NCBI GenBank assembly: GCA_950106755.1
Contig: OX467090.1
Location: 1,550,001 to 1,614,000, forward strand
Direction of reading: 5' to 3'
From: Climacium dendroides
Lineage: Eukaryota; Streptophyta; Bryopsida; Hypnales; Climaciaceae
Length of the DNA stretch: 64,000 bases
The notes below the pieces were generated by a model, which was not told the origin of the DNA, made no database searches, and was given only the letters and a program-made list of their open reading frames with translations. Both the position numbers and the translations under genes were made by a program. Below, piece by piece: positions 1 to 64,000 of the stretch; the first letter of the stretch is position 1, and every line of letters begins with the position of its first letter.

Positions 1-58
1 TGTGGTGACAATCAATATCAGTGAACATTCTCATTCAAATCGCTTGCATACGTTTCAC

Positions 59-248
59 CTGCAAATCTTTCCTGCCCTACATATTCTTGGGAAGAACTCT
101 TAAAGCGTTGAAGTGTCAAATCTACACTACAGTACTGCAAATTCTTCAGAGATTGACAAGGCGCGGCTGCTAAAGTAGAGAATACCGAAAAGGTTAGACC
201 ACGTTTGGATTGTGTTTCCTCTGCTGCCCATGTTACCAACCCACTCAT
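59..248 (-). CDS. possible first coding exon, gene running off the left edge
   Basis: An open frame starts with ATG at 248 and can be read to a donor-like site (CAG|GTGAAA) near 58, giving about 63 residues before an intron that would leave the window. The peptide is rich in Ser, Thr, Ala and Gln and contains the stretch SLKNLQYCSVDLTLQRF. I do not recognise it. A telo-box-like AAACCCTAA lies on the + strand at about 669-677, the kind of motif found upstream of plant housekeeping genes. The ORF itself closes at 18, so it could also be a chance frame. Confidence is low. Confidence 0.2.
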
Positions 249-3200
249 ACACTCAATTCATACACTCAATTAACAAGCGCTGTAACTATGATTTGCCTGT
301 GTGTCTATGGCCATTGATTTTTGAAATGAAAATAGGGTTGTCTGCAGTTCCTCCAATTAGTGCTCCATAACCTCCTACTTGGAGTGATTGCATAAGAAAT
401 TTGCGAAAATTTGATCACAACAAGCTGTTTCATTCAAAAGTCTCCCCCACAGCTCTATACATCTTCCGAAAATCACACTCTTTGTATCAGCATTTGTAAA
501 TGCTTAGTCTCGTCTACCTCATTTGATATATTTGTTCTTCTTTTTTTTGCAGAGATGCTACGGACGAAGGTGCAATCTGAGTCCAGATGCTTCTTTTGTT
601 GGTGATTGGAATTTCTAGGAGGGTTTCTAACAGTATGATTCCTTGGTGTGGGTTTCAGGGTTTATCAAAACCCTAATTTCATTCATCATTAATATTCTTA
701 GCATATTGTTTGGAACATCTTCAAAAAACTTGGAATCATTCTAATTGTTTTCGTATTCTTAACCCATAAATGACATTGTGACCATTTTTTGGTCAATGAA
801 TGACAAAGAATCCTTCTATGTAGGACAAAAGTGAAAATTATTCATCCTCAAAATTTTGTATAGAAAGGGGAGGTCTTATATAGTAGTTTGACTTCCAATG
901 AGTGCTTTTGGATTTTTTTTTTTTAAATCAACTATTCACACAATGCCAAAAGGGATAATTTCCACAATCACCAGCCCATCCTTTAAGAGTTAATCGCACC
1001 ACATTACTTGCCTACAATTCACACCAGGAAAGAACCAGGAAATGGCAAGTGCCCTTGCTAAAACAACTCAAATTTAGAAAAAAACTTGCCAAACAAATTA
1101 ATACCAACTAGATCCAAAAATAAATTAAAAAATTCACTAAAGTGAATGATAGGAATCAAGGCTCAAACCCTTTTATTTGAACCTTTTTATTTGTTTTGGT
1201 TATTATTTTGTTCCCCTTGACCTTTAATTGTTGCAGCTCCAGTGAGCAACTTCGAAAAAAGTTCTTGTTCAAATTTCAAGGTGGCTCCCTTTTTTTCTGT
1301 AGAGGGGACACGTGTCGTCAGACTAGGAGTGCAAATGATCTTTACACCTGGGATGGATCACGAGGAACCAATTGTATTGCCAGCTACCGGATGCCCTTCT
1401 CATTTGGTGAAGTCCCTTCTAAATTTACCGTGTCCCTCAAAAGGTTGGAGTGGGCGTAAATACATGTTTTCGTGGGCACTTTATTTTTATTTTTATTCTT
1501 TTTCAAACACATGCACAATTTTCATTGAAAGTGGGTGCTTTTTTTGATATTGGAATATAGAAAAGCACTTTTATGTTCCTTCTATAGTACCTAACCCATT
1601 TCCAACCATCATCCCATTTCCAATTTATAAGCTGCTTTCTTTCCATGAAGATGTGTTTTCTTTTCGTGAAATTGTGTTTTCTTTTTGGAGTTCAAGGAGT
1701 AGTTGTGGCGCATTATGATTGGCTATAAGGCAATCATTATTGCAACCGACCCTTGGTCAATTTTGTAATTAGTCTATGGTCAACAATTGAATGGTCTATA
1801 TCACCATTGCAGGTCAAAGAGAGTCTTTCACTAAAAAAAAAATTCATAATAATTATGTTTTGTATAATAAAATTTTGGAAAAATATACATTTTTTCCAAA
1901 CTCTATTTCAATACATGGGAAAAATTCTGCACTAAAAAAACTTGTGCTCCAAATATGCCTAATTGCTTACGTGGTTGGAAATGGGTTAGCTACCTTATAG
2001 GGTGGAATGCACTAGTATTGATAAAACTCATTCTCATACTTCTACATTCACTGATGATTTGTGGAAATATTCTTTGTCTTTTAATGCTTTTTTTTGTGTA
2101 CTAGTTTTTACATGTAAGCCCACCCTCATAACAAACTCCACTACTTCTATTCAATATGGAATATGAAAAAAGATTTTCAAAGGGTCAAGCCATGGGCCAA
2201 TTGCACTAGCATCTTTGCTTTTTACAAAAGAATCCCAATTGACATCCATACTTCATCCCTTGCTAACATCTTATTCAATTGATCCCACAACATTGAAGAC
2301 TCTGAAAATCGTGGAAAATTTTAAAAGTATATAAAATGTTTATATATTACTTTTCATGAATTTTGGGGGGAGATTTTTGGAGTAAATTATAAGAAATGTA
2401 GAAATTAGGAATCATATTTTTGTCAGTAATATTTTGTTCAATAAAAATTTTAAATTCTTAAAAATTTGGTCTTAGAAAATTCCAAAAAGTATTTTCATTT
2501 GATTTACTAAAAATTCTGAAAAAATTGATTTGTATTAAAAAAAATTCTACAATGAATTTGATTAATTGTAAAAAATAAAGAAACACTTGATTTTTTAAAC
2601 CATTTAATACAAGACAGTGTGTTACTTACACTTGAATATGTCCAAAATTTGCAAACAAAATCTAATTTCTCAATCAATTATGGAAGTATTTGAAGTATAT
2701 GAATATTTGGAAGAGCCATTGTTACATTCATTGACAAGTTTCATTGAACTATGGTACATGTTCTCATAATCATTGCTAATGCAATTCAATATAGTTGTTA
2801 TTACTAAATATAAACTAAAATTTTAGAGATCATATTGGCAAGTGAGAAAAGATTCCAGTGTACTTTAGTATACATTTTTTGGATACTATATGAATAAAGG
2901 ATGAATTTTTGAAGTAGTGCCTCTAGAAATACTAAAAATCAACAATATACTTTCATGTTTTGATTGTGCACATATTGTGCAATCAATGTTTAGGTTTTAA
3001 TGTCTCTTTTTGGTTCAAATGTGCCATTTGAGACACTCATGATTGGGTGCATACATGTACTCTAAATGCTTTTTAAAAGGTGGTAATGGACACTCATTTA
3101 TTTGCTATGATATTCACTCTTTTTGAAGTCACATTCATTCTTTCCAAAAGTACCCAAAAATACCCTTTGGACATGGGTATCTAATGAATAAATTAATCGA

Positions 3201-4259
3201 TTTTATTTGTTTGTACTTTGATTTTTTCAAAAATTCAATTGCATCAATTTATATTGTACAATACTATAGAATTTCAAGAATGTTGATACATTGTCATACA
3301 ACGGATTATGAAATACATATCAATTGTCTTTTACCTTTTCAATAAATTTGGCAATTTCCATCATCGCCTTACACAAATGATTATAATGCGAACAAAATCC
3401 TAAAACATTCATTTCCCTTGTGCTTTTGAAAGTTTCTAAACTTTCTAAAGTCTTAATTGGTTTCTTAAACCCTTTTGGATTTAAATTCCAATGTTGCCAT
3501 CAAAAAGTTCTTGAAAATTTTTAATTGATTTAATTTTTAATTTCTTCATACTTGTATTATCTTGGGAATGTCTATTGCTTCTTCATTTGCGATATGTTCA
3601 TTTTTTAGCACTCGACAAAATATTCAACCATTATTCATATAATCTTCATTTTGTAAGTATCCTTTATCTTCCCATCTCCGTACAAACTAATAAAAAAAAC
3701 TTGTGGGAAAATCACGAAACATCGAGTGACAACAATTATGGTAGAACCACCTATTCCCAACTAGGGATGTAGGATGCAACTATTTCAAACCAAAGCTTTG
3801 AATGCAATTTTTTTCCTCCTTTTCAAGGTTGGGACTAATAAGGTTGTGACACATGTCCTAATGTAGTGAACAAGAAAGTAGGAGGTAATGAGCGGGAAAT
3901 TAGTTTTGGATCGATTGGAATTGTAAGAGTCTATGTATTAGGTTTTGGTTCAAACCAACTTCGGGCTTCCAAAATTCATAGTAATTTCAATGAAAAAAAT
4001 TAGGAAAAATTGGCAATGCCCGTCATTTCTACCTTTCTACAAGGCAATAAATTTACATTATCTTCTATTGCTCTAAAACATGTGTGGAATTGCTTAAGTG
4101 GTTGACTATGGTGGTTTTACATTTAGTTACATTGGTGAAAAATAGAAAAAAATTCTTTATTCAACATAATGTGTAGAACTTCAACTGTTCCCAAAGTAAG
4201 CTCTTGAGAACCGACATTCACGGTTAAAAATAAAGTACCCGAAAATCCTACAACGTAAA
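249..4259. other. gene-poor AT-rich stretch
   Basis: I see no convincing gene over these 4 kb. The one coding-like piece is 1236-1452 (+), open after a good acceptor (TTGTTGCAG), with a readable peptide containing GVQMIFTPGMDHEEPIVLPA. It has no partner exons that I can find and could be a decayed exon. The remainder is AT-rich with homopolymer runs. Confidence 0.4.
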
Positions 4260-5662
4260 AAAATTTGGCGGGGACGAATGTATACCGTGTGGTTGGAGAT
4301 GCCCCACGCCCGTCACAAAGACGACCGCGGCGAACGACCAGACACGAAAACCCCTTGACGAGCTACCACCTTCCTCTCTCCGACACCACTGACCGAATCC
4401 TCGTCATGCTTATCGACACCAGCAACGCGACAATTGCAACAGCATCATCATCACTGTCAACTCACGCAATCGCAGCTTCTGATTGCAAGGAAACATTCAG
4501 AAACCGTCTTCAACCCATGTTTTGAATTCAAGTGCGGGAATGCGCAATCTCCATTCGTCATCGCTCAAGCTTCACTTTCACACTGAGTTAGTCGCCACCC
4601 TAATTGTCTCAACAAAAGCTTCGGCCTGGATCTTGCCAGCCTCATTTTCATCTTCTTCTTCTTCTTCTCTGGCTTTCGTGTTTTGAAGATTTGGTGGTGG
4701 ATCCCGTTTTGAGGTGGTCGGTGGTGGATTTGGTGGTGTGTGCGGTTTTGGGTTTGTTCGATTTTGGGGCGGTCGCTTTTGTGGTGGACGGTAGGTCTGT
4801 TTTTCTTTTTTCTTTTCAACTTTCAGTTCTTTTTGGTTTCTGGATTTCTGACGAATTAAGGTTTTGGAGTTTGTGAGTAGCTATCGGGAGTCTAAGATGA
4901 TGAGCAGGGCAAGGGATTAAGGAGAGAGATGTTCTGATTTGGAGATGGATGACGAGTAGGTTTGACGCTGTGAACGTGATAGTGGGTGATTTTTGAGCTT
5001 TTGTGAAATTTTTGCTTGAAAAGAGCAGGACTCGGGGAAGACCTAATCTTTGGTAATCTTGAACGAGTTTGTGTAATCTTTGGTTTGGGGATGCAATTGT
5101 GCTGTTTTGTTTTATGTAACGGGGTTGCCGAAATACGAGAGGAGTTTGACGATCCTCCACTGTGTATGAGTTTGAGGTGCAAAGCTTAATATCCATTTTT
5201 TTCTTCGAGTTTGAAGAATGTGTACCCAACTCCTTTAGGTCTTCGATCTCTGAAACTCTGATTCTCTAGAGTGAAGTTTCTGAACATGTCATGTGCTTCA
5301 AATGTGCATCTACACTGCTTGCGTTCTTCGAGATATGTTAAATCCTTGACCTTTAGGGGTTGACCAGCTGGAGTCTGCTGTTTTAAATTACATATTTATC
5401 ATGAATTTATGTGAATGGGTAATTTATCAGCTGACTCAGTGTATGTTATGTAGCAGGTAAAGTGATGTCCTTGTTTTGATATTGCCGAGGGTTCTTGAAG
5501 AATGGCAGTTGGTGCTTACGATTGTTTATTGAGAGGGGACTGGAGAATCGAATATTGCGTGTATTGGAGACAGTATTAGGAAGTATTGAAATCTGTGGGC
5601 AATATCATTGGCAATTCGGTAATGGTTCCATGTGAAGCGGTTGAAGAACCTGGTAGTTCAGA
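4260..5662 (+). promoter_or_regulatory. upstream region and probable 5' UTR of the 376-aa gene
   Basis: Base composition becomes markedly more GC-rich near 4260 and stays mixed up to the start codon at 5663. Open frames here on both strands (up to 137 codons) lack coding character: Ser-rich, TCT/TTC-repeat driven and overlapping each other. The sequence is best read as promoter plus 5' leader of the downstream gene, perhaps with a leader intron. No TATA box stands out. Confidence 0.4.
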
Positions 5663-8600
5663 ATGGGAGGCCGCACCTTTCAGCGGCGTCAACTTGCACC
5701 CTCGTCATTTAGGAAAAAGCTAACCGTAGAAGTCCAGCGCAAGCTACAGAAGGTACTGGATTCACTGGATTTTTACAATTGTGAAGAGAGTTAACACCCC
5801 TAGAGGGCCAAGAATTCATGGTTTTAATATGACTAATTCGATGGAATGTATTGTGAAAATTTCATTCAGATGAGTCCAATTCTTACATCACTGGGATTCG
5901 TGAAGAACCTTGCATGTATCTGTTAAAAATTTGAATAAAATTGAACCAAAAAACTCCTAATCTGACCTGCTTAATAAAACTTCTAAAAAAACTAGGGACA
6001 AGTTTTGGTCCTTCAGGGTTTTAAAATGTTACTATCATGCTCAACTTATGTCTTTTTCGTTTCCATTGATGGTTTTACGACAATGCCAGGCACTTGATTA
6101 TCCCGCCCAGAGAGGAGAATTACTGCGGCAGCTCTTTACGGATGTTGCCTTAGAAGTGGACCCTCGTGCTCAAGGTAGGAAAGCCCTTCAAATAATCATA
6201 TTGCTTTGTAAACGATACAATATGAAACGTGATGTCTCTACTCTTTTTGTGTTGATAAACATTCTTTCTTCAGTTATCACTATTCTGAGCGAGAATGGAA
6301 TTGCTGTTTATTTACAGAAAGACTTTATGGTTCCCCAAAAATTGTCGATGATGTGGAGGATGACGGTCCAGTGACTGCAAACGGCATTCAACCACGTGTA
6401 TGCTTCTATGAAGTTTTTGCACAACACTATGCTCAAGTTCCAGATGATGGGAAGGAAATCCTCCCTTTGTTTCTACAACTATGGAGTCAATCATTTGTTT
6501 CTCAAATATTCGCGCTACTATTCCACCGATGGGTAATTTTCTTTTTCTCCCCTGAACACATACCTCCCCAATTCTCCTCTTAGCATTGATTTCAAAAATA
6601 ATCGTGCATTTTATAGTTGCATGTTTATTTCCTTCCTGTCGAAAGGAGTTGCTGGGATACACATTAAACTTTGGCTGAGCATAATCCTTGCACAGCTGAA
6701 TCGAATTTTGAACCATTTCTGACTGAGTCTTTGTGCGTCTAACAGTTATTTGAAATTCCGAGAGAAGAATCAGAAGGATTTTTGCGATATTCAACAGCAT
6801 TCGTAGAAGGTGCGAGCAATATATTTTGGTACGGCCAATCCTGCTATCATACTTTTTGTATCATTTTGCAACAAGAACGGGCCAATGAATTAGAGTTGAA
6901 TTAATTAAACTTTACGCATGGTAGGGTCGACATTTCGCATTTCTGTGACATTTCTGTGCATCAACCGTGGCTGTGACTCTACTGACTTTCTTTCTGCTTC
7001 TACCTGTCTGTGAAGGATTGATTTGCAAAGTAATGTACGGCGATTCTTCTCTATGTTTAATGTAAGCCCACACATTTTTTTCTCTAGATAATAGTAGAGG
7101 CATGAGTAAACATGATTTCATTGTTGCTATGTCCTCTTGTCAAGCTTTTTGCAGAAGGTTTAATATGAACCTATGATTTTCATGATATGCTTGCATATTC
7201 TTCAGGGACTGTTCTTGGCGTGCAGAATGTTTTCTGTTAATTTCATGTATCCTTGGTGCTGACGGGTGTTCTTATTGCAGTACACGTTTGAGGAGGTTGT
7301 CTTGGACCCTGTTCGTCTCGCTAGGGTTCCCATTCAGGTGCAACTAATTTATATCCCTTTTTGTACGTTTTTGCATTGGTTTGTCCGGATTTTTTTAAGT
7401 CGTCGTGCCTAGGTTCAGGTCTGGCATTTAGTAGGAAAATCTTGGAAGTCTCGTTACTGATGTAGTGTGTGTCTTTTTTTCTTTTGAATGAACAGGCTCG
7501 ACAAGATCTTCTTTTGTTGGTCTCTAGATACTTGTTGTACTATGAACCAGGTACCTGTACATGTCGGATTTGTGGTGGCTTTATGAGCTCTCAGAAGGGC
7601 TGTGGAAGAAGCTATTTTTTACTAGAACTGTCAGTTGTAGTTAATTATTCAGATAGCAAATGAAAGCAATTAATCTTTTGTCATTGTTTGCAGCCGATAG
7701 AGTGGGTTACTATTTGAAGAACTTTCCCAAGACAGACAATGTCATCCTTGAACCAGCAGACATGTTTGTGACGGAGTTGACAGATCAGGTAGATTAATCC
7801 GTTTTGTAGTACTTACAGAAAATAACATTTTTGACACATAAGATGGAAACGATCTTCAGTCATCTTTTGCGGCTATATCTAGAGTCAAATTTAGAACGCA
7901 AAATACTCCTCTCATTGCGAATCCATATTACTTCTAACTTTCGCTCTTTCATGTTGAATATAACGGTTATGTTCTGATGTTTCGAACTGGTGTCTGTTTG
8001 AGGTAACTTGCAGCTACAAAAGGTGAAGGTAGAGCCTGTTTTGCTTCATTATCTCACGAGCATGAAGGCTTTGAAAGGTATTTTAGTAGCTGTCTGTTTG
8101 GTTCTCTTGCATGTATGAACAGATCTCACTTCAGGAATCATGTAAGGCTATCAACTAATTGAAAACTTGTCATGATTATGAAGGTGTGGAGTTGCGGGCA
8201 ACCACAAGTACACGGTTGAAAACTGCGTTGTATTCCTTCACAGCTCCTGGAGGGCCTATGTATCCAACTCGGCCAGTTCGACATGCTGCTTGGGAAACGT
8301 TGGATGCTCTTTTTCCAGTAAGTAAATCCAGCTCTATGAAGTTTTTGACCTGGCAAATTGTATTGACGACATTTGACTTGTGAAGAATCATCCCAAGGGT
8401 TACTGCACCATATTAATTGCACAATATTCAAACATATACTACAATCGTTCCTGGACATCTTGAAAAGTTTATCATGTCTTTCCTAGAGCACTCCAATTAT
8501 AGATAGAATTCATCTTAGTGCCTAGAGCACTCCAATTATAGGTAGAATTCATCTTAGTGCATTTTACTATGCAGTAAGAGGGGTTTATGCATTTAGAGAG

Positions 8601-9630
8601 GTGTAATAATGACCACCTAATTAATGTTTGCTCTTTTTACACTACTTTTCAAAAAAAGTGCTTGAATTTGGGCCCACCTACTAATTGCATAAGTGACAAA
8701 AATGCACTAAGAGAGATTCTACCTATACACCCATTCAATGCAAGAGTCTAATATCAACATGCTATGTATCCAAATTGAATTCTCACAATCAGATTTCAAA
8801 GTGCTTCTTTATGGCTTCTATGAAACCCGTAAGTGTCCAAATGATCCAAAGTGGTTGTTTCCATAGCTATAGGAGTTGGAAATGAATCATTAACCCGTTA
8901 GCACTCCAATGCCCAAAATTTGGATGATGATGTGGAACAAAGAGGCTTTGTAGGCTTTTTTGATCACATAACTTCTCTTTCATCTAAACCAATGCTTGAC
9001 TTCTTTCTTTAACTTTCTTCAGTGATGAATTTAATGAAATTGAGGTGAACAATGTATATTTATAAAGACATAAGCAAGAATTATGCAAAAAATCAAGGAA
9101 GAGAAGGATTTAGGTGCTTAGGGTGCTCAAGGGTTAATGAAGCGTTAAGAAGGAAGGTAATAAAATTTACCACTAAAAAGTAGAAATCTTTCCCCTTGAT
9201 TTGAACGGTGGCAATTAATTTTTTGAATTTAGTATGTTGAAAAGGGAAGGTAACAAAATTTACCACTAGAAAGTAGAAATCTTTTCCCTTAATTTGAACG
9301 TTAGAAATCAATGTTTTGGAAGCTAGTATGGGTGGATGTTTGCTTTCATTAGTGTTGATTTCTGTTATTCGCTCAAACACTCGGATTAATTGCAATTTTA
9401 ATTTTAATTTTTTTTTTCCACAGGTTGGACGGCACTCTAGGCATCTTATCAGCCTCTTTTTCCGATTACTCCATCCATACTATTGGCCCGTTTCCGCTTG
9501 GAATTTCACGATCACAAAAATCAAGTCCATATGTGCCAAGATTGTGACCTTTCTTCTTGAGATTTTTGCATTTGTTTTGATGATTATAGAGCGAGTCACA
9601 GGAGTTCGCCGCCGTGTAGCACGTGATTAG
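5663..9630 (+). CDS. conserved-looking plant protein of unknown function, 11 exons, 376 aa
   Basis: Eleven exons join in phase: 5663-5752, 6090-6174, 6318-6532, 6746-6828, 7016-7061, 7281-7337, 7496-7550, 7694-7788, 8014-8077, 8184-8317 and 9424-9630 (stop TAG). Every intron is GT-AG, and the total is 1131 nt with no lesion, so the gene looks intact. The N-terminus is basic (MGGRTFQRRQLAPSSFRKKL). The middle holds FYEVFAQHYAQVPDDGKEIL, LFEIPREESEGFLRYSTAF and YTFEEVVLDPVRLARVPIQ. The C-terminus has HPYYWPVSAW, then one hydrophobic stretch at about residues 344-363, then a basic tail (VRRRVARD), which suggests a tail-anchored or membrane-associated protein. I cannot name the family. Intron 10 (1.1 kb) has taken in a MITE and tandem repeats. 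The 46-nt exon 5 was chosen because it alone restores phase between exons 4 and 6. Confidence 0.85.
8482..8559. repeat. 39-bp direct duplication inside intron 10
   Basis: Two adjacent 39-bp copies (8482-8520 and 8521-8559) begin CCTAGAGCACTCCAATTATA and differ at one base. They form the left end of the MITE described next, so the element's terminus itself has been duplicated. Confidence 0.85.
8521..8745. mobile_element. MITE in intron 10 of the 376-aa gene
   Basis: The left end reads GAGCACTCCAATTATAGGTAGAAT...CTTAGTGCATTTT across 8525-8565. Near 8698-8735 the sequence AAAATGCACTAAGAG...ATTCTACCTATA is its reverse complement with small mismatches. The GAGCA-CTCCAAT-type terminus resembles common plant hAT- or Harbinger-like MITEs. 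It has no coding capacity. I could not define a target duplication. Confidence 0.6.
9154..9336. repeat. 93-bp tandem duplication in intron 10
   Basis: Two copies offset by 93 bp share AAGGTAAYAAAATTTACCAC, then AGTAGAAATCTTT and TTGAACG. Divergence is modest (about one difference per ten bases). The copies sit immediately before the last exon of the 376-aa gene. Confidence 0.8.
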
Positions 9631-9871
9631 AAAGTTTTTTCAAGTATGGTTAGTGTATTGTTGAGAGAAACTACTACTAATTAATCCTTTATTGGGTTTT
9701 TATTTCTCTAATAGCAAGTTTTGTTCAGTGTGTTGATTGCTTGTACATGTCACTGGGAGGTGTTGTGTCTTGGTTCTTCTGTTTGGTGGTTTTTCAATGG
9801 TGCATTTGAAGTAAGGTAGGAGGTCCATGAGGTCCATGAAATGGCTAGGTTTTTAAAGGTGTCTTCTAGTG

Positions 9872-9904
9872 CGCGCGCGCGCACACATATATATATATAT
9901 ATAT
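9872..9904. repeat. compound alternating purine-pyrimidine tract (GC)n(CA)n(TA)n
   Basis: An uninterrupted run of GC dinucleotides passes into CACA and then TATATA over about 33 bp, about 240 bp past the stop codon of the 376-aa gene. Alternating GC/CA is the classical Z-DNA-forming pattern, and the TA part is easily melted or extruded. Confidence 0.85.
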
Positions 9905-10635
9905 TTTGAAGTTTTGAATGTATCAATGGTGAACATAATGCTTTTAAAGTGCTTTGTCATTTTGGCTTCAAAAGTTCTTAACCACATAGGTTTAAAAGAT
10001 ATAAACCAATTAGTTGAATGATAGTTTTGTTTGCCTTTCAAAGAAAATTCATCCTTTGTCTTGAAATAAATCTAGGGTTTCTTAAAAATGGTTAGATTAG
10101 TGTGTGAATAGCTCCTATTTTCAAAGGATTGTGTAGTTATTGTGGCTTCTACTAAACCCCATTAGGTGTAAGAAGCAATGCATATTGCAAATAGGCAAGG
10201 GGGTGAATTGACCTCCTTGTTCATCTTCAAAGGAAAATGCAAAATTTTTATATTTGTCATGCATGATAAAATTTACAAATTTTGAATTCATATTTGCAAT
10301 GAGAGGCCTCAAATTAGCTAGGAGAGAAGTGTAGCAGGTAAATTAATCAAGCACAAAATAGGGGGTCTTTATTTTTTACATGCATCTTTAGATTGACTTT
10401 GGAGTTTGGAGGGACTAGAGAAGGAGTCTTTTCATCCTGACCTTTTTGAAACTGCTCTAGTATTAATTTTGATCACTTTCAGAGCAATAGTGGTGCAGTG
10501 ATGTTGCTTGGATGCATTGAATTCAATTCCAACAATGTCCTATGATTTAAGTTCAAGAAATTCTCAACAAAAGATTTGTTAGTAGCAATTTTTGTATGGG
10601 TTGAATTCTTTGCCTATGGTTGATTAGAGGTTGTG

Positions 10636-10747
10636 TTCCAATTCCCTTATTGGCAGGGATTAAATTGCTATTGAGTCACTCCAATGGTATCTTCCAATTC
10701 CCTTATTGGCAGGGATTAAATTGCTATTGAGTCACTCCAATGTGGTA
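10636..10747. repeat. 56-bp perfect tandem duplication
   Basis: The unit starts TTCCAATTCCCTTATTGGCA and runs to GGTATC. The second copy (10692-10747) is identical to the first apart from a 2-base difference at its end, so the duplication is recent. It lies in noncoding DNA. Confidence 0.9.
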
Positions 10748-11451
10748 TCTGGTATCTGCAGATTCTTTTGCTCAAGAGAGTGTTTAAAGTGTTTGAACAA
10801 ACTTCAATTGTTGTCCAAGTTGTAGACAGCCAATTTCGAATTTAATTTGGGATAAGTATACTTGTAAGCCCCAGATTTATTTCAGGGGCAATGGTGTAGG
10901 GCACACTAATACCACAGAGTATATTGGAGGGAGTTTAGCATTCCCCAAATGTGATAAATTGCTAAATGGATGCTTTATGGACCTATCTCAGAGAATGATC
11001 ACTTCTGTGAGCTCGTTATACAGTGACAGTGTAACTTTGGTGTAAACCATGACATTATGCACTATAATATACGTATATTCTGCATCTGATAAGAACTGTC
11101 TTCATTTTCTTCTTAAAAAATTCACAGTAATTTCAAATTCAAATTCTCCCCATGAAATTTGAAAATTTTATGACTCACTGCATACATAAGATTTCATCTC
11201 TGAAAAATAAATATAAAATTTACCATTCATATCTAGTTACAAAATGGCAGCACACAGAATGATGGACAGGGAGGCTTGAAATCAGTGGACATGAACCTGT
11301 CCTTCCAGGGTTGAGGTATGAGAAGCGAATGACAGTTGCTTTCGATTGTGAATGCTGAACGGCATCCAACCTCTTTCCATAACATGATTCAGGAACAGAC
11401 TGGGATTCTAGAATCCATCTCTCACAACTGCCCAAAGCTTTCTGAAAATCC

Positions 11452-13135
11452 TCAGAACCTAAGCTTGGTGAAGAACCACCTGTTCTTGCCAGTTTTGAAC
11501 CTCTCTTCCAAAACTGCTTTCGCCCCCTACCATCATCAAACCACCGATCCCTTAATAAGGTTTACAGTTGCATTTCTGACTATTCTTTTGAGTATGGACA
11601 ACCACATTTCACTTCGAGAAAACGCAACTTACTAATCGAACGTGCCATTAAAAAGATAATGAAATTCCATGGAAAAAATAGCTCATACGTTAGTAGTGTA
11701 AGATTGCTAGCTACAAACGAGGGCTCCTTATCAAATGTGGCAGACGTGAACAAAGAATACCTTTCTGGCTTCTACGCGGCTGGCGGTGGCCTCCAGTTTC
11801 TCGGCAGTCACGGTGGACTTCAAATCAACGTCCAAAGTATACCTTTCATGTGCAACGTACACATTGTGTCAACACTAGCACTACGAGCTCACATACGAAT
11901 TTCACTGCCTGAAAGTTTTAAGGAGCAATAGAAAAATCCTAACTAAAAAACCCGGCCTAAATAAATCCTTTGGACCAAAGGACGGAACCCTCGAAGCTTA
12001 AAACAAACGGTGTAAAAGAACAAACTTGCTTTACAGCCAACTAGAAACCATGACGATCAAAGTGTGCGCCTCACTCAACCCTTCACTACAGATTGAATCA
12101 AAGAATATACAATCACATCAAAGAAAGCTCGAGAAGACTGTCTGAGAAGCTACTATCAGATTGCACCCAGTAATAAGGGTGTTGTCAGCGAAACTTCCAG
12201 TTTTCTTTAGGCCTCCCATGAATCAGACAAACACGTCACGTAAGGCTGGGATTAAATAGAGGCACAATCATAAACTCATCAATTTCACACCTCTGTACGA
12301 GAGCACGTCGGTTAGACATGTACGCGATGACCGTCGGAAACGTTTCATTGACTCCCACCAACATACAAATCCGCTGCATTACCTTATCGAACACAAGGTA
12401 CACTAAAACCATAGAGTAAACAAGTACCTGGTGGGCATGATGTGGTTGTAGTTCACCACTTTCGTGAAAGCTTTCAGCCTGGAGCGCTTGGCGATAGTCT
12501 TCTGTGACGCCTTCTTGATCACCTGCATCACATATACAAATAGAATCTCTTACTCTCTTACCTACGCTCAAATTCTCTCAAATCGCAACACTACTAATAA
12601 ATTCGCCATCACCTGCATCACAGCTTCGATAGAGAAGGGTTCTACTTCAAATTGCGCTGAAGGATGCCCCAGAAAGCAAACGTATAGAGCACATGACATT
12701 CCATACCGAGGAGGAATTGAATATACAACTCATACCCTAAAAACTCTATCTGCACTTCGTCGTAAGAAGAATGAAATCCCGTATCCATCTAGAAACTCTA
12801 GAAACCTGGAAACAGCTCTCTACTACGAATCCACTTAACCCTAAAAAATGCAATACTCCATGTCAGTGCGAAAGGAACGTCCACACGATAAGCGGCCGAC
12901 ACCAAACCTAGGAAATTCTCACATAAACCTAAAATAATTAAAAAAAGTCAATGTAATGTGACGCAGCACAGATGCAGACCTTGCGGGGGTACTTGGCGAT
13001 GCCGCAAACGATGGCGTGACCGTACGGGCGCTCCTTGGTGCCATCGTCGAAGTTCTTGACGATGACCGCCTTGCGTCCCGCGTAGCGGCCCTGCAAGAGC
13101 ACCACCACCTTGTTGGCCTTGAGGAACTTCACCAT
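11452..13135 (-). CDS. RPL27: 60S ribosomal protein L27 (eL27)
   Basis: This is a complete cytosolic large-subunit ribosomal protein gene on the minus strand. Four exons join in phase: 13135-12980, 12522-12428, 11842-11761 and 11526-11452, giving 135 residues, the usual plant length. Exon 1 starts [20 protein letters not shown] and carries the KOW motif, followed by [17 protein letters not shown]. Exon 2 encodes [20 protein letters not shown]. Exon 3 encodes [18 protein letters not shown]. Exon 4 ends with the family's invariant tail [16 protein letters not shown] and TGA. All junctions are GT-AG and no lesion is seen, so it is probably functional. The first exon is much more GC-rich than its surroundings, as expected of a highly expressed gene. 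The acceptor of exon 4 (GGTAG|GGGGCG) is the only junction where another choice is possible. Confidence 0.97.
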
Positions 13136-13350
13136 GATGTCGCCGCTACAGACCGACGGGGACGCTCCGGAGAGAGATGGCGAAAGAGGTGAACCGCAGG
13201 TCCCTGCCCTCATGAAGAAGCCCCCTGCGGCAGCTCTCACCCCTAACCCTAATTCTCCGCAGAGACGAACGTTCCCACGTTCCCACGATCCCATAGGAGC
13301 AACATCCAAAAGAACATGGGATATAGCAAATATAACCCTATGGCGCATTG
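13136..13350 (-). promoter_or_regulatory. RPL27 promoter and 5' leader with telo-box-like motif
   Basis: The 215 bp upstream of the RPL27 start are GC-rich and hold CCTAACCCTAATT at about 13245-13257 and ATAACCCTAT near 13331, variants of the telo-box (AAACCCTAA) typical of plant ribosomal-protein promoters. The open reading frame continuing upstream of the ATG is not part of the protein, because the family always begins MVKF. Confidence 0.55.
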
Positions 13351-13825
13351 CGGTTGGAAGAAAAGAGGCTTTCTGCGTAGTTCACACATTCAAGGCTTTT
13401 CTTTGCAAGTTTTTCAACTTAGTCAAAGTGCAAATTTTTGATAATTTTTTGTGGTTGAAGTGCAATATATGATAGTATATTGGAATTTTTTTAGGTTAAT
13501 CTAGATTTTTAAATTATATTTGAATTCTAATTATCTATTTTTATTACATGAGACTATACATAATCTATTAATGTTGAAAGTCTTTAATAGTTTTGTAAAC
13601 AATATTGTTATTATAATTTTTATATAAAAAGGTAAAAATAAATTGGTGATTATAGCAAAAAAGATAACTAGATTTTGTACAATGACTTTTATGGTGAAAA
13701 GAAAAAATTTCATGGTCAAATTTGGTTGAAAGATTCCTACAACCAAATCTTGGTATGACTAGAGAAAAGTACAATAAAACAATTAAATTAATTAAAGAAA
13801 AATTCACATGGTTGTTATAGACTAA

Positions 13826-13995
13826 TAAATATTGTTGTATTTATTATAAAGATTGTATAAAGATTGTATAAAGATTGTTGTATTTATTGTATAAAGATTG
13901 TATAAAGATTGTTGTATTTATTGTATAAAGATTGTATAAAGATTGTATCAAACATTGTTGTATTTATTGTTGTATTTATTGTATAAAGACTATAT
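13826..13995. repeat. AT-rich short tandem array (ATTGTATAAAG / TTGTTGTATTTATTG)
   Basis: Two short words, ATTGTATAAAG and TTGTTGTATTTATTG, alternate many times over about 170 bp in a nested pattern. This looks like slippage followed by duplication of a compound unit. It has no coding role. Confidence 0.85.
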
Positions 13996-14072
13996 CAAAC
14001 ACTATATTAAGAATATAAATACAATATAGTGTTTGATATTATCCTCAATAGTTGAAAAATTGAAAAATTATA

Positions 14073-14898
14073 CTTCCTCCGTCCCAAAATGATCTTCATG
14101 TTGCACTTTGTAACATTGTGAATTGGTCAAATTTGTTTTTTGATTGCTATTTAGGACCAATAAAACAATTCTAAGTAGTAGTTCTTCCTCTATCCATGCA
14201 ATCATCAATTAAAAAACAAATGAAATGACTAAAGGGATCAATCAACATTGTTCATTTATATTTTTTTCATTTTTTTGAATATTGCCCAATTGAAGAGAAT
14301 GAATGAAGCTCTAGGCATTAGGAAAAATTTGAACCCCCAAAAGAGGCTGCTTCGTAATGCAAAAGCTTGAGTGGGAAGAGCTTTCTCAACTCACTAATTG
14401 GGCTATGAATTGTACAATGAATTCAAAAATTTGTCACCATTACCCAATCCATCTCCATGATCTTGTAAATCTCATAATGGTTTCATCATGAAGAATGGAG
14501 CACATGTCAAGTGGTGGTCCTAATGAGGATGTGGCCACCTTCATGTTCATTCAAGTAGTATAAAAATTAGTAAGAAAACTCAAGGCTTCTTCGATTTTTT
14601 CCTAATGAGGTGGAACAAAGGGTCACGCGTAGTTTTGGGCATATACTAAATGCCTACAAAATGACAACCCCACACTCAACAATTAATTGACTAGTGGTGC
14701 TATTTGAAAATATTCCACCAAATCTACTTTTTATTATTCTATACCTATACTTTGAAAAGGGCTCCAAAACTCAAAATTTTTAGAATACTAGGAAAACACC
14801 AAATTCTTCTTATAGTGCAAAATTGGTTTTTTAATGTTATTTTTAGCCTTAATCTAGATCATTTTGTCCAACAGAAAGATCATTTGGGATGGAGGTAG
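14073..14898. mobile_element. mariner/Stowaway-like non-autonomous element
   Basis: The left end after TA (14071-14072) reads CTTCCTCCGTCCCAAAATGA. The right end is the near-complement GATCATTTGGGATGGAGGTAG, ending at 14898. Both match the Stowaway-type consensus CTCCCTCCGTCCC. The 826-bp interior has no transposase; its only sizeable ORF runs into the right terminus and looks like a chance frame. The right-hand TA duplication is not preserved (AA instead), which suggests an old insertion. Confidence 0.75.
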
Positions 14899-15539
14899 AA
14901 TTACTATTTGACAATCTTAAAATATTTCTAAATCTAAAACAAAATATAGGCATGTAGCAATGTTTTGAAATATAACAAACTCATTACTTTGAGTGATGAT
15001 CTTGATACACTAACATTGTTTTTAACATATGTCTTAAGAAATATTATACTATGTTTTGAATCATTGGTCTATCCATTTGAAGAAGATGAAATAATAGAAA
15101 AATTTATCAAAAGGAGTCTATTACCTTGAGCTAGGAATTTTCTATAAATATTTTAGTGCATTGAATGTCATCCATGTTTAAGAAAATTCAAAGTCTTTAG
15201 TGAAAAATAATTTCACAAACGGTTGTCAAAGTCATCTGAAATTTCAAATCAGAGTTCAAAAAAGTGACCTTATCCAACTTTGAATGCTTATATCTTCCAA
15301 TCTATACGGTCAAACTTCATGAAATTTTTACCACATGATCTTGGATAAGCTAAGTACAAGGTCCTACGGTTAGATTCTAAAAAAATTGTTTATCTTGTTT
15401 TCTTGGGCAAATGCAACAAACTTGACAGTTTTCAGTGGCTTTTGACAAGAAATTGGCCTTGGGACTTTAGGGATTAAACCGTGGCCACGATCACTCTCTC
15501 TAGCTGCAGTTGCCTTCTCATTCATAGTTGCCCTACGGC

Positions 15540-15780
15540 CTGGACACGAGGTCGCCCTAAAATCTCAGTACCCGCGGTCGCCTTCCCCAACCGCGGTCGC
15601 CCTACGTCTTGGACACGAGGTCGAGCCAGGGCGAAGAACCCGCGGTCGCTAAGCACTAGTAGTCGCCCTGAAATGTGAGTACTTGTAGTCGCTCGATTCC
15701 CCTACCAGTAGTCGCACAAATTTTGATACCCGCGGTCGTCCTGCACAGACCCGCATGTGCCTCCACCCGCAGTCGCCCCC
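15540..15780. repeat. degenerate GC-rich minisatellite with core CCCGCGGTCGCC
   Basis: About ten variants of the core (CCGCGGTCG, CACGAGGTCG, AGTAGTCGC, CCGCAGTCGCC) recur every 16-35 bp. The block is strongly GC-rich inside very AT-rich flanks (15480-16100 against both sides). Open frames across it (65 and 131 codons) are low-complexity translations of the repeat, not genes. Confidence 0.75.
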
Positions 15781-15965
15781 TTACTCTTTCCACGTCATTG
15801 GAAAAGGTCTGCTACGTTGGCAAAATTCATTTACCATGGGGTAAATTTTTTTACCATTGTATGACAAGGTGCGACGGGGTCTTGCGACGATGTCCTATAC
15901 GACACGCGACGTCACACGTCCTACACGACACCAAAACTCAAAAATATGTCCGACAAGACAACCCT

Positions 15966-16013
15966 GCTCACAAGCTCACAGGCTCATGCTCTCATGCTCG
16001 CCTCCTAGCAACC
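15966..16013. repeat. sequence resembling the right end of the 16-kb Mutator-like element
   Basis: The segment GCTCACAAGCTCACAGGCTC...GCTC...CTAGC has the same word order as the terminus at 59644-59695 (GCTCA-AAGCTCACAG...GCTCACGCTC...CTAGC). The match has gaps, so it may be an old terminus of a related element or convergent simple sequence. Confidence 0.3.
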
Positions 16014-16099
16014 CTGGCCAGTCCTTATATAGTCTCAGGACCGAGATTGGGTCATCATGACCTTTTCTAGTTCTGGCGGCTGGAATCCAATTCAATCCT

Positions 16100-19000
16100 A
16101 ATCCGGTCCTCGACCTAATCCGGGTTGGTATTCGTTTCCGCCCCTACTACTTCATTTTCTATGTTTATTTCCAGTTCCCATTTACCTCCTAAATGGATCC
16201 AGTTCCCTAATCATTGGGTTCTATCCTATTTATTAGGTAAATCAAGGAAACCGAAAATTCAAGTTGCGACAATATCACATCAATTTTTATGGCTCCTATT
16301 CTATGTGAAAGAAATAAAATTTCAATGTCTAAGGTTTCTTTATAAATCTAGGTCTATTAATTGCATTTATTAATGGTACAAAAAATTGCAACCATTATTC
16401 TAATGTTTTTATTGTGTTTGGATTGAAAACTAAAATAAATTTTAAAATATTACCATATTTGACCCTTTTTCTCTCTATTTCTTAATCTCTCTATTCTAAT
16501 TGTTATTTTAAAGTTATCTTTTCCTTCTTTATGTTTCAAAACACATATATTTTTATTTCTTCTTTTCTCTTTTTCTTGTCTTTTGTCTCATTTTTTACAA
16601 AGAAAAATTCCTTTCGGCTCTTGTTTTTCTTGTGTTTTTTTTTTTTTTTTTTCTTTCATTGTTTATCTATTTGCAATGTACAAATACCTAAAATACAATA
16701 TTGATTGTGTTCTGCATGCAAACTAGTTGAAGTACAATGCTTATGTAAGACCCACTTTGTTTGCACTATAAAGATTACAGTGCACCCAAAGTGAGGGACA
16801 ATGCATTGATGGCAACATCACATGGTGAGACATGAATTATGTTAGTAACTAAGTAAACTAAAACTATGTTGTTGAACTAAACAACCTATAGATAGAAGAA
16901 AAAACATGGTTGATACTAAATTATCTACATTTTATTTTTATCATTCAAAGAGAGCAAAAGTTGAATGCAATCATTGGCATTGCAATTGGTTTCAAGTTAA
17001 ACTTCATCATGATTTGACCCAATATTTCTTTTTTGCTACCAAAAAAGGTAATATATTTAATACTTATTCCTTTGACATTTTGTTAAAGAAAATTAAATTA
17101 TATTAGGCTTTGTATTCAAATCATTGACTAATGTTTTTTTCTATTTGGGTCAACATTAACTCATTAAGAATTTACCAAAATTTTAACTAATACTAATCAA
17201 TAAACGAATAATGCTTTAAAATAAATCAAAGATTCTATATGTAAAATTTTAATATTACTCAAATAATACTAGAAAATAAATGTAATGACATAATTATTAT
17301 AATCTTATTTCCTCATACATAAAGACAAATGGATTTTATTGCAAAATTAATGAAAGCAATAGATTTATTCATTTTTATTAGTTTATATATATATAATTTT
17401 ATATCTTTTGGATGTTCTTTTAAATATTAGATTGTTGTTGTTTATAAATAAATTTAACTTCAATGACATATTTTTAACATTATATCTTATGTTATTTGAA
17501 TTTTTTAGCATATTTTATAATCATATAATTAGCCATTTGAAAGTTAAAGTGTTTAATGTCAAAGGCAAAAGATCAAAAGAATGTATAAGGCCATGCAATT
17601 TAGATATGTTTTGCTTTTTAACAAATTGATGAAGGACTAATAAGTTTTAAAAGACATATGTGCTTGTTTGTTCATACACCAATCTTTATTGTTTTAATTT
17701 ACCTAAAATATTGGTTATACTACAACAATGTTTTTTTTTTTTTTTTTTTTTTTTTTTTTCTTCATTAGATTATGGCCCTATAAATGTAAATTGTCTATGA
17801 GGAGGTTTCAACTTCAAGCAATATGGATGAAGATCACAAATTATTTTTAGGCTAATTGTGAAGATTGAAATGTGTTTTAATTCTTTATAAAAGGTTTATA
17901 AATTTTGAATGGCTATAAAGCATCATTGCAAATGGAAGCATTTTTTGAAATTTATATGAAGTCCTTTGATGCTCATCTAACTATATATCTAAGCAATAAA
18001 GCTCAAATTGTTTGTATCATATATAAATCACATATATTAAGCACTAAAATCTTTTTTAGATCCATTTCAATTAATTAGAACTTTAATTTTATAAATTGCA
18101 TACTTTTACAAAATATAGTGCTTATTTTAAATGCATTAGAGCTCATAATCAACTTCTTTGATGTTTTAGAACACATTGCTTTTTATTTGTGGCTTCAACA
18201 ATCATTCTTACAAATAAAAATAAAAGAGCTTATTTGGTCAATGAAATAAATTTGAGCTTGATTGTTTATGTTAAATATTTTATGATTTTTTGGATGAATG
18301 AAGGTGCATTCTCTAAGTCTACTATAATATGAATAAAAAAATATGAAATGCATATAGTGAACATATTCATTGAAGAAGTTTTTAAATTATAAAAATTCAT
18401 ATAGAAATGTTTTGGCAAAAATTGTTCTTTAAAACATTATAGATAATTAAAAAAAAATTATTATAGGTGCACAAAAGAATTTTAAGGAAGAATATTAAAA
18501 GCATGCAAAAAGAGCTTTTGACATTATTATTTATTGTTTCATTATTTTTCAAGTGTGTTATTTTTATTCTTTTAATTTATAGAAATGACTTAAACCAAGC
18601 TTAATGGCATTTGTAAAAGCTAAAGCTTGTCCAACATTCTTTTTTGATGTGCACTTTCTTTGGAATAAAAATGAAAATAAAATAGAATATGGAATTTTTG
18701 ATCACATCCATTATGTTAGTTTTTTGCAAATTAAGTCAAATATATGAACATTAAGCTAGAGAATAATGATCTAATGATGGGTTTTTTAGATAAAATATCT
18801 TCAAATTGCAACTTATCATCCATTAGAAATAAAATCCACAAAATACATTATTATAAGTTCTATAATAATTCAATTAATGCATAAGATGTCAAAATCTAAG
18901 AACAAAGGTCTAAAAGAAATGATATGGCTTTGATGACATGTTGTTATATTAGAAATGCTTTATTAGAAATAAGTTATTAAAATGAATTTTATTGGAATAC

Positions 19001-20028
19001 AATTTGAAATGAAAAAATGAAAAAAAAGAAAAAAGAAAAAGAGAGGAGGAATGGTTGTGATTATAATCATCTATTGGAATTGAATCTTATTACAAGCTTA
19101 AGGATGATAGGTGGCATCAAGTGATTTTTTCTGAATTCATTGTACAAATCTTAACCTACATTTCTAAAAATCTAGCTAAAAGAATTTCAAAAATTCAAAC
19201 TTCTAATTAATTTTCTTATTTTTTTAAAGTCGATCATTTAGACTTTAGAAACTTGGCAATCAGTTTCTTAATTTACTATCTTTTATTCCTATTTCATTTT
19301 TAAAAAGTTTGTTTTGATACGTTTTTAGAATTTTCATTTATTTTAAGCTCTTAGCATCTATGTTACGAGCTGAAACTAAGAAAAGAAATAAATAATAAAG
19401 ATTACAAAAAACAAAAGAAACTAAAAAAATTTGTGACTAAATTTCATTTTCTATTGCAATTAAATAAAAATGAAGAAGATTAGTGATGAAGATGCATACT
19501 CTTCTGAAATAAGACGTCTTTTTTGACTAAGAAGATAAAGAAAGCTAGGTAAAAACTACAAAGAAGCAAGAGAAGGCACAAAATTGCATGGAAGAAAGAA
19601 GGTAGTAGTGTGTAAATGTTTGTAGTGTTTTTTAAAGAATGATACAAATTTAAGATGGATCTTATACACAAAAATTTATGGAGGTGTTTTTTGATAAATT
19701 TAAAAAATGTATGCAAAAAATCACAATTGATGTTTTTCCTCATGAAGGAATTATAGAGCATCAGTTAGAGAGGTGCAAAATTAGGGCAATTTTAGTTAGT
19801 GAATTTTAAAGAATCACAATTTTCTAATGCACTTAGATTTTGAAGTTGAAAATTATTGGATTTAAAACTTAATTCTCATTATATTTGTATCAAAATTTTA
19901 AATTTAAACAACTCTTGAATAGAGTATTATGAAAGAAATTATAATCAATATTTTTATATACTTATAAAAAAAAATCAAATTTGTGAAGTTTGAAATTGGC
20001 ACATAAAATATATTTGAATACATTTTTA
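16100..20028. other. gene-free AT-rich desert
   Basis: No coding frame above about 90 codons, no splice-consistent exon chain and no RNA gene is visible. It holds a T run (about 16636-16652) and a longer uninterrupted T run near 17730-17759, plus ordinary AT-rich sequence. Confidence 0.6.
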
Positions 20029-20033
20029 GAGGT

Positions 20034-21792
20034 TGTCGCACGCGTGGTTAGGCGTAAGTACCTCTACAACACTCAAAAGTCGTAAAATGACTTGAATTAT
20101 CGTCCCAGGGGATCCTAGTATGTCACTGTAAGCTTCGAATTCCGGAATTATCCACTTAATCGTTCCGTCCACTCTTTTCTCACCTTTTTCCGGATTCTAC
20201 TGATGACCCGGAAACGAACCCAATTCCGTTCGGAATCCGGAATCCAGTTCCGTCCACTCAAAACACTAGTTTTTGGTACCTCTGTTTTACCCTCAGAGGG
20301 TCCGCCTTTGATCTTTCCGAGGGGCAAGGACTCACCACTCACGATTCACACACTCTATATTCCTACTAGACAACAAAAACAAAACACCAGATAAACAAGA
20401 TGCAGCAGCAGAGAGACTTCAGGACCCTCACAACTTTCCAGATGGCCTATCCGGAACGCAGGTCATTCAGGATTGCTTCCAGCCCTCCGTACTACAACGA
20501 CAGATCAAAAGACACCTAAGATCGGATCACGGGTTAGCTTCCGGTTGCTGAGACAAGGCTTGAAGTTGGCGGATCTTCCGTTGAGTGGGGCACATTCCTC
20601 TGGCGGTCGCTTATCTCCGCACGGACTCCTCCCTGGACATCCAGACTCGCATCCACCCCACTCGGTTCTTCCGGATTACCGTTCCAGTATTTTAAAGATA
20701 CTATGCATAAGCATTCAGCCACAAGTCTTAACTTCCGTCACTAAGAAACTCCCAACCTGACCCCAAGTGCTTACGATCTGGATTCCTCCTCACCCATCCC
20801 TCTCACACCTCAACCCTCCAATGAACACACCAACAAACCTTGCACACAAGAATTTAGAGCCAGAATGTCCACCAGGTGGCTCAGATTAAGAAGGGAATGA
20901 AAATAACACTCGAAATACGCTAGGATGGAATGACAGGGCAACACCCAAGTCACCCTTAAAAACACAAAACAAAAAGGAAAAAGGCCGCCCAGAAATCAGG
21001 GCAGCCACTCAAAAGCCTCCCGGGAAATCCAGAACGCCGAGCGTCCTACAATTCCGAGACCTGATGCCACTTGTCCTACAAATCCGGAACCCGGGCCCAC
21101 GCTTGGAAACCCGATCCGGAAACTGAAAACTAACAGAAATCAAATTCAACACAAACTACCTCCCCTTCCGGGTCCTCTTGGAACTACTACCGCTATGACT
21201 TCCGGGTGCCTTGGTGGTCGCCTTAGGCGTCATCTTCATTGTGGCCTGAGTGGTCGAAACACTTAGCAAAGTGGAAACTGTTGGCGATGTTGGAACTTCC
21301 TTCACGCTCAGCTTCCTATCCAACTCAGGTATCGTCTTCCCACTCATCCGAATCAATTCCGGATTACTTCCATAACATTTCCGGATCATTTTTAGAATAT
21401 GTCCAAAACATTTCCGGATAAATTCCGGAACATGTCAACCTATCCGGATCATGTCCGTAACATTTCCGGAAATGTTCGTAACATTTCCGGATGCATTCCG
21501 GATCATTTCTACCAATCCGGAACATTTCCATAACATTTCCGGAACATGTTTGTAACAGTTCCGGATCCATTCCGGAACACATTCGTAACATTTCCGGATC
21601 AGTTCCGGATTCCAGATCCGGATAAGATCCAGTTTGCTGAATTTGTCAATTTCCGGAAATCTCGTCTTAGTCTCATTTTTCTATTTAGCCTAATCTAATT
21701 CTATTTCGCTTATCTAAAGTTTGAAAATTTCTACCCTATTCTACTACTTTTCTACACTAACTCCCTACATTCTAGAGTTTCGGATTCCGACA
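20034..21792. mobile_element. solo LTR of an LTR retrotransposon (1759 bp)
   Basis: The block begins TGTCGCACGCG and ends TTCCGACA, giving TG...CA termini within a 5-bp inverted repeat (TGTCG/CGACA). It is flanked by a perfect 5-bp direct repeat GAGGT (20029-20033 and 21793-21797). These are the hallmarks of LTR-retroelement integration. There is no second LTR, no polyprotein and no recognisable primer-binding site, so it is best read as a solo LTR left by recombination between two LTRs. Its GC content is far above that of its flanks and it is densely populated with TCCGGA. ORFs inside on both strands are repeat translations. Confidence 0.8.
21354..21640. repeat. TTCCGGA-rich degenerate tandem array at the 3' side of the LTR
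   Basis: Words such as AACATTTCCGGAT, CATTCCGGATC and TTCCGGAACATG recur about every 15-25 bp over 290 bp. The phase drifts, so the array does not preserve a reading frame. CCGG sites are also scattered through the remainder of the LTR. Confidence 0.8.
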
Positions 21793-21799
21793 GAGGTAA

Positions 21800-23280
21800 T
21801 ATTTTTACAATAATCTTATATAAGTAAAAGTCAAGATATATAAATTTTAAATCAATTTTTAAATTTTTATAAGGAAATATGAAGTATTAAAATTAAAAGA
21901 GCTCAAAGTTGTTATTGTAAACAATGAAGAACATTTGAACAATAAAGGTCATTATATTATATGGATTTTGGCTACAAATTTTGCTAAACATAGAATTCAT
22001 TGCTTCACTGTTGCTTTAGTAAATTCATAGCAAAATTTTAATAAGATTTTAACTTATTTACAAGAAAATATGACAATTTTTATAGATGGACTTTATAAAG
22101 TAGTTGGAATTTATAACCTCAAGTCTTTGTAATGAAATTTTTTAAAACTTTATAAATAATGAAACTTGTGGAGTTTTTTTCTAAACCAATTAGATGCAAA
22201 AATGATTTGAGTCAATTATATCAATACTCTCATTATAGCGTTAGAGTCCTTTATAGTTGCAAAATACATCCAACAACCTTCAATCTTCAATTGCACATGT
22301 GCTTGTTTGATAGATTTTAATATAGATTCATTAGAATTTTAAAATAGATTATAATATCACCAACATTAATGTCAATAATTTTTCATTTTAAAATAAAGGA
22401 AAAAGCTAAGATTCTTCATATAAAAACACTATAGGCTCTTGCATTTGATGGCTTTTTAAATTTATGTTCTAGACTATGTTTTATACTTCAAAAGTTTCAA
22501 ATCAAATATTTCTTTTGAGTTCTTTCTTTTTAGTATTATTAAAGTTTATCCTATTGAATGATTTACATGTCTTTGGTTTTTACTTTGTTGTTTATATTGT
22601 TGCAAAGATTGTTTAAAAGAGATGATTGTGTTCTAATGTTCATTCATTTTTATAAAAATTTATTCAACTTGTCACTTTATAATACTTCTATAAGCAATAT
22701 TGATTTCTCAACATTTATGAACTTAAATAAATAATAATAATTGTTATTAATTAATATAAAAAATTATACATTATAGCAATTTTATAATTAAATTAAAAAA
22801 TTATTTCAGTTATATTATATATTGTGTAATATGCCAATTTGAGGTATAGTTTATTTTCATTGTTTATTAAGTAAAAGTGTAAAAATCTTAATGAAGGTAC
22901 TATAATGCTTTTTTTATATCTTCATTTTGAAAAGAATTTAACATTTTCATGTAATATATAAAACCATCAAAGAAAGGATTTTTAAATGATTTGAAGCATA
23001 GAATTTATCTCTACCATTTCATCAAATTTTGAAAAAAATTTAAGGATCTTGAGAGTAATTGGAAAGGGATAGCCAAAATCTTGCTTTACAAGCTCAAAGG
23101 GAATATGATGAAAGTAAGTCAACAAAGTGGTAATGTAGTGCTACCTTGTTTTTCTTGGCTTTTTTTCAAGTTGAGATTTTCCAATTCGTATTTCTGATCT
23201 ATGACAGCATTGAGAAACTGCCTACATTCCTCACCTCATTTTCATCAATGACAGTCAGTTGCAATGTTTACATTTTAATT
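21800..23280. other. gene-free AT-rich DNA between the LTR and the SMC5 pseudogene
   Basis: No supported feature. Near 23040-23110 the sequence is slightly more coding-like (TTACAAGCTCAAAGGGAATA before a GTAAGT) and could be one further decayed exon of the pseudogene downstream. Confidence 0.4.
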
Positions 23281-23289
23281 TCTGTGCAG

Positions 23290-25790
<2,501 letters not shown>

Positions 25791-25799
25791 AGCAATAAC

Positions 25800-27990
25800 C
25801 CCTAAAGAACCAAAGGCAGTTTTCCTTATCAAAAAACACTCAAAACTGTCTTTTTTTTTGCATAGAGAAAAAACTTTAAAATTTGTTTTTTCTCATATCT
25901 AACTGTAGGATCTTGTACTAAACTTGTATATGAATATGTGGAAGAAATTGCAGAAACTTTGACCATTTAGATAGCAAGATATTTGCATTCCAAGTAAAGA
26001 AAACAAGTTTTTTGCACCTTGCTGAACAAGTTTTTTGGCTTTGAATCTCTTGAACTTAAATTTTTTGCATTAGAGATTTTGACTTTCTAATTGTTTATGT
26101 TGAAGAATTAAGTTGAAAATCTATGAAAAAAATTTACCAAAAACACACTTAATTTTCCCTCATTAAAAAATTGCTAAATAAAGGTTGGTTTAAGATTGAA
26201 GAAAAAACTAAACTATTAACAACTTTAAGATTGAATTGAGTCACAATAATCCCAATGGTGAGGATGTTCTAGCATGCAAACCTAATTTTGTTTAACAATT
26301 TTTTTTGTAAAGTTCTAAAAATTGCATTCAAAAGTGAATTCCAAAGATTTATTTTCATCTAGAAGATGCTTAGATTGTTTAGATTGCACTCTAGAATAAG
26401 TTTGAATCCAAATCCAAAATTTGTCTTTTTTTTCCATTGATTCAAAATGTGTATCCATAGATATACAAATATTTAATTTAATTAATTTAATTTTCCTGAC
26501 AATGAAGCATTTCATTAGACCATATTGGCACAAATGGTCTTCTATAACAAAGAGTTCAAACAAGGAATAATAAGTGGTATCTTTTTATTTGTTTTGCTTA
26601 ACCCTACTTCTAAGAGGTTGGCAAAATAAAGATGGTTGTAGATTTACATTAGCGATATATGAAGGGTATGTGACATATAAAGAGACAAAGGCAAATGTAC
26701 AACAATCCCTTAACCTATAGTGGTTTGGGAAGTCCAATTTTGAATATATTGTGGATATTTAGGGAGTTTATTTACACAAGGTAGGTTTATCAAAAGCAAC
26801 GCCCCAAAACCATTCTTTATTATAGAGGTTCATATTTCTTTCTTCAATGTACAAGTTGCATTTGTCAATGCATTAGTAGTGAACATCAAACAAAATGGAC
26901 AATTTTAAAACCTTAAATTTTAGTTTCAACATTCATAATTCCATGAATTGAAGGTCCAAAAAGTAGGATACAAAATGAATCAATTTTGTGTCAATTCAGT
27001 TTTTCATTCAAGAAAAGTTTGTAGAAAAATATCTTCAAAAGTCAAACTCTTCAAATTGTACCAAATCTTAAACGGTTATTTTGTAGACTTCCTACCACAT
27101 AAGGGATATAAACTAAGATTTCCATTAATGACAAAAGTGTTTGTATTGATACTCAGTTGGATCCAATGACACATGTCACCCTCATTTTGGATCATTGCTG
27201 CAATTCCTAAATGTCACTAAAGTTACAAAAAATCATAAATTCTGCCCTTAATATTCTATATCATGATAAGGTTTAGGAATAAGTAGTATACCATATATAT
27301 AGTTTCCTACAAACTAGCAAACTGAGAGGTCCTTCCTACTTGCATTGAACAGTGAAAACTAGCATATGTACTAATGGAAATGAAGCTCACAATGAAATAT
27401 GACGGTCTCTAAAATCCAAAATAGTGACTACTTTCTAGAGCATCACTTCAAATAAATCATTGGCAATACTTGAGGATGATAGTACTGCCTTTTCTTCAAA
27501 CAAAAGAGGAAGTAGTGTATGTAGAATCCTTCAAATTTTTTCCCAAAATTGTGAGGGACCACCAACATTATATGAAAGGCAGTGCCAAAAATTTGAAAAG
27601 GACGATGTTTAGCACAAGAGCAGGTTTTGAAAGCAAATACACTAACCTTGTTGTCAAACTAAACAAGTGTGAAATAGTACTTGCACACACAGATCAAAGC
27701 CAAAGCTAAAAAACACCCAGCCTTGAAACTCACACTACTTATACAAACTACTCAGAGACAAGCGAAACGGCTACTCACAAAAACGATTACAAACAGCTTC
27801 AAGACACACAAAACTGTACTGCTCAAACAGAAACCTGAAACAAATGATCACACAAATAGCCGACTAGAAACCCTAAACTCCTACACAATCATATAAAAGG
27901 GAAACTTTCCGAAGTGAAAGTAGAAGCAAAATGGTTTTCAGCATCATGTGATTACCAGAATTATTCTAAGACATCGAAAGTTGAACTTCC
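25800..27990. other. intergenic region without recognisable gene
   Basis: AT-rich sequence with short ORFs on both strands that have no coding character. From about 27470 to 27900 composition becomes less AT-rich (67- to 79-codon frames, Lys/Thr-rich), probably 3' flanking DNA of the minus-strand units to the right. Confidence 0.45.
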
Positions 27991-28200
27991 TCATTCCAGC
28001 GTTGCTGATTTGACAACCCATAACCCTAAGTCCTTGCATACTTCATAGCAAGGCAAACTTGCATTTACCAGATAACAAACAACATTGCCTGTACTAGAAT
28101 ATGTCGGCTTCTTCATTCCATGACACTTGGTATTTGATCCTTTGTTTAGATTTTCTTCTTTGTGTATAGAATGTTTCGTTCCATCACCAACCCAATTCAT
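27991..28200 (-). CDS. small unrecognised ORF, 69 aa, directly beside the TTAA element
   Basis: The frame starts MNWVGDGTKHSIHKEENLNK and ends GLWVVKSATLE, with five Cys including KCHGMKK and VVCYLVNASLPCYEVC. The ATG lies only 11 bp from the TTAA at 28211, so any upstream exon or promoter would have been separated from it by the 1.1-kb insertion. I do not recognise it. It could be a terminal exon of an older transcript or a chance frame. Confidence 0.25.
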   Translation of the reverse strand: MNWVGDGTKHSIHKEENLNKGSNTKCHGMKKPTYSSTGNVVCYLVNASLPCYEVCKDLGLWVVKSATLE

Positions 28201-28214
28201 ATTACCTCTATTAA

Positions 28215-29325
28215 CCCCTCACCGCCCAGGCTCTGACACACTGTTGGGGCAGCTTTTCTAGATCCTCACACAATTTAGGTACTTCTGTCAAATTAGTATA
28301 GAATCAGGTATGGATGGCCGCATGGATTAAAAGTAACTTTTGTGGCGGGCCCAAAATCATAAATCACATGGATTTCCAACGGTGCAATGTTCAGAATTTT
28401 CTAGGCGATCAGGATGGAGGAAAGAATTGCAGCCGCTTTCTTGATTCCTTCTGACTACTTTGAAATTTGTATCAGGTGGAGCAATCAATGGAAGCATCAA
28501 AATTAGTGGGTATTTGCGCTATGGTGTGGTGAGTGGCTCTGCAAAATTTGAGGACCAAAGTGGCATTGACTAACTCATTGTACGAGGAAGAAAGCAAGAG
28601 GGGCAAGGGTCTTCGGAGACGAGACACCGGAATGAACCGATTGCCACGATAGCAATGACCAACTGTTCAGGTCCACGCAAAAGGGGGGCTCTTGTCAACA
28701 GAACTTGCAAACCCTAGGGTTTACACAGACATCACACTACATGCAATCACACAATGTACAGTATCACAGTAGAAGCCCTACAATGAGTGGAATTGACAAA
28801 GAGCACAACAAAATGTGGCCGAATCTGAAATTTCTTGACAATTGTATGAATCACTGTCTGGAAAGGTTGAGCAGGAAAAAATGGCACCGTTTGCGCTTGG
28901 AGACAAATTTTGCACATGAGCTAAGAGTATGAAGATTGAATCCAAAGTTACACTCAAAAGCGATAATTTTGTCGTTCATCTTTCAAGTTAGCGTCTGCTC
29001 CATTGATTCCATCTCGACATGAATAAGGGCCGTGGAGTGCCTGACCAGCCTGGTTGAAGCCCAACTAACTCTGACTTGCAAATCCCGGTCATTTTTCGGA
29101 ACATAAGGACAAACCGCCTTGTCCGTTTTTTGACGTTTATCGAATCAGAGCCCTACCACAGACGAATCATTCAACTTCAGCTACATCCAATTGAGCTACA
29201 GTCTACTGAAAAACTACACCCTCTTTTTTAGTAATCACGACCTTGGAAATCCTTCTTCATTGGCGCGTGAGAGGCCAGTGAGTGATTTAGCGTGGACAGA
29301 TTTGGTCCCCTTGGGCGGTGAGGGG
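28215..29325. mobile_element. TTAA-flanked piggyBac-like non-autonomous element (1111 bp)
   Basis: The ends are exact 14-bp inverted repeats, CCCCTCACCGCCCA at 28215-28228 and its complement at 29312-29325. Each is flanked by TTAA (28211-28214 and 29326-29329). TTAA duplication with C-rich termini is the piggyBac pattern. The interior has no transposase; the longest frame, near 28705-28932, shows no domain. The exact ends and duplication indicate a fairly young insertion. It lies about 70 bp beyond the stop codon of the minus-strand gene at 29398-30962. Confidence 0.85.
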
Positions 29326-29397
29326 TTAATTAACGCAATAAGAACCAAATACCTTGTTTGCTAAGGTCTACAAACTCAAAGACAAACATTCCAAAAA

Positions 29398-30962
29398 TTA
29401 GATAGAACTCGAATTAATACATGACGCACAGTCACTGATTGCATTCCAAGTCAGGAGCACACTTCTTCCGCTTTCCCTTGGTCCCAACTCGATGGCAAAA
29501 TTCCGATCCTACAATATAAACCATTGTCCAAGAACACTTACTTTACATATTAGGTCTTGCAGCAGAATTAAAAAGTATCCATCAACAATGAATAGCATTG
29601 GTACACCTAAAGCAAAAAAGATAACAAACTCGTGGCATTCTGACAACCTGTTCTCAAGCACGCAGTTAGCACTTTACGTCATAAGCACTCTAATTCAGTA
29701 AGGATAACGGTAGCTGATGAAGTCTCATGATTTTGGATGCAGGCACAAATAACAATAGGGGTAATGAAATGGATCCATGAAATTATTCAGTGAGGAAGAC
29801 ACTAAGTGTACAGAGTCCATGAAGAGAATTACCTCCAAAACTCGCATCATATCTCCTGTCAAGTATAATGACAAGTCACCGTTGTTATCATTTTGCACTT
29901 TCAAACCATAGTCAAAACGTCCGTTTGCAATGCCTCCTTCTGCAGCGCCTCCTCCAGCAGCGCCTCCTTCTGCAGCTCCTCCTCCAGCAGTGCCTCCTTC
30001 CGCAGCGCCTCTTCCAGTAGAGGCCTGATGACAATCCAACAAACAAACCAGAAAAACATGAAAAGCAGTTCAAATCTAAGGATACTAAGGTTTCCAGGAT
30101 TCTAGTGACAATGAGAAAGTCAATCATCCTCACGATCGGCACTCCATTACTTTCTCAATCCTAAACGAAATAAGTAGGCCTGTCAATGGGATACAAGGCC
30201 CAGAGACTATCAACTCCTTAGAGCACCAATTTTATAAATTTACAGGGCCCCTTCCCACTGACAAACCTGACCTCTCAAAAGAAACCACGGTATAACACCT
30301 ATACCACAAACTCACTCAAATAACTAGCACAAACAAACTTGATGATCTACTTAATACTCCTCGTAATAAAAGCAAGCACATCCTACTGTCATTCTGGCAA
30401 CAGAAAAGGAAGACAAAGGCATACCATTTCGTTTGGTACATTGATCTCTCTTGGCCGGTTGGAACCCCCATCCTGACAAAACGGTGTACCGTGCTCACGA
30501 TGCAAAGGTAGGGATCTGGCCGCCGGCTCACCAGTGAACCACCTACTAGTATCTTCAAGAAGAAAGAAACAATGAACTACAACGGATGAGCGAGGTTTCA
30601 GACTAACGAATACAAGTAGAACAACAAATGAGAAATAACCTCAGAAATCAAGAAGGGTGCAACTTAAAAACAGCTCCTCCATGAACAATTCACTCACCAC
30701 GATAGGGGCGAACCGGAATCATCTCACCTGTCCCAGCCGTCTCCATCCGCGACCGCTTAAACATCTCGAAGGAACCATTGGCTAAATCCTCAACTACATC
30801 CTCAACTAGCTGTATCATCTTAGTGGAAGGGGACCTCAAAAGAATGCACGAATGCATAGACGTCTCGGGATCGCCCGCGTTGCCCCCGTCCCAGTTTCTC
30901 ACTCCCTCATCATGCTTGCGCTTCGCCTCCAAGTGCGGTTTAGTGCCGCTAACGTGCGCCAT
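29398..30962 (-). CDS. unrecognised four-exon gene, 231 aa, with internal Ala/Gly/Glu repeat
   Basis: The exons 30962-30698, 30552-30425, 30024-29833 and 29508-29398 join in phase through GT-AG introns and end at TAA. Exon 1 (residues 1-88) starts MAHVSGTKPHLEAKRKHDEG and contains KMIQLVEDVVEDLANGSFEM and IPVRPYRG. Exon 2 is charged and Pro-rich (TSRWFTGEPAARSLPLHREH, then RPREINVPNEM). Exon 3 opens with an alternating AAEGG/TAGGG/AAGGG repeat and continues GRFDYGLKVQNDNNGDLSLY then LTGDMMRVLE. Exon 4 begins DRNFAIELGPRESGRSVLLT. I know no function and see no signal peptide or membrane span. Consistent phases and clean junctions support a real gene, but an extra exon could lie between exons 2 and 3. 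Confidence 0.6.
29929..30023 (-). repeat. in-frame coding minisatellite (Ala/Gly/Glu repeats)
   Basis: Units of 18 nt encoding AAEGG-x and AGGG-x alternate about five times at the start of exon 3 of the unrecognised gene. They would give a flexible low-complexity linker that can vary in copy number without shifting frame. Confidence 0.7.
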
Positions 30963-31079
30963 GGCAGATCAAGCCGGCTGCTCCGCCGTCAACTCACCGC
31001 ACGGCACCGATGGGCCGCAGGTGATGTTAACCCTAAGAGAAGAAGTTTGGGTAAATGGTGAGGGGGGCAGCCTCGGCAC

Positions 31080-31197
31080 GACGGAAGAGAAGCAGGGCAG
31101 GCGGCGGAAGTTTTGGGGCGGAGCGGGCTAAATTTTTTTCCGCCTGCCCACCCAGGCGGAACCTCGAAACGGGTTGGGACTTCGTGCCGAGGATTGG
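31080..31197. repeat. lone terminus of the long-inverted-repeat element family
   Basis: The run ...TTTTTTTCCGCCTGCCCACC...GGGTTGGGACTTCGTGCCGAGG parallels the right terminus of the element at 40314-41984 (CTGCCCGGGTAGGC...GGGGTTGGGACATCGTGCCGAGG). No partner terminus is nearby. It sits just upstream of the ATG (30962) of the unrecognised minus-strand gene and so may form part of its promoter or leader. Confidence 0.6.
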
Positions 31198-31349
31198 CCT
31201 CGGTGCGGCAGCCTGACCGGCGAGCAGCCAGACCGGCTCCTCTTCCGATACCCTCCCAGCTTCTCGATACCCGGGCTCTTTCGGGTTGAGGCCCTTCCCT
31301 GATTGATATCCGTCGGATCCCAGTTGATACCCATGGTTTGGGGGAGGGT

Positions 31350-34300
31350 ATAAAATATTGGGACGTTTTGACCTAATTATTTGACCAAAAACAAACTAAA
31401 ATAAAGGCACAAATTTTTTTCGAACGGCCCTTGGGCCGTGCCCCTGGTTTGGGTGTGAGCACAAGTGTGACTACTAGTTTGGGGTTTATGTTTTAGTGGT
31501 TGTATGTATTAGAGTGTTGCGTTAGAAGTTTCATATATCTACATGTTGTAAGTATGAGTATTGTGCATATTGTAGGTAGAGCATACTAATTTGCACGTGT
31601 TTGGCCATATTGTCCTTGGTTGTTTGCGTACGGCCATATTGTGAGTAATTCTAAACATTAACTCTTACTCTTTTACTAAAATACTAAGAATAATAATACT
31701 ATTATTTATTTAGTCTATAAGTCCTACATTGCACATGCATTCATTACAAGTCAATCCACATTGAACTATTGTCACGAGCCAATAGTACACTAGACAGGAC
31801 TGAGACTTCATACATCCGTCAATAGCATCTATTAATGGACAGTATGAGTTGTATCTTGGGTTTTAGTGGGAATAAGAGTAAATAAACCTTTTTATCTAAT
31901 AAACTAGTACATTGTGACCTTTGAATACACTACGCTAGCCTTATATAGTTCATTCTCTGGTGTTCGAATTCGGATTTAGTTGAATGAGATTAGATTCCAG
32001 AGATTATACTACAATAAAATAAGAACATTTATCATTAAATTGAAATATATCTAGTGCATTGAACATTGTTTAGGATATTTCATTTTTGTATTCTTAAGTC
32101 ATGTTAAAGATTTATTTAATTAGTTTGAGAATATTAAATTGATTTCTGAAGTGAATTTGAAACTTTTCTTCTTATTAAATAAAAAGTTTTTTTTGTTTTC
32201 ATCCTTTTTTTTTATTTAAGATGAAAATATTTTTTGAGAGTTCAACTTTTAAACAACTTTGGTGACCTTGTGCACTTGTCTAAGTCTTTTCCATGATTTG
32301 TCTATGTATTCTTTTAATTTTTAAATTTTTTAAGTGATTAATTCAAAATTTAATTTAATTTCTAGAAAAAATTCAATTAAAAACACATTACCTTCACATT
32401 CAAAAACCAAAAGTGCAAAATAACTTTGGTGCATTTTTACTCATTGACGATTTTTTGGCAATGCGAAGAATGACATCAAAAATTCTTCTACTCAATTTTC
32501 CATAGCTTAATTCAATTTATAGTCTTAAAAATTGTTCAAAAATCCATCAAATGTTCAAAAGCAATGATACAACTTTAGTACAACCCTCATTGAGTCAAGC
32601 TATCCAATGGTATAAAGATAATGACTTGTGCATAGCTAGGACTATCTCAACATCACATACAAAACAAACTAGAACAAATGTTACCATTGTATTTTTATTT
32701 TTATTCAATTTTTACTTTGCATACATAAGTAAATATTAAAGAATGCAAATCCTCTAAATTCTTGATTGAAAATGAATTAAGAGGTCAAAGTTCCTTCTTT
32801 AAGGTATTGATGTTAAAGTTTTGTTTTTATTGGTTTAAAAGCTTAATTTTTCTTTCATTTTTTTTCTTATTTTTTTTTTCTTTTCCTCTTCCCCCTCTTT
32901 TTTCCTTTTTTCCCTCTTCCTCCCCCTCTTTTTGCCTTTTTATGTAGGAGAAGGTCTTAGCAGTCCCTCTCCCCCCTACTTATAATTTTCAGAACCCATT
33001 GCTCTTAACAATCAATATGGGATTTTGACTTGTGTCCATATCCGTATCTGTATCCAATACCATATTTTGGAATCCTATTTGGACAACTGAGATGAAATTA
33101 ATGGCTTGTGAATTTTGGAGGAAAAGATGGTAGAGGAAAGCATTTTTTTAAAAAAGAAATCAATAGTTTGTGTTCTTTGCAAATGGGGTGGGGGGGAAGG
33201 GAGGGGGGGGGGGAGTGGGAACTAATCAATTGAAAAGAAATGACAGCCAATTTTGTATGATAGTATGGATGGTAAGGTTGGTATATCCAAAACCACCACA
33301 AATTGGTATTGTGCCTATTTATTGTTGTCAAGCTACTTAGATTTCTTTTGGTCTTGTTGGCAAGTAAAGATAGGTTTCAATGCAATCAAAAACACGCCAT
33401 TTGGATACAATATACAAAAGTTATGAAGGGTCAAAGTTCGGTTTGAAAGTGTTTCTTCCACATAGGTACATAATTGATTTTGGAAATGAGGTGTTATGTC
33501 AGCAACTTCAAAAGGAGCAATACAAGGTTGTCTAGGAAGCCAACGTTGCTGTGGAGCCACTTCCATCATGGCCAAGTCCAAGTATTGAATGACTCATCAA
33601 CCTTTCACTTCAATTACTTTTTTGTCTTTTCTTGTATTAATTGTGTGTCCATAGCCATTCTGAGAATTTTGAATATTTTGAGCAACCCCTTTTTTTTGGC
33701 ACCATGGTGCCAAAATGTAAGAGTTTTGTCCTTTCTTTGTTCTTCCCTCCAAAAATTGGCCTCTACTAGAAAGCTAGAAGGGGGGACACTAGTTAAAAAA
33801 AAGCCCTGATTTTAAAGAATGGATCCTACGAGACTGCAAAGGTTTTAAGCTCTTTAGAGACTGGAGTGGTTGGATTTTAGAAGTCCATTTTAGGCATTCA
33901 AAACTAGGAATTTTCTTTGAAGATTTTCTTTGTGTTTGGATATGGAGATGATAGATGTACTTCTAAAGGACTTAAATAGGCTTAAATAGACTTAAATAGG
34001 ATTTCCATGTATTAGAAATTTGATAAATTTGCAATAAATTAAGAGAGGGATAAAATAGCTAGAGTTACTATAAGCTACTATAGGCTACAATGTATTGCCA
34101 TGATACATTTTAGTATATTGAAATTTAGTCTTTATGTATATTTGAACGTATTCAAAATCTACCAGCTTTGGACAATTTTATATGTAATTCTATTGTATAT
34201 TTACAACTGTTTGCAATCTCAAAGCAAAAGACATCTTAAAATGTAGAAATGTAGACATTTTGGATATATGAAAATATTTGCAATCTATAACTGCAAGACA

Positions 34301-35250
34301 TGTAGAACTTTGGAAATAAAGGCTTCTAGTACAAATAGATTCATTGCAGTCTATTTGCATTACTAAAACAAATTTTTAACAATTCAAATGCAATTTAGAA
34401 TTAGGATTGCAATAAATCAATTTCTAAATTGAATAAGACAATAATATATATACATATTGAAAATGTTTATATTTTGAAATATACATTTGAAATTGTTTCA
34501 ATACTACCGCAAACCCTAATTTTTTGCCTATTAGGGAATTGCACAATAGTACAAAGAGTAGGAGCGCTCTTGAAGATTTTTGGGAACTCACCAATCTGAA
34601 GTGTGGATATTGTAGTGAACAGTTAGGTGCTCACACACGTATTGCTTTGGCTCCAATCTAGGTTTTTTGTAGTAGAGGTCACTTAAGTTTTTACACTTAT
34701 TTCAACACCAGAACTTCAACATTGGAGGTTTACAAGAAGGTTGTGGGAAGAAGAGGCACATTAAAGATGTTCGTAGCAAAGCGGCTTGTGACTTCGCTGG
34801 AGTCAGGAAATTTTGCAGGAACGACCATTGTTTGGATGTTGTGATCCATTGAAGCAAGTGATGTCAATTACAAAGATAGGGGAATGTTTTGTGGTTTTGA
34901 GGAGTCATTTGGGTTTTTCCAGACCATGGTTGCTTGCTGTGAAAAGGAAGGGGGTTTGGATTTGTTGAACAACAAAGCCCTCATTTTTATCAAATTTGTT
35001 GGTCAAAACTCTGTTTCCTTTACTTTTATGGGAAGTTCTCTCTCACGTGCCAACCATTGCAATGATTTGGATACTAGCGAGATGTGTTTTGTTTGTTTGA
35101 TTTTTGTGTAATCTGTCTATTTTTGTAAGTACAATATCTTCTCTTCATCCAATTGTTATCTGAATTGGGCACTTAGGGTACTTGGGATGAGCTTGGTCGT
35201 TTGTTTGTCATGTTTCAAGCTTATTATAGGGTTGTTTCTGCCATTTTTGT
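31350..35250. other. gene-poor AT-rich region with simple-sequence tracts
   Basis: No supported gene. Frames of 75-111 codons at 33333-33581 (-), 33474-33809 (+) and 34884-35111 (+) lack recognisable domains. A TATA-like GGTATAAAATATTGGG at about 31346 has no downstream gene that I can see. A C/T-only-like tract lies at about 32855-32945 and a G-run cluster at 33185-33219. Confidence 0.45.
33185..33219 (+). other. G-quadruplex-forming tract
   Basis: Five G runs of 3-12 bases are separated by 1-3 nt (GGGG-T-G7-AA-GGG-A-G12-AGT-GGG). This satisfies the usual G4 pattern several times over. It lies about 250 bp from the pyrimidine-rich stretch and in no gene. Confidence 0.85.
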
Positions 35251-35699
35251 TCACCTAATTGATTCAAGTTTTTTGTGAGGGATCAACAGGCACTCTTTAA
35301 AGGCTCGACAGCGACATCGAGGGAGGAATGTGCAGGTCAATCTTTGAGTACTGAACATTGTCCCCGAAGAATCAGAGGTAGCTGAAGAGGGTTTGCGTTG
35401 GTTGTGCATACTCAATGTGAGAGCAAACAAAAGGAAGCAGTACAGACGGAGGCCATTGATGGCTGGAGGAAATGGAAAAGACAGAGGCTTTGAAAGACTC
35501 AAGAGCCTTTTGATGTCATGGCTGTCAATGGTACCTTCTCCTTTTCTACTTCTTCTCTTATTGTTTTCTTATTAATGTTTTTTTCAATATGATAAGTTGC
35601 TCCTAGCCATCATTAAGTTGGATATTTTTGTTTTATTAATATTATTATGGTAATGTTTGAACAAACCTATTGACCTTAGTAGCATTCCTTTGTTGTCAC

Positions 35700-35975
35700 C
35701 TTCAAAATCTTTTGTATCGTATTTGTTGTTCTCTTTGAGATCAACCATACCATCTAGAAAAGATTGCAAATATTAAACAAAGTTAGGGTGTAGGAACTAT
35801 TTATTCTGTAATTCATAATTTTTTGTATCAAATCATTATTCTCTTTGAGATCAACCATACCATATAGAAAAGATTGAAAATATTCAATAGAGTTAGGCTG
35901 TAGGAACTATTTTCTTATGTGATTCATGATTTTTTGTATTGCATCGTTGTTCTCTTTGAGATCAACTATGCCTTG
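35700..35975. repeat. 110-bp tandem repeat, about 2.4 copies
   Basis: CTCTTTGAGATCAACCATAC recurs at 35731, 35841 and about 35952 (last copy one base different), spacing 110-111 bp. Between them GAAAAGATTG-AAATATT and GTAGGAACTATTT also repeat. It is noncoding. Confidence 0.85.
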
Positions 35976-36054
35976 AAAAATGAATTAAAAAATATGTATA
36001 GATTAAATTATTGCTTTTTCATTTTTTTACCACAAAATTTGTCAAATTGTATTG

Positions 36055-36414
36055 TTATTTTTGGGGAATAATATTGCTGATGTTTGTGTAGGGGATTTCA
36101 TGGCAAGCAAAAGGAAAGCCGTATTGATCTCCCTTGACAATGAAGATAGCTCCAATTGGGTAGGCGCCATTGGAGTTTTTCACTTCTAAACCAACAACAT
36201 GCCCGGGCTGGCGGTTCGTGTTGCTAGGCATTTTTGCCAAGTGATTCAAATTGACCACTTTATCATGTGTGATTTCAACAATAAGGAACTGAACCTTAAA
36301 GTCTATGGGACTCTTCCACTTGATATTGGTGCAGATTATAGTGTAATTGATATTCTTGTGGATGTAGTGGCTGGGCGCAAGGACAAGCTCATTCCCTCCG
36401 CCAACTAACAACAA
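36055..36414 (-). CDS. orphan ORF, 119 aa, unrecognised
   Basis: The frame runs from an ATG at 36414 to a stop at 36055 and reads like protein: ELVLAPSHYIHKNINYTIIC, FKVQFLIVEITHDKVVNLNH, NRQPGHVVGLEVKNSNGAYP. It is embedded in repeat-rich DNA with no neighbouring exon in phase that I can find. The + strand also holds a 69-codon frame here, so this may be a decayed transposon fragment. I do not assign a function. Confidence 0.25.
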   Translation of the reverse strand: MLLVGGGNELVLAPSHYIHKNINYTIICTNIKWKSPIDFKVQFLIVEITHDKVVNLNHLAKMPSNTNRQPGHVVGLEVKNSNGAYPIGAIFIVKGDQYGFPFACHEIPYTNISNIIPQK

Positions 36415-37629
36415 GCCAAGATGTCCAATAGCTATCAGGTAGGCAATGTAGAATATACCAATTTGTCATTAAAATGCAACTTCTTCTACTTGAAGAATGT
36501 CACAATACTCAACCATCTCATCACAAGAATTTTTAGTTGAGGAATGGAATAACTACTTGCTAAAATCCACTAAGGGTAGCTCGACTGCAGGGTCCAAACA
36601 CTAGCCTTTACAATTGAAGGTCTACAACTTTCCCCTGCACCACAAGATGAACACGAGAACTTGAACTTCAATTTCATATTTCCACCCTTTGCTAGATGGT
36701 AGACAAGAGTTAAGATTTCATACAACAAATGTCACTTGAGAGAGTACTTGCATGACAAAAAGCGACACTTAAGCTCAATAGTTACAGAAACGATTTGTGT
36801 TGAAGCATTTCAACTCGAGAAGAGAGATCATATTTTGAACTGTAATATAACCTTGCCGCAGGACCGTTCCATCACTAGGATCAACTGTCACTGAACACAC
36901 AACAATGGTATCTTGGCTAGAATCTTAAGCGGACAACACATTATTATATGTCAGCGAAAGGATACGCTCATTTTTAACCTCATTGGTAATTTTAAATAAC
37001 CGAGAATTGCAAAAGTAATCACTAGTGTGGGGTTTTGGTTTTGTTGCAAGCACTTACTATTGCTCTATGCTAATCATTTTTTTACGACTATTTGTTTTCA
37101 ATGAAGTTTCAGGTAAGGAGGTGCTAGACTGCGTTAGCGTTTTTGCATTTAGGGTTGTAGTTGATAAGGTTGGTGTGCTTTTTTGTTGGTGGATTAGGTT
37201 GGAGTAGAAAATCCAAAAGCAAGGCTTGAGAAGATTAAGAGGCACTGCAGTGTTGGCTTTGGGAGTGTGTTTTTACACAGGCTGTTGCTAAAGCGATTTG
37301 AGACTATGAGTTTCCCCTCGCATTACTTGATTTCGGGAGTAGAGCACATAGAATACATAATTCAAAGCAAATTGGAATTACTTACATCTTTCTTATCAAG
37401 AACTCTTCGAAGTTGCAATCCTATGAGAATTTTGTAATATGATTTGCATATAGAATGATATTTGTTGTGTGCATGCAAGTTTGTCATTGAATGGCTAAAG
37501 AATGCTTCGACTTTGAAACACGAGAAAACATTGGCACAAAAGGAATCTGTAGCGGTTCTATTTAGCAGTAAAATTTTTGTTTTTTTGTGTGTATTGGTGT
37601 GTGTTTTTGTTTCTTTTGTGGGTTAAGTT

Positions 37630-39240
37630 TGATGTTTGTGATACAATTTGGTAGTTTTGGGAATTAATTGTTCATTTGGAAGTTCATTTTGGAATTCTAT
37701 TTTTGACATTGGGATGTTGTGTATTACCAATTGGGCTGAATTTTGTTGTTTAAGAATGTATGGTAATAAATCTTAAGTCCGATTTGGGTTTGTAAGGTTT
37801 GGTTAGGAGATAGGGATATCAGTTCAATTGGGCTGGAGCCAAGTTGGTTGTTGCAGTTAGATGCTGGGGTCCCTATTTGGCAGTTATGCGGTGTTTTGAG
37901 TCTCAGTCCAAGTTGGTTAGGGAACCGTCAGGTTCCAAGTTTAAGAGGGATGTTTGCAATTTGGGAAGGACCCACTGTTTGAGAGAGTCCAGTGCGAGTC
38001 CCAATCCAAGTTGGCTGTGTAATTTTGTGTTTCTATTTGGTTTCTGTATGTGTGTTCTAAGAGGACGGGGGTCCTAGTTGGATTGTGTGAGTTCAATTTG
38101 GGTGATTGTTTGATTGTGTGTGTGAGTCCAAGTCGGAAAGTCAAGTCTGTCAGCAGAGATGCTGGGGTTGCCGAATCAGGAAGTTTATGCAGATCAAGTG
38201 CAGATGATAATTTGGGAAAAGTGAATTTTCCTAATCGGAGTGTATGAAGTATGGTGAAGTTGCTGTAAAGAGAAAATTGTCTATTTGGAGAAGTACAATG
38301 ATAGTTACAAATTGATTAGTAATGAAAACTGGATTCAATTCGGGAAGATAAAGAATGCAGTTTGGAGTTATGGAGTGTAATCAATTTGGAAGGGAGCAGT
38401 AATTGGAAATGAGAATTTTAGACTCCAATTAGAGTTAAGGATAATAACGTTAAATCTGTAAACGGTGATTTGTCACCAATTTGGATTAATAAAATGAAAG
38501 TGTATTAGCAAATTGATGGCATGTGTGTGAGTCAAACGATTTGGGAGTAGTTGTTGTATGACTGATGTCCAGTTGGTTTAACGATGGTTTACAGAGATGT
38601 GAGTATGTCCGAATGGGAGATATTTTGATGAAATACATCTTGGGTTGATTTAATTTGGAATTCAATTTGGAAGTCCTGTACGACCTTGCAGTGAATTGCA
38701 ATTTCTTCCTAAATCGGGTATGTATGAGATCTTTGATTTATAACAGTTCAATTTGGAGTTTGAATAAAGTTTGAATGTTGTCTTATTGAAATTAGCGATT
38801 GGGTTGTTTATGAATGTATGCCTAGGTTCAAGCCAGTGTGAGTTATATGAGGAACTTTCCGAGTGGTAAAAATAGTATTATTTCATGAGAGAATAAAACG
38901 AGGAATGGAAAATTGAAAGTATAAATTGTAGTTCCAAGTTGGTCTTTGATTCTCTGTGAAGAAGAAATCAATTAGGATTGTGGAATGATATGTTGAGCAA
39001 TATCGTGTGTGAGGGAGCAATTTGAGGTTTAGTTATAGCAATCAGTCGAAGAGAGTGCAAATATCAATTTGGTGGAGTTGTGCTGGATACCAAGTGGGAG
39101 ACGAGATGGTGGCTGCCCAACAACCTGTGCAATTGGGAAGACGAAGAGCCTTGGCTGAGCTTGATTTAAAGTGGCCAAGTTGGAGGTGAAGATTGAAAGG
39201 AGACTATACCAGTGCTTTCCGATTGGGAGTAAAGAGCAAA
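37630..39240 (+). repeat. decayed ~40-bp satellite with core CCAATTTGGGA
   Basis: More than 35 variants of CCAATTTGGGA (CAATTTGGA, CCAAGTTGGT, CGATTTGGGAG, CCTAATCGGAG) occur across 1.6 kb. Many neighbours are 39-43 bp apart, for example near 38571, 38610, 38649 and again 38712, 38751, 38791. Between cores the sequence is largely unalignable. No ORF crosses it. Confidence 0.6.
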
Positions 39241-39249
39241 GGAACCTGC

Positions 39250-39989
39250 TCAGCTGTGAAGTGAAGATCAAGGAAATATTTGGGGTGATACTGAACCTTG
39301 TTGGTTTAAGAGTGAAATGAAATTAAGTGATTGAGTGTAAAAACTGTGAGGGATTAACTTAATTCTAGTTGGAAGTTTATCATTCTTTGGGTGTTTAATT
39401 TCCTAATTAGTTGTCTTTTGTCGTTGTAGAAGTAATCCTATTAGAAAGACCTCCCTAGGAACGAACTTTACTATTGATTTAGAAATTCTCAATTAGGATC
39501 TAAATCTTATCTACAGAATCTGCTAGGACAATGTTATCAGCAATGCTGCTAGTAGTTCCCATGACCGTTCCCATTCCACTTCCCAGCTTCCAAATACGGA
39601 ATCGCCGAAGCTCATGCTTCTAGTATTAAGGAGTGCAAGTAAGGGACATGTACAACAATGCAAGGCACAGCCACTGTGCTCATATAAAAAGCGTTTGGTG
39701 ACCTAGGCTCACACTCGACTATGGTTTGTGTTGCAGTTGCATTCCCAGTTGCACACTTGGCTTAGCCAATCTCTGCATCAGTTCGACCACGAAACCTCAG
39801 ATAGTAATGAACATAGATGCATGACCTCAAATTGTATTCAAAAATTGTACTCACCCCCAAATCAACCATGGTCACTAAAGGTTAATAAAGTGACCTCCTC
39901 ATCCCATCCATCCATGGCAGGAATGAGGGGGTCAATTCGTTTGGCCGGTTGATTTCCAACTGATTTCTAATTTTCAAAAGACAACTGTT
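39250..39989. other. unannotated interval
   Basis: No gene or clear repeat is supported. Frames of about 75-80 codons are present on both strands without coding character. Confidence 0.4.
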
Positions 39990-40205
39990 CACTAGAAGAA
40001 ACCCGTGTTTTTGGTGATGAGCCCTATTTTTTTTGACGAATTTTGTTAGATATTCAATGCAACAAACCCATGTTTTTTTTCAGCAATAATGTCCAATGTA
40101 ACATCTATTGCTGAAAAAAAACATGGGTTTGTTGCATTGAATATCTAACAAAATCCGTCAAGAAAAATCAAGGCCTGTCACCAAAAACGTGGGTTTCTTA
40201 TAGTG
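39990..40205. mobile_element. CACTA-like snapback MITE (216 bp)
   Basis: The segment starts CACTAGAAGAAACCCGTG and ends with the near-complement ACGTGGGTTTCTTATAGTG. It is an inverted repeat along almost its whole length, the two arms meeting near 40095. A fold-back of about 100 bp per arm would result. CACTA...TAGTG termini point to the CACTA/EnSpm group. The expected 3-bp target duplication is not evident (GTT on the left, GGG on the right). Confidence 0.8.
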
Positions 40206-40313
40206 GGGTTTTTTTCCCGGTTTTTCCGGCTAACTTTGATAACCAGATTCCACGCAAGATCTACTGCCGGCCTACGATAGCAAATCGAAGGTCCTAATCA
40301 GCGTCCAGTATAT

Positions 40314-41984
40314 GATTGGCCCTCCCTTGGCACGATGTCCCAACCCCTTTTGGGGTTCCGCCTGCTTGGGTAGGCGGTAGAAAATTAATTCCGCCTAGCC
40401 CCAAATACCAACCCGCCTGTCCCCAAACGTCCCACCTATGTCCTTCCACTCCACCTCTCGCTCCCGCCTCGTTTCCTGCAACCTCGGAGTGCAGTGGATT
40501 TGCAATCATTTTTGTTGCTTGTAGTTCATCGCAATCTCATATTTTTGAAAGTATAGGTTTTAGTTGCTCATCTTCCATTGAGCAGATTTCAGAAAAAAAC
40601 AAAAACAAAAAACATCTGGATTTTTGAACCAAGCACTGTCTCTTTTGATGATAGCCAATTTCACTTATTCCGGAGGAAACGAGTTCAACAAACTTCGTTG
40701 AATAGTGGTTTCATAGAAATATTGTTGAATTTTGAACCATCCTTGCACATCCTTCTACACATGGAGATGCTTCAAGAATTCAGGAGATTTTTTCCGCATT
40801 ACATTGGCTATCAACTTTTTGTTAAAATACATTTTGTTTTGCTCTTAAAAGAGAGTTGCAAGAAAATCTATGAGGTTCAGAGTGCATAAGCTAATATGCT
40901 TGCAATGTTGACCTCTTCTGAAACAAATGTGAGCCCGACCTTAAGACTATGCATACTTACAAATGTACATTCTGTTTCCAAGGATGTGCTTAGGTAGCTT
41001 TTTATGAATGTTAAGACCATTGATGGGTCCATTGAGAAATCACGCCTGCACCTGCCTTCTTTTTGTACAATTCAATACCTCAGTGCAAGTTTGTGTGCCA
41101 AAAGTTTTTGTAGCTGTTGTTTTCAATAAGTCCAAGTCAGAATGTTACAACCTTTTCCCACATATCCAAATACTCTGTCAATGCAGACAGAAGAAGCACC
41201 CGCAAATATTTGCATATGTTCAAATCTCTTCTCGAGCGTGATTTCGAGCGTAACTACAATGTATCGACTTGCGAATGAACTCAATTGGTGGTATTGAAGT
41301 TTCATGTGTTAGAATTTCGACAAGTTGAGTATTACAATGCTCATGTTCCTATCAATTCAATACGTTTTTTAATTGTTGTTACAGTGCTTCCATACCTTTT
41401 GAATACACAGCAGCAAAAAGACACTTGTAGTTGAGCGGATTGATCAAGGTACATTAGTTTGAAATTAAGAAAGAAAATTTGAACGTTGTGGGACTTGTAT
41501 GGAAATTGCATAATGTAATAATCAAACGTCTAGAATTAAAATCAATGGAGTGAATACTCTGGTTAACAAGGGAATTGAACTCAAGCTAGGTGTGCAAGGT
41601 CAAGCTATGGAGGAGCAGCAGTGAGTATGAAAAATTCTTCCATTTTCAAACACTTGCAGTTACAGAACCTTGTGCCTCTTTAAATCCAGATGTGCTATTT
41701 TTTTTTATAAAATTTGCTCTATGGAAGATGAGCAACTAAAACCTATACTTTCAAAAATATGAGATTGCGATGAACTCCAAGCAACAAAAATGATCGCAAA
41801 TCCACTGTGCTCCGAGGTTGCAGGAAACAAGGCGGGAGCGGGAGGTGGAGTGGAAGGACGTAGGCGGGACGTTTGTTGGCAGGCGGGCTGGCATTTGGGG
41901 CCGGGCAGGATTAATTTTCTGTTGCCTGCCCGGGTAGGCTGAACCCCAAAAGGGGTTGGGACATCGTGCCGAGGGGCGCCAATC
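40314..41984. mobile_element. 1.67-kb element with ~270-bp terminal inverted repeats
   Basis: 40314-40588 and the reverse complement of about 41712-41984 align over ~270 bp with good identity. Both begin GATTGGC, pass through CGGCACGATGTCCCAACCCC (one base changed on the left) and end TTTAGTTGCTCATCTTCCAT. Long, GC-rich inverted repeats around a non-coding core (40590-41710) fit a non-autonomous foldback or Mutator-like element. The interior ORFs (103 and 77 codons) show no transposase motif. Flanking 9-mers match at only five of nine positions, so no target duplication is claimed. Confidence 0.8.
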
Positions 41985-43560
41985 TCACAATCTCCGATCA
42001 CGAAGGTTTGTTCTTTGTTTTGGAAATCTACTTTCGATTTTGGTCTCGCCTCATCACGTAGATCCTTACACACTCAGAAGCGGCAGGAAATTTGTACCAA
42101 ATTTTCGAAAGTTTGGAAGACCGCTTTGTCTGGTTGTCCCACCGATCACTCAATTTCCAATTTCTTCTCGAATTTGCGAAATTTCTCGAAATTTCTTGTT
42201 GATCTCTCCTTGCTCAACGGATTCAGAGCACTTCAGACACTCAAACAGTCCACTCGATCAATCACACACATGAATTCATACAAATTTAAAAAATAAAATA
42301 AAATAAAATGGATTTGAGTTTTTCACTGGTCTGATTCGGCGCTGCAGGCTCATGAATTTCACTTCCAATCAACCAATTCAGTGACCAACTGGTCACCCCA
42401 AGGTCTCTCCGAATTCATTTGCACCTCAGCTTTGATCTTCTACAGCGTTGCTTCCCTTCTCACTGTCTTCCTACCGATCAGCTTCGACCCGGTTTCACAA
42501 TCGACACGACCAGCACCAAATTCACCTCTCACGATCTGCCGACCTGTACCCACTTCTCCAAAGATCTTTCTGATGGATCGCCACAACTCAGGAACCGCAA
42601 CTGGTCGGAACCATTGCACAATTGGTCAATTCAATCATCAAAGTCTCGCCGCAGTTCCTCTGAGATCACCCCGCGTTCGTTGACTGACAACGCCTTTGAT
42701 CTCTCGAAATGGCTCGTGATTCTCTCCCAATCGTCAAATTCACAATCCCCACAGTACTACTCAAATCCTCAAATTCACAATCGATTCCCCAAAACTCAAA
42801 CAATTACACCACAATGCACAAACTCAAATTTTTACACAACACAAATAAACAATTTCAATTTTATTACAATTACGCAAATAACACGTGCAAGGATTATAGC
42901 ACTAGGAGAAACTCTACAATTTGCACTTCAGGGGAGAGAATGAGAGGAGGGAGAGGGAATTTAAGTCGAGAAAGGGGGGAGATCGGAAGTAGGAGCAGCA
43001 CATCGCAAACGACGCGACTGCTTCGATGTGCCTCCGAAACCCTAGTTTTCGTTTTCTTTTTCTTTTTCTTTCACTTTATATTTCCAAACTAACTACTTCC
43101 TTCAATAGTTTTGAATCATTTTCACACTTGGAAGATAAAATAAGTCTATTTTTTACACTAGATACTAGAAATAGAGTAGAATATAGATATAAAGTTCACA
43201 AAGAAACGAAAAAGTAGCTCTAAAGATCAAAAAGTTAGACTACATTTATTATTAATTTTTTATAAGGGTACTTGTAAATTAAAATAAAATAATAAATCAT
43301 TTAGCATTATTGAAGAAAAAAATAATGATAAATTGTTGAAAAATTGTGTGAATTTATTAAAAATGAAATGAAAGTAAATGAAACCATATAGTGAAGTGAA
43401 GGATACATAAAATGATTGCAATGAAAGTTGTCATTTGATTTGCACCAAAGAACACATGTGTTCAAATGAGAACATACATAAATGAAAACCAACGCTTTGT
43501 AAAAAGTATCAATATGGCAACTAAATTCTCTAAATCACCTTAGTTTTATATGTATCATAA
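41985..43560. other. mixed-composition interval left of the 16-kb element
   Basis: 41985-43060 is less AT-rich and Ser/Pro/Thr-like in + strand frames (longest 174 codons, 42419-42943), with AAACCCTAG at about 43039. On the minus strand a short frame at 42073 (MCKDLRDEARPKSKVDFQNK) is cut off by the long-inverted-repeat element. It may be the 5' end of a disrupted minus-strand gene, but I cannot trace further exons. 43070-43560 is plain AT-rich DNA. Confidence 0.35.
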
Positions 43561-43620
43561 ATCTTTGTATTGAATGAAATACACATAATTCAAATATGAA
43601 TGCATATAATGTCCAACGAC

Positions 43621-43822
43621 GCTAGTTTGTGAGCCTAAAAGCGTGAGCTCAAGAGCTATGAGCATACATTTTGTGAGCCTAGAGCGTTGATTTAAAAAAA
43701 TTAAAATTTGTTTAGGCCAATAGAGAAAAAAGGGGAGACATTTCAAAAATTTAATATTAATAGTAAAATTTCAGCCCTATGACTGTGGATCTATAACCGT
43801 GGGATTGTTGTAGCATGCACAC
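43621..43822 (+). repeat. left terminal inverted repeat of the 16-kb element
   Basis: The terminal 43 bp (GCTAGTTTGTGAGCC...GCGTGAGC...GAGCTATGAGC) match the complement of the right end at 37 of 43 positions. Homology resumes at 43784-43802, where TGTGGATCTATAACCGTGG pairs with 59590-59608 with one mismatch. The arms differ in length between these blocks through an AT-rich insertion on the left. Confidence 0.8.
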
Positions 43823-43850
43823 CATAATTTTTTTTTTTTTTGGGGGGGGG

Positions 43851-44035
43851 TGAAAGTCCCGACTTTGAAGCGCCTAAAAGGGGTTTCTCGGTACCAAGAG
43901 AGGTTTTCAAGGGTGAAAAAGTCGCGGAAAAAAAAAAAAAAATTGGTTGAAAGTCCTAACCATGAAACCTCTCAAAGGGTCTCTTTGTATCGAGAGAGGT
44001 TTAGGGTGGTGACAAAGTTGCAAAATTTTGGGTGA
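43851..44035. repeat. ~95-bp subterminal tandem duplication in the left arm
   Basis: Two diverged copies share GTTGAAAGTCC/GTGAAAGTCCC, then GAGAGAGGTTT/AAGAGAGGTTT, and end AAAGTTGC/AAAGTCGC. Homopolymer runs (T then G at about 43829-43850, and A at 43927-43941) separate them. Subterminal duplications are common in Mutator-like elements. Confidence 0.6.
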
Positions 44036-44270
44036 TTTTTTGGGACCTACTTACAACATGACAAACAACTCTTTGGACTTTTGTCATGGCCTAATTTTTG
44101 CCCACCAGTGCTTAAGTGGTCAACTATAGGTGGCTCAACTTTAAGAGTTTTTGTCTTTCATGAATTAATGATATTTGAAGGTAAAAAATCATTAAGTTAT
44201 TGATTTTTTCAAGTTTGGCTTGTTGAAGCAAATTGTCCCAATTTTTAAATATTGAAGTTCATTAACTTAA

Positions 44271-44501
44271 CCCCTGAGCGCCCAGCGCAAATTCCAAAAA
44301 CAAGCTACAAATTGCCACTCAAGAAGACCCCACTGATTTAAAAATAAGATCCAAGAGACATGACCATTTAGATTGCAAGAGAGGTAGGGAGGGCATCTTT
44401 GGAGAAATTTGTGGACGTTTTCACCATACAACCTAGGACATTATAATGGTCAAATGTCTCATAGTAGGAGGCCACATTTGGGGCGCTGGGGCGCTCAGGG
44501 G
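44271..44501. mobile_element. nested piggyBac-like MITE (231 bp)
   Basis: The ends are CCCCTGAGCGCCCAGCGC and the complement GCGCTGGGGCGCTCAGGGG (one base indel). Both are flanked by TTAA (44267-44270 and 44502-44505). It is too short to code. Its termini share the CCCCT start and GCCC core with the 1.1-kb element at 28215 but differ in the middle (GAG against CAC), so the two are likely related subfamilies. It is younger than the transposon it sits in. Confidence 0.88.
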
Positions 44502-44940
44502 TTAAGTTTAATAAAGCTCAACACTCAATTGTCGATGGCCTCAATCTGTTTGGATGGGAGGAGCGGAAAAAAAAAAATTTAAATTAAAATGGGGGTACAC
44601 TAGGATTAGGTGGATAGGAATATTTTGTGAGGCTTTAATATAAAATCAGTCCCACTTGTGTACTTCTTAAGTCCTAACCAAACACAGATTGAGGGAAAAG
44701 CATTGCAGTGTACTTCCACACGTTTCATACATTACACATAGTATATAAAGCATTTACATTGCCTATAGGGAGAAGAATATGCAACAATTAAAGTTACACA
44801 CTAATCACTCTACAAAATTATAGATAAAGCATATATAGTTCCGTACATGTAGTATTTTCACTCAAAGTTCCAAATACATATGAATCTAACTTTACATGCT
44901 GGGCTTGTATAGGACGGTTCTACATATTCTAACTACAGTT

Positions 44941-47900
44941 TTAAGAATTCATTTTGATCATCCCTGCATTTTCAAGTAGTTTCATGACTTCATCCATGCT
45001 GAGGCTTGGAGCATGGATGAAGGGGTCCTTCTTCGAATCTACTTTGCAAAGGTAACAGAAAATGTAATATAGATGTTTGCAGTTGACATATTTCCCTCGC
45101 TTACCAATGGAGGCAGAGATCATAGTGCTAAAGGACAAGATGGAAAATTAGAAAGAGTGACCCGGTTCACCATATGGTGAGGTTCTACGCCTGATTGTAG
45201 AGTAATGATAGCTCCAAGTCCTGGGTAAGGCAAAATGTTCACTCCGAGAATGATTCCAGATACATTTTGGGCACTCTCCCATTGATTCCGGTGCTCATCA
45301 GTAGGTGCCTTCTCATTCCTACGAATGTTTTTTCCATTCCTAACACATGGTGGCTTGTTAGCATGAGGTGGTCTTGCGTACGTCCATTCTACAACCTCGA
45401 ATAGTTTTGAAGACGTGAAGAGCCGTCGTGGAGACAAAGGTAGTTGCTTCTGGAGGTTGAAACCTGCTTCTTCAAACAATGTGATTTCATCAGAAGTGAG
45501 GGCAGTACCAAGCATCACAGGCCACACGCGAGGGATTTCAGGTCGGCTAAGAACATGAGACCTTCTGAGACCCATTACACAGCGCTTGATGTCGTCTGGA
45601 CAAAACCAAAATTCATTAGTCTCCACTCTAGACCCTTTGAACTCACGCTTCTGCCCCTTATATAATGGAGCAGCTATGGCTGTAGCACCCCTCACAATGA
45701 TCATCTTGCACTTAACCTCCATTTCCGATTGAATGTCATGGCACTTTCTCTTAGACTTCATAGAAAGGCGGGCTATGTGCCACTGAAATGGATCACAATC
45801 TGTCTCCAATACATGTTTGACATGAAGAACTGGTGGTGTATCATCCACTGTATTCCTAACATGGCTTGGAGCTGACCGAATTTGAACGCGTGGGTGGGAA
45901 AAATTCACCTTATCTAGGCAATGAGAATCTCCTTCGGAGCCAATAGGAACATCAAAGGTCCTCTTAATGGACCTAAACACTTCTTCTCCTTCCAAGTGGG
46001 GGATGCGTGTACAAATGTCTTCAGCACCAGGCATACTGCACAAAGCATCAGTAATTCGTTTCCCGTCCATTGATGCTACTGCCCTCTTCAACTTTAGGTC
46101 CTGACGGGAAGGTCCATGTCCAGATGGCCCACCATTAAGGTACATTCGGTAATTGGTCATCTGCATGAAGGCACGAACCCAATCATCACATGTCGCAATG
46201 TATAAGTCCGTTCCGCGTTTACCAGATGCTTGTAGCCACTTGTTGTGAATCGTCTCAGAGAGGTTACAAGACAGAATGTCAGCCAATTCTTCCACCGATA
46301 GATCCTGTACATTATTTTAGCACTCACATTAGCAATAATCCAAAAGGCAATGTGAAAACTGCATATAAAGAACAAATGAATCGAAAGGTAGAAGAATGCG
46401 ACACTTACAGTTTCCATGAAGCCCCCCCATTGGCGGTATTTGAAGTGCTAGAAGGCTAACCACAATTCAAGCTCCTTCAGAGATTCCTCTGATGCTGCAC
46501 CAGAGGAGTACCACCATGCCTTGATTTGGAGGTACCTACTCTCCGCTTCCTCCAAGTTCTTAGCATCTTTGTAGTCTCTGCACAGCTTCATGTGTTGGCA
46601 TTGAAGTTCGCGCTTAATGAGTTTTTTAGTGTGTTGCTTCATTGAGGTAGCCCAATGAAAAAGACAAGTGCGTTCTCTGTCAATCATCTTGATAGATGGA
46701 TCTCTAGATCCATAAACAATTCTAACAGCATTCCAATTGGCTTGTGCCCTGTCTGCCATAAAGTCTTTGAAGTTAGGATTTGCCAAGTCGTTCTTCTCCA
46801 TTACTTTGTTGAGACACCTCCACATAATGACTTGTCCTTCGGTATCTTCTGATTGCATGTCACAAACTGCAATTGTCATTACTTTGCAATAAATTGAATC
46901 ATATACGTGGCAAGCAATTGTGGTCTAGCCCTTGACGCGTTTCACATGATCAAACATAAGCCAACAATTTGCCAGATCACCTCCGGGTTGCATCCTCCTT
47001 ACAAGGTCAACCCCGCTCCCAGGGCCGTCCACGAGCATCTTGAAGACATACACCTTATCCTGTCCCTGTCCCGGGAACACACTATCATGAATAAACTCAA
47101 TCTTTGCTTGTTTCTTCATTGCAAGTAGACGATCAATCTCCCCTCCTCCTCCTCCAGCATTACGAAAAGAAGCAATGATGTTCCTCACATTTAGCGAACT
47201 AAGAACTTGAAATTTATCCATGACATCATCAAGAGCCTTGCCATGCAACATCTCCTTGGGTCCATCACCAGAGTGAACTAAGAATGTATCGAGGAATTCC
47301 TTGCTAGCAGCCAAAGCAATGGCTGATGCTTTGGCAGTAGGGGTTTTTGAAACTTCTTTTGCAATGAGACCTGAGATAGTATCAAATGCATCTCTACACA
47401 ATCCATCACTAACTGGGTGGACATGAGTGCCTAGATGGATGCATACCCTCATTATGTGGGATGGACCCATGACATAGTAAATCCTTCTGTCACAAAAATT
47501 GATACAAATGGGCAGTAATTTGCAGACTTTGCAAACTACAGTGGAGTCTCTAGGCGGATTGGATCCTACAAGGAATGGAGTGGCTGTGTTACCCATCCAC
47601 TCTGTTTCGTTTCTACTGGAGCATCGATTCAAATAATCGCATGCAGGATTTGAACATGCCAAATGACCAACACAAGATGACTTCCTGAACTTAAGCCCTA
47701 ACTCATTGTGAATATTAGAAGTGATTGTACGACACCATGTATGGCCATCATAGCGCTTATCCATGCCACCCATATTCTTTGAAGAACTGGATCCAGACAA
47801 CGACCTACACGGTGGAAGCTCAAAGATAATGTCTCCATCAAAGCTAGTTGGAAGGAATTGGACCTTCTTACATTCGATTAAATCGAAGTTGAGATTTGCA

Positions 47901-48565
47901 ATCTCGTTCCTAGATCCTCAAATACTAGCTAGCTTTCTAAGACTTTGTAGCACACTCGGGTGATCACGGTCTGTCGGATAGAGGGGAGGACGTGAGAATA
48001 TTGAGCTCCCAGCACTACTATCACGCAAACCAGTAGACTTTGTGGCCTCGATTCTTGTAGAAGCATCATTCAATTTAGATGGAAAAGATTGACGACTACT
48101 ATTTCCATGCTCATCCTTTGAATCACTGGATAAGTCAACTACTGGACTTAGTAACTCACGTACCACGCAATCGACATTGAAACGGTTCTCTTCCTCATCC
48201 GCTTGAGAAGGATCAAGTGACTCTCTCTTAACAGATCTCAATATTGGAAATTGTGCAATGGATGCATCAGAAATAGGTGTTACTATCTCAGTCAAAGCAT
48301 TCACAACAACAGATGACAAACCAAACGCTCTATATCGACCCACTACTAAGTTCCAAATATATCCATATTGATTAGCAGTTCTAGGTATGAGAACCGATTG
48401 AACAAGTGTTCCTGCCTCAGAATAAATCTCTTCTTCAATGTAGATGGAAGACTCTAGGAAACCGTATCGAACATGCAGAAGGTTGCTCGACAAATTTACA
48501 AAACCAGTACTACCGATGCGAATGAGAAGAGGCACCTCATGCCCATTTGCTCTAATGGATGCCAT
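44941..48565 (-). pseudogene. Mutator-like transposase, broken by three stops and a frameshift
   Basis: Reading from MASIRANGHEVPLLIRIGST at 48565 (an in-frame upstream ATG lies at 48664), one frame runs to a donor at 46409, interrupted only by TGA at 47918, TAG at 46925 and a TAG at about 46448. An intron 46408-46305 then joins in phase to exon 46304-45120. A shift near 45130 moves to the frame ending at 44941. A zinc-finger block (HTWCRTITSN, then CVGHLACSNPACDYL) resembles the WRKY-GCM1 type. The MULE-like core has TTIACHVYDS, VMTIAVCDMQSEDTE, FMADRAQANWNAVRIVY and RTCLFHW. The C-terminal SWIM-like part has FPSCP then GKYVNCKHLYYIFCYL. Total length is about 1180 codons. It would have catalysed excision and insertion in the nucleus. 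All three stops can be made by single transitions, for example from CGA, CAG or TGG. Confidence 0.8.
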
Positions 48566-48664
48566 TACAGATAAGACTAACGAGTTCCAAAAATGATAAA
48601 TCACTTGAGAACATACAATCTTCCTAAGCTTAAATAGGACGCTAACAGACCCACATCTAAACAA

Positions 48665-50214
48665 AAACGGAGAATTTTAAATGGTGAACACTACTAATCA
48701 GTTAAGCCAGAACATTAAATCTATCTGCCCAAATAGTGTCAGAGATGTAAATGGGTGCATTAGCTATCTAAAATTGACATACGGGACAAGCCACACAAAT
48801 AAAGAGAACTATCAATGGTGGTTCATCTAAAGAAGTCAAAGTAATGACCTTTTCAAAATATTTCAAGTATGTACAGTTTGAATGAAGCTATTAACATATT
48901 ATTATCAAGAGAATGGTTTAAAGGAGAGATTGCCTGCAGTTAGAATCTAGAAGGGGCGCTTTACGGTTTATTGCAGGACCTATAATGAAGCTAGGATTTG
49001 GATAAATCAAATCCTCATTACGACTAGCTTGGAAAACAATCCTCAATGGAAGATTGCCAGTAGCATCAAATCATAGGAGACAAGGGATTCAAAAAAGGGA
49101 ATGAAAACTTTCTATGAAGTCATCCATTACTGGAATTTATTTTTTTTAAAACGACTACATACTACACTATAAGTACATAGAGAAAGTCTATATGAAGTCT
49201 CTTACATTCCTATGCTGAGATTTCATGCATTTTGATATTCTAACTAGTGAGACAAGATATGCATGCATATGACATTTTTTAGTGGATCAGTTGAGGTAGA
49301 TGCCACCAAGGACAGCCACTTCTGGTGCTGAAAATAGTATTCGTAAGCAAAGAAAGAGGAGAAGGAGTTCATTCTTCTTCAGTAGTTACAAGGCATTGAA
49401 GAGGTCAAGGATGAAACGAAAGAGGCTAATTCGCAAGACCCCAACATCATCTGAGCCTGAGGAGGAGAAGGTGGAAAACTCACAAGAGACATCTCTCATA
49501 TGCAATCCAGGGAAAGGGGAGCAATCAAGTTCAAATCACCATAGTGCACAGAGAAGTGAACGAAATGACATTGATCCAAGTAGTGAACAATTGTGTAATG
49601 TATGTATGATGTCTCTTATTAGATATGCTGTGGACTATGCATATTCTTCCTAGTTGATGCTAGACTCACCTAAACAATGAAGACATGATATTGATATTGA
49701 ATGTATTGTGTCTTGTCTATTTTTTTTTCGCATTTTGAAGTTATACTATGCATGATGAATACCCCATTCTAATATATTGATGAAGGAAGTCCAAAACCTA
49801 TAATCATCATGTCTCCTCGTACACAACGAATTTGGCAAAAAAATGGGATATGGCCGACGTTAAAGTGAATTCCCATTGAACCCGAAGTATACATTGATAA
49901 GTAGACATCCTCTGAAGGCTTAGTATAGTCTGCAGTTTTATGGCCCTAGTAGGTCCCTAGATGTAATTAGAGCCCTAAAACCGCAACCCGTAACCCTAAT
50001 TTGCCCTTGCAGTCGCTTATCGCATCCTGATCATTCTTTCTGCCTCCCCGCCTTCGACGTCGTTACGCCTCCCTGCCTCCAACGTCGTTGCGCCTCCAGC
50101 TTGAGTGTGAACTGCTTGGCACCCTGTGCGTCTCCCTGTCTGCATTTTCTCGTCTTTCTAGAGTTTCCAATACTTTGCTCTTGCCATTAGGTATCCCAAA
50201 TTTGTGAACATTTG
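48665..50214. promoter_or_regulatory. central divergent promoter region of the 16-kb element
   Basis: This lies between the transposase start and the first putative exon of the methyltransferase gene. It holds the basic ORF at 49300 and, close to the plus-strand gene, GTAACCCTAATTTG at about 49989, a telo-box-like motif. No clear TATA box was identified. The sequence on the transposase side (48665-49299) shows no other feature. Confidence 0.4.
49300..49653 (+). CDS. small basic ORF, 117 aa, inside the 16-kb element
   Basis: It begins MPPRTATSGAENSIRKQRKR and its first half is very rich in Arg and Lys (RKQRKRRRSS, RSRMKRKRLIRKT), like a nuclear-localisation or nucleic-acid-binding tail. The second half is acidic then Ser-rich (SEPEEEKVENSQE) with a CNVCMM pair of cysteines near the end. 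It has no homolog that I recognise. It could be an intronless gene of the transposon, or a detached exon of a larger gene. The frame is intact. Confidence 0.4.
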   Translation: MPPRTATSGAENSIRKQRKRRRSSFFFSSYKALKRSRMKRKRLIRKTPTSSEPEEEKVENSQETSLICNPGKGEQSSSNHHSAQRSERNDIDPSSEQLCNVCMMSLIRYAVDYAYSS

Positions 50215-50485
50215 ATGGAAGCTGCGGCAATGGAGACAAGGCGGAGCCGAGACCTAGCACGGCGGGAGCAAGAGGCTGCGATAGTTTCAGCATCGGATTG
50301 TGATACTCGTGAGGTACAATCTTGAATCATGGCCTTTGAATCGCATCCCACATGATATCCGGTACCCTCAATAGATTTCCGAGAACCCTCCCTTGTCGCT
50401 TATGTCCCTTATTCGGCTTAGTCGTTGTTGATTGAGTTTAGAAATAGGAGAAGATCTGGACCGAGGCGTAGTCTCAGTTTTGAGT

Positions 50486-51067
50486 TCTCGCCACCGAGAG
50501 GGAGTCATTGCGCGGATTCTCTCAGTTATCATATTTTGAATTTTGCAGTAGGTTTTGATCTCAATCTCGTGTCCGTCGCTCGACAGTCTCGCCACCGAGA
50601 CATTGAATATCAATTCAAGATGTTGGAGTAAAGTCCGATCGCTTACCGCATTTTTCTGATTCTCTCGTCATCGAGACGAAGGAATTGTGGAAAGTGTTCT
50701 TTAAAATATTGTCGTTTAGATCTTCCCAAATCGACAGTGCGCGTTAGCATCAGATTCTCACATTTCAGTGGCTAGAGCAGCAACACGAAGCCGGGCCGCA
50801 TCTGCTTGAGTGTTGCAAGGAATTGCGCCAACCAACAGTTGTCTCGCCATTGAGAAACTCCAGGCGAGCTTCGCGTGCCGAAGAATTTTTTTCTTTAAGT
50901 TCATGTTTTTCAGATTTTTTAGGTTTCTGTCCACACAGAGGAACATGAGGATTAGTCTCTCGCCACCGAGATTCAAATTCGGAGATCAGAGACTACTGCG
51001 ATCTTTCCAACTGATCTGCTTTGAGTTTATCATGTGGGAACATGGGATCCTTGTCTCGCCACCGAGA
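50486..51067 (+). repeat. hairpin-motif cluster A (6 copies of TCTCG-N4-CGAGA)
   Basis: Copies of the inverted repeat TCTCG-N4-CGAGA start at 50486, 50587, 50663, 50842, 50958 and 51054. Loops are CCAC in four, TCAT and CCAT in the others. One copy (50586-50601) extends to a 6-bp stem as GTCTCG/CGAGAC, and the one at 50842 has TGAGA on the right, leaving a G-T pair. Spacing here is irregular (76-179 bp). The surrounding DNA differs between copies while the motif is kept. Confidence 0.9.
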
Positions 51068-51319
51068 TAGATATTCGGAAATCATAGACCGTTGTCGTGC
51101 TGTAAATACATGCACTGTATAGAATACATATATAATATATGTATTAAAAGATTCTTGATTCGGAGGAGAAACTTACTGATGACGCTTCCGTTAGCTTCAA
51201 GGTGATGCTTGTTAGCAATGGAATTGTGTTTAAGGTGAAAACCTTAAACAAACTTCATTAGTTCGACGTATTCCTTTGGGTTTTAGAGTTTATGTTTAGA
51301 TTTAGAGTTCGATATTAAA

Positions 51320-51778
51320 ATGTCGAACTGGAGGGTTTTTATGGAGTCACAAGATGTAGAGTCTGATCCGGAGGCAGAGCTAGAGCTTTCTTTGTCACAG
51401 CTACTTCGTCAGCCATCTCAGCTAGCGATTTCTACACCTTTGCCTACCTCTGTTACAGATGAGGCCGGACCTTCTCGTCCATTAAAGAAACCTCGTCTGG
51501 ATCGTAGGTGGCATGAAAATCTTGATAGAGACGCCCGTGCTTTGGTGATCCTACTTCAAGTAGGATGTGTTGAACCTGGTACGCATGATGTGATGTTTGA
51601 AGCAAGCTACGAGGGCTTAAATGAAGACCAGTATTTTTGTATGAGGAGGCCAGACATAGAAGGTACTAGCCATCAACGTTGGTTGAAAGGACCAGTGAAT
51701 CCTTTAACCAAGGCTGAATGTGCAGATTACGTGGCCAACACTATCAAGCACATCCTCAAGTTCTTGCAGATGAAGTAG
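51320..51778 (+). CDS. intact 152-aa ORF between the two hairpin clusters
   Basis: The frame starts MSNWRVFMESQDVESDPEAE and stops with TAG. Residues 18-35 are acidic and Leu-rich (EAELELSLSQLL). A Pro/Ser-rich basic stretch, GPSRPLKKPRLDRRWHENLD, could be a nuclear signal. The C-terminal half is well structured (ARALVILLQVGCVEPGTHDV; EDQYFCMRRPDIEG; QRWLKGPVNPLTKAECADYV). I do not recognise a family. It is the only full-length undamaged ORF of this size in the element and lies within the putative first intron of the methyltransferase gene, on the same strand. It is a candidate accessory or DNA-binding protein, by position only. Confidence 0.55.
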   Translation: MSNWRVFMESQDVESDPEAELELSLSQLLRQPSQLAISTPLPTSVTDEAGPSRPLKKPRLDRRWHENLDRDARALVILLQVGCVEPGTHDVMFEASYEGLNEDQYFCMRRPDIEGTSHQRWLKGPVNPLTKAECADYVANTIKHILKFLQMK

Positions 51779-52239
51779 CGTTCTTCATCGACTTCAATTT
51801 TTACCTTCACTGGTTGTTAGTTGGAGTTTAGCTTATAATATATATTTTTTATGATTCATTTGTATGTTAGAAATAGAAGAATGGGGGTTTAGAAGAAAAT
51901 TACCACCTAGTTTGACCTTAAAGGTTCATTGGCTTTAAAGATGAATAGGAACTTACCTTTAGGTGTTTTCCTTGGGCCAATGGTTGTGTGGGGGTCCATG
52001 GGCTGATCCTACTCACCTTAGGAGTCTAGATGATAGGTGGGCATCTTCTTGCTCCTCCAAGTCGGGTTTTGTGTGTGGAAAGTTAGGGTTGTTTTGGAAA
52101 AGGTTGTTAGGAGTATGTGGGTGAAGAGCCGAATGTTTGTTTGGCAAGAACTCTTGTTGTATGAGGAATTTGTTAATGAAAATTTGAGGGTTTCTTCCTT
52201 ATAAAATTGCGCTTCTATGGACACCTTTCTTGCTTGATT

Positions 52240-52790
52240 TGGAGTTGTGAGTGAAGAGTTACAAGCATGTGAGTGGAGGAGGGTCTGTTGCCACCCATCG
52301 AAGTGGAGCGGAGGTTCGGGCGATCACCACAGTTTGTGATTTCATCTTCTCTCTTTGAAATTTTCAAGCATTGTAAGAGTTTTTCTTAGCTTTCTATAGA
52401 CATATGACTCGAAGCATTTGAAGTTGTGAATCAAAAGTTATGTGTTGTCAAATTATAAGGAGTCTGCTGCCTTTCAAATGAGAAGGCCGAGACTTTGCTT
52501 GATCATAACTTTTGAACAGTTGTTTAGAATGTTTTGAGATTTAAGGTGAAGTTAGTTTGAAATCTTAACTCTTTGTAAAGCTATAGTACTTGTGATTTGA
52601 ACAAAAATTGAAGGAGTTATGAGAGTTTGAGATAGGAGAGGTCTGTTGCCTTTCAATAGAGAAGGCCGAGACTTTGATTGTCCATAACTTTTGGATAGTA
52701 TCTTAGATTCATTTGAAAATTTTAGGGTATTTGTATTATGTTGTTAGCTTTTCAAAATGCTATAGCACTTAGCATTTGAGTGTGTAGAAC
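52240..52790. repeat. 179-bp tandem repeat, three copies
   Basis: GTCTGYTGCC marks equivalent points at 52283, 52462 and 52641, exactly 179 bp apart. Copies two and three also share GAGAAGGCCGAGACTTTG, CATAACTTTTG and the following CTATAG-CACTT. Copy one is more diverged. It lies between the 152-aa ORF and hairpin cluster B. Confidence 0.75.
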
Positions 52791-53489
52791 ATCTGTAGTA
52801 CTAGTTTGAAGACAACGGCCATTTACAAAAGTTTCTTTTGAAACTATTTGGAGTTTCTTCAAGTTTTGGGGTGAAGAAAGACTCCAAGACTCAAGGCTTT
52901 GGAGATTTGAAGAACCTTGGAGGTGTTGTATATGTTGTGGCTTGTGGTTCGACAGGATTGTTTTCATTTGTTATTCCAAGCCAGTTTTGGAGGCTAGTTG
53001 CAATTTCAATTTCAGCTTTGTGAAATTGTTGCGAGCCGTGGTTATCCAGTAAGCGCTCCATTTTGTGTTTGTGGCGACGAAGTGGGGTTAATGGCCCACA
53101 TGGTCAATCTTTTATGTTGTTCCCACCGGTGAAAGGCGCTTCCTGGTCACCGTGGGTTTGAAGTTTAGGAGCCCATCATCCGGACAGTCACTCGTGTTGG
53201 CCGTCCCGTTTTACCCGTCCCAGAACTTGTTTCTTATCACACACCCTTACCTTGGCCCTTTAGAGCCACCTCAGGATAGGCCAACAAGGACGTGATAGGA
53301 GATTGAAGACTGAAGACAAGAAGGTTGAAGACAAAAGACGGAAGATTCGACTGAACTCCCTAGCAGACAATTCACAGTTGCAGCCAGATACTTTGTGTAT
53401 TCTCGAAGCGCTTCCCTCTCAACACGACACCGCTTTGACTCCCCGACTGAAATGCATTATTCGGAGCTTGTGGGGACTTAGGATCCTGA

Positions 53490-54432
53490 TCTCGCCACCG
53501 AGAGTAATTTCTAGAAATCATCCTCTCGCAGATTTTTTAGTCAGTCCAATGTGATCCTCTACATAAGCATGCGGGATCTAAAGGCCGTGGGGTCTCGAGA
53601 TTTTATCTCGCCACCGAGAGCCCTGTGAGGGTTGTCCTGTTTGCTGGACTGCTGGACTGCTGCGAGGAACTCGGGCCGTGTTTGCTGGACTGTTGCAAGA
53701 AACTCGGCCTCTGACAAGAGTCTCGTCACCGAGATATAGCATGCGGGATTCAAGTCCTGCAAACTTTGTTTTTATTAGGGTTTTTTTTCCGCAAAATGAT
53801 TTGTATATATCCTAATAGGTGGGCTTGAAGTAAGGGTCTCGCTACTGAGATAGAAATTCGGGGAGAAACTGCATGCTCAAATTCTAGTAGGACAAATTAG
53901 ATATTCTTGAGTACTTTGCATTTTTTGAAGCTAGTGGGGACTTGGGATCTTGCTCTCGCCACCGAGAGACATTTTTGGAAATCATCCGCTCGCCTATGTT
54001 CTAGTTGGGCCACTGTGATTCTTCAAGAAAGCATTCAGGATCTACACGCCATGGGGTCTTTAGAATTTCTCTCGCCACCGAGAGCCAATTCGTGGTTTCA
54101 ATTGTTTGCGATAATCCCAGTTGGTCCATTGTGATCCTTCGAGTAAGCAGGTAAGATCTGCATGCTGTGGGGTCTCAGAGTTTTCTCTCGCCACCGAGAG
54201 CCAATTTGTGGTTTCAATTGTTTGCGATAATCCCAGTTGGTCCATTGTGATCCTTCGAGTAAGCAGGTAAGATCTGCATGCTGTGGGGTCTCAGAGTTTT
54301 CTCTCGCCACCGAGAGCCAATTTGTGGTTTCAATTGTTTGCGATAATCCCAGTTGGTCCATTGTGATCCTTCGGGTAAGTAGGTAAGATCTGCACGCTGT
54401 GGGGTCTCAGAGTTTTCTCTCGCCACCGAGAG
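53490..54432 (+). repeat. hairpin-motif cluster B (9 copies, ~116-bp period)
   Basis: Stem starts at 53490, 53606, 53721, 53837, 53954, 54070, 54186, 54302 and 54418, so all eight spacings are 115-117 bp. The last four copies lie in near-identical 116-bp units, while the earlier units have diverged outside the motif. The last five have a full 6-bp stem CTCTCG-CCAC-CGAGAG. Earlier copies vary mainly in the loop (TCAC, CTAC) or have TGAGA. Minus-strand frames across it (up to 87 codons) are translations of the tandem units. Confidence 0.95.
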
Positions 54433-57400
54433 CCGATTGGTGGATTCTTTTGCTTGCAAAAATTCCAGTTGGTCCAGATACGAAGGAGCTGAGCCTTCAC
54501 AGGGATTTCTAAATCATGACCATTCCAATGAATATATGAGGTCCTAATAATGCTTATATTTGTGCAGGTGGATGCCGCTGATGATGATGTCTCGGTCGAA
54601 AATCAATTCCAAGAAAAAACAGATCCTTCATTGGAAGAGGATCTTGCAAGCATCTCGATGGAAGAACCACGATCGTCTCACGTGGTACAGCAGCCTGCAT
54701 CAATCTCGGTGGAGGAGCCACAAAAAGATATCAATGTTGGAGGTGGTTCTTCTGCAATCCAATTGCTTGAGGGAGAAGATGACATTCACAAGTCTCAGAA
54801 GCTTGACTTCGTAACCACAATATCGGGATTGCGTTTTGTCCTAGTCCATCTCTTACGAATGAAAATTCCACTTTGTCGTTTGGTTCCAATGCCAATGGTT
54901 AGACCGACTCTTAATTGTGATCTAACTAAGCTAGAGCAAGAGTTTGTGCATGGCTACGAAGAAGGAGCTCGAGTCTTTTATGTCTCTATGGCAAATGAGC
55001 AGGGCCAAGGAGGGACATTCTCAGATTCAGAGAAAGCTGAATGGGGCTTGCATTGGAACTCAGTGAATGATGAGTTCAATGAGAAACTTCGGGGCGTGGA
55101 GGAGCTCAAGCATCACGAGGATGCAAAGTTTTATGTCTGTGACAGAAATCATCGTCGAATCGCATGGATGAGGCACATTAGACGTCTCCATAGTGATGAC
55201 TTGGCTTGGCACATATTGGTTGACTCAATAATTTTAGACACAAAAGGGCGTGTAGGAGTGGCGATGCAGGTCATGCACGACATCAACAAGTAAGATTTTA
55301 TTCATGTCCTCTTTGCATTTTTTGTAGATTGCAACGCTCTTTTGATATCACAATTGCATAACTTGTGGATGTCTTACACTCGATTCATGGATGTTTTCAG
55401 GCACACTGAAAACTCTCATGTGAAGACTAATTTAGTACACACCTTATATCGCGTTCGCAAGTACAGGTCGATGCCAATTGAGAAATTCAAAGAGCTTCTA
55501 AGTGACGCCGATGTCAAAGCTTGTCAACAAAATGTGAGGAAGACATGGTACTCCATGCCATTGGACGTATTTACGTCATTTATCTTTCAGGTACTGTGTT
55601 CCAAAACAAGGGATTCTCTTTTGATCATAGTGGAATTCCTTTGTTAGTATTTTGATGCGAAATTGTTGGTGCATGCAGCAAGAAATTGCAGCAGCCTCGG
55701 ACGCAGTTGTCCGACAATACCACGAGGACACCCCTCTTGAGGAAGTTACTGATGCGGGGGTTGCAGCTGCAATGAAGACTTCTACAAAGGATGACACACA
55801 TCTACTATATAAGAAGCTATCAAAAATAGTTTCTGTTGCAAATCCAGCACTAGGAGATGATTGGCTTCAAGAGGTACACATAGACATGTTTTACTCCCTC
55901 AGCACATACCTATTTAGAATTATTGAGGTTGACCATTCCTATAAGTATTCGGAAGTAATGAGTTGGTGACGATATTACAGTCTCTGGACCGAGACAAGCA
56001 CTTAGCTATCCAAATTGAGAGTTTATGCTTCTTAAATCTTGTAGTCTATCTTCCGTGGATTCTTGAATTGGATCCATTAGCATGTAACTAGAGTGTCTTA
56101 CCCTAGTGAATTGGGTCACTAGGTTGCTTCTCTAATGACATTCATTTTCATTTTTTCAATATCTATTCAGTTTTCTTAGACTCTTCTTGCTGGGCATCGT
56201 CCGTACTTCCTAATTGAGCCCGTAGATTTTACTAATTTGCCTTCATCCATGCTGTGACTTCTGATGTATTTTAGAATTTAACTACCATAGTCTCTTACTC
56301 CTACCTTTGCGTTGTTATGATCCTTGTACTGTGTGCCATGTTTTCAATCCATCCTTTCATAAACCCTGCATGAACATGTACTTCCTCACTAGCACTGTGT
56401 TAAGTTTCTCAATATCGGTTAAATTTTCTCCAGATCTCACTCTTGCGATTGTCAATGTATGTTATCTAAATCGGGAGCTAGCTTTTTTCATTGATTGACG
56501 TTTCTATTTGATCATTGACAGATTGAACGGCATTGGAGCATGTACGCAGTCCAGGAGTTGACTCTTGACAAGCTTCAGCTCATTGCCACAGCAAATGCAG
56601 CCTCAAGTCACAAGGTGAAGTGGCTCAAATGGCTCAATTCATCTGGACCTACACGTGAGGCACGACGATTTCCACCAAGACCAGCCAATGATGACAAGAT
56701 CAACTCCTTCCTTGCCAAGGCGTGTTGGTATGCCGCGATATGAATCTGTCACAATTTATCATGCAAATTGAGCAAATGATTTGAGTTATTGTTGTTGACA
56801 GTAATTGATGTCATTATTTTGGCCTGGGTCAGATTGAGGATGTTGTTGTCAAGATGTACGAGGGCATCATCCGCTCCGATAATATTCATGTGGATATGGC
56901 TGTTGTTGGCGAGCCTGAATCTCTTGTGGATTACATAGAGGGATGGCAGATGAAGGTGTGGGACCACGCCTACCCAGGAACTTTTAAGGGTGCAGATGCC
57001 TTCAAGAAGTCAAAGTCCTTTAAAGACCAGAAGTTCTATAACCTTGTGGTTAAGAGTAATCTATAGGTGAGGGACCTCATTTCCAATCTCTTCATTCTTA
57101 GCTTTTCAGGGACATATTTGTGGATTACTGTTGTCTACATGATTAACTAATATCTTTGAGTCCCGGCCTTGTGCTATAGGTACTTCAAATTTGAATTGTT
57201 TCCCAAGAAAGCAATTGCGAAAGCTGACTTACCGCCTTTCCTCAACACCTGGCTTGACCAGACCTCCTCCGACTACATGTTCTCACCGTCTCAAGTGAAA
57301 AATTGGACGAGTGCTCATTTGCAATCAGGGGCGTGGTACCTTGAATGTAGTCAGGGGTTCATCCCACCTGAAGAGACGGCACTCTTTCAGTCCATCAAAG

Positions 57401-59569
57401 ACAGTGGCGTGGTGGATCCACAATTTGATGAATTTGCGGGGCTTGACGCTGATGCTCGAGAGGCTGCTTTGAGGAAGAGAGAGGCATCTGACAAGAAGAA
57501 GGAAGAAAAATGGGAGTTAGCAAAGAAGAAGACTAAGGAGAATGATGCTAAGAGAAAAGCACGTGATATCGAGAAAGGTAAGGCCGAGGCAAAGGGTAAG
57601 TTGAGCGGAAGGAAGAGGAAAGCAGAGTCGCAAGGACCAGAGCAGGCTACTAGTGATGGTGCGATGAAGCCCACCTCCTCAGCCTTCTCACTCACGCAGA
57701 AGAAGCTTCTCCATGGGCTTCCTTCCAAGGCCTACACTTTGGAGGCACAGGATAACGTGGATGAGATTATCTTGAACCTTGGAGTCTCTAGCTTGCTGGG
57801 ATCTGATGAGGATGCTGTACCTGCATCGTTTGATGTCATCATAGAGTTGTTCAATAAGGTACTATATCTCTTCATTCTTACATGGTTTCATTAGATGAAG
57901 GTAATGACATTGAGGTTATTGTGATGGCTGAGTCCATGATGTAGCGTTCCTATAGGTAATTTATGGCTAATTTTTTACCTGGATTGTATGTGATCAGCAT
58001 GTAGCAGACAAAGAGCGCTTCTTCAATGGTGTGGTTACTGGGCAGGCGGCCGTTGACCTCATAGTTGTAGATCTCCTAGAGGGATTACCGGTCCCACAGT
58101 TTCCAATCCACCAACATTGGTTCCCAAATGGAACGAGTTCTCGGCGGAAGGTCTTACTGATGTCTTCGATTTTGCTGACAACTATTTGCACGACGGTGGT
58201 GCTCTCCTTGTGATGTACCCATTTAGTCGTGACATCAAGTCTCACTTGCTTGGAAATTTAAAGTCATTTGAATTTACTTCAAAGAAGGATTGGTGGGGCA
58301 TGAATAGGCTCCACCTAGCGTCTCCATCCGACCCATTAGCCACGGTATGCTCTAAATTCTTTGAGTTTGTATTAGGTTCCTAAATTTGAATTTCATCTTT
58401 AAGGCCATTCAATAATTCTGATTGTTTTGTAGATGATGCGCTTTGCAATTTCACTTTACGTGAGAGGTTCCCAGGGCCGATTCAAGAGCCGGTTTTCATT
58501 CCAAGATGTACCTGAGCATGAAGCAGTAGGCATCAATGTGGGTCGAGACGACATCTTGCAGAATTTCTGTGGGAAGGATGATGTGGCTTTAAACGGGAAG
58601 ATTCCTTGGCGGGGTCCTCGGAAGAAGGCCCGGGCGTTTATGCAAATGCTTGTGGAAGCAACGACCTTGCCTGGTAATATTGTCATGGACTGCACCGCAT
58701 CTACAGGTTTGTATTTCCAGTTAATTTTTGTGAGTCCCGAATTTTAACCACATTATGATTTGATGTATTCATTCCAGTTCATGTAGATGGTTCAATGACT
58801 TCCTTCTTGTATGCAAGTTCATGTGTATATGCTTGTCGTGCTACTGGTCGTCATATTGTGGCCTTGGAAGCAGAAAAGTCCATATATGATGCACTGCTAG
58901 CTCCATTAACTCGCCGTGCATCGAATACTGTGACTCAACCGGAACACACTCCTGCTCCTCCAATTGATTTGGAAGAGGAAGAAGTGCCCGTCCGTCATGT
59001 CGTGAGGACTTCAAAATTTAGTAAGTAAGTTTATCCCTAAATTTTCAAAGTTATCCATCTAGGTTTCATCATGTACTTTGATCTCATGTGTGGTCTTTTT
59101 TTTGTATAGGCAAGCAAAGAAAATGAGAACGGCACAACATCGACTGTCCTTTGGGAAGGCTCCATTCTTCTTTAGCCCGCCTAAGCCATTTCATTTACCA
59201 GTGTATGCCGAGGTATTAGCTTCACAGTTTGCTACTTTTGGCAGTAGACAGTGTTCAAGGATTTGTAAGGTAGATCCTCGAGTTCTCATGTTCATAGATG
59301 ATTCGGCTAAAGAGTCAATTAGTGAGACATCAAATAGCCATGACACTTCTTCATGTAGATCTCCTGGTAGTTCTTCATCCAGATCTCCTAGTACTTCTCA
59401 TCACTGATCTCTATTGTGAATTCTATCACTTCTATATCTTACTAAGGGTTATACTTTTCACATTCTTCAAGTCCACTATATGTTTTTATTATTCCTGAAC
59501 CCTAATCCCTTGTTATATTTTTGTTATCCTAAAGCCACTATTTCTCTACTAATTTGTATTCTCACACAC

Positions 59570-59695
59570 AAAGCCCTACAAAATGTTAACCACGGTTATA
59601 GGTCCACACCCCATAAATTAAAAAAAATTTGGAAAAGGTTGAAGGCTCAAAAGCTCACAGCTCTCGGGCTCACGCTCCAAGGCTCACAAACTAGC
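59570..59695 (-). repeat. right terminal inverted repeat of the 16-kb element
   Basis: Reading inward on the minus strand it starts GCTAGTTTGTGAGCCTTGGA and continues GCGTGAGCCCGAGAGCTGTG, then an AT-rich spacer, then GGACCTATAACCGTGG. It lies about 160 bp beyond the methyltransferase stop codon. The outer flank is ACCCCCGATG. Confidence 0.8.
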
Positions 59696-60914
59696 ACCCC
59701 CGATGTTTTCTTCAAGATTTATTTAAAAATTAATCTTGTTCTTGTTACTTACAATTGAGTAACAAATTCAATGGTTATGATAATGGATTCTTTAAGTATA
59801 TTGTGTAAGCTCACCAAACACATTGCATACAAAAATCAATTATATACTAAATTTGTGTGTTCAATTGGCCAAAATTTTGTCACTTCAAATAGTTATGTTG
59901 GCCGATTTCTAAGACATCACTTCAATAGTTATGTTTCAAATATTCATTTTTCATCTATGTAGTATAATAGATATAAGAAAAATTTTATTCATATTTTTTT
60001 AATATAGAAAAAATTCAATTCAAGAATTGGACCAAAATTCAAGAAGATATGGATGGATGAAATATTTGGATGAAATGCAAATGAACGAGAATTCAAGAAT
60101 TCTACTCAAACCTCATTTCTAATTAAGTGAGCATTCTAAGTACTAGTGTGCCTTGTACCATTGCTACAATATAATCAAATATAAAATATAAATATTTTTC
60201 TAATTTTCTAATTCATGAAAAATTTGAAATCAATAACTTTGACATTGTAGGCCTAGATGCCATAAAATAAATCCATGCACCCCTCCTCATAAAGAGCTTT
60301 CCAATGTTATCAAGAATTCGACCGGAAGATGCACAATCCAAAAGATCTCACTACAATAAACAAAAAAACAAAACAAACAACTTCATTTAAGATGAAGGTT
60401 TCCACTTCTTTGAAGAGAATGAGGTTAAAACAACCAAATCCTCCCCACTTACAACATAATAAAAGTAGAAGTAAAGAATTGATGAATAAAAATAAAAATA
60501 AATCATTGAAATTCAATTCAAATAATTAAAAAATCATTTTGAATATCATAGCTTTTTAATTGTATGCTCACAAGTCATAAATTTAGTCCATGTAATTCCA
60601 TGAACCCTGTATTTGGTTGATTCATCAAAGGTTTAAAGGTTCTATCATGTGTACATATATGCATATATACATGAAAAAGATAAAATAAAACAAAATATTT
60701 TTATAAACAATAATAGATGATTGGTAATTACCCTTTTTGAAATAAAATTTACTAAGAATAAATTTAATAAGAAAATAGAATAGCAAGCTTAATGCCAAAT
60801 CTCTTTAAATATATACTAAAATCCTATAGCTAGGGAAAAAGCTCTTGATTCATCAGGTAATTGGAGGATGAACGGGACAAGTTGGTTTCAAATGTATTTA
60901 TTGGAAATAAAGAA

Positions 60915-61310
60915 TTCATTGGTTTGTTATTTTTTAACAATAATTTTATTTATGAAATTAACTTGATTTATTGTTGTTTCTCCATTGGTGTGTTGTTTTC
61001 CTATAAGGATAGTGATTTCATTATTGAGTTGTTCTTTAGCAATAAATTAGTTTATGAAATGAACTTGACTTATTGTTGTTTCTCCATTGGTTTACTGCTT
61101 TCTTTTACTTTTACCTTTTAATTCGCATACACTAACTAGAATCCCATGGCCAAGGAAAAAAACTTTTGATTCATCAAAAGTTGATTTCAAATGCATTTGA
61201 AAGATAATTGATGGTACTAAAATAATTAATTCCATTAGTTCGTTTGTTTTTGCAATAATTTTATTCATGAAACAAACTTGTCTTATTGTTGTTTTTCTAT
61301 TGGTATGTTG
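60915..61310. repeat. diverged AT-rich direct repeats
   Basis: The block AACTTGAYTTATTGTTGTTT followed by a CCATTGGT-containing segment occurs near 60960 and 61062, about 101 bp apart. A third, more diverged copy is near 61275. Upstream of each is an AATAA-TTTATTYATGAA-like word. Confidence 0.6.
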
Positions 61311-61729
61311 ATTTCTAAAAATGATAACCCACCTAGAAAGACAACAATTCCATTGGTTTGTTGTATTATCTTATTTTAACCTTTTAATTCTTGTATATGC
61401 ATGCACGTGGTGCAATGTACAGACTCTTGATAAATCATTAGCAAACTTAATGTAAAAGCCCTTTAAATATTTACAAATGTAGACCAAATCAGATAAAATT
61501 AGATTTTGGTTATATTTAAATTAATTTGATTGATTATTAAATAATGCTAATGTAGTTGTATTTTAATTAATTATAATATATTATTTATAAGTTTGATATT
61601 TAAAACAATAATTTTTACACTTTTTAGATTTTATTAATTGGATACTTCACAAATTCTATATAACACATACTAATTTATTTATATACTAATAGTTAGATAA
61701 ATGAACAAGGATTTTTTCCTAGTATGGGA

Positions 61730-61734
<5 letters not shown>

Positions 61735-61775
<41 letters not shown>
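61735..61775. repeat. (AT)n microsatellite
   Basis: An uninterrupted run of about 20 AT dinucleotides, likely length-polymorphic and cruciform-prone. Confidence 0.95.
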
Positions 61776-61781
<6 letters not shown>

Positions 61782-64000
61782 GATGAAATAAAAAAAAGTT
61801 TTTTTAAAAATAAATATAATTTATTGGATAATTCAAAATTTTGAAACAATATTTCTAATTTTAAACATATGTCAAATAACATTTCTTAACTTTAATTAAC
61901 TATTTGGCAAGAAATGCCTCCCTTGCAATGGGATAGAGTACTACATAACTATAAAGTGGCACAAACATGTTGTTAGCATGGCACGAATATAACCTCTAGA
62001 GGACCATCATGTTTAAAGGCCCAAAATTGCTTCAAAATACTCATCCCTAAAGCAAAGTCAAAATCTTCATCAATAATTATTTTTTAACAAATCTAATTGT
62101 AGGATCATTTAGTCAACTTGCTCAAGTATATTATTATAAAATTTTAAAGCAAATATCCCCACTAATTGCATGTATAATGCACCTAAATTTCAAAATGCAA
62201 ACTTTTCTAGCCTTTTCAAAAGGCGAAGTTTTATCTTTCAAAATTTTTAGAAAAAAACTCATATATCCTGTAAGTTGTGCATTTTGTCAATAAATTTGAA
62301 AATGGGTTGAAAACGTATAAAAAAATTTAACCAACAAAACTTTCATATTTATCTTTAAAAAAAATTGTAAAGTGGAAGGTGATATTGAAAGAAAAAACTA
62401 ATATGCTAATCATCATACTACTAAAATCATAACTCCCTTTGTAATATCACAAATGCTACCATTAATACTAGGGGCTTGTACTTGTTGTGCTACGCATTCA
62501 TTGTATCACATATTAGTAAAAATTTGATATATTTGAACAGAATGCATGATAATGATTTCAATAAGTCTTTAAAATAATTATTTTAAATATTTTGTAAAAA
62601 TATTTTCAATCATGCATACATAGAAATTGTATTTTCACACAATTTGCAATCACTTCTATAATATCACTTTTTACAAAGGATGATATTATAAAAATAATAT
62701 AGTTGTTGCAATTAAGGTGATATTAAAGAGGATTCATAGGATGATATTATAGAGGTAGCAAATCCATTGCTTCTCTTGGCTTTTCACTTCTTTGCACTTT
62801 TATGATTTTGTACTTTTGTGAGTTTTGAGCTTTCATGATTTCAATTTTCTATTACTGATTTTGAGAAATTTATTCAGGTGAAGCGATTTTGGATTCTGCA
62901 ACAATTAAGTTGTTCACAAAGTTTTTGAGATTTATAAGTTTTTCTTTTCAATTCTTCAATTTGGGTTGCCATTTTTTGTAACAATGGAGTTAAATTTCTA
63001 ATGCATTCTAATGTATGTGTATCTTTTATAGTATTTACCATTGCATATGTTTCATTCATCATTCAATAATTTTCTATTGTACATTTCAATATATGCTTAC
63101 CTATAAAAAAAATTATACAAAGATTTTAGTCATTTTTATTTGAATATTTATTGAAATTTTTGTTCTGCATTCTATCTCATACATAAAAATTCTTATAAAA
63201 TTCTAATGATGAATGCGTAGCATAGCAAGCGCCAACCGCTAGTAACTTTTATAAAAAATTAAAAAGTATTAATCACAATGGTAAAATTATTCCATTTTAT
63301 AATTAATATACTATATTTTAATTTTAATTTAAATATTTTCAAAATTGAAAGTAGAAGATGACTTTGTATATTTTTTCGCAAAATAAAACTCTTCATAATT
63401 TTTACCTCATTATTTGGAATTGAATGGTTCAATTTTTTTTTGAGTAGTTATCAATCTATATAATTTCAAAAAATAATTTTATATTTTGAGAATATATTTT
63501 TAGCTGCCGAATTTGACATTGAAATCCAAAAATCTTTCTAACTTTTGCCTTATTTATTTGAATGACATGAAACAAAGCTTCATATATAGATTATGATGAG
63601 TAGCATCCATCCTAAAGAATTACTGCAAAAATTCTAAATTATGAAGTCAATAGAGCCTCTTCAAATTCTTGAAAAGTCCAATGTAGGCTCCTTGATCCTT
63701 TAAGGGATAATAAGGTGGCTAACCTTCTAAGCTTCAAAGAGCATCTCCACTAGCAAATGGTAGAATAGTGCCATTTTTTCAAACTTAGCACATTCCAAAG
63801 CAAAGGAAGGGCCTACTAGTCTATTGTGCCTTTATCAACATCTTAAAAAAAAATCCAAATTGCAAGGTTTTGATGCTTTTTCAAGCCAGATTCGAATGCA
63901 ATGACCAAGGTCTTGTTGATAGATCCAAGTCAAACTAAGGAGGGAGTCATGATAGGTTGGCATAGCTAGCACACCTTGCAGTAGTCCAGAGAGAACAATG

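Follow-up and report, generated by a model that had tools for sequence, protein, structure and literature searches.

Results

A Mutator-type family with a second gene

The moss Climacium dendroides carries, in the 64,000-nucleotide stretch of DNA analysed here (the window), a transposon described in an earlier note as Mutator-like with a methyltransferase-like gene as cargo, and the question raised by this locus is what such a protein does for the element that encodes it. The reading favoured here, to which we assign a probability of about 0.5, is that the protein would bind an array of palindromes in intron 1 of the gene encoding it and maintain expression of the element against silencing.

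The transposon is real, the window copy extending from 43614 to 59702 (16,089 bp). Its ends were set by comparison with 10 other full copies, which share them; the left end begins CAACGACGCTAG, the right end closes with CTAGCACCCCCG, and 9–10 bp direct repeats lie immediately outside both ends in those 10 copies. The inverted repeats claimed previously are present at 43621–43663 and 59653–59695 (43 nt, 86% identity), as is an inner inverted block (left arm 43784–43802, + strand; right arm 59590–59608, − strand; 95% match). The outer repeats had been taken as the ends of the element, but the 10-copy comparison places both ends 7 bp further out, with terminal inverted repeats at 43614–43663 (+ strand) and 59653–59702 (− strand).

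The search for further copies proposed in the earlier note showed that the moss's own 412.6-Mb genome contains at least 30 elements in which both ends are present, 18 of the 30 paired copies measuring 13.0–14.1 kb. Target duplications of 9–10 bp with at most one mismatch were detected in 14 of 15 other copies tested, 12 of them perfect; none was found at L004/L027 among these 15, nor at the window copy. Duplications in the Mutator (MULE) superfamily are 8–11 bp, mostly 9 bp, in length, and the inverted repeats combined with the 9–10 bp duplications uphold the Mutator-type assignment. All 30 near-identical methyltransferase segments found in the genome sit between both element ends, which supports the methyltransferase-like gene as fixed cargo of the family; copies enclosing only the transposase, or a methyltransferase gene at unlinked loci, either of which would have contradicted the earlier proposal, were not observed for the window family. 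The two shortest paired copies, both 9.45 kb (C1:27.62 Mb and C40:2.96 Mb), have perhaps lost the transposase. The family is young and recently multiplied and, as judged by the open frames present in some other copies, autonomous. Within it the second gene is a constant part maintained by selection, the encoded protein showing signs of purifying selection. No transposase was detected in the 17 kb covered for the one diverged relative examined in this respect. Homologues of the two proteins, P0049 and P0106, lie on contigs of identical length (185,737 bp) and may be linked.

The transposase gene lies on the − strand (48565–44941) and contains one intron. Exon A (46409–48565, 2157 nt) has 58 homologues, among which FDH is present in 52, MAD.A..N in 53 and C-x-x-H in 52, a pattern which we take to fit the MULE core; exon B occupies 44941–46304. 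No Pfam transposase family was reached by the protein, the core being tried up to E 10.

Structure of the second gene

The second gene is transcribed from the + strand (50230–59407), with 11 predicted exons encoding a protein of 1149 aa. Exon 1 is predicted at 50230–50313, and exon 2 (54568–55289) is assigned to a ParB/sulfiredoxin-fold module by homologue and fold comparisons. These are followed by exons 3–6 (55401–55590, 55679–55873, 56522–56737 and 56833–57066), exon 7 (57180–57858), encoding a lysine-rich linker and the start of the methyltransferase part, exon 8 (57998–58344), containing the motif IV region, exon 9 (58433–58706), with motif X and the start of motif I, and exons 10–11 (58817–59024 and 59110–59407). 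An alternative exon 1 at 51320 was rejected, being an ORF inside an insertion at 51092–53429 that is absent from three copies aligned to the window; a search with 51251–51800 gave no match in the 10 other copies. Similarly, an exon 10 acceptor at 58787 was replaced by 58817, as all 10 other copies read GCAG/GTTCATG (the slash marking the boundary), and the corrected acceptor restores motif I spacing.

The predicted protein is a fusion of a DNA-binding-like module, of the ParB/sulfiredoxin fold type, and a module resembling beta-class amino-methyltransferases. Exon 2 alone has 261 homologues in the public protein set, whereas residues 90–1080 of an earlier splice model returned none at E 1e-3 among 7987 candidates scored, the likely reason being the introns. 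Viral matches obtained with Foldseek include a phage protein annotated as a DNA methylase. Exon 2 profiles built from two sequences gave no match to PDB sequences, and those built from 84 sequences gave no ParB match, the best being KMP-11 (E 0.064). A single-sequence structure model of exon 2 was discarded (pLDDT 34.5).

An altered catalytic tetrad

The beta-class methylase reading of the earlier note narrowly passes PF01555, scoring 26.8 bits where 26.7 is required (E 6e-6), a pass that depends on the exon 10 acceptor corrected from other copies: E is 0.034 for the whole protein with acceptor 58787 and 6e-6 for the 343-aa part with 58817. Motifs follow the beta-class order, IV, then X, then I, and the N6/N4 methyltransferase module is found in all three families (one stop was typed as W in the family C peptide). 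The best-preserved copies of these three diverged families have D(L/V)PE instead of DPPY. Motif IV of family A, to which the window copy belongs, reads DLPE in 9 of 11 aligned copies and DLLE in two, including the window copy; family B readings are DVPE, DVSE, GVPE and one frameshifted after DVP; family C reads DVPE. The tetrad (D/N/S)PP(Y/F/W) expected of an active beta-class enzyme is absent from these readings of families A, B and C. The motif I loop is DCTASTGSC in family A and DCTAATGSGAT in family B (L059, with the exon junction inferred), aligning with DPFMGSGTT of DpnA.

These readings bear on the proposal that an active N6-adenine or N4-cytosine methyltransferase marks its own element, the ParB-like part targeting it to the array. 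Self-marking has been suggested for a comparable protein by the Ectocarpus authors (PMC12477816), and the PF01555 score, the motif order and a GSG-type loop kept in motif I of the diverged copies L059 and L064 are consistent with activity. Against this, E replaces the aromatic residue of DPPY in readings of three families, and the family A motif I loop is DCTASTGSC. That the gene writes a mark, as the earlier note had proposed, is thus doubtful. Because the tetrad is altered, we lean towards a role by binding and occupancy over methyl writing, although the protein may yet be active, and the alteration is a warning against naming new N6A or N4C writers from a domain name alone.

A palindrome array in intron 1

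Intron 1 contains 15 copies of the 14-bp palindrome TCTCGCCACCGAGA, admitting up to two mismatches, compared with 0.07 expected. The array spans 50486–54431 (+ strand), where it is split by the 51092–53429 insertion, and four of the palindromes lie in 116-bp tandem units (54003–54476, + strand). All 11 copies examined have 12–15 palindromes in this intron, and these persist between copies whose spacers are mostly unrelated. In a diverged family B copy, a cluster with the same arms and other cores lies upstream of exon 2; the core is CCAC in family A and, in the single B copy read, GTCC/GGAC. Family B also has a GACA-N6-TGTC array, which was rejected as a target array as it sits inside a CACTACAAG...CTTGTAGTG element, presumably a CACTA-type insertion by its end sequence.

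In the favoured reading, the second protein would recognise the intron 1 palindromes TCTCGCCACCGAGA of the gene encoding it, recognition would target it to copies of its own element, and the targeted protein would sustain expression of the element in the face of host silencing. Such a protein would be a VANC-like self-recognising regulator assembled from unrelated, prokaryote-type parts, and the intron 1 array resembles the target arrays of VANC.

Arrays of short motifs close to the genes of an element can be sites for its transposase or for host factors, and the array could be an intron 1 enhancer serving the transposase or a transcription factor of the host, with the second protein acting elsewhere, for instance as a transposition cofactor. 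Copy C39_22.3 has a related palindrome, TCTCGGTACCGAGA, ~270 bp from its left end, with a window counterpart at 43886 (one arm mismatch), as would suit such sites. We consider this explanation unlikely, as the second gene has the array in its intron in 11 of 11 copies, and the family B copy with the same-arm cluster upstream of exon 2 has no transposase found beside it.

A partition-type self-protection is improbable: the ParB-fold protein would load on its own parS-like array, perhaps as a spreading NTP-dependent clamp, with the methyltransferase fold non-catalytic or re-purposed, and array core and protein would have co-diverged between families, as judged from the one B copy read. Passive capture of a host gene without function is in keeping with the frequent capture of host genes by Mutator-type elements and with the broken second gene of several copies, but is strongly contradicted by the 30/30 linkage, the signs that selection has been purifying, the presence of diverged relatives in the same genome and the 261 exon 2 homologues, leaving it extremely improbable.

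Relation to known systems

ParB-methyltransferase accessory proteins are described in algal transposons, including Sola1-1_Ec32 of Ectocarpus and green and red algal elements, and self-targeting has been suggested for them by the authors (PMC12477816). The absence of described DNA transposons with this cargo, stated earlier for plants, can therefore hold at most there, as algal transposons carry it. As there described, the algal proteins likewise have ~1100 aa with ParB-like and N6/N4-type methyltransferase domains, and the accessory gene of the Sola1-1_Ec32 type lies on the strand opposite the transposase in a large DNA transposon (PMC12477816). Unlike Sola1, the moss element is Mutator-type with 9–10 bp duplications; the altered tetrad and the intron 1 palindromes are further features in which the moss gene may differ from the algal ones. 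Searches of open-licence literature returned no Mutator-type element with such cargo.

VANDAL elements with VANC proteins (PMC5735166, PMC13317346) share with the moss element the Mutator-type superfamily, an accessory protein, and arrays of short motifs, all facing one way, within introns of genes that the element itself carries. Unlike VANC, the moss second protein lacks DUF1985 in Pfam scans (none at E up to 1); unlike VANDALs, described as non-TIR (PMC13317346), the moss element has terminal inverted repeats, and its motif is palindromic compared with YAGTATTAY of VANDAL/VANC (PMC5735166, PMC13317346). Epigenetic enzymes are also carried by other DNA transposons, some of them MuDR: Phytophthora has HarbingerS and MuDR families with SET histone methyltransferase genes, and fungal elements carry TET/JBP; these differ from the moss element in enzyme and host, and the excerpts mention no target-motif array (PMC12730594). 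The domain combination itself occurs in phage and prophage proteins, described as a ParB-CTPase fold fused to an N6_N4 methyltransferase, whereas the moss gene is eukaryotic, intron-rich, altered in the tetrad and located on a DNA transposon (PMC12704722).

A candidate target can now be named for a ParB-methyltransferase accessory protein, a 14-bp palindrome in the gene's own intron, which makes self-recognition directly testable, as binding of a single protein to a single motif, in a family that is young and present in many copies. If the protein is VANC-like, sequence-specific anti-silencing would have arisen more than once in Mutator-type elements, from unrelated proteins.

State of the window copy

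The window copy is decayed. Transposase exon A has in-frame stops at 47918, 46925 and 46448, and the frame of exon B is disrupted near its end. The second gene is frameshifted, having lost splice sites and acquired small deletions: the donor after 56737 and the exon 10 acceptor are changed, 2 bp are missing near 57053 and 1 bp near 58096. The 51092–53429 segment is a later insertion inside intron 1. Both broken genes, this insertion and the array of 15 palindromes had been overlooked in the earlier note.

Results

The window matched the source genome (412.6 Mb, 123 contigs) at C39:1550001-1614000. The inverted repeats reported in the earlier note were borne out (43 nt, 86% identity, at 43621/59695; inner block, 95%) and, because the left terminus CAACGACGCTAG and the right terminus CTAGCACCC[C/T]CG are common to all 11 copies compared, those of the window and ten other full copies retrieved for comparison, the element is placed from 43614 to 59702. 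Counts of ends, pairs and methyltransferase segments are lower bounds, taken from the best 40 candidates scored per search. In its own genome, the first 600 bp of the element as marked in the earlier note had at least 32 full-length matches (92–100% identity, own locus counted), besides a partial match of 497 bases and some short, weaker matches, and the last 600 bp had at least 28 full or nearly full and at least two split matches, plus weaker ones. When paired by position, each of the 30 right ends was accompanied, on the expected side, by a left end, giving at least 30 paired elements; the 497-base left end and two full ones stayed unpaired. Spans were 13.0–14.1 kb in 18 of the 30 and 9.4 to 44.8 kb in the remainder, the window copy spanning 16.1 kb.

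Further copies with the same ends and a target duplication, which the earlier note proposed to look for, were found, duplications of 9–10 bp being present in 14 of 15 other copies. These direct repeats adjoin the ends in all ten retrieved copies (nine perfect, one with one mismatch) and in four of five more copies with both flanks (three perfect, one with one mismatch). No target duplication was detected at the two flanks of the copy with ends L004 and L027, or directly outside 43614/59702 in the window copy. The duplications fit the Mutator superfamily. Two 9.45-kb copies, C1:27623268-27632717 and C40:2955773-2965225, carry both ends and the methyltransferase segment, are ∼3.9 kb under the usual 13.3 kb and are possibly derivatives without transposase.

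The methyltransferase segment (57998-58706) is present in at least 30 near-identical copies (95–100% identity; 29 in one piece, one split), one inside each of 30 paired elements, which upholds, for this family, the linkage on which the earlier note depended. Among the best 40 matches scored, nine were weaker (70–74%; five of the nine were read), all outside paired elements. Transposase sequence is present in all ten retrieved copies, in copy C41_27.718 as shortened frames alone. In family B, a diverged relative in the same genome, no transposase match was detected within 17 kb around the one copy examined.

The transposase gene lies on the minus strand (exons 46409..48565 and 44941..46304). 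Pfam scans recognised it with no model; however, 58 homologues (45–70% identity) in the public protein set carry the patterns FDH (52/58), MAD.A..N (53/58) and C-x-x-H (52/58), which we take to be as in MULE cores. From the target duplications and these patterns we infer a Mutator-type element and transposase class.

The second gene, on the plus strand, was modelled from reading frames and splice sites that are conserved between copies, rather than from transcripts, as 11 predicted exons: 50230-50313, 54568-55289 (exon 2, the ParB/sulfiredoxin-fold module), 55401-55590, 55679-55873, 56522-56737, 56833-57066, 57180-57858, 57998-58344, 58433-58706, 58817-59024 and 59110-59407. With this final model, PF01555 (N6_N4_Mtase) scored 26.8 bits (cut-off 26.7), in agreement with the methyltransferase seen in the earlier note, and was matched by one member of each of three families (best 1.9e-6). 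Against PDB sequences, the protein matched DpnA (E 5e-4), CcrM (0.014) and MboIIA (0.18), and its motifs follow the beta-class order, IV, X, I. At motif IV, nine of 11 copies of family A have DLPE and two, the window copy and C34, have DLLE. The family B readings are DVPE (L059), DVSE (L061) and GVPE (L063), with L062 frameshifted after DVP, and the one copy of family C has DVPE; the aromatic residue of DPPY is missing from all of these readings.

Identity among the ten retrieved copies is 96.4–99.1%. The window copy, 95.9–96.8% identical to them, is among the decayed ones. Its transposase is interrupted by in-frame stops at 47918, 46925 and 46448; in its second gene the donor after 56737 and the acceptor before 58817 are changed, and 2 bp near 57053 and 1 bp near 58096 are deleted. 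Insertions at 44271-44501 and 51092-53429 are absent from all three copies compared. The former (231 bp), bordered by a perfect 20-bp inverted repeat, AACTTAACCCCTGAGCGCCC, resembles a small non-autonomous element; the latter (2.34 kb), which interrupts the window copy's palindrome array, has a 3-bp CCG repeat and short inverted ends (TGTCGTG) at its borders and a 163-aa ORF at 51287-51778.

The spliced transposase (1176 aa) is open in two of nine copies parsed by script, window included; of two unparsed, C39_22.3 appears in the ORF list with its two long frames open, and C41_27.718 is fragmented. The second gene (1149 aa) is open in two of ten other copies under the final splice model, so copies with open frames exist. 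In C38 and C34 it was open in an earlier model only, unconfirmed by the final script, and the last-intron donor sequence differs. Between families A and B, pN was 0.26 and pS, which is saturated, 0.83 over 859 codons. Within family A (ten of 11 aligned copies, window included and C41_27.718 excluded for its large length difference), the N/S ratio was 0.37 for variants in at least two copies (30 N, 23 S) and 0.72 for private variants (122 N, 48 S). We take this pattern to mean that the second gene was constrained during the family's active phase and then decayed.

The palindrome TCTCGCCACCGAGA has 15 matches in the window (≤2 mismatches; 0.07 expected), all on the plus strand and in intron 1 (50486-54431). 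The array is present in 11 of 11 copies, with 7–12 matches per copy to a stricter 12-bp pattern and 12–15 clustered sites per copy at ≤3 mismatches, scattered single sites aside. Spacings are mostly 95–117 bp, some being 74–76 and 179–182, and one stretch of the array consists of 116-bp tandem units. In C39_22.3 the 14-mer is kept, while the sites' 80 flanking bases are mostly 20–40% identical (range 16–71%). In the one family B copy concerned, L059, whose exon 1 was not located, three TCTCG-N4-CGAGA sites (≤1 mismatch; cores GTCC, GTCC and GGAC), with the same arms as the family A palindrome, lie within 520 bp, 1.3–1.8 kb upstream of exon 2, where family A has intron 1. Simulations gave a mean of 0.25 such sites per 17 kb and such a cluster in 0 of 200; at two mismatches, no enrichment was observed in the 17 kb of L059 (7 versus 5.0). 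A small insertion upstream of its exon 2 (L059:1940-2160) contains GACA-N6-TGTC repeats and has ends CACTACAAGAAAA...CTTGTAGTG, presumably CACTA-type.

Discussion

VANC proteins of VANDAL elements are described as binding short one-orientation motif arrays in non-coding parts, introns of their own genes included, and thereby relieving silencing (PMC5735166). This element is laid out in the same way around a different protein, and it is on this shared layout that we propose a VANC-like self-recognition system built from ParB- and methyltransferase-type parts. The second protein would bind the palindrome array in intron 1 of its own gene, and binding would relieve silencing.

ParB-methyltransferase accessory proteins have been reported from algal transposons (PMC12477816), and SET histone methyltransferase genes from families of the MuDR type (PMC12730594), so transposons with this kind of cargo are already known. 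As far as searches of the open-licence literature show, what is new is that a Mutator-type element carries this cargo, that the catalytic tetrad is altered, and that there is a palindrome array, with a possible counterpart in another family.

Transposase and ParB-like exon each belong to a large family in the public protein set, for which no Pfam domain is listed (P0001-P0058 and P0059-P0178, respectively). Transposase homologue P0049 and exon homologue P0106 each come from a contig of 185,737 bp, which suggests that the two are linked in another genome.
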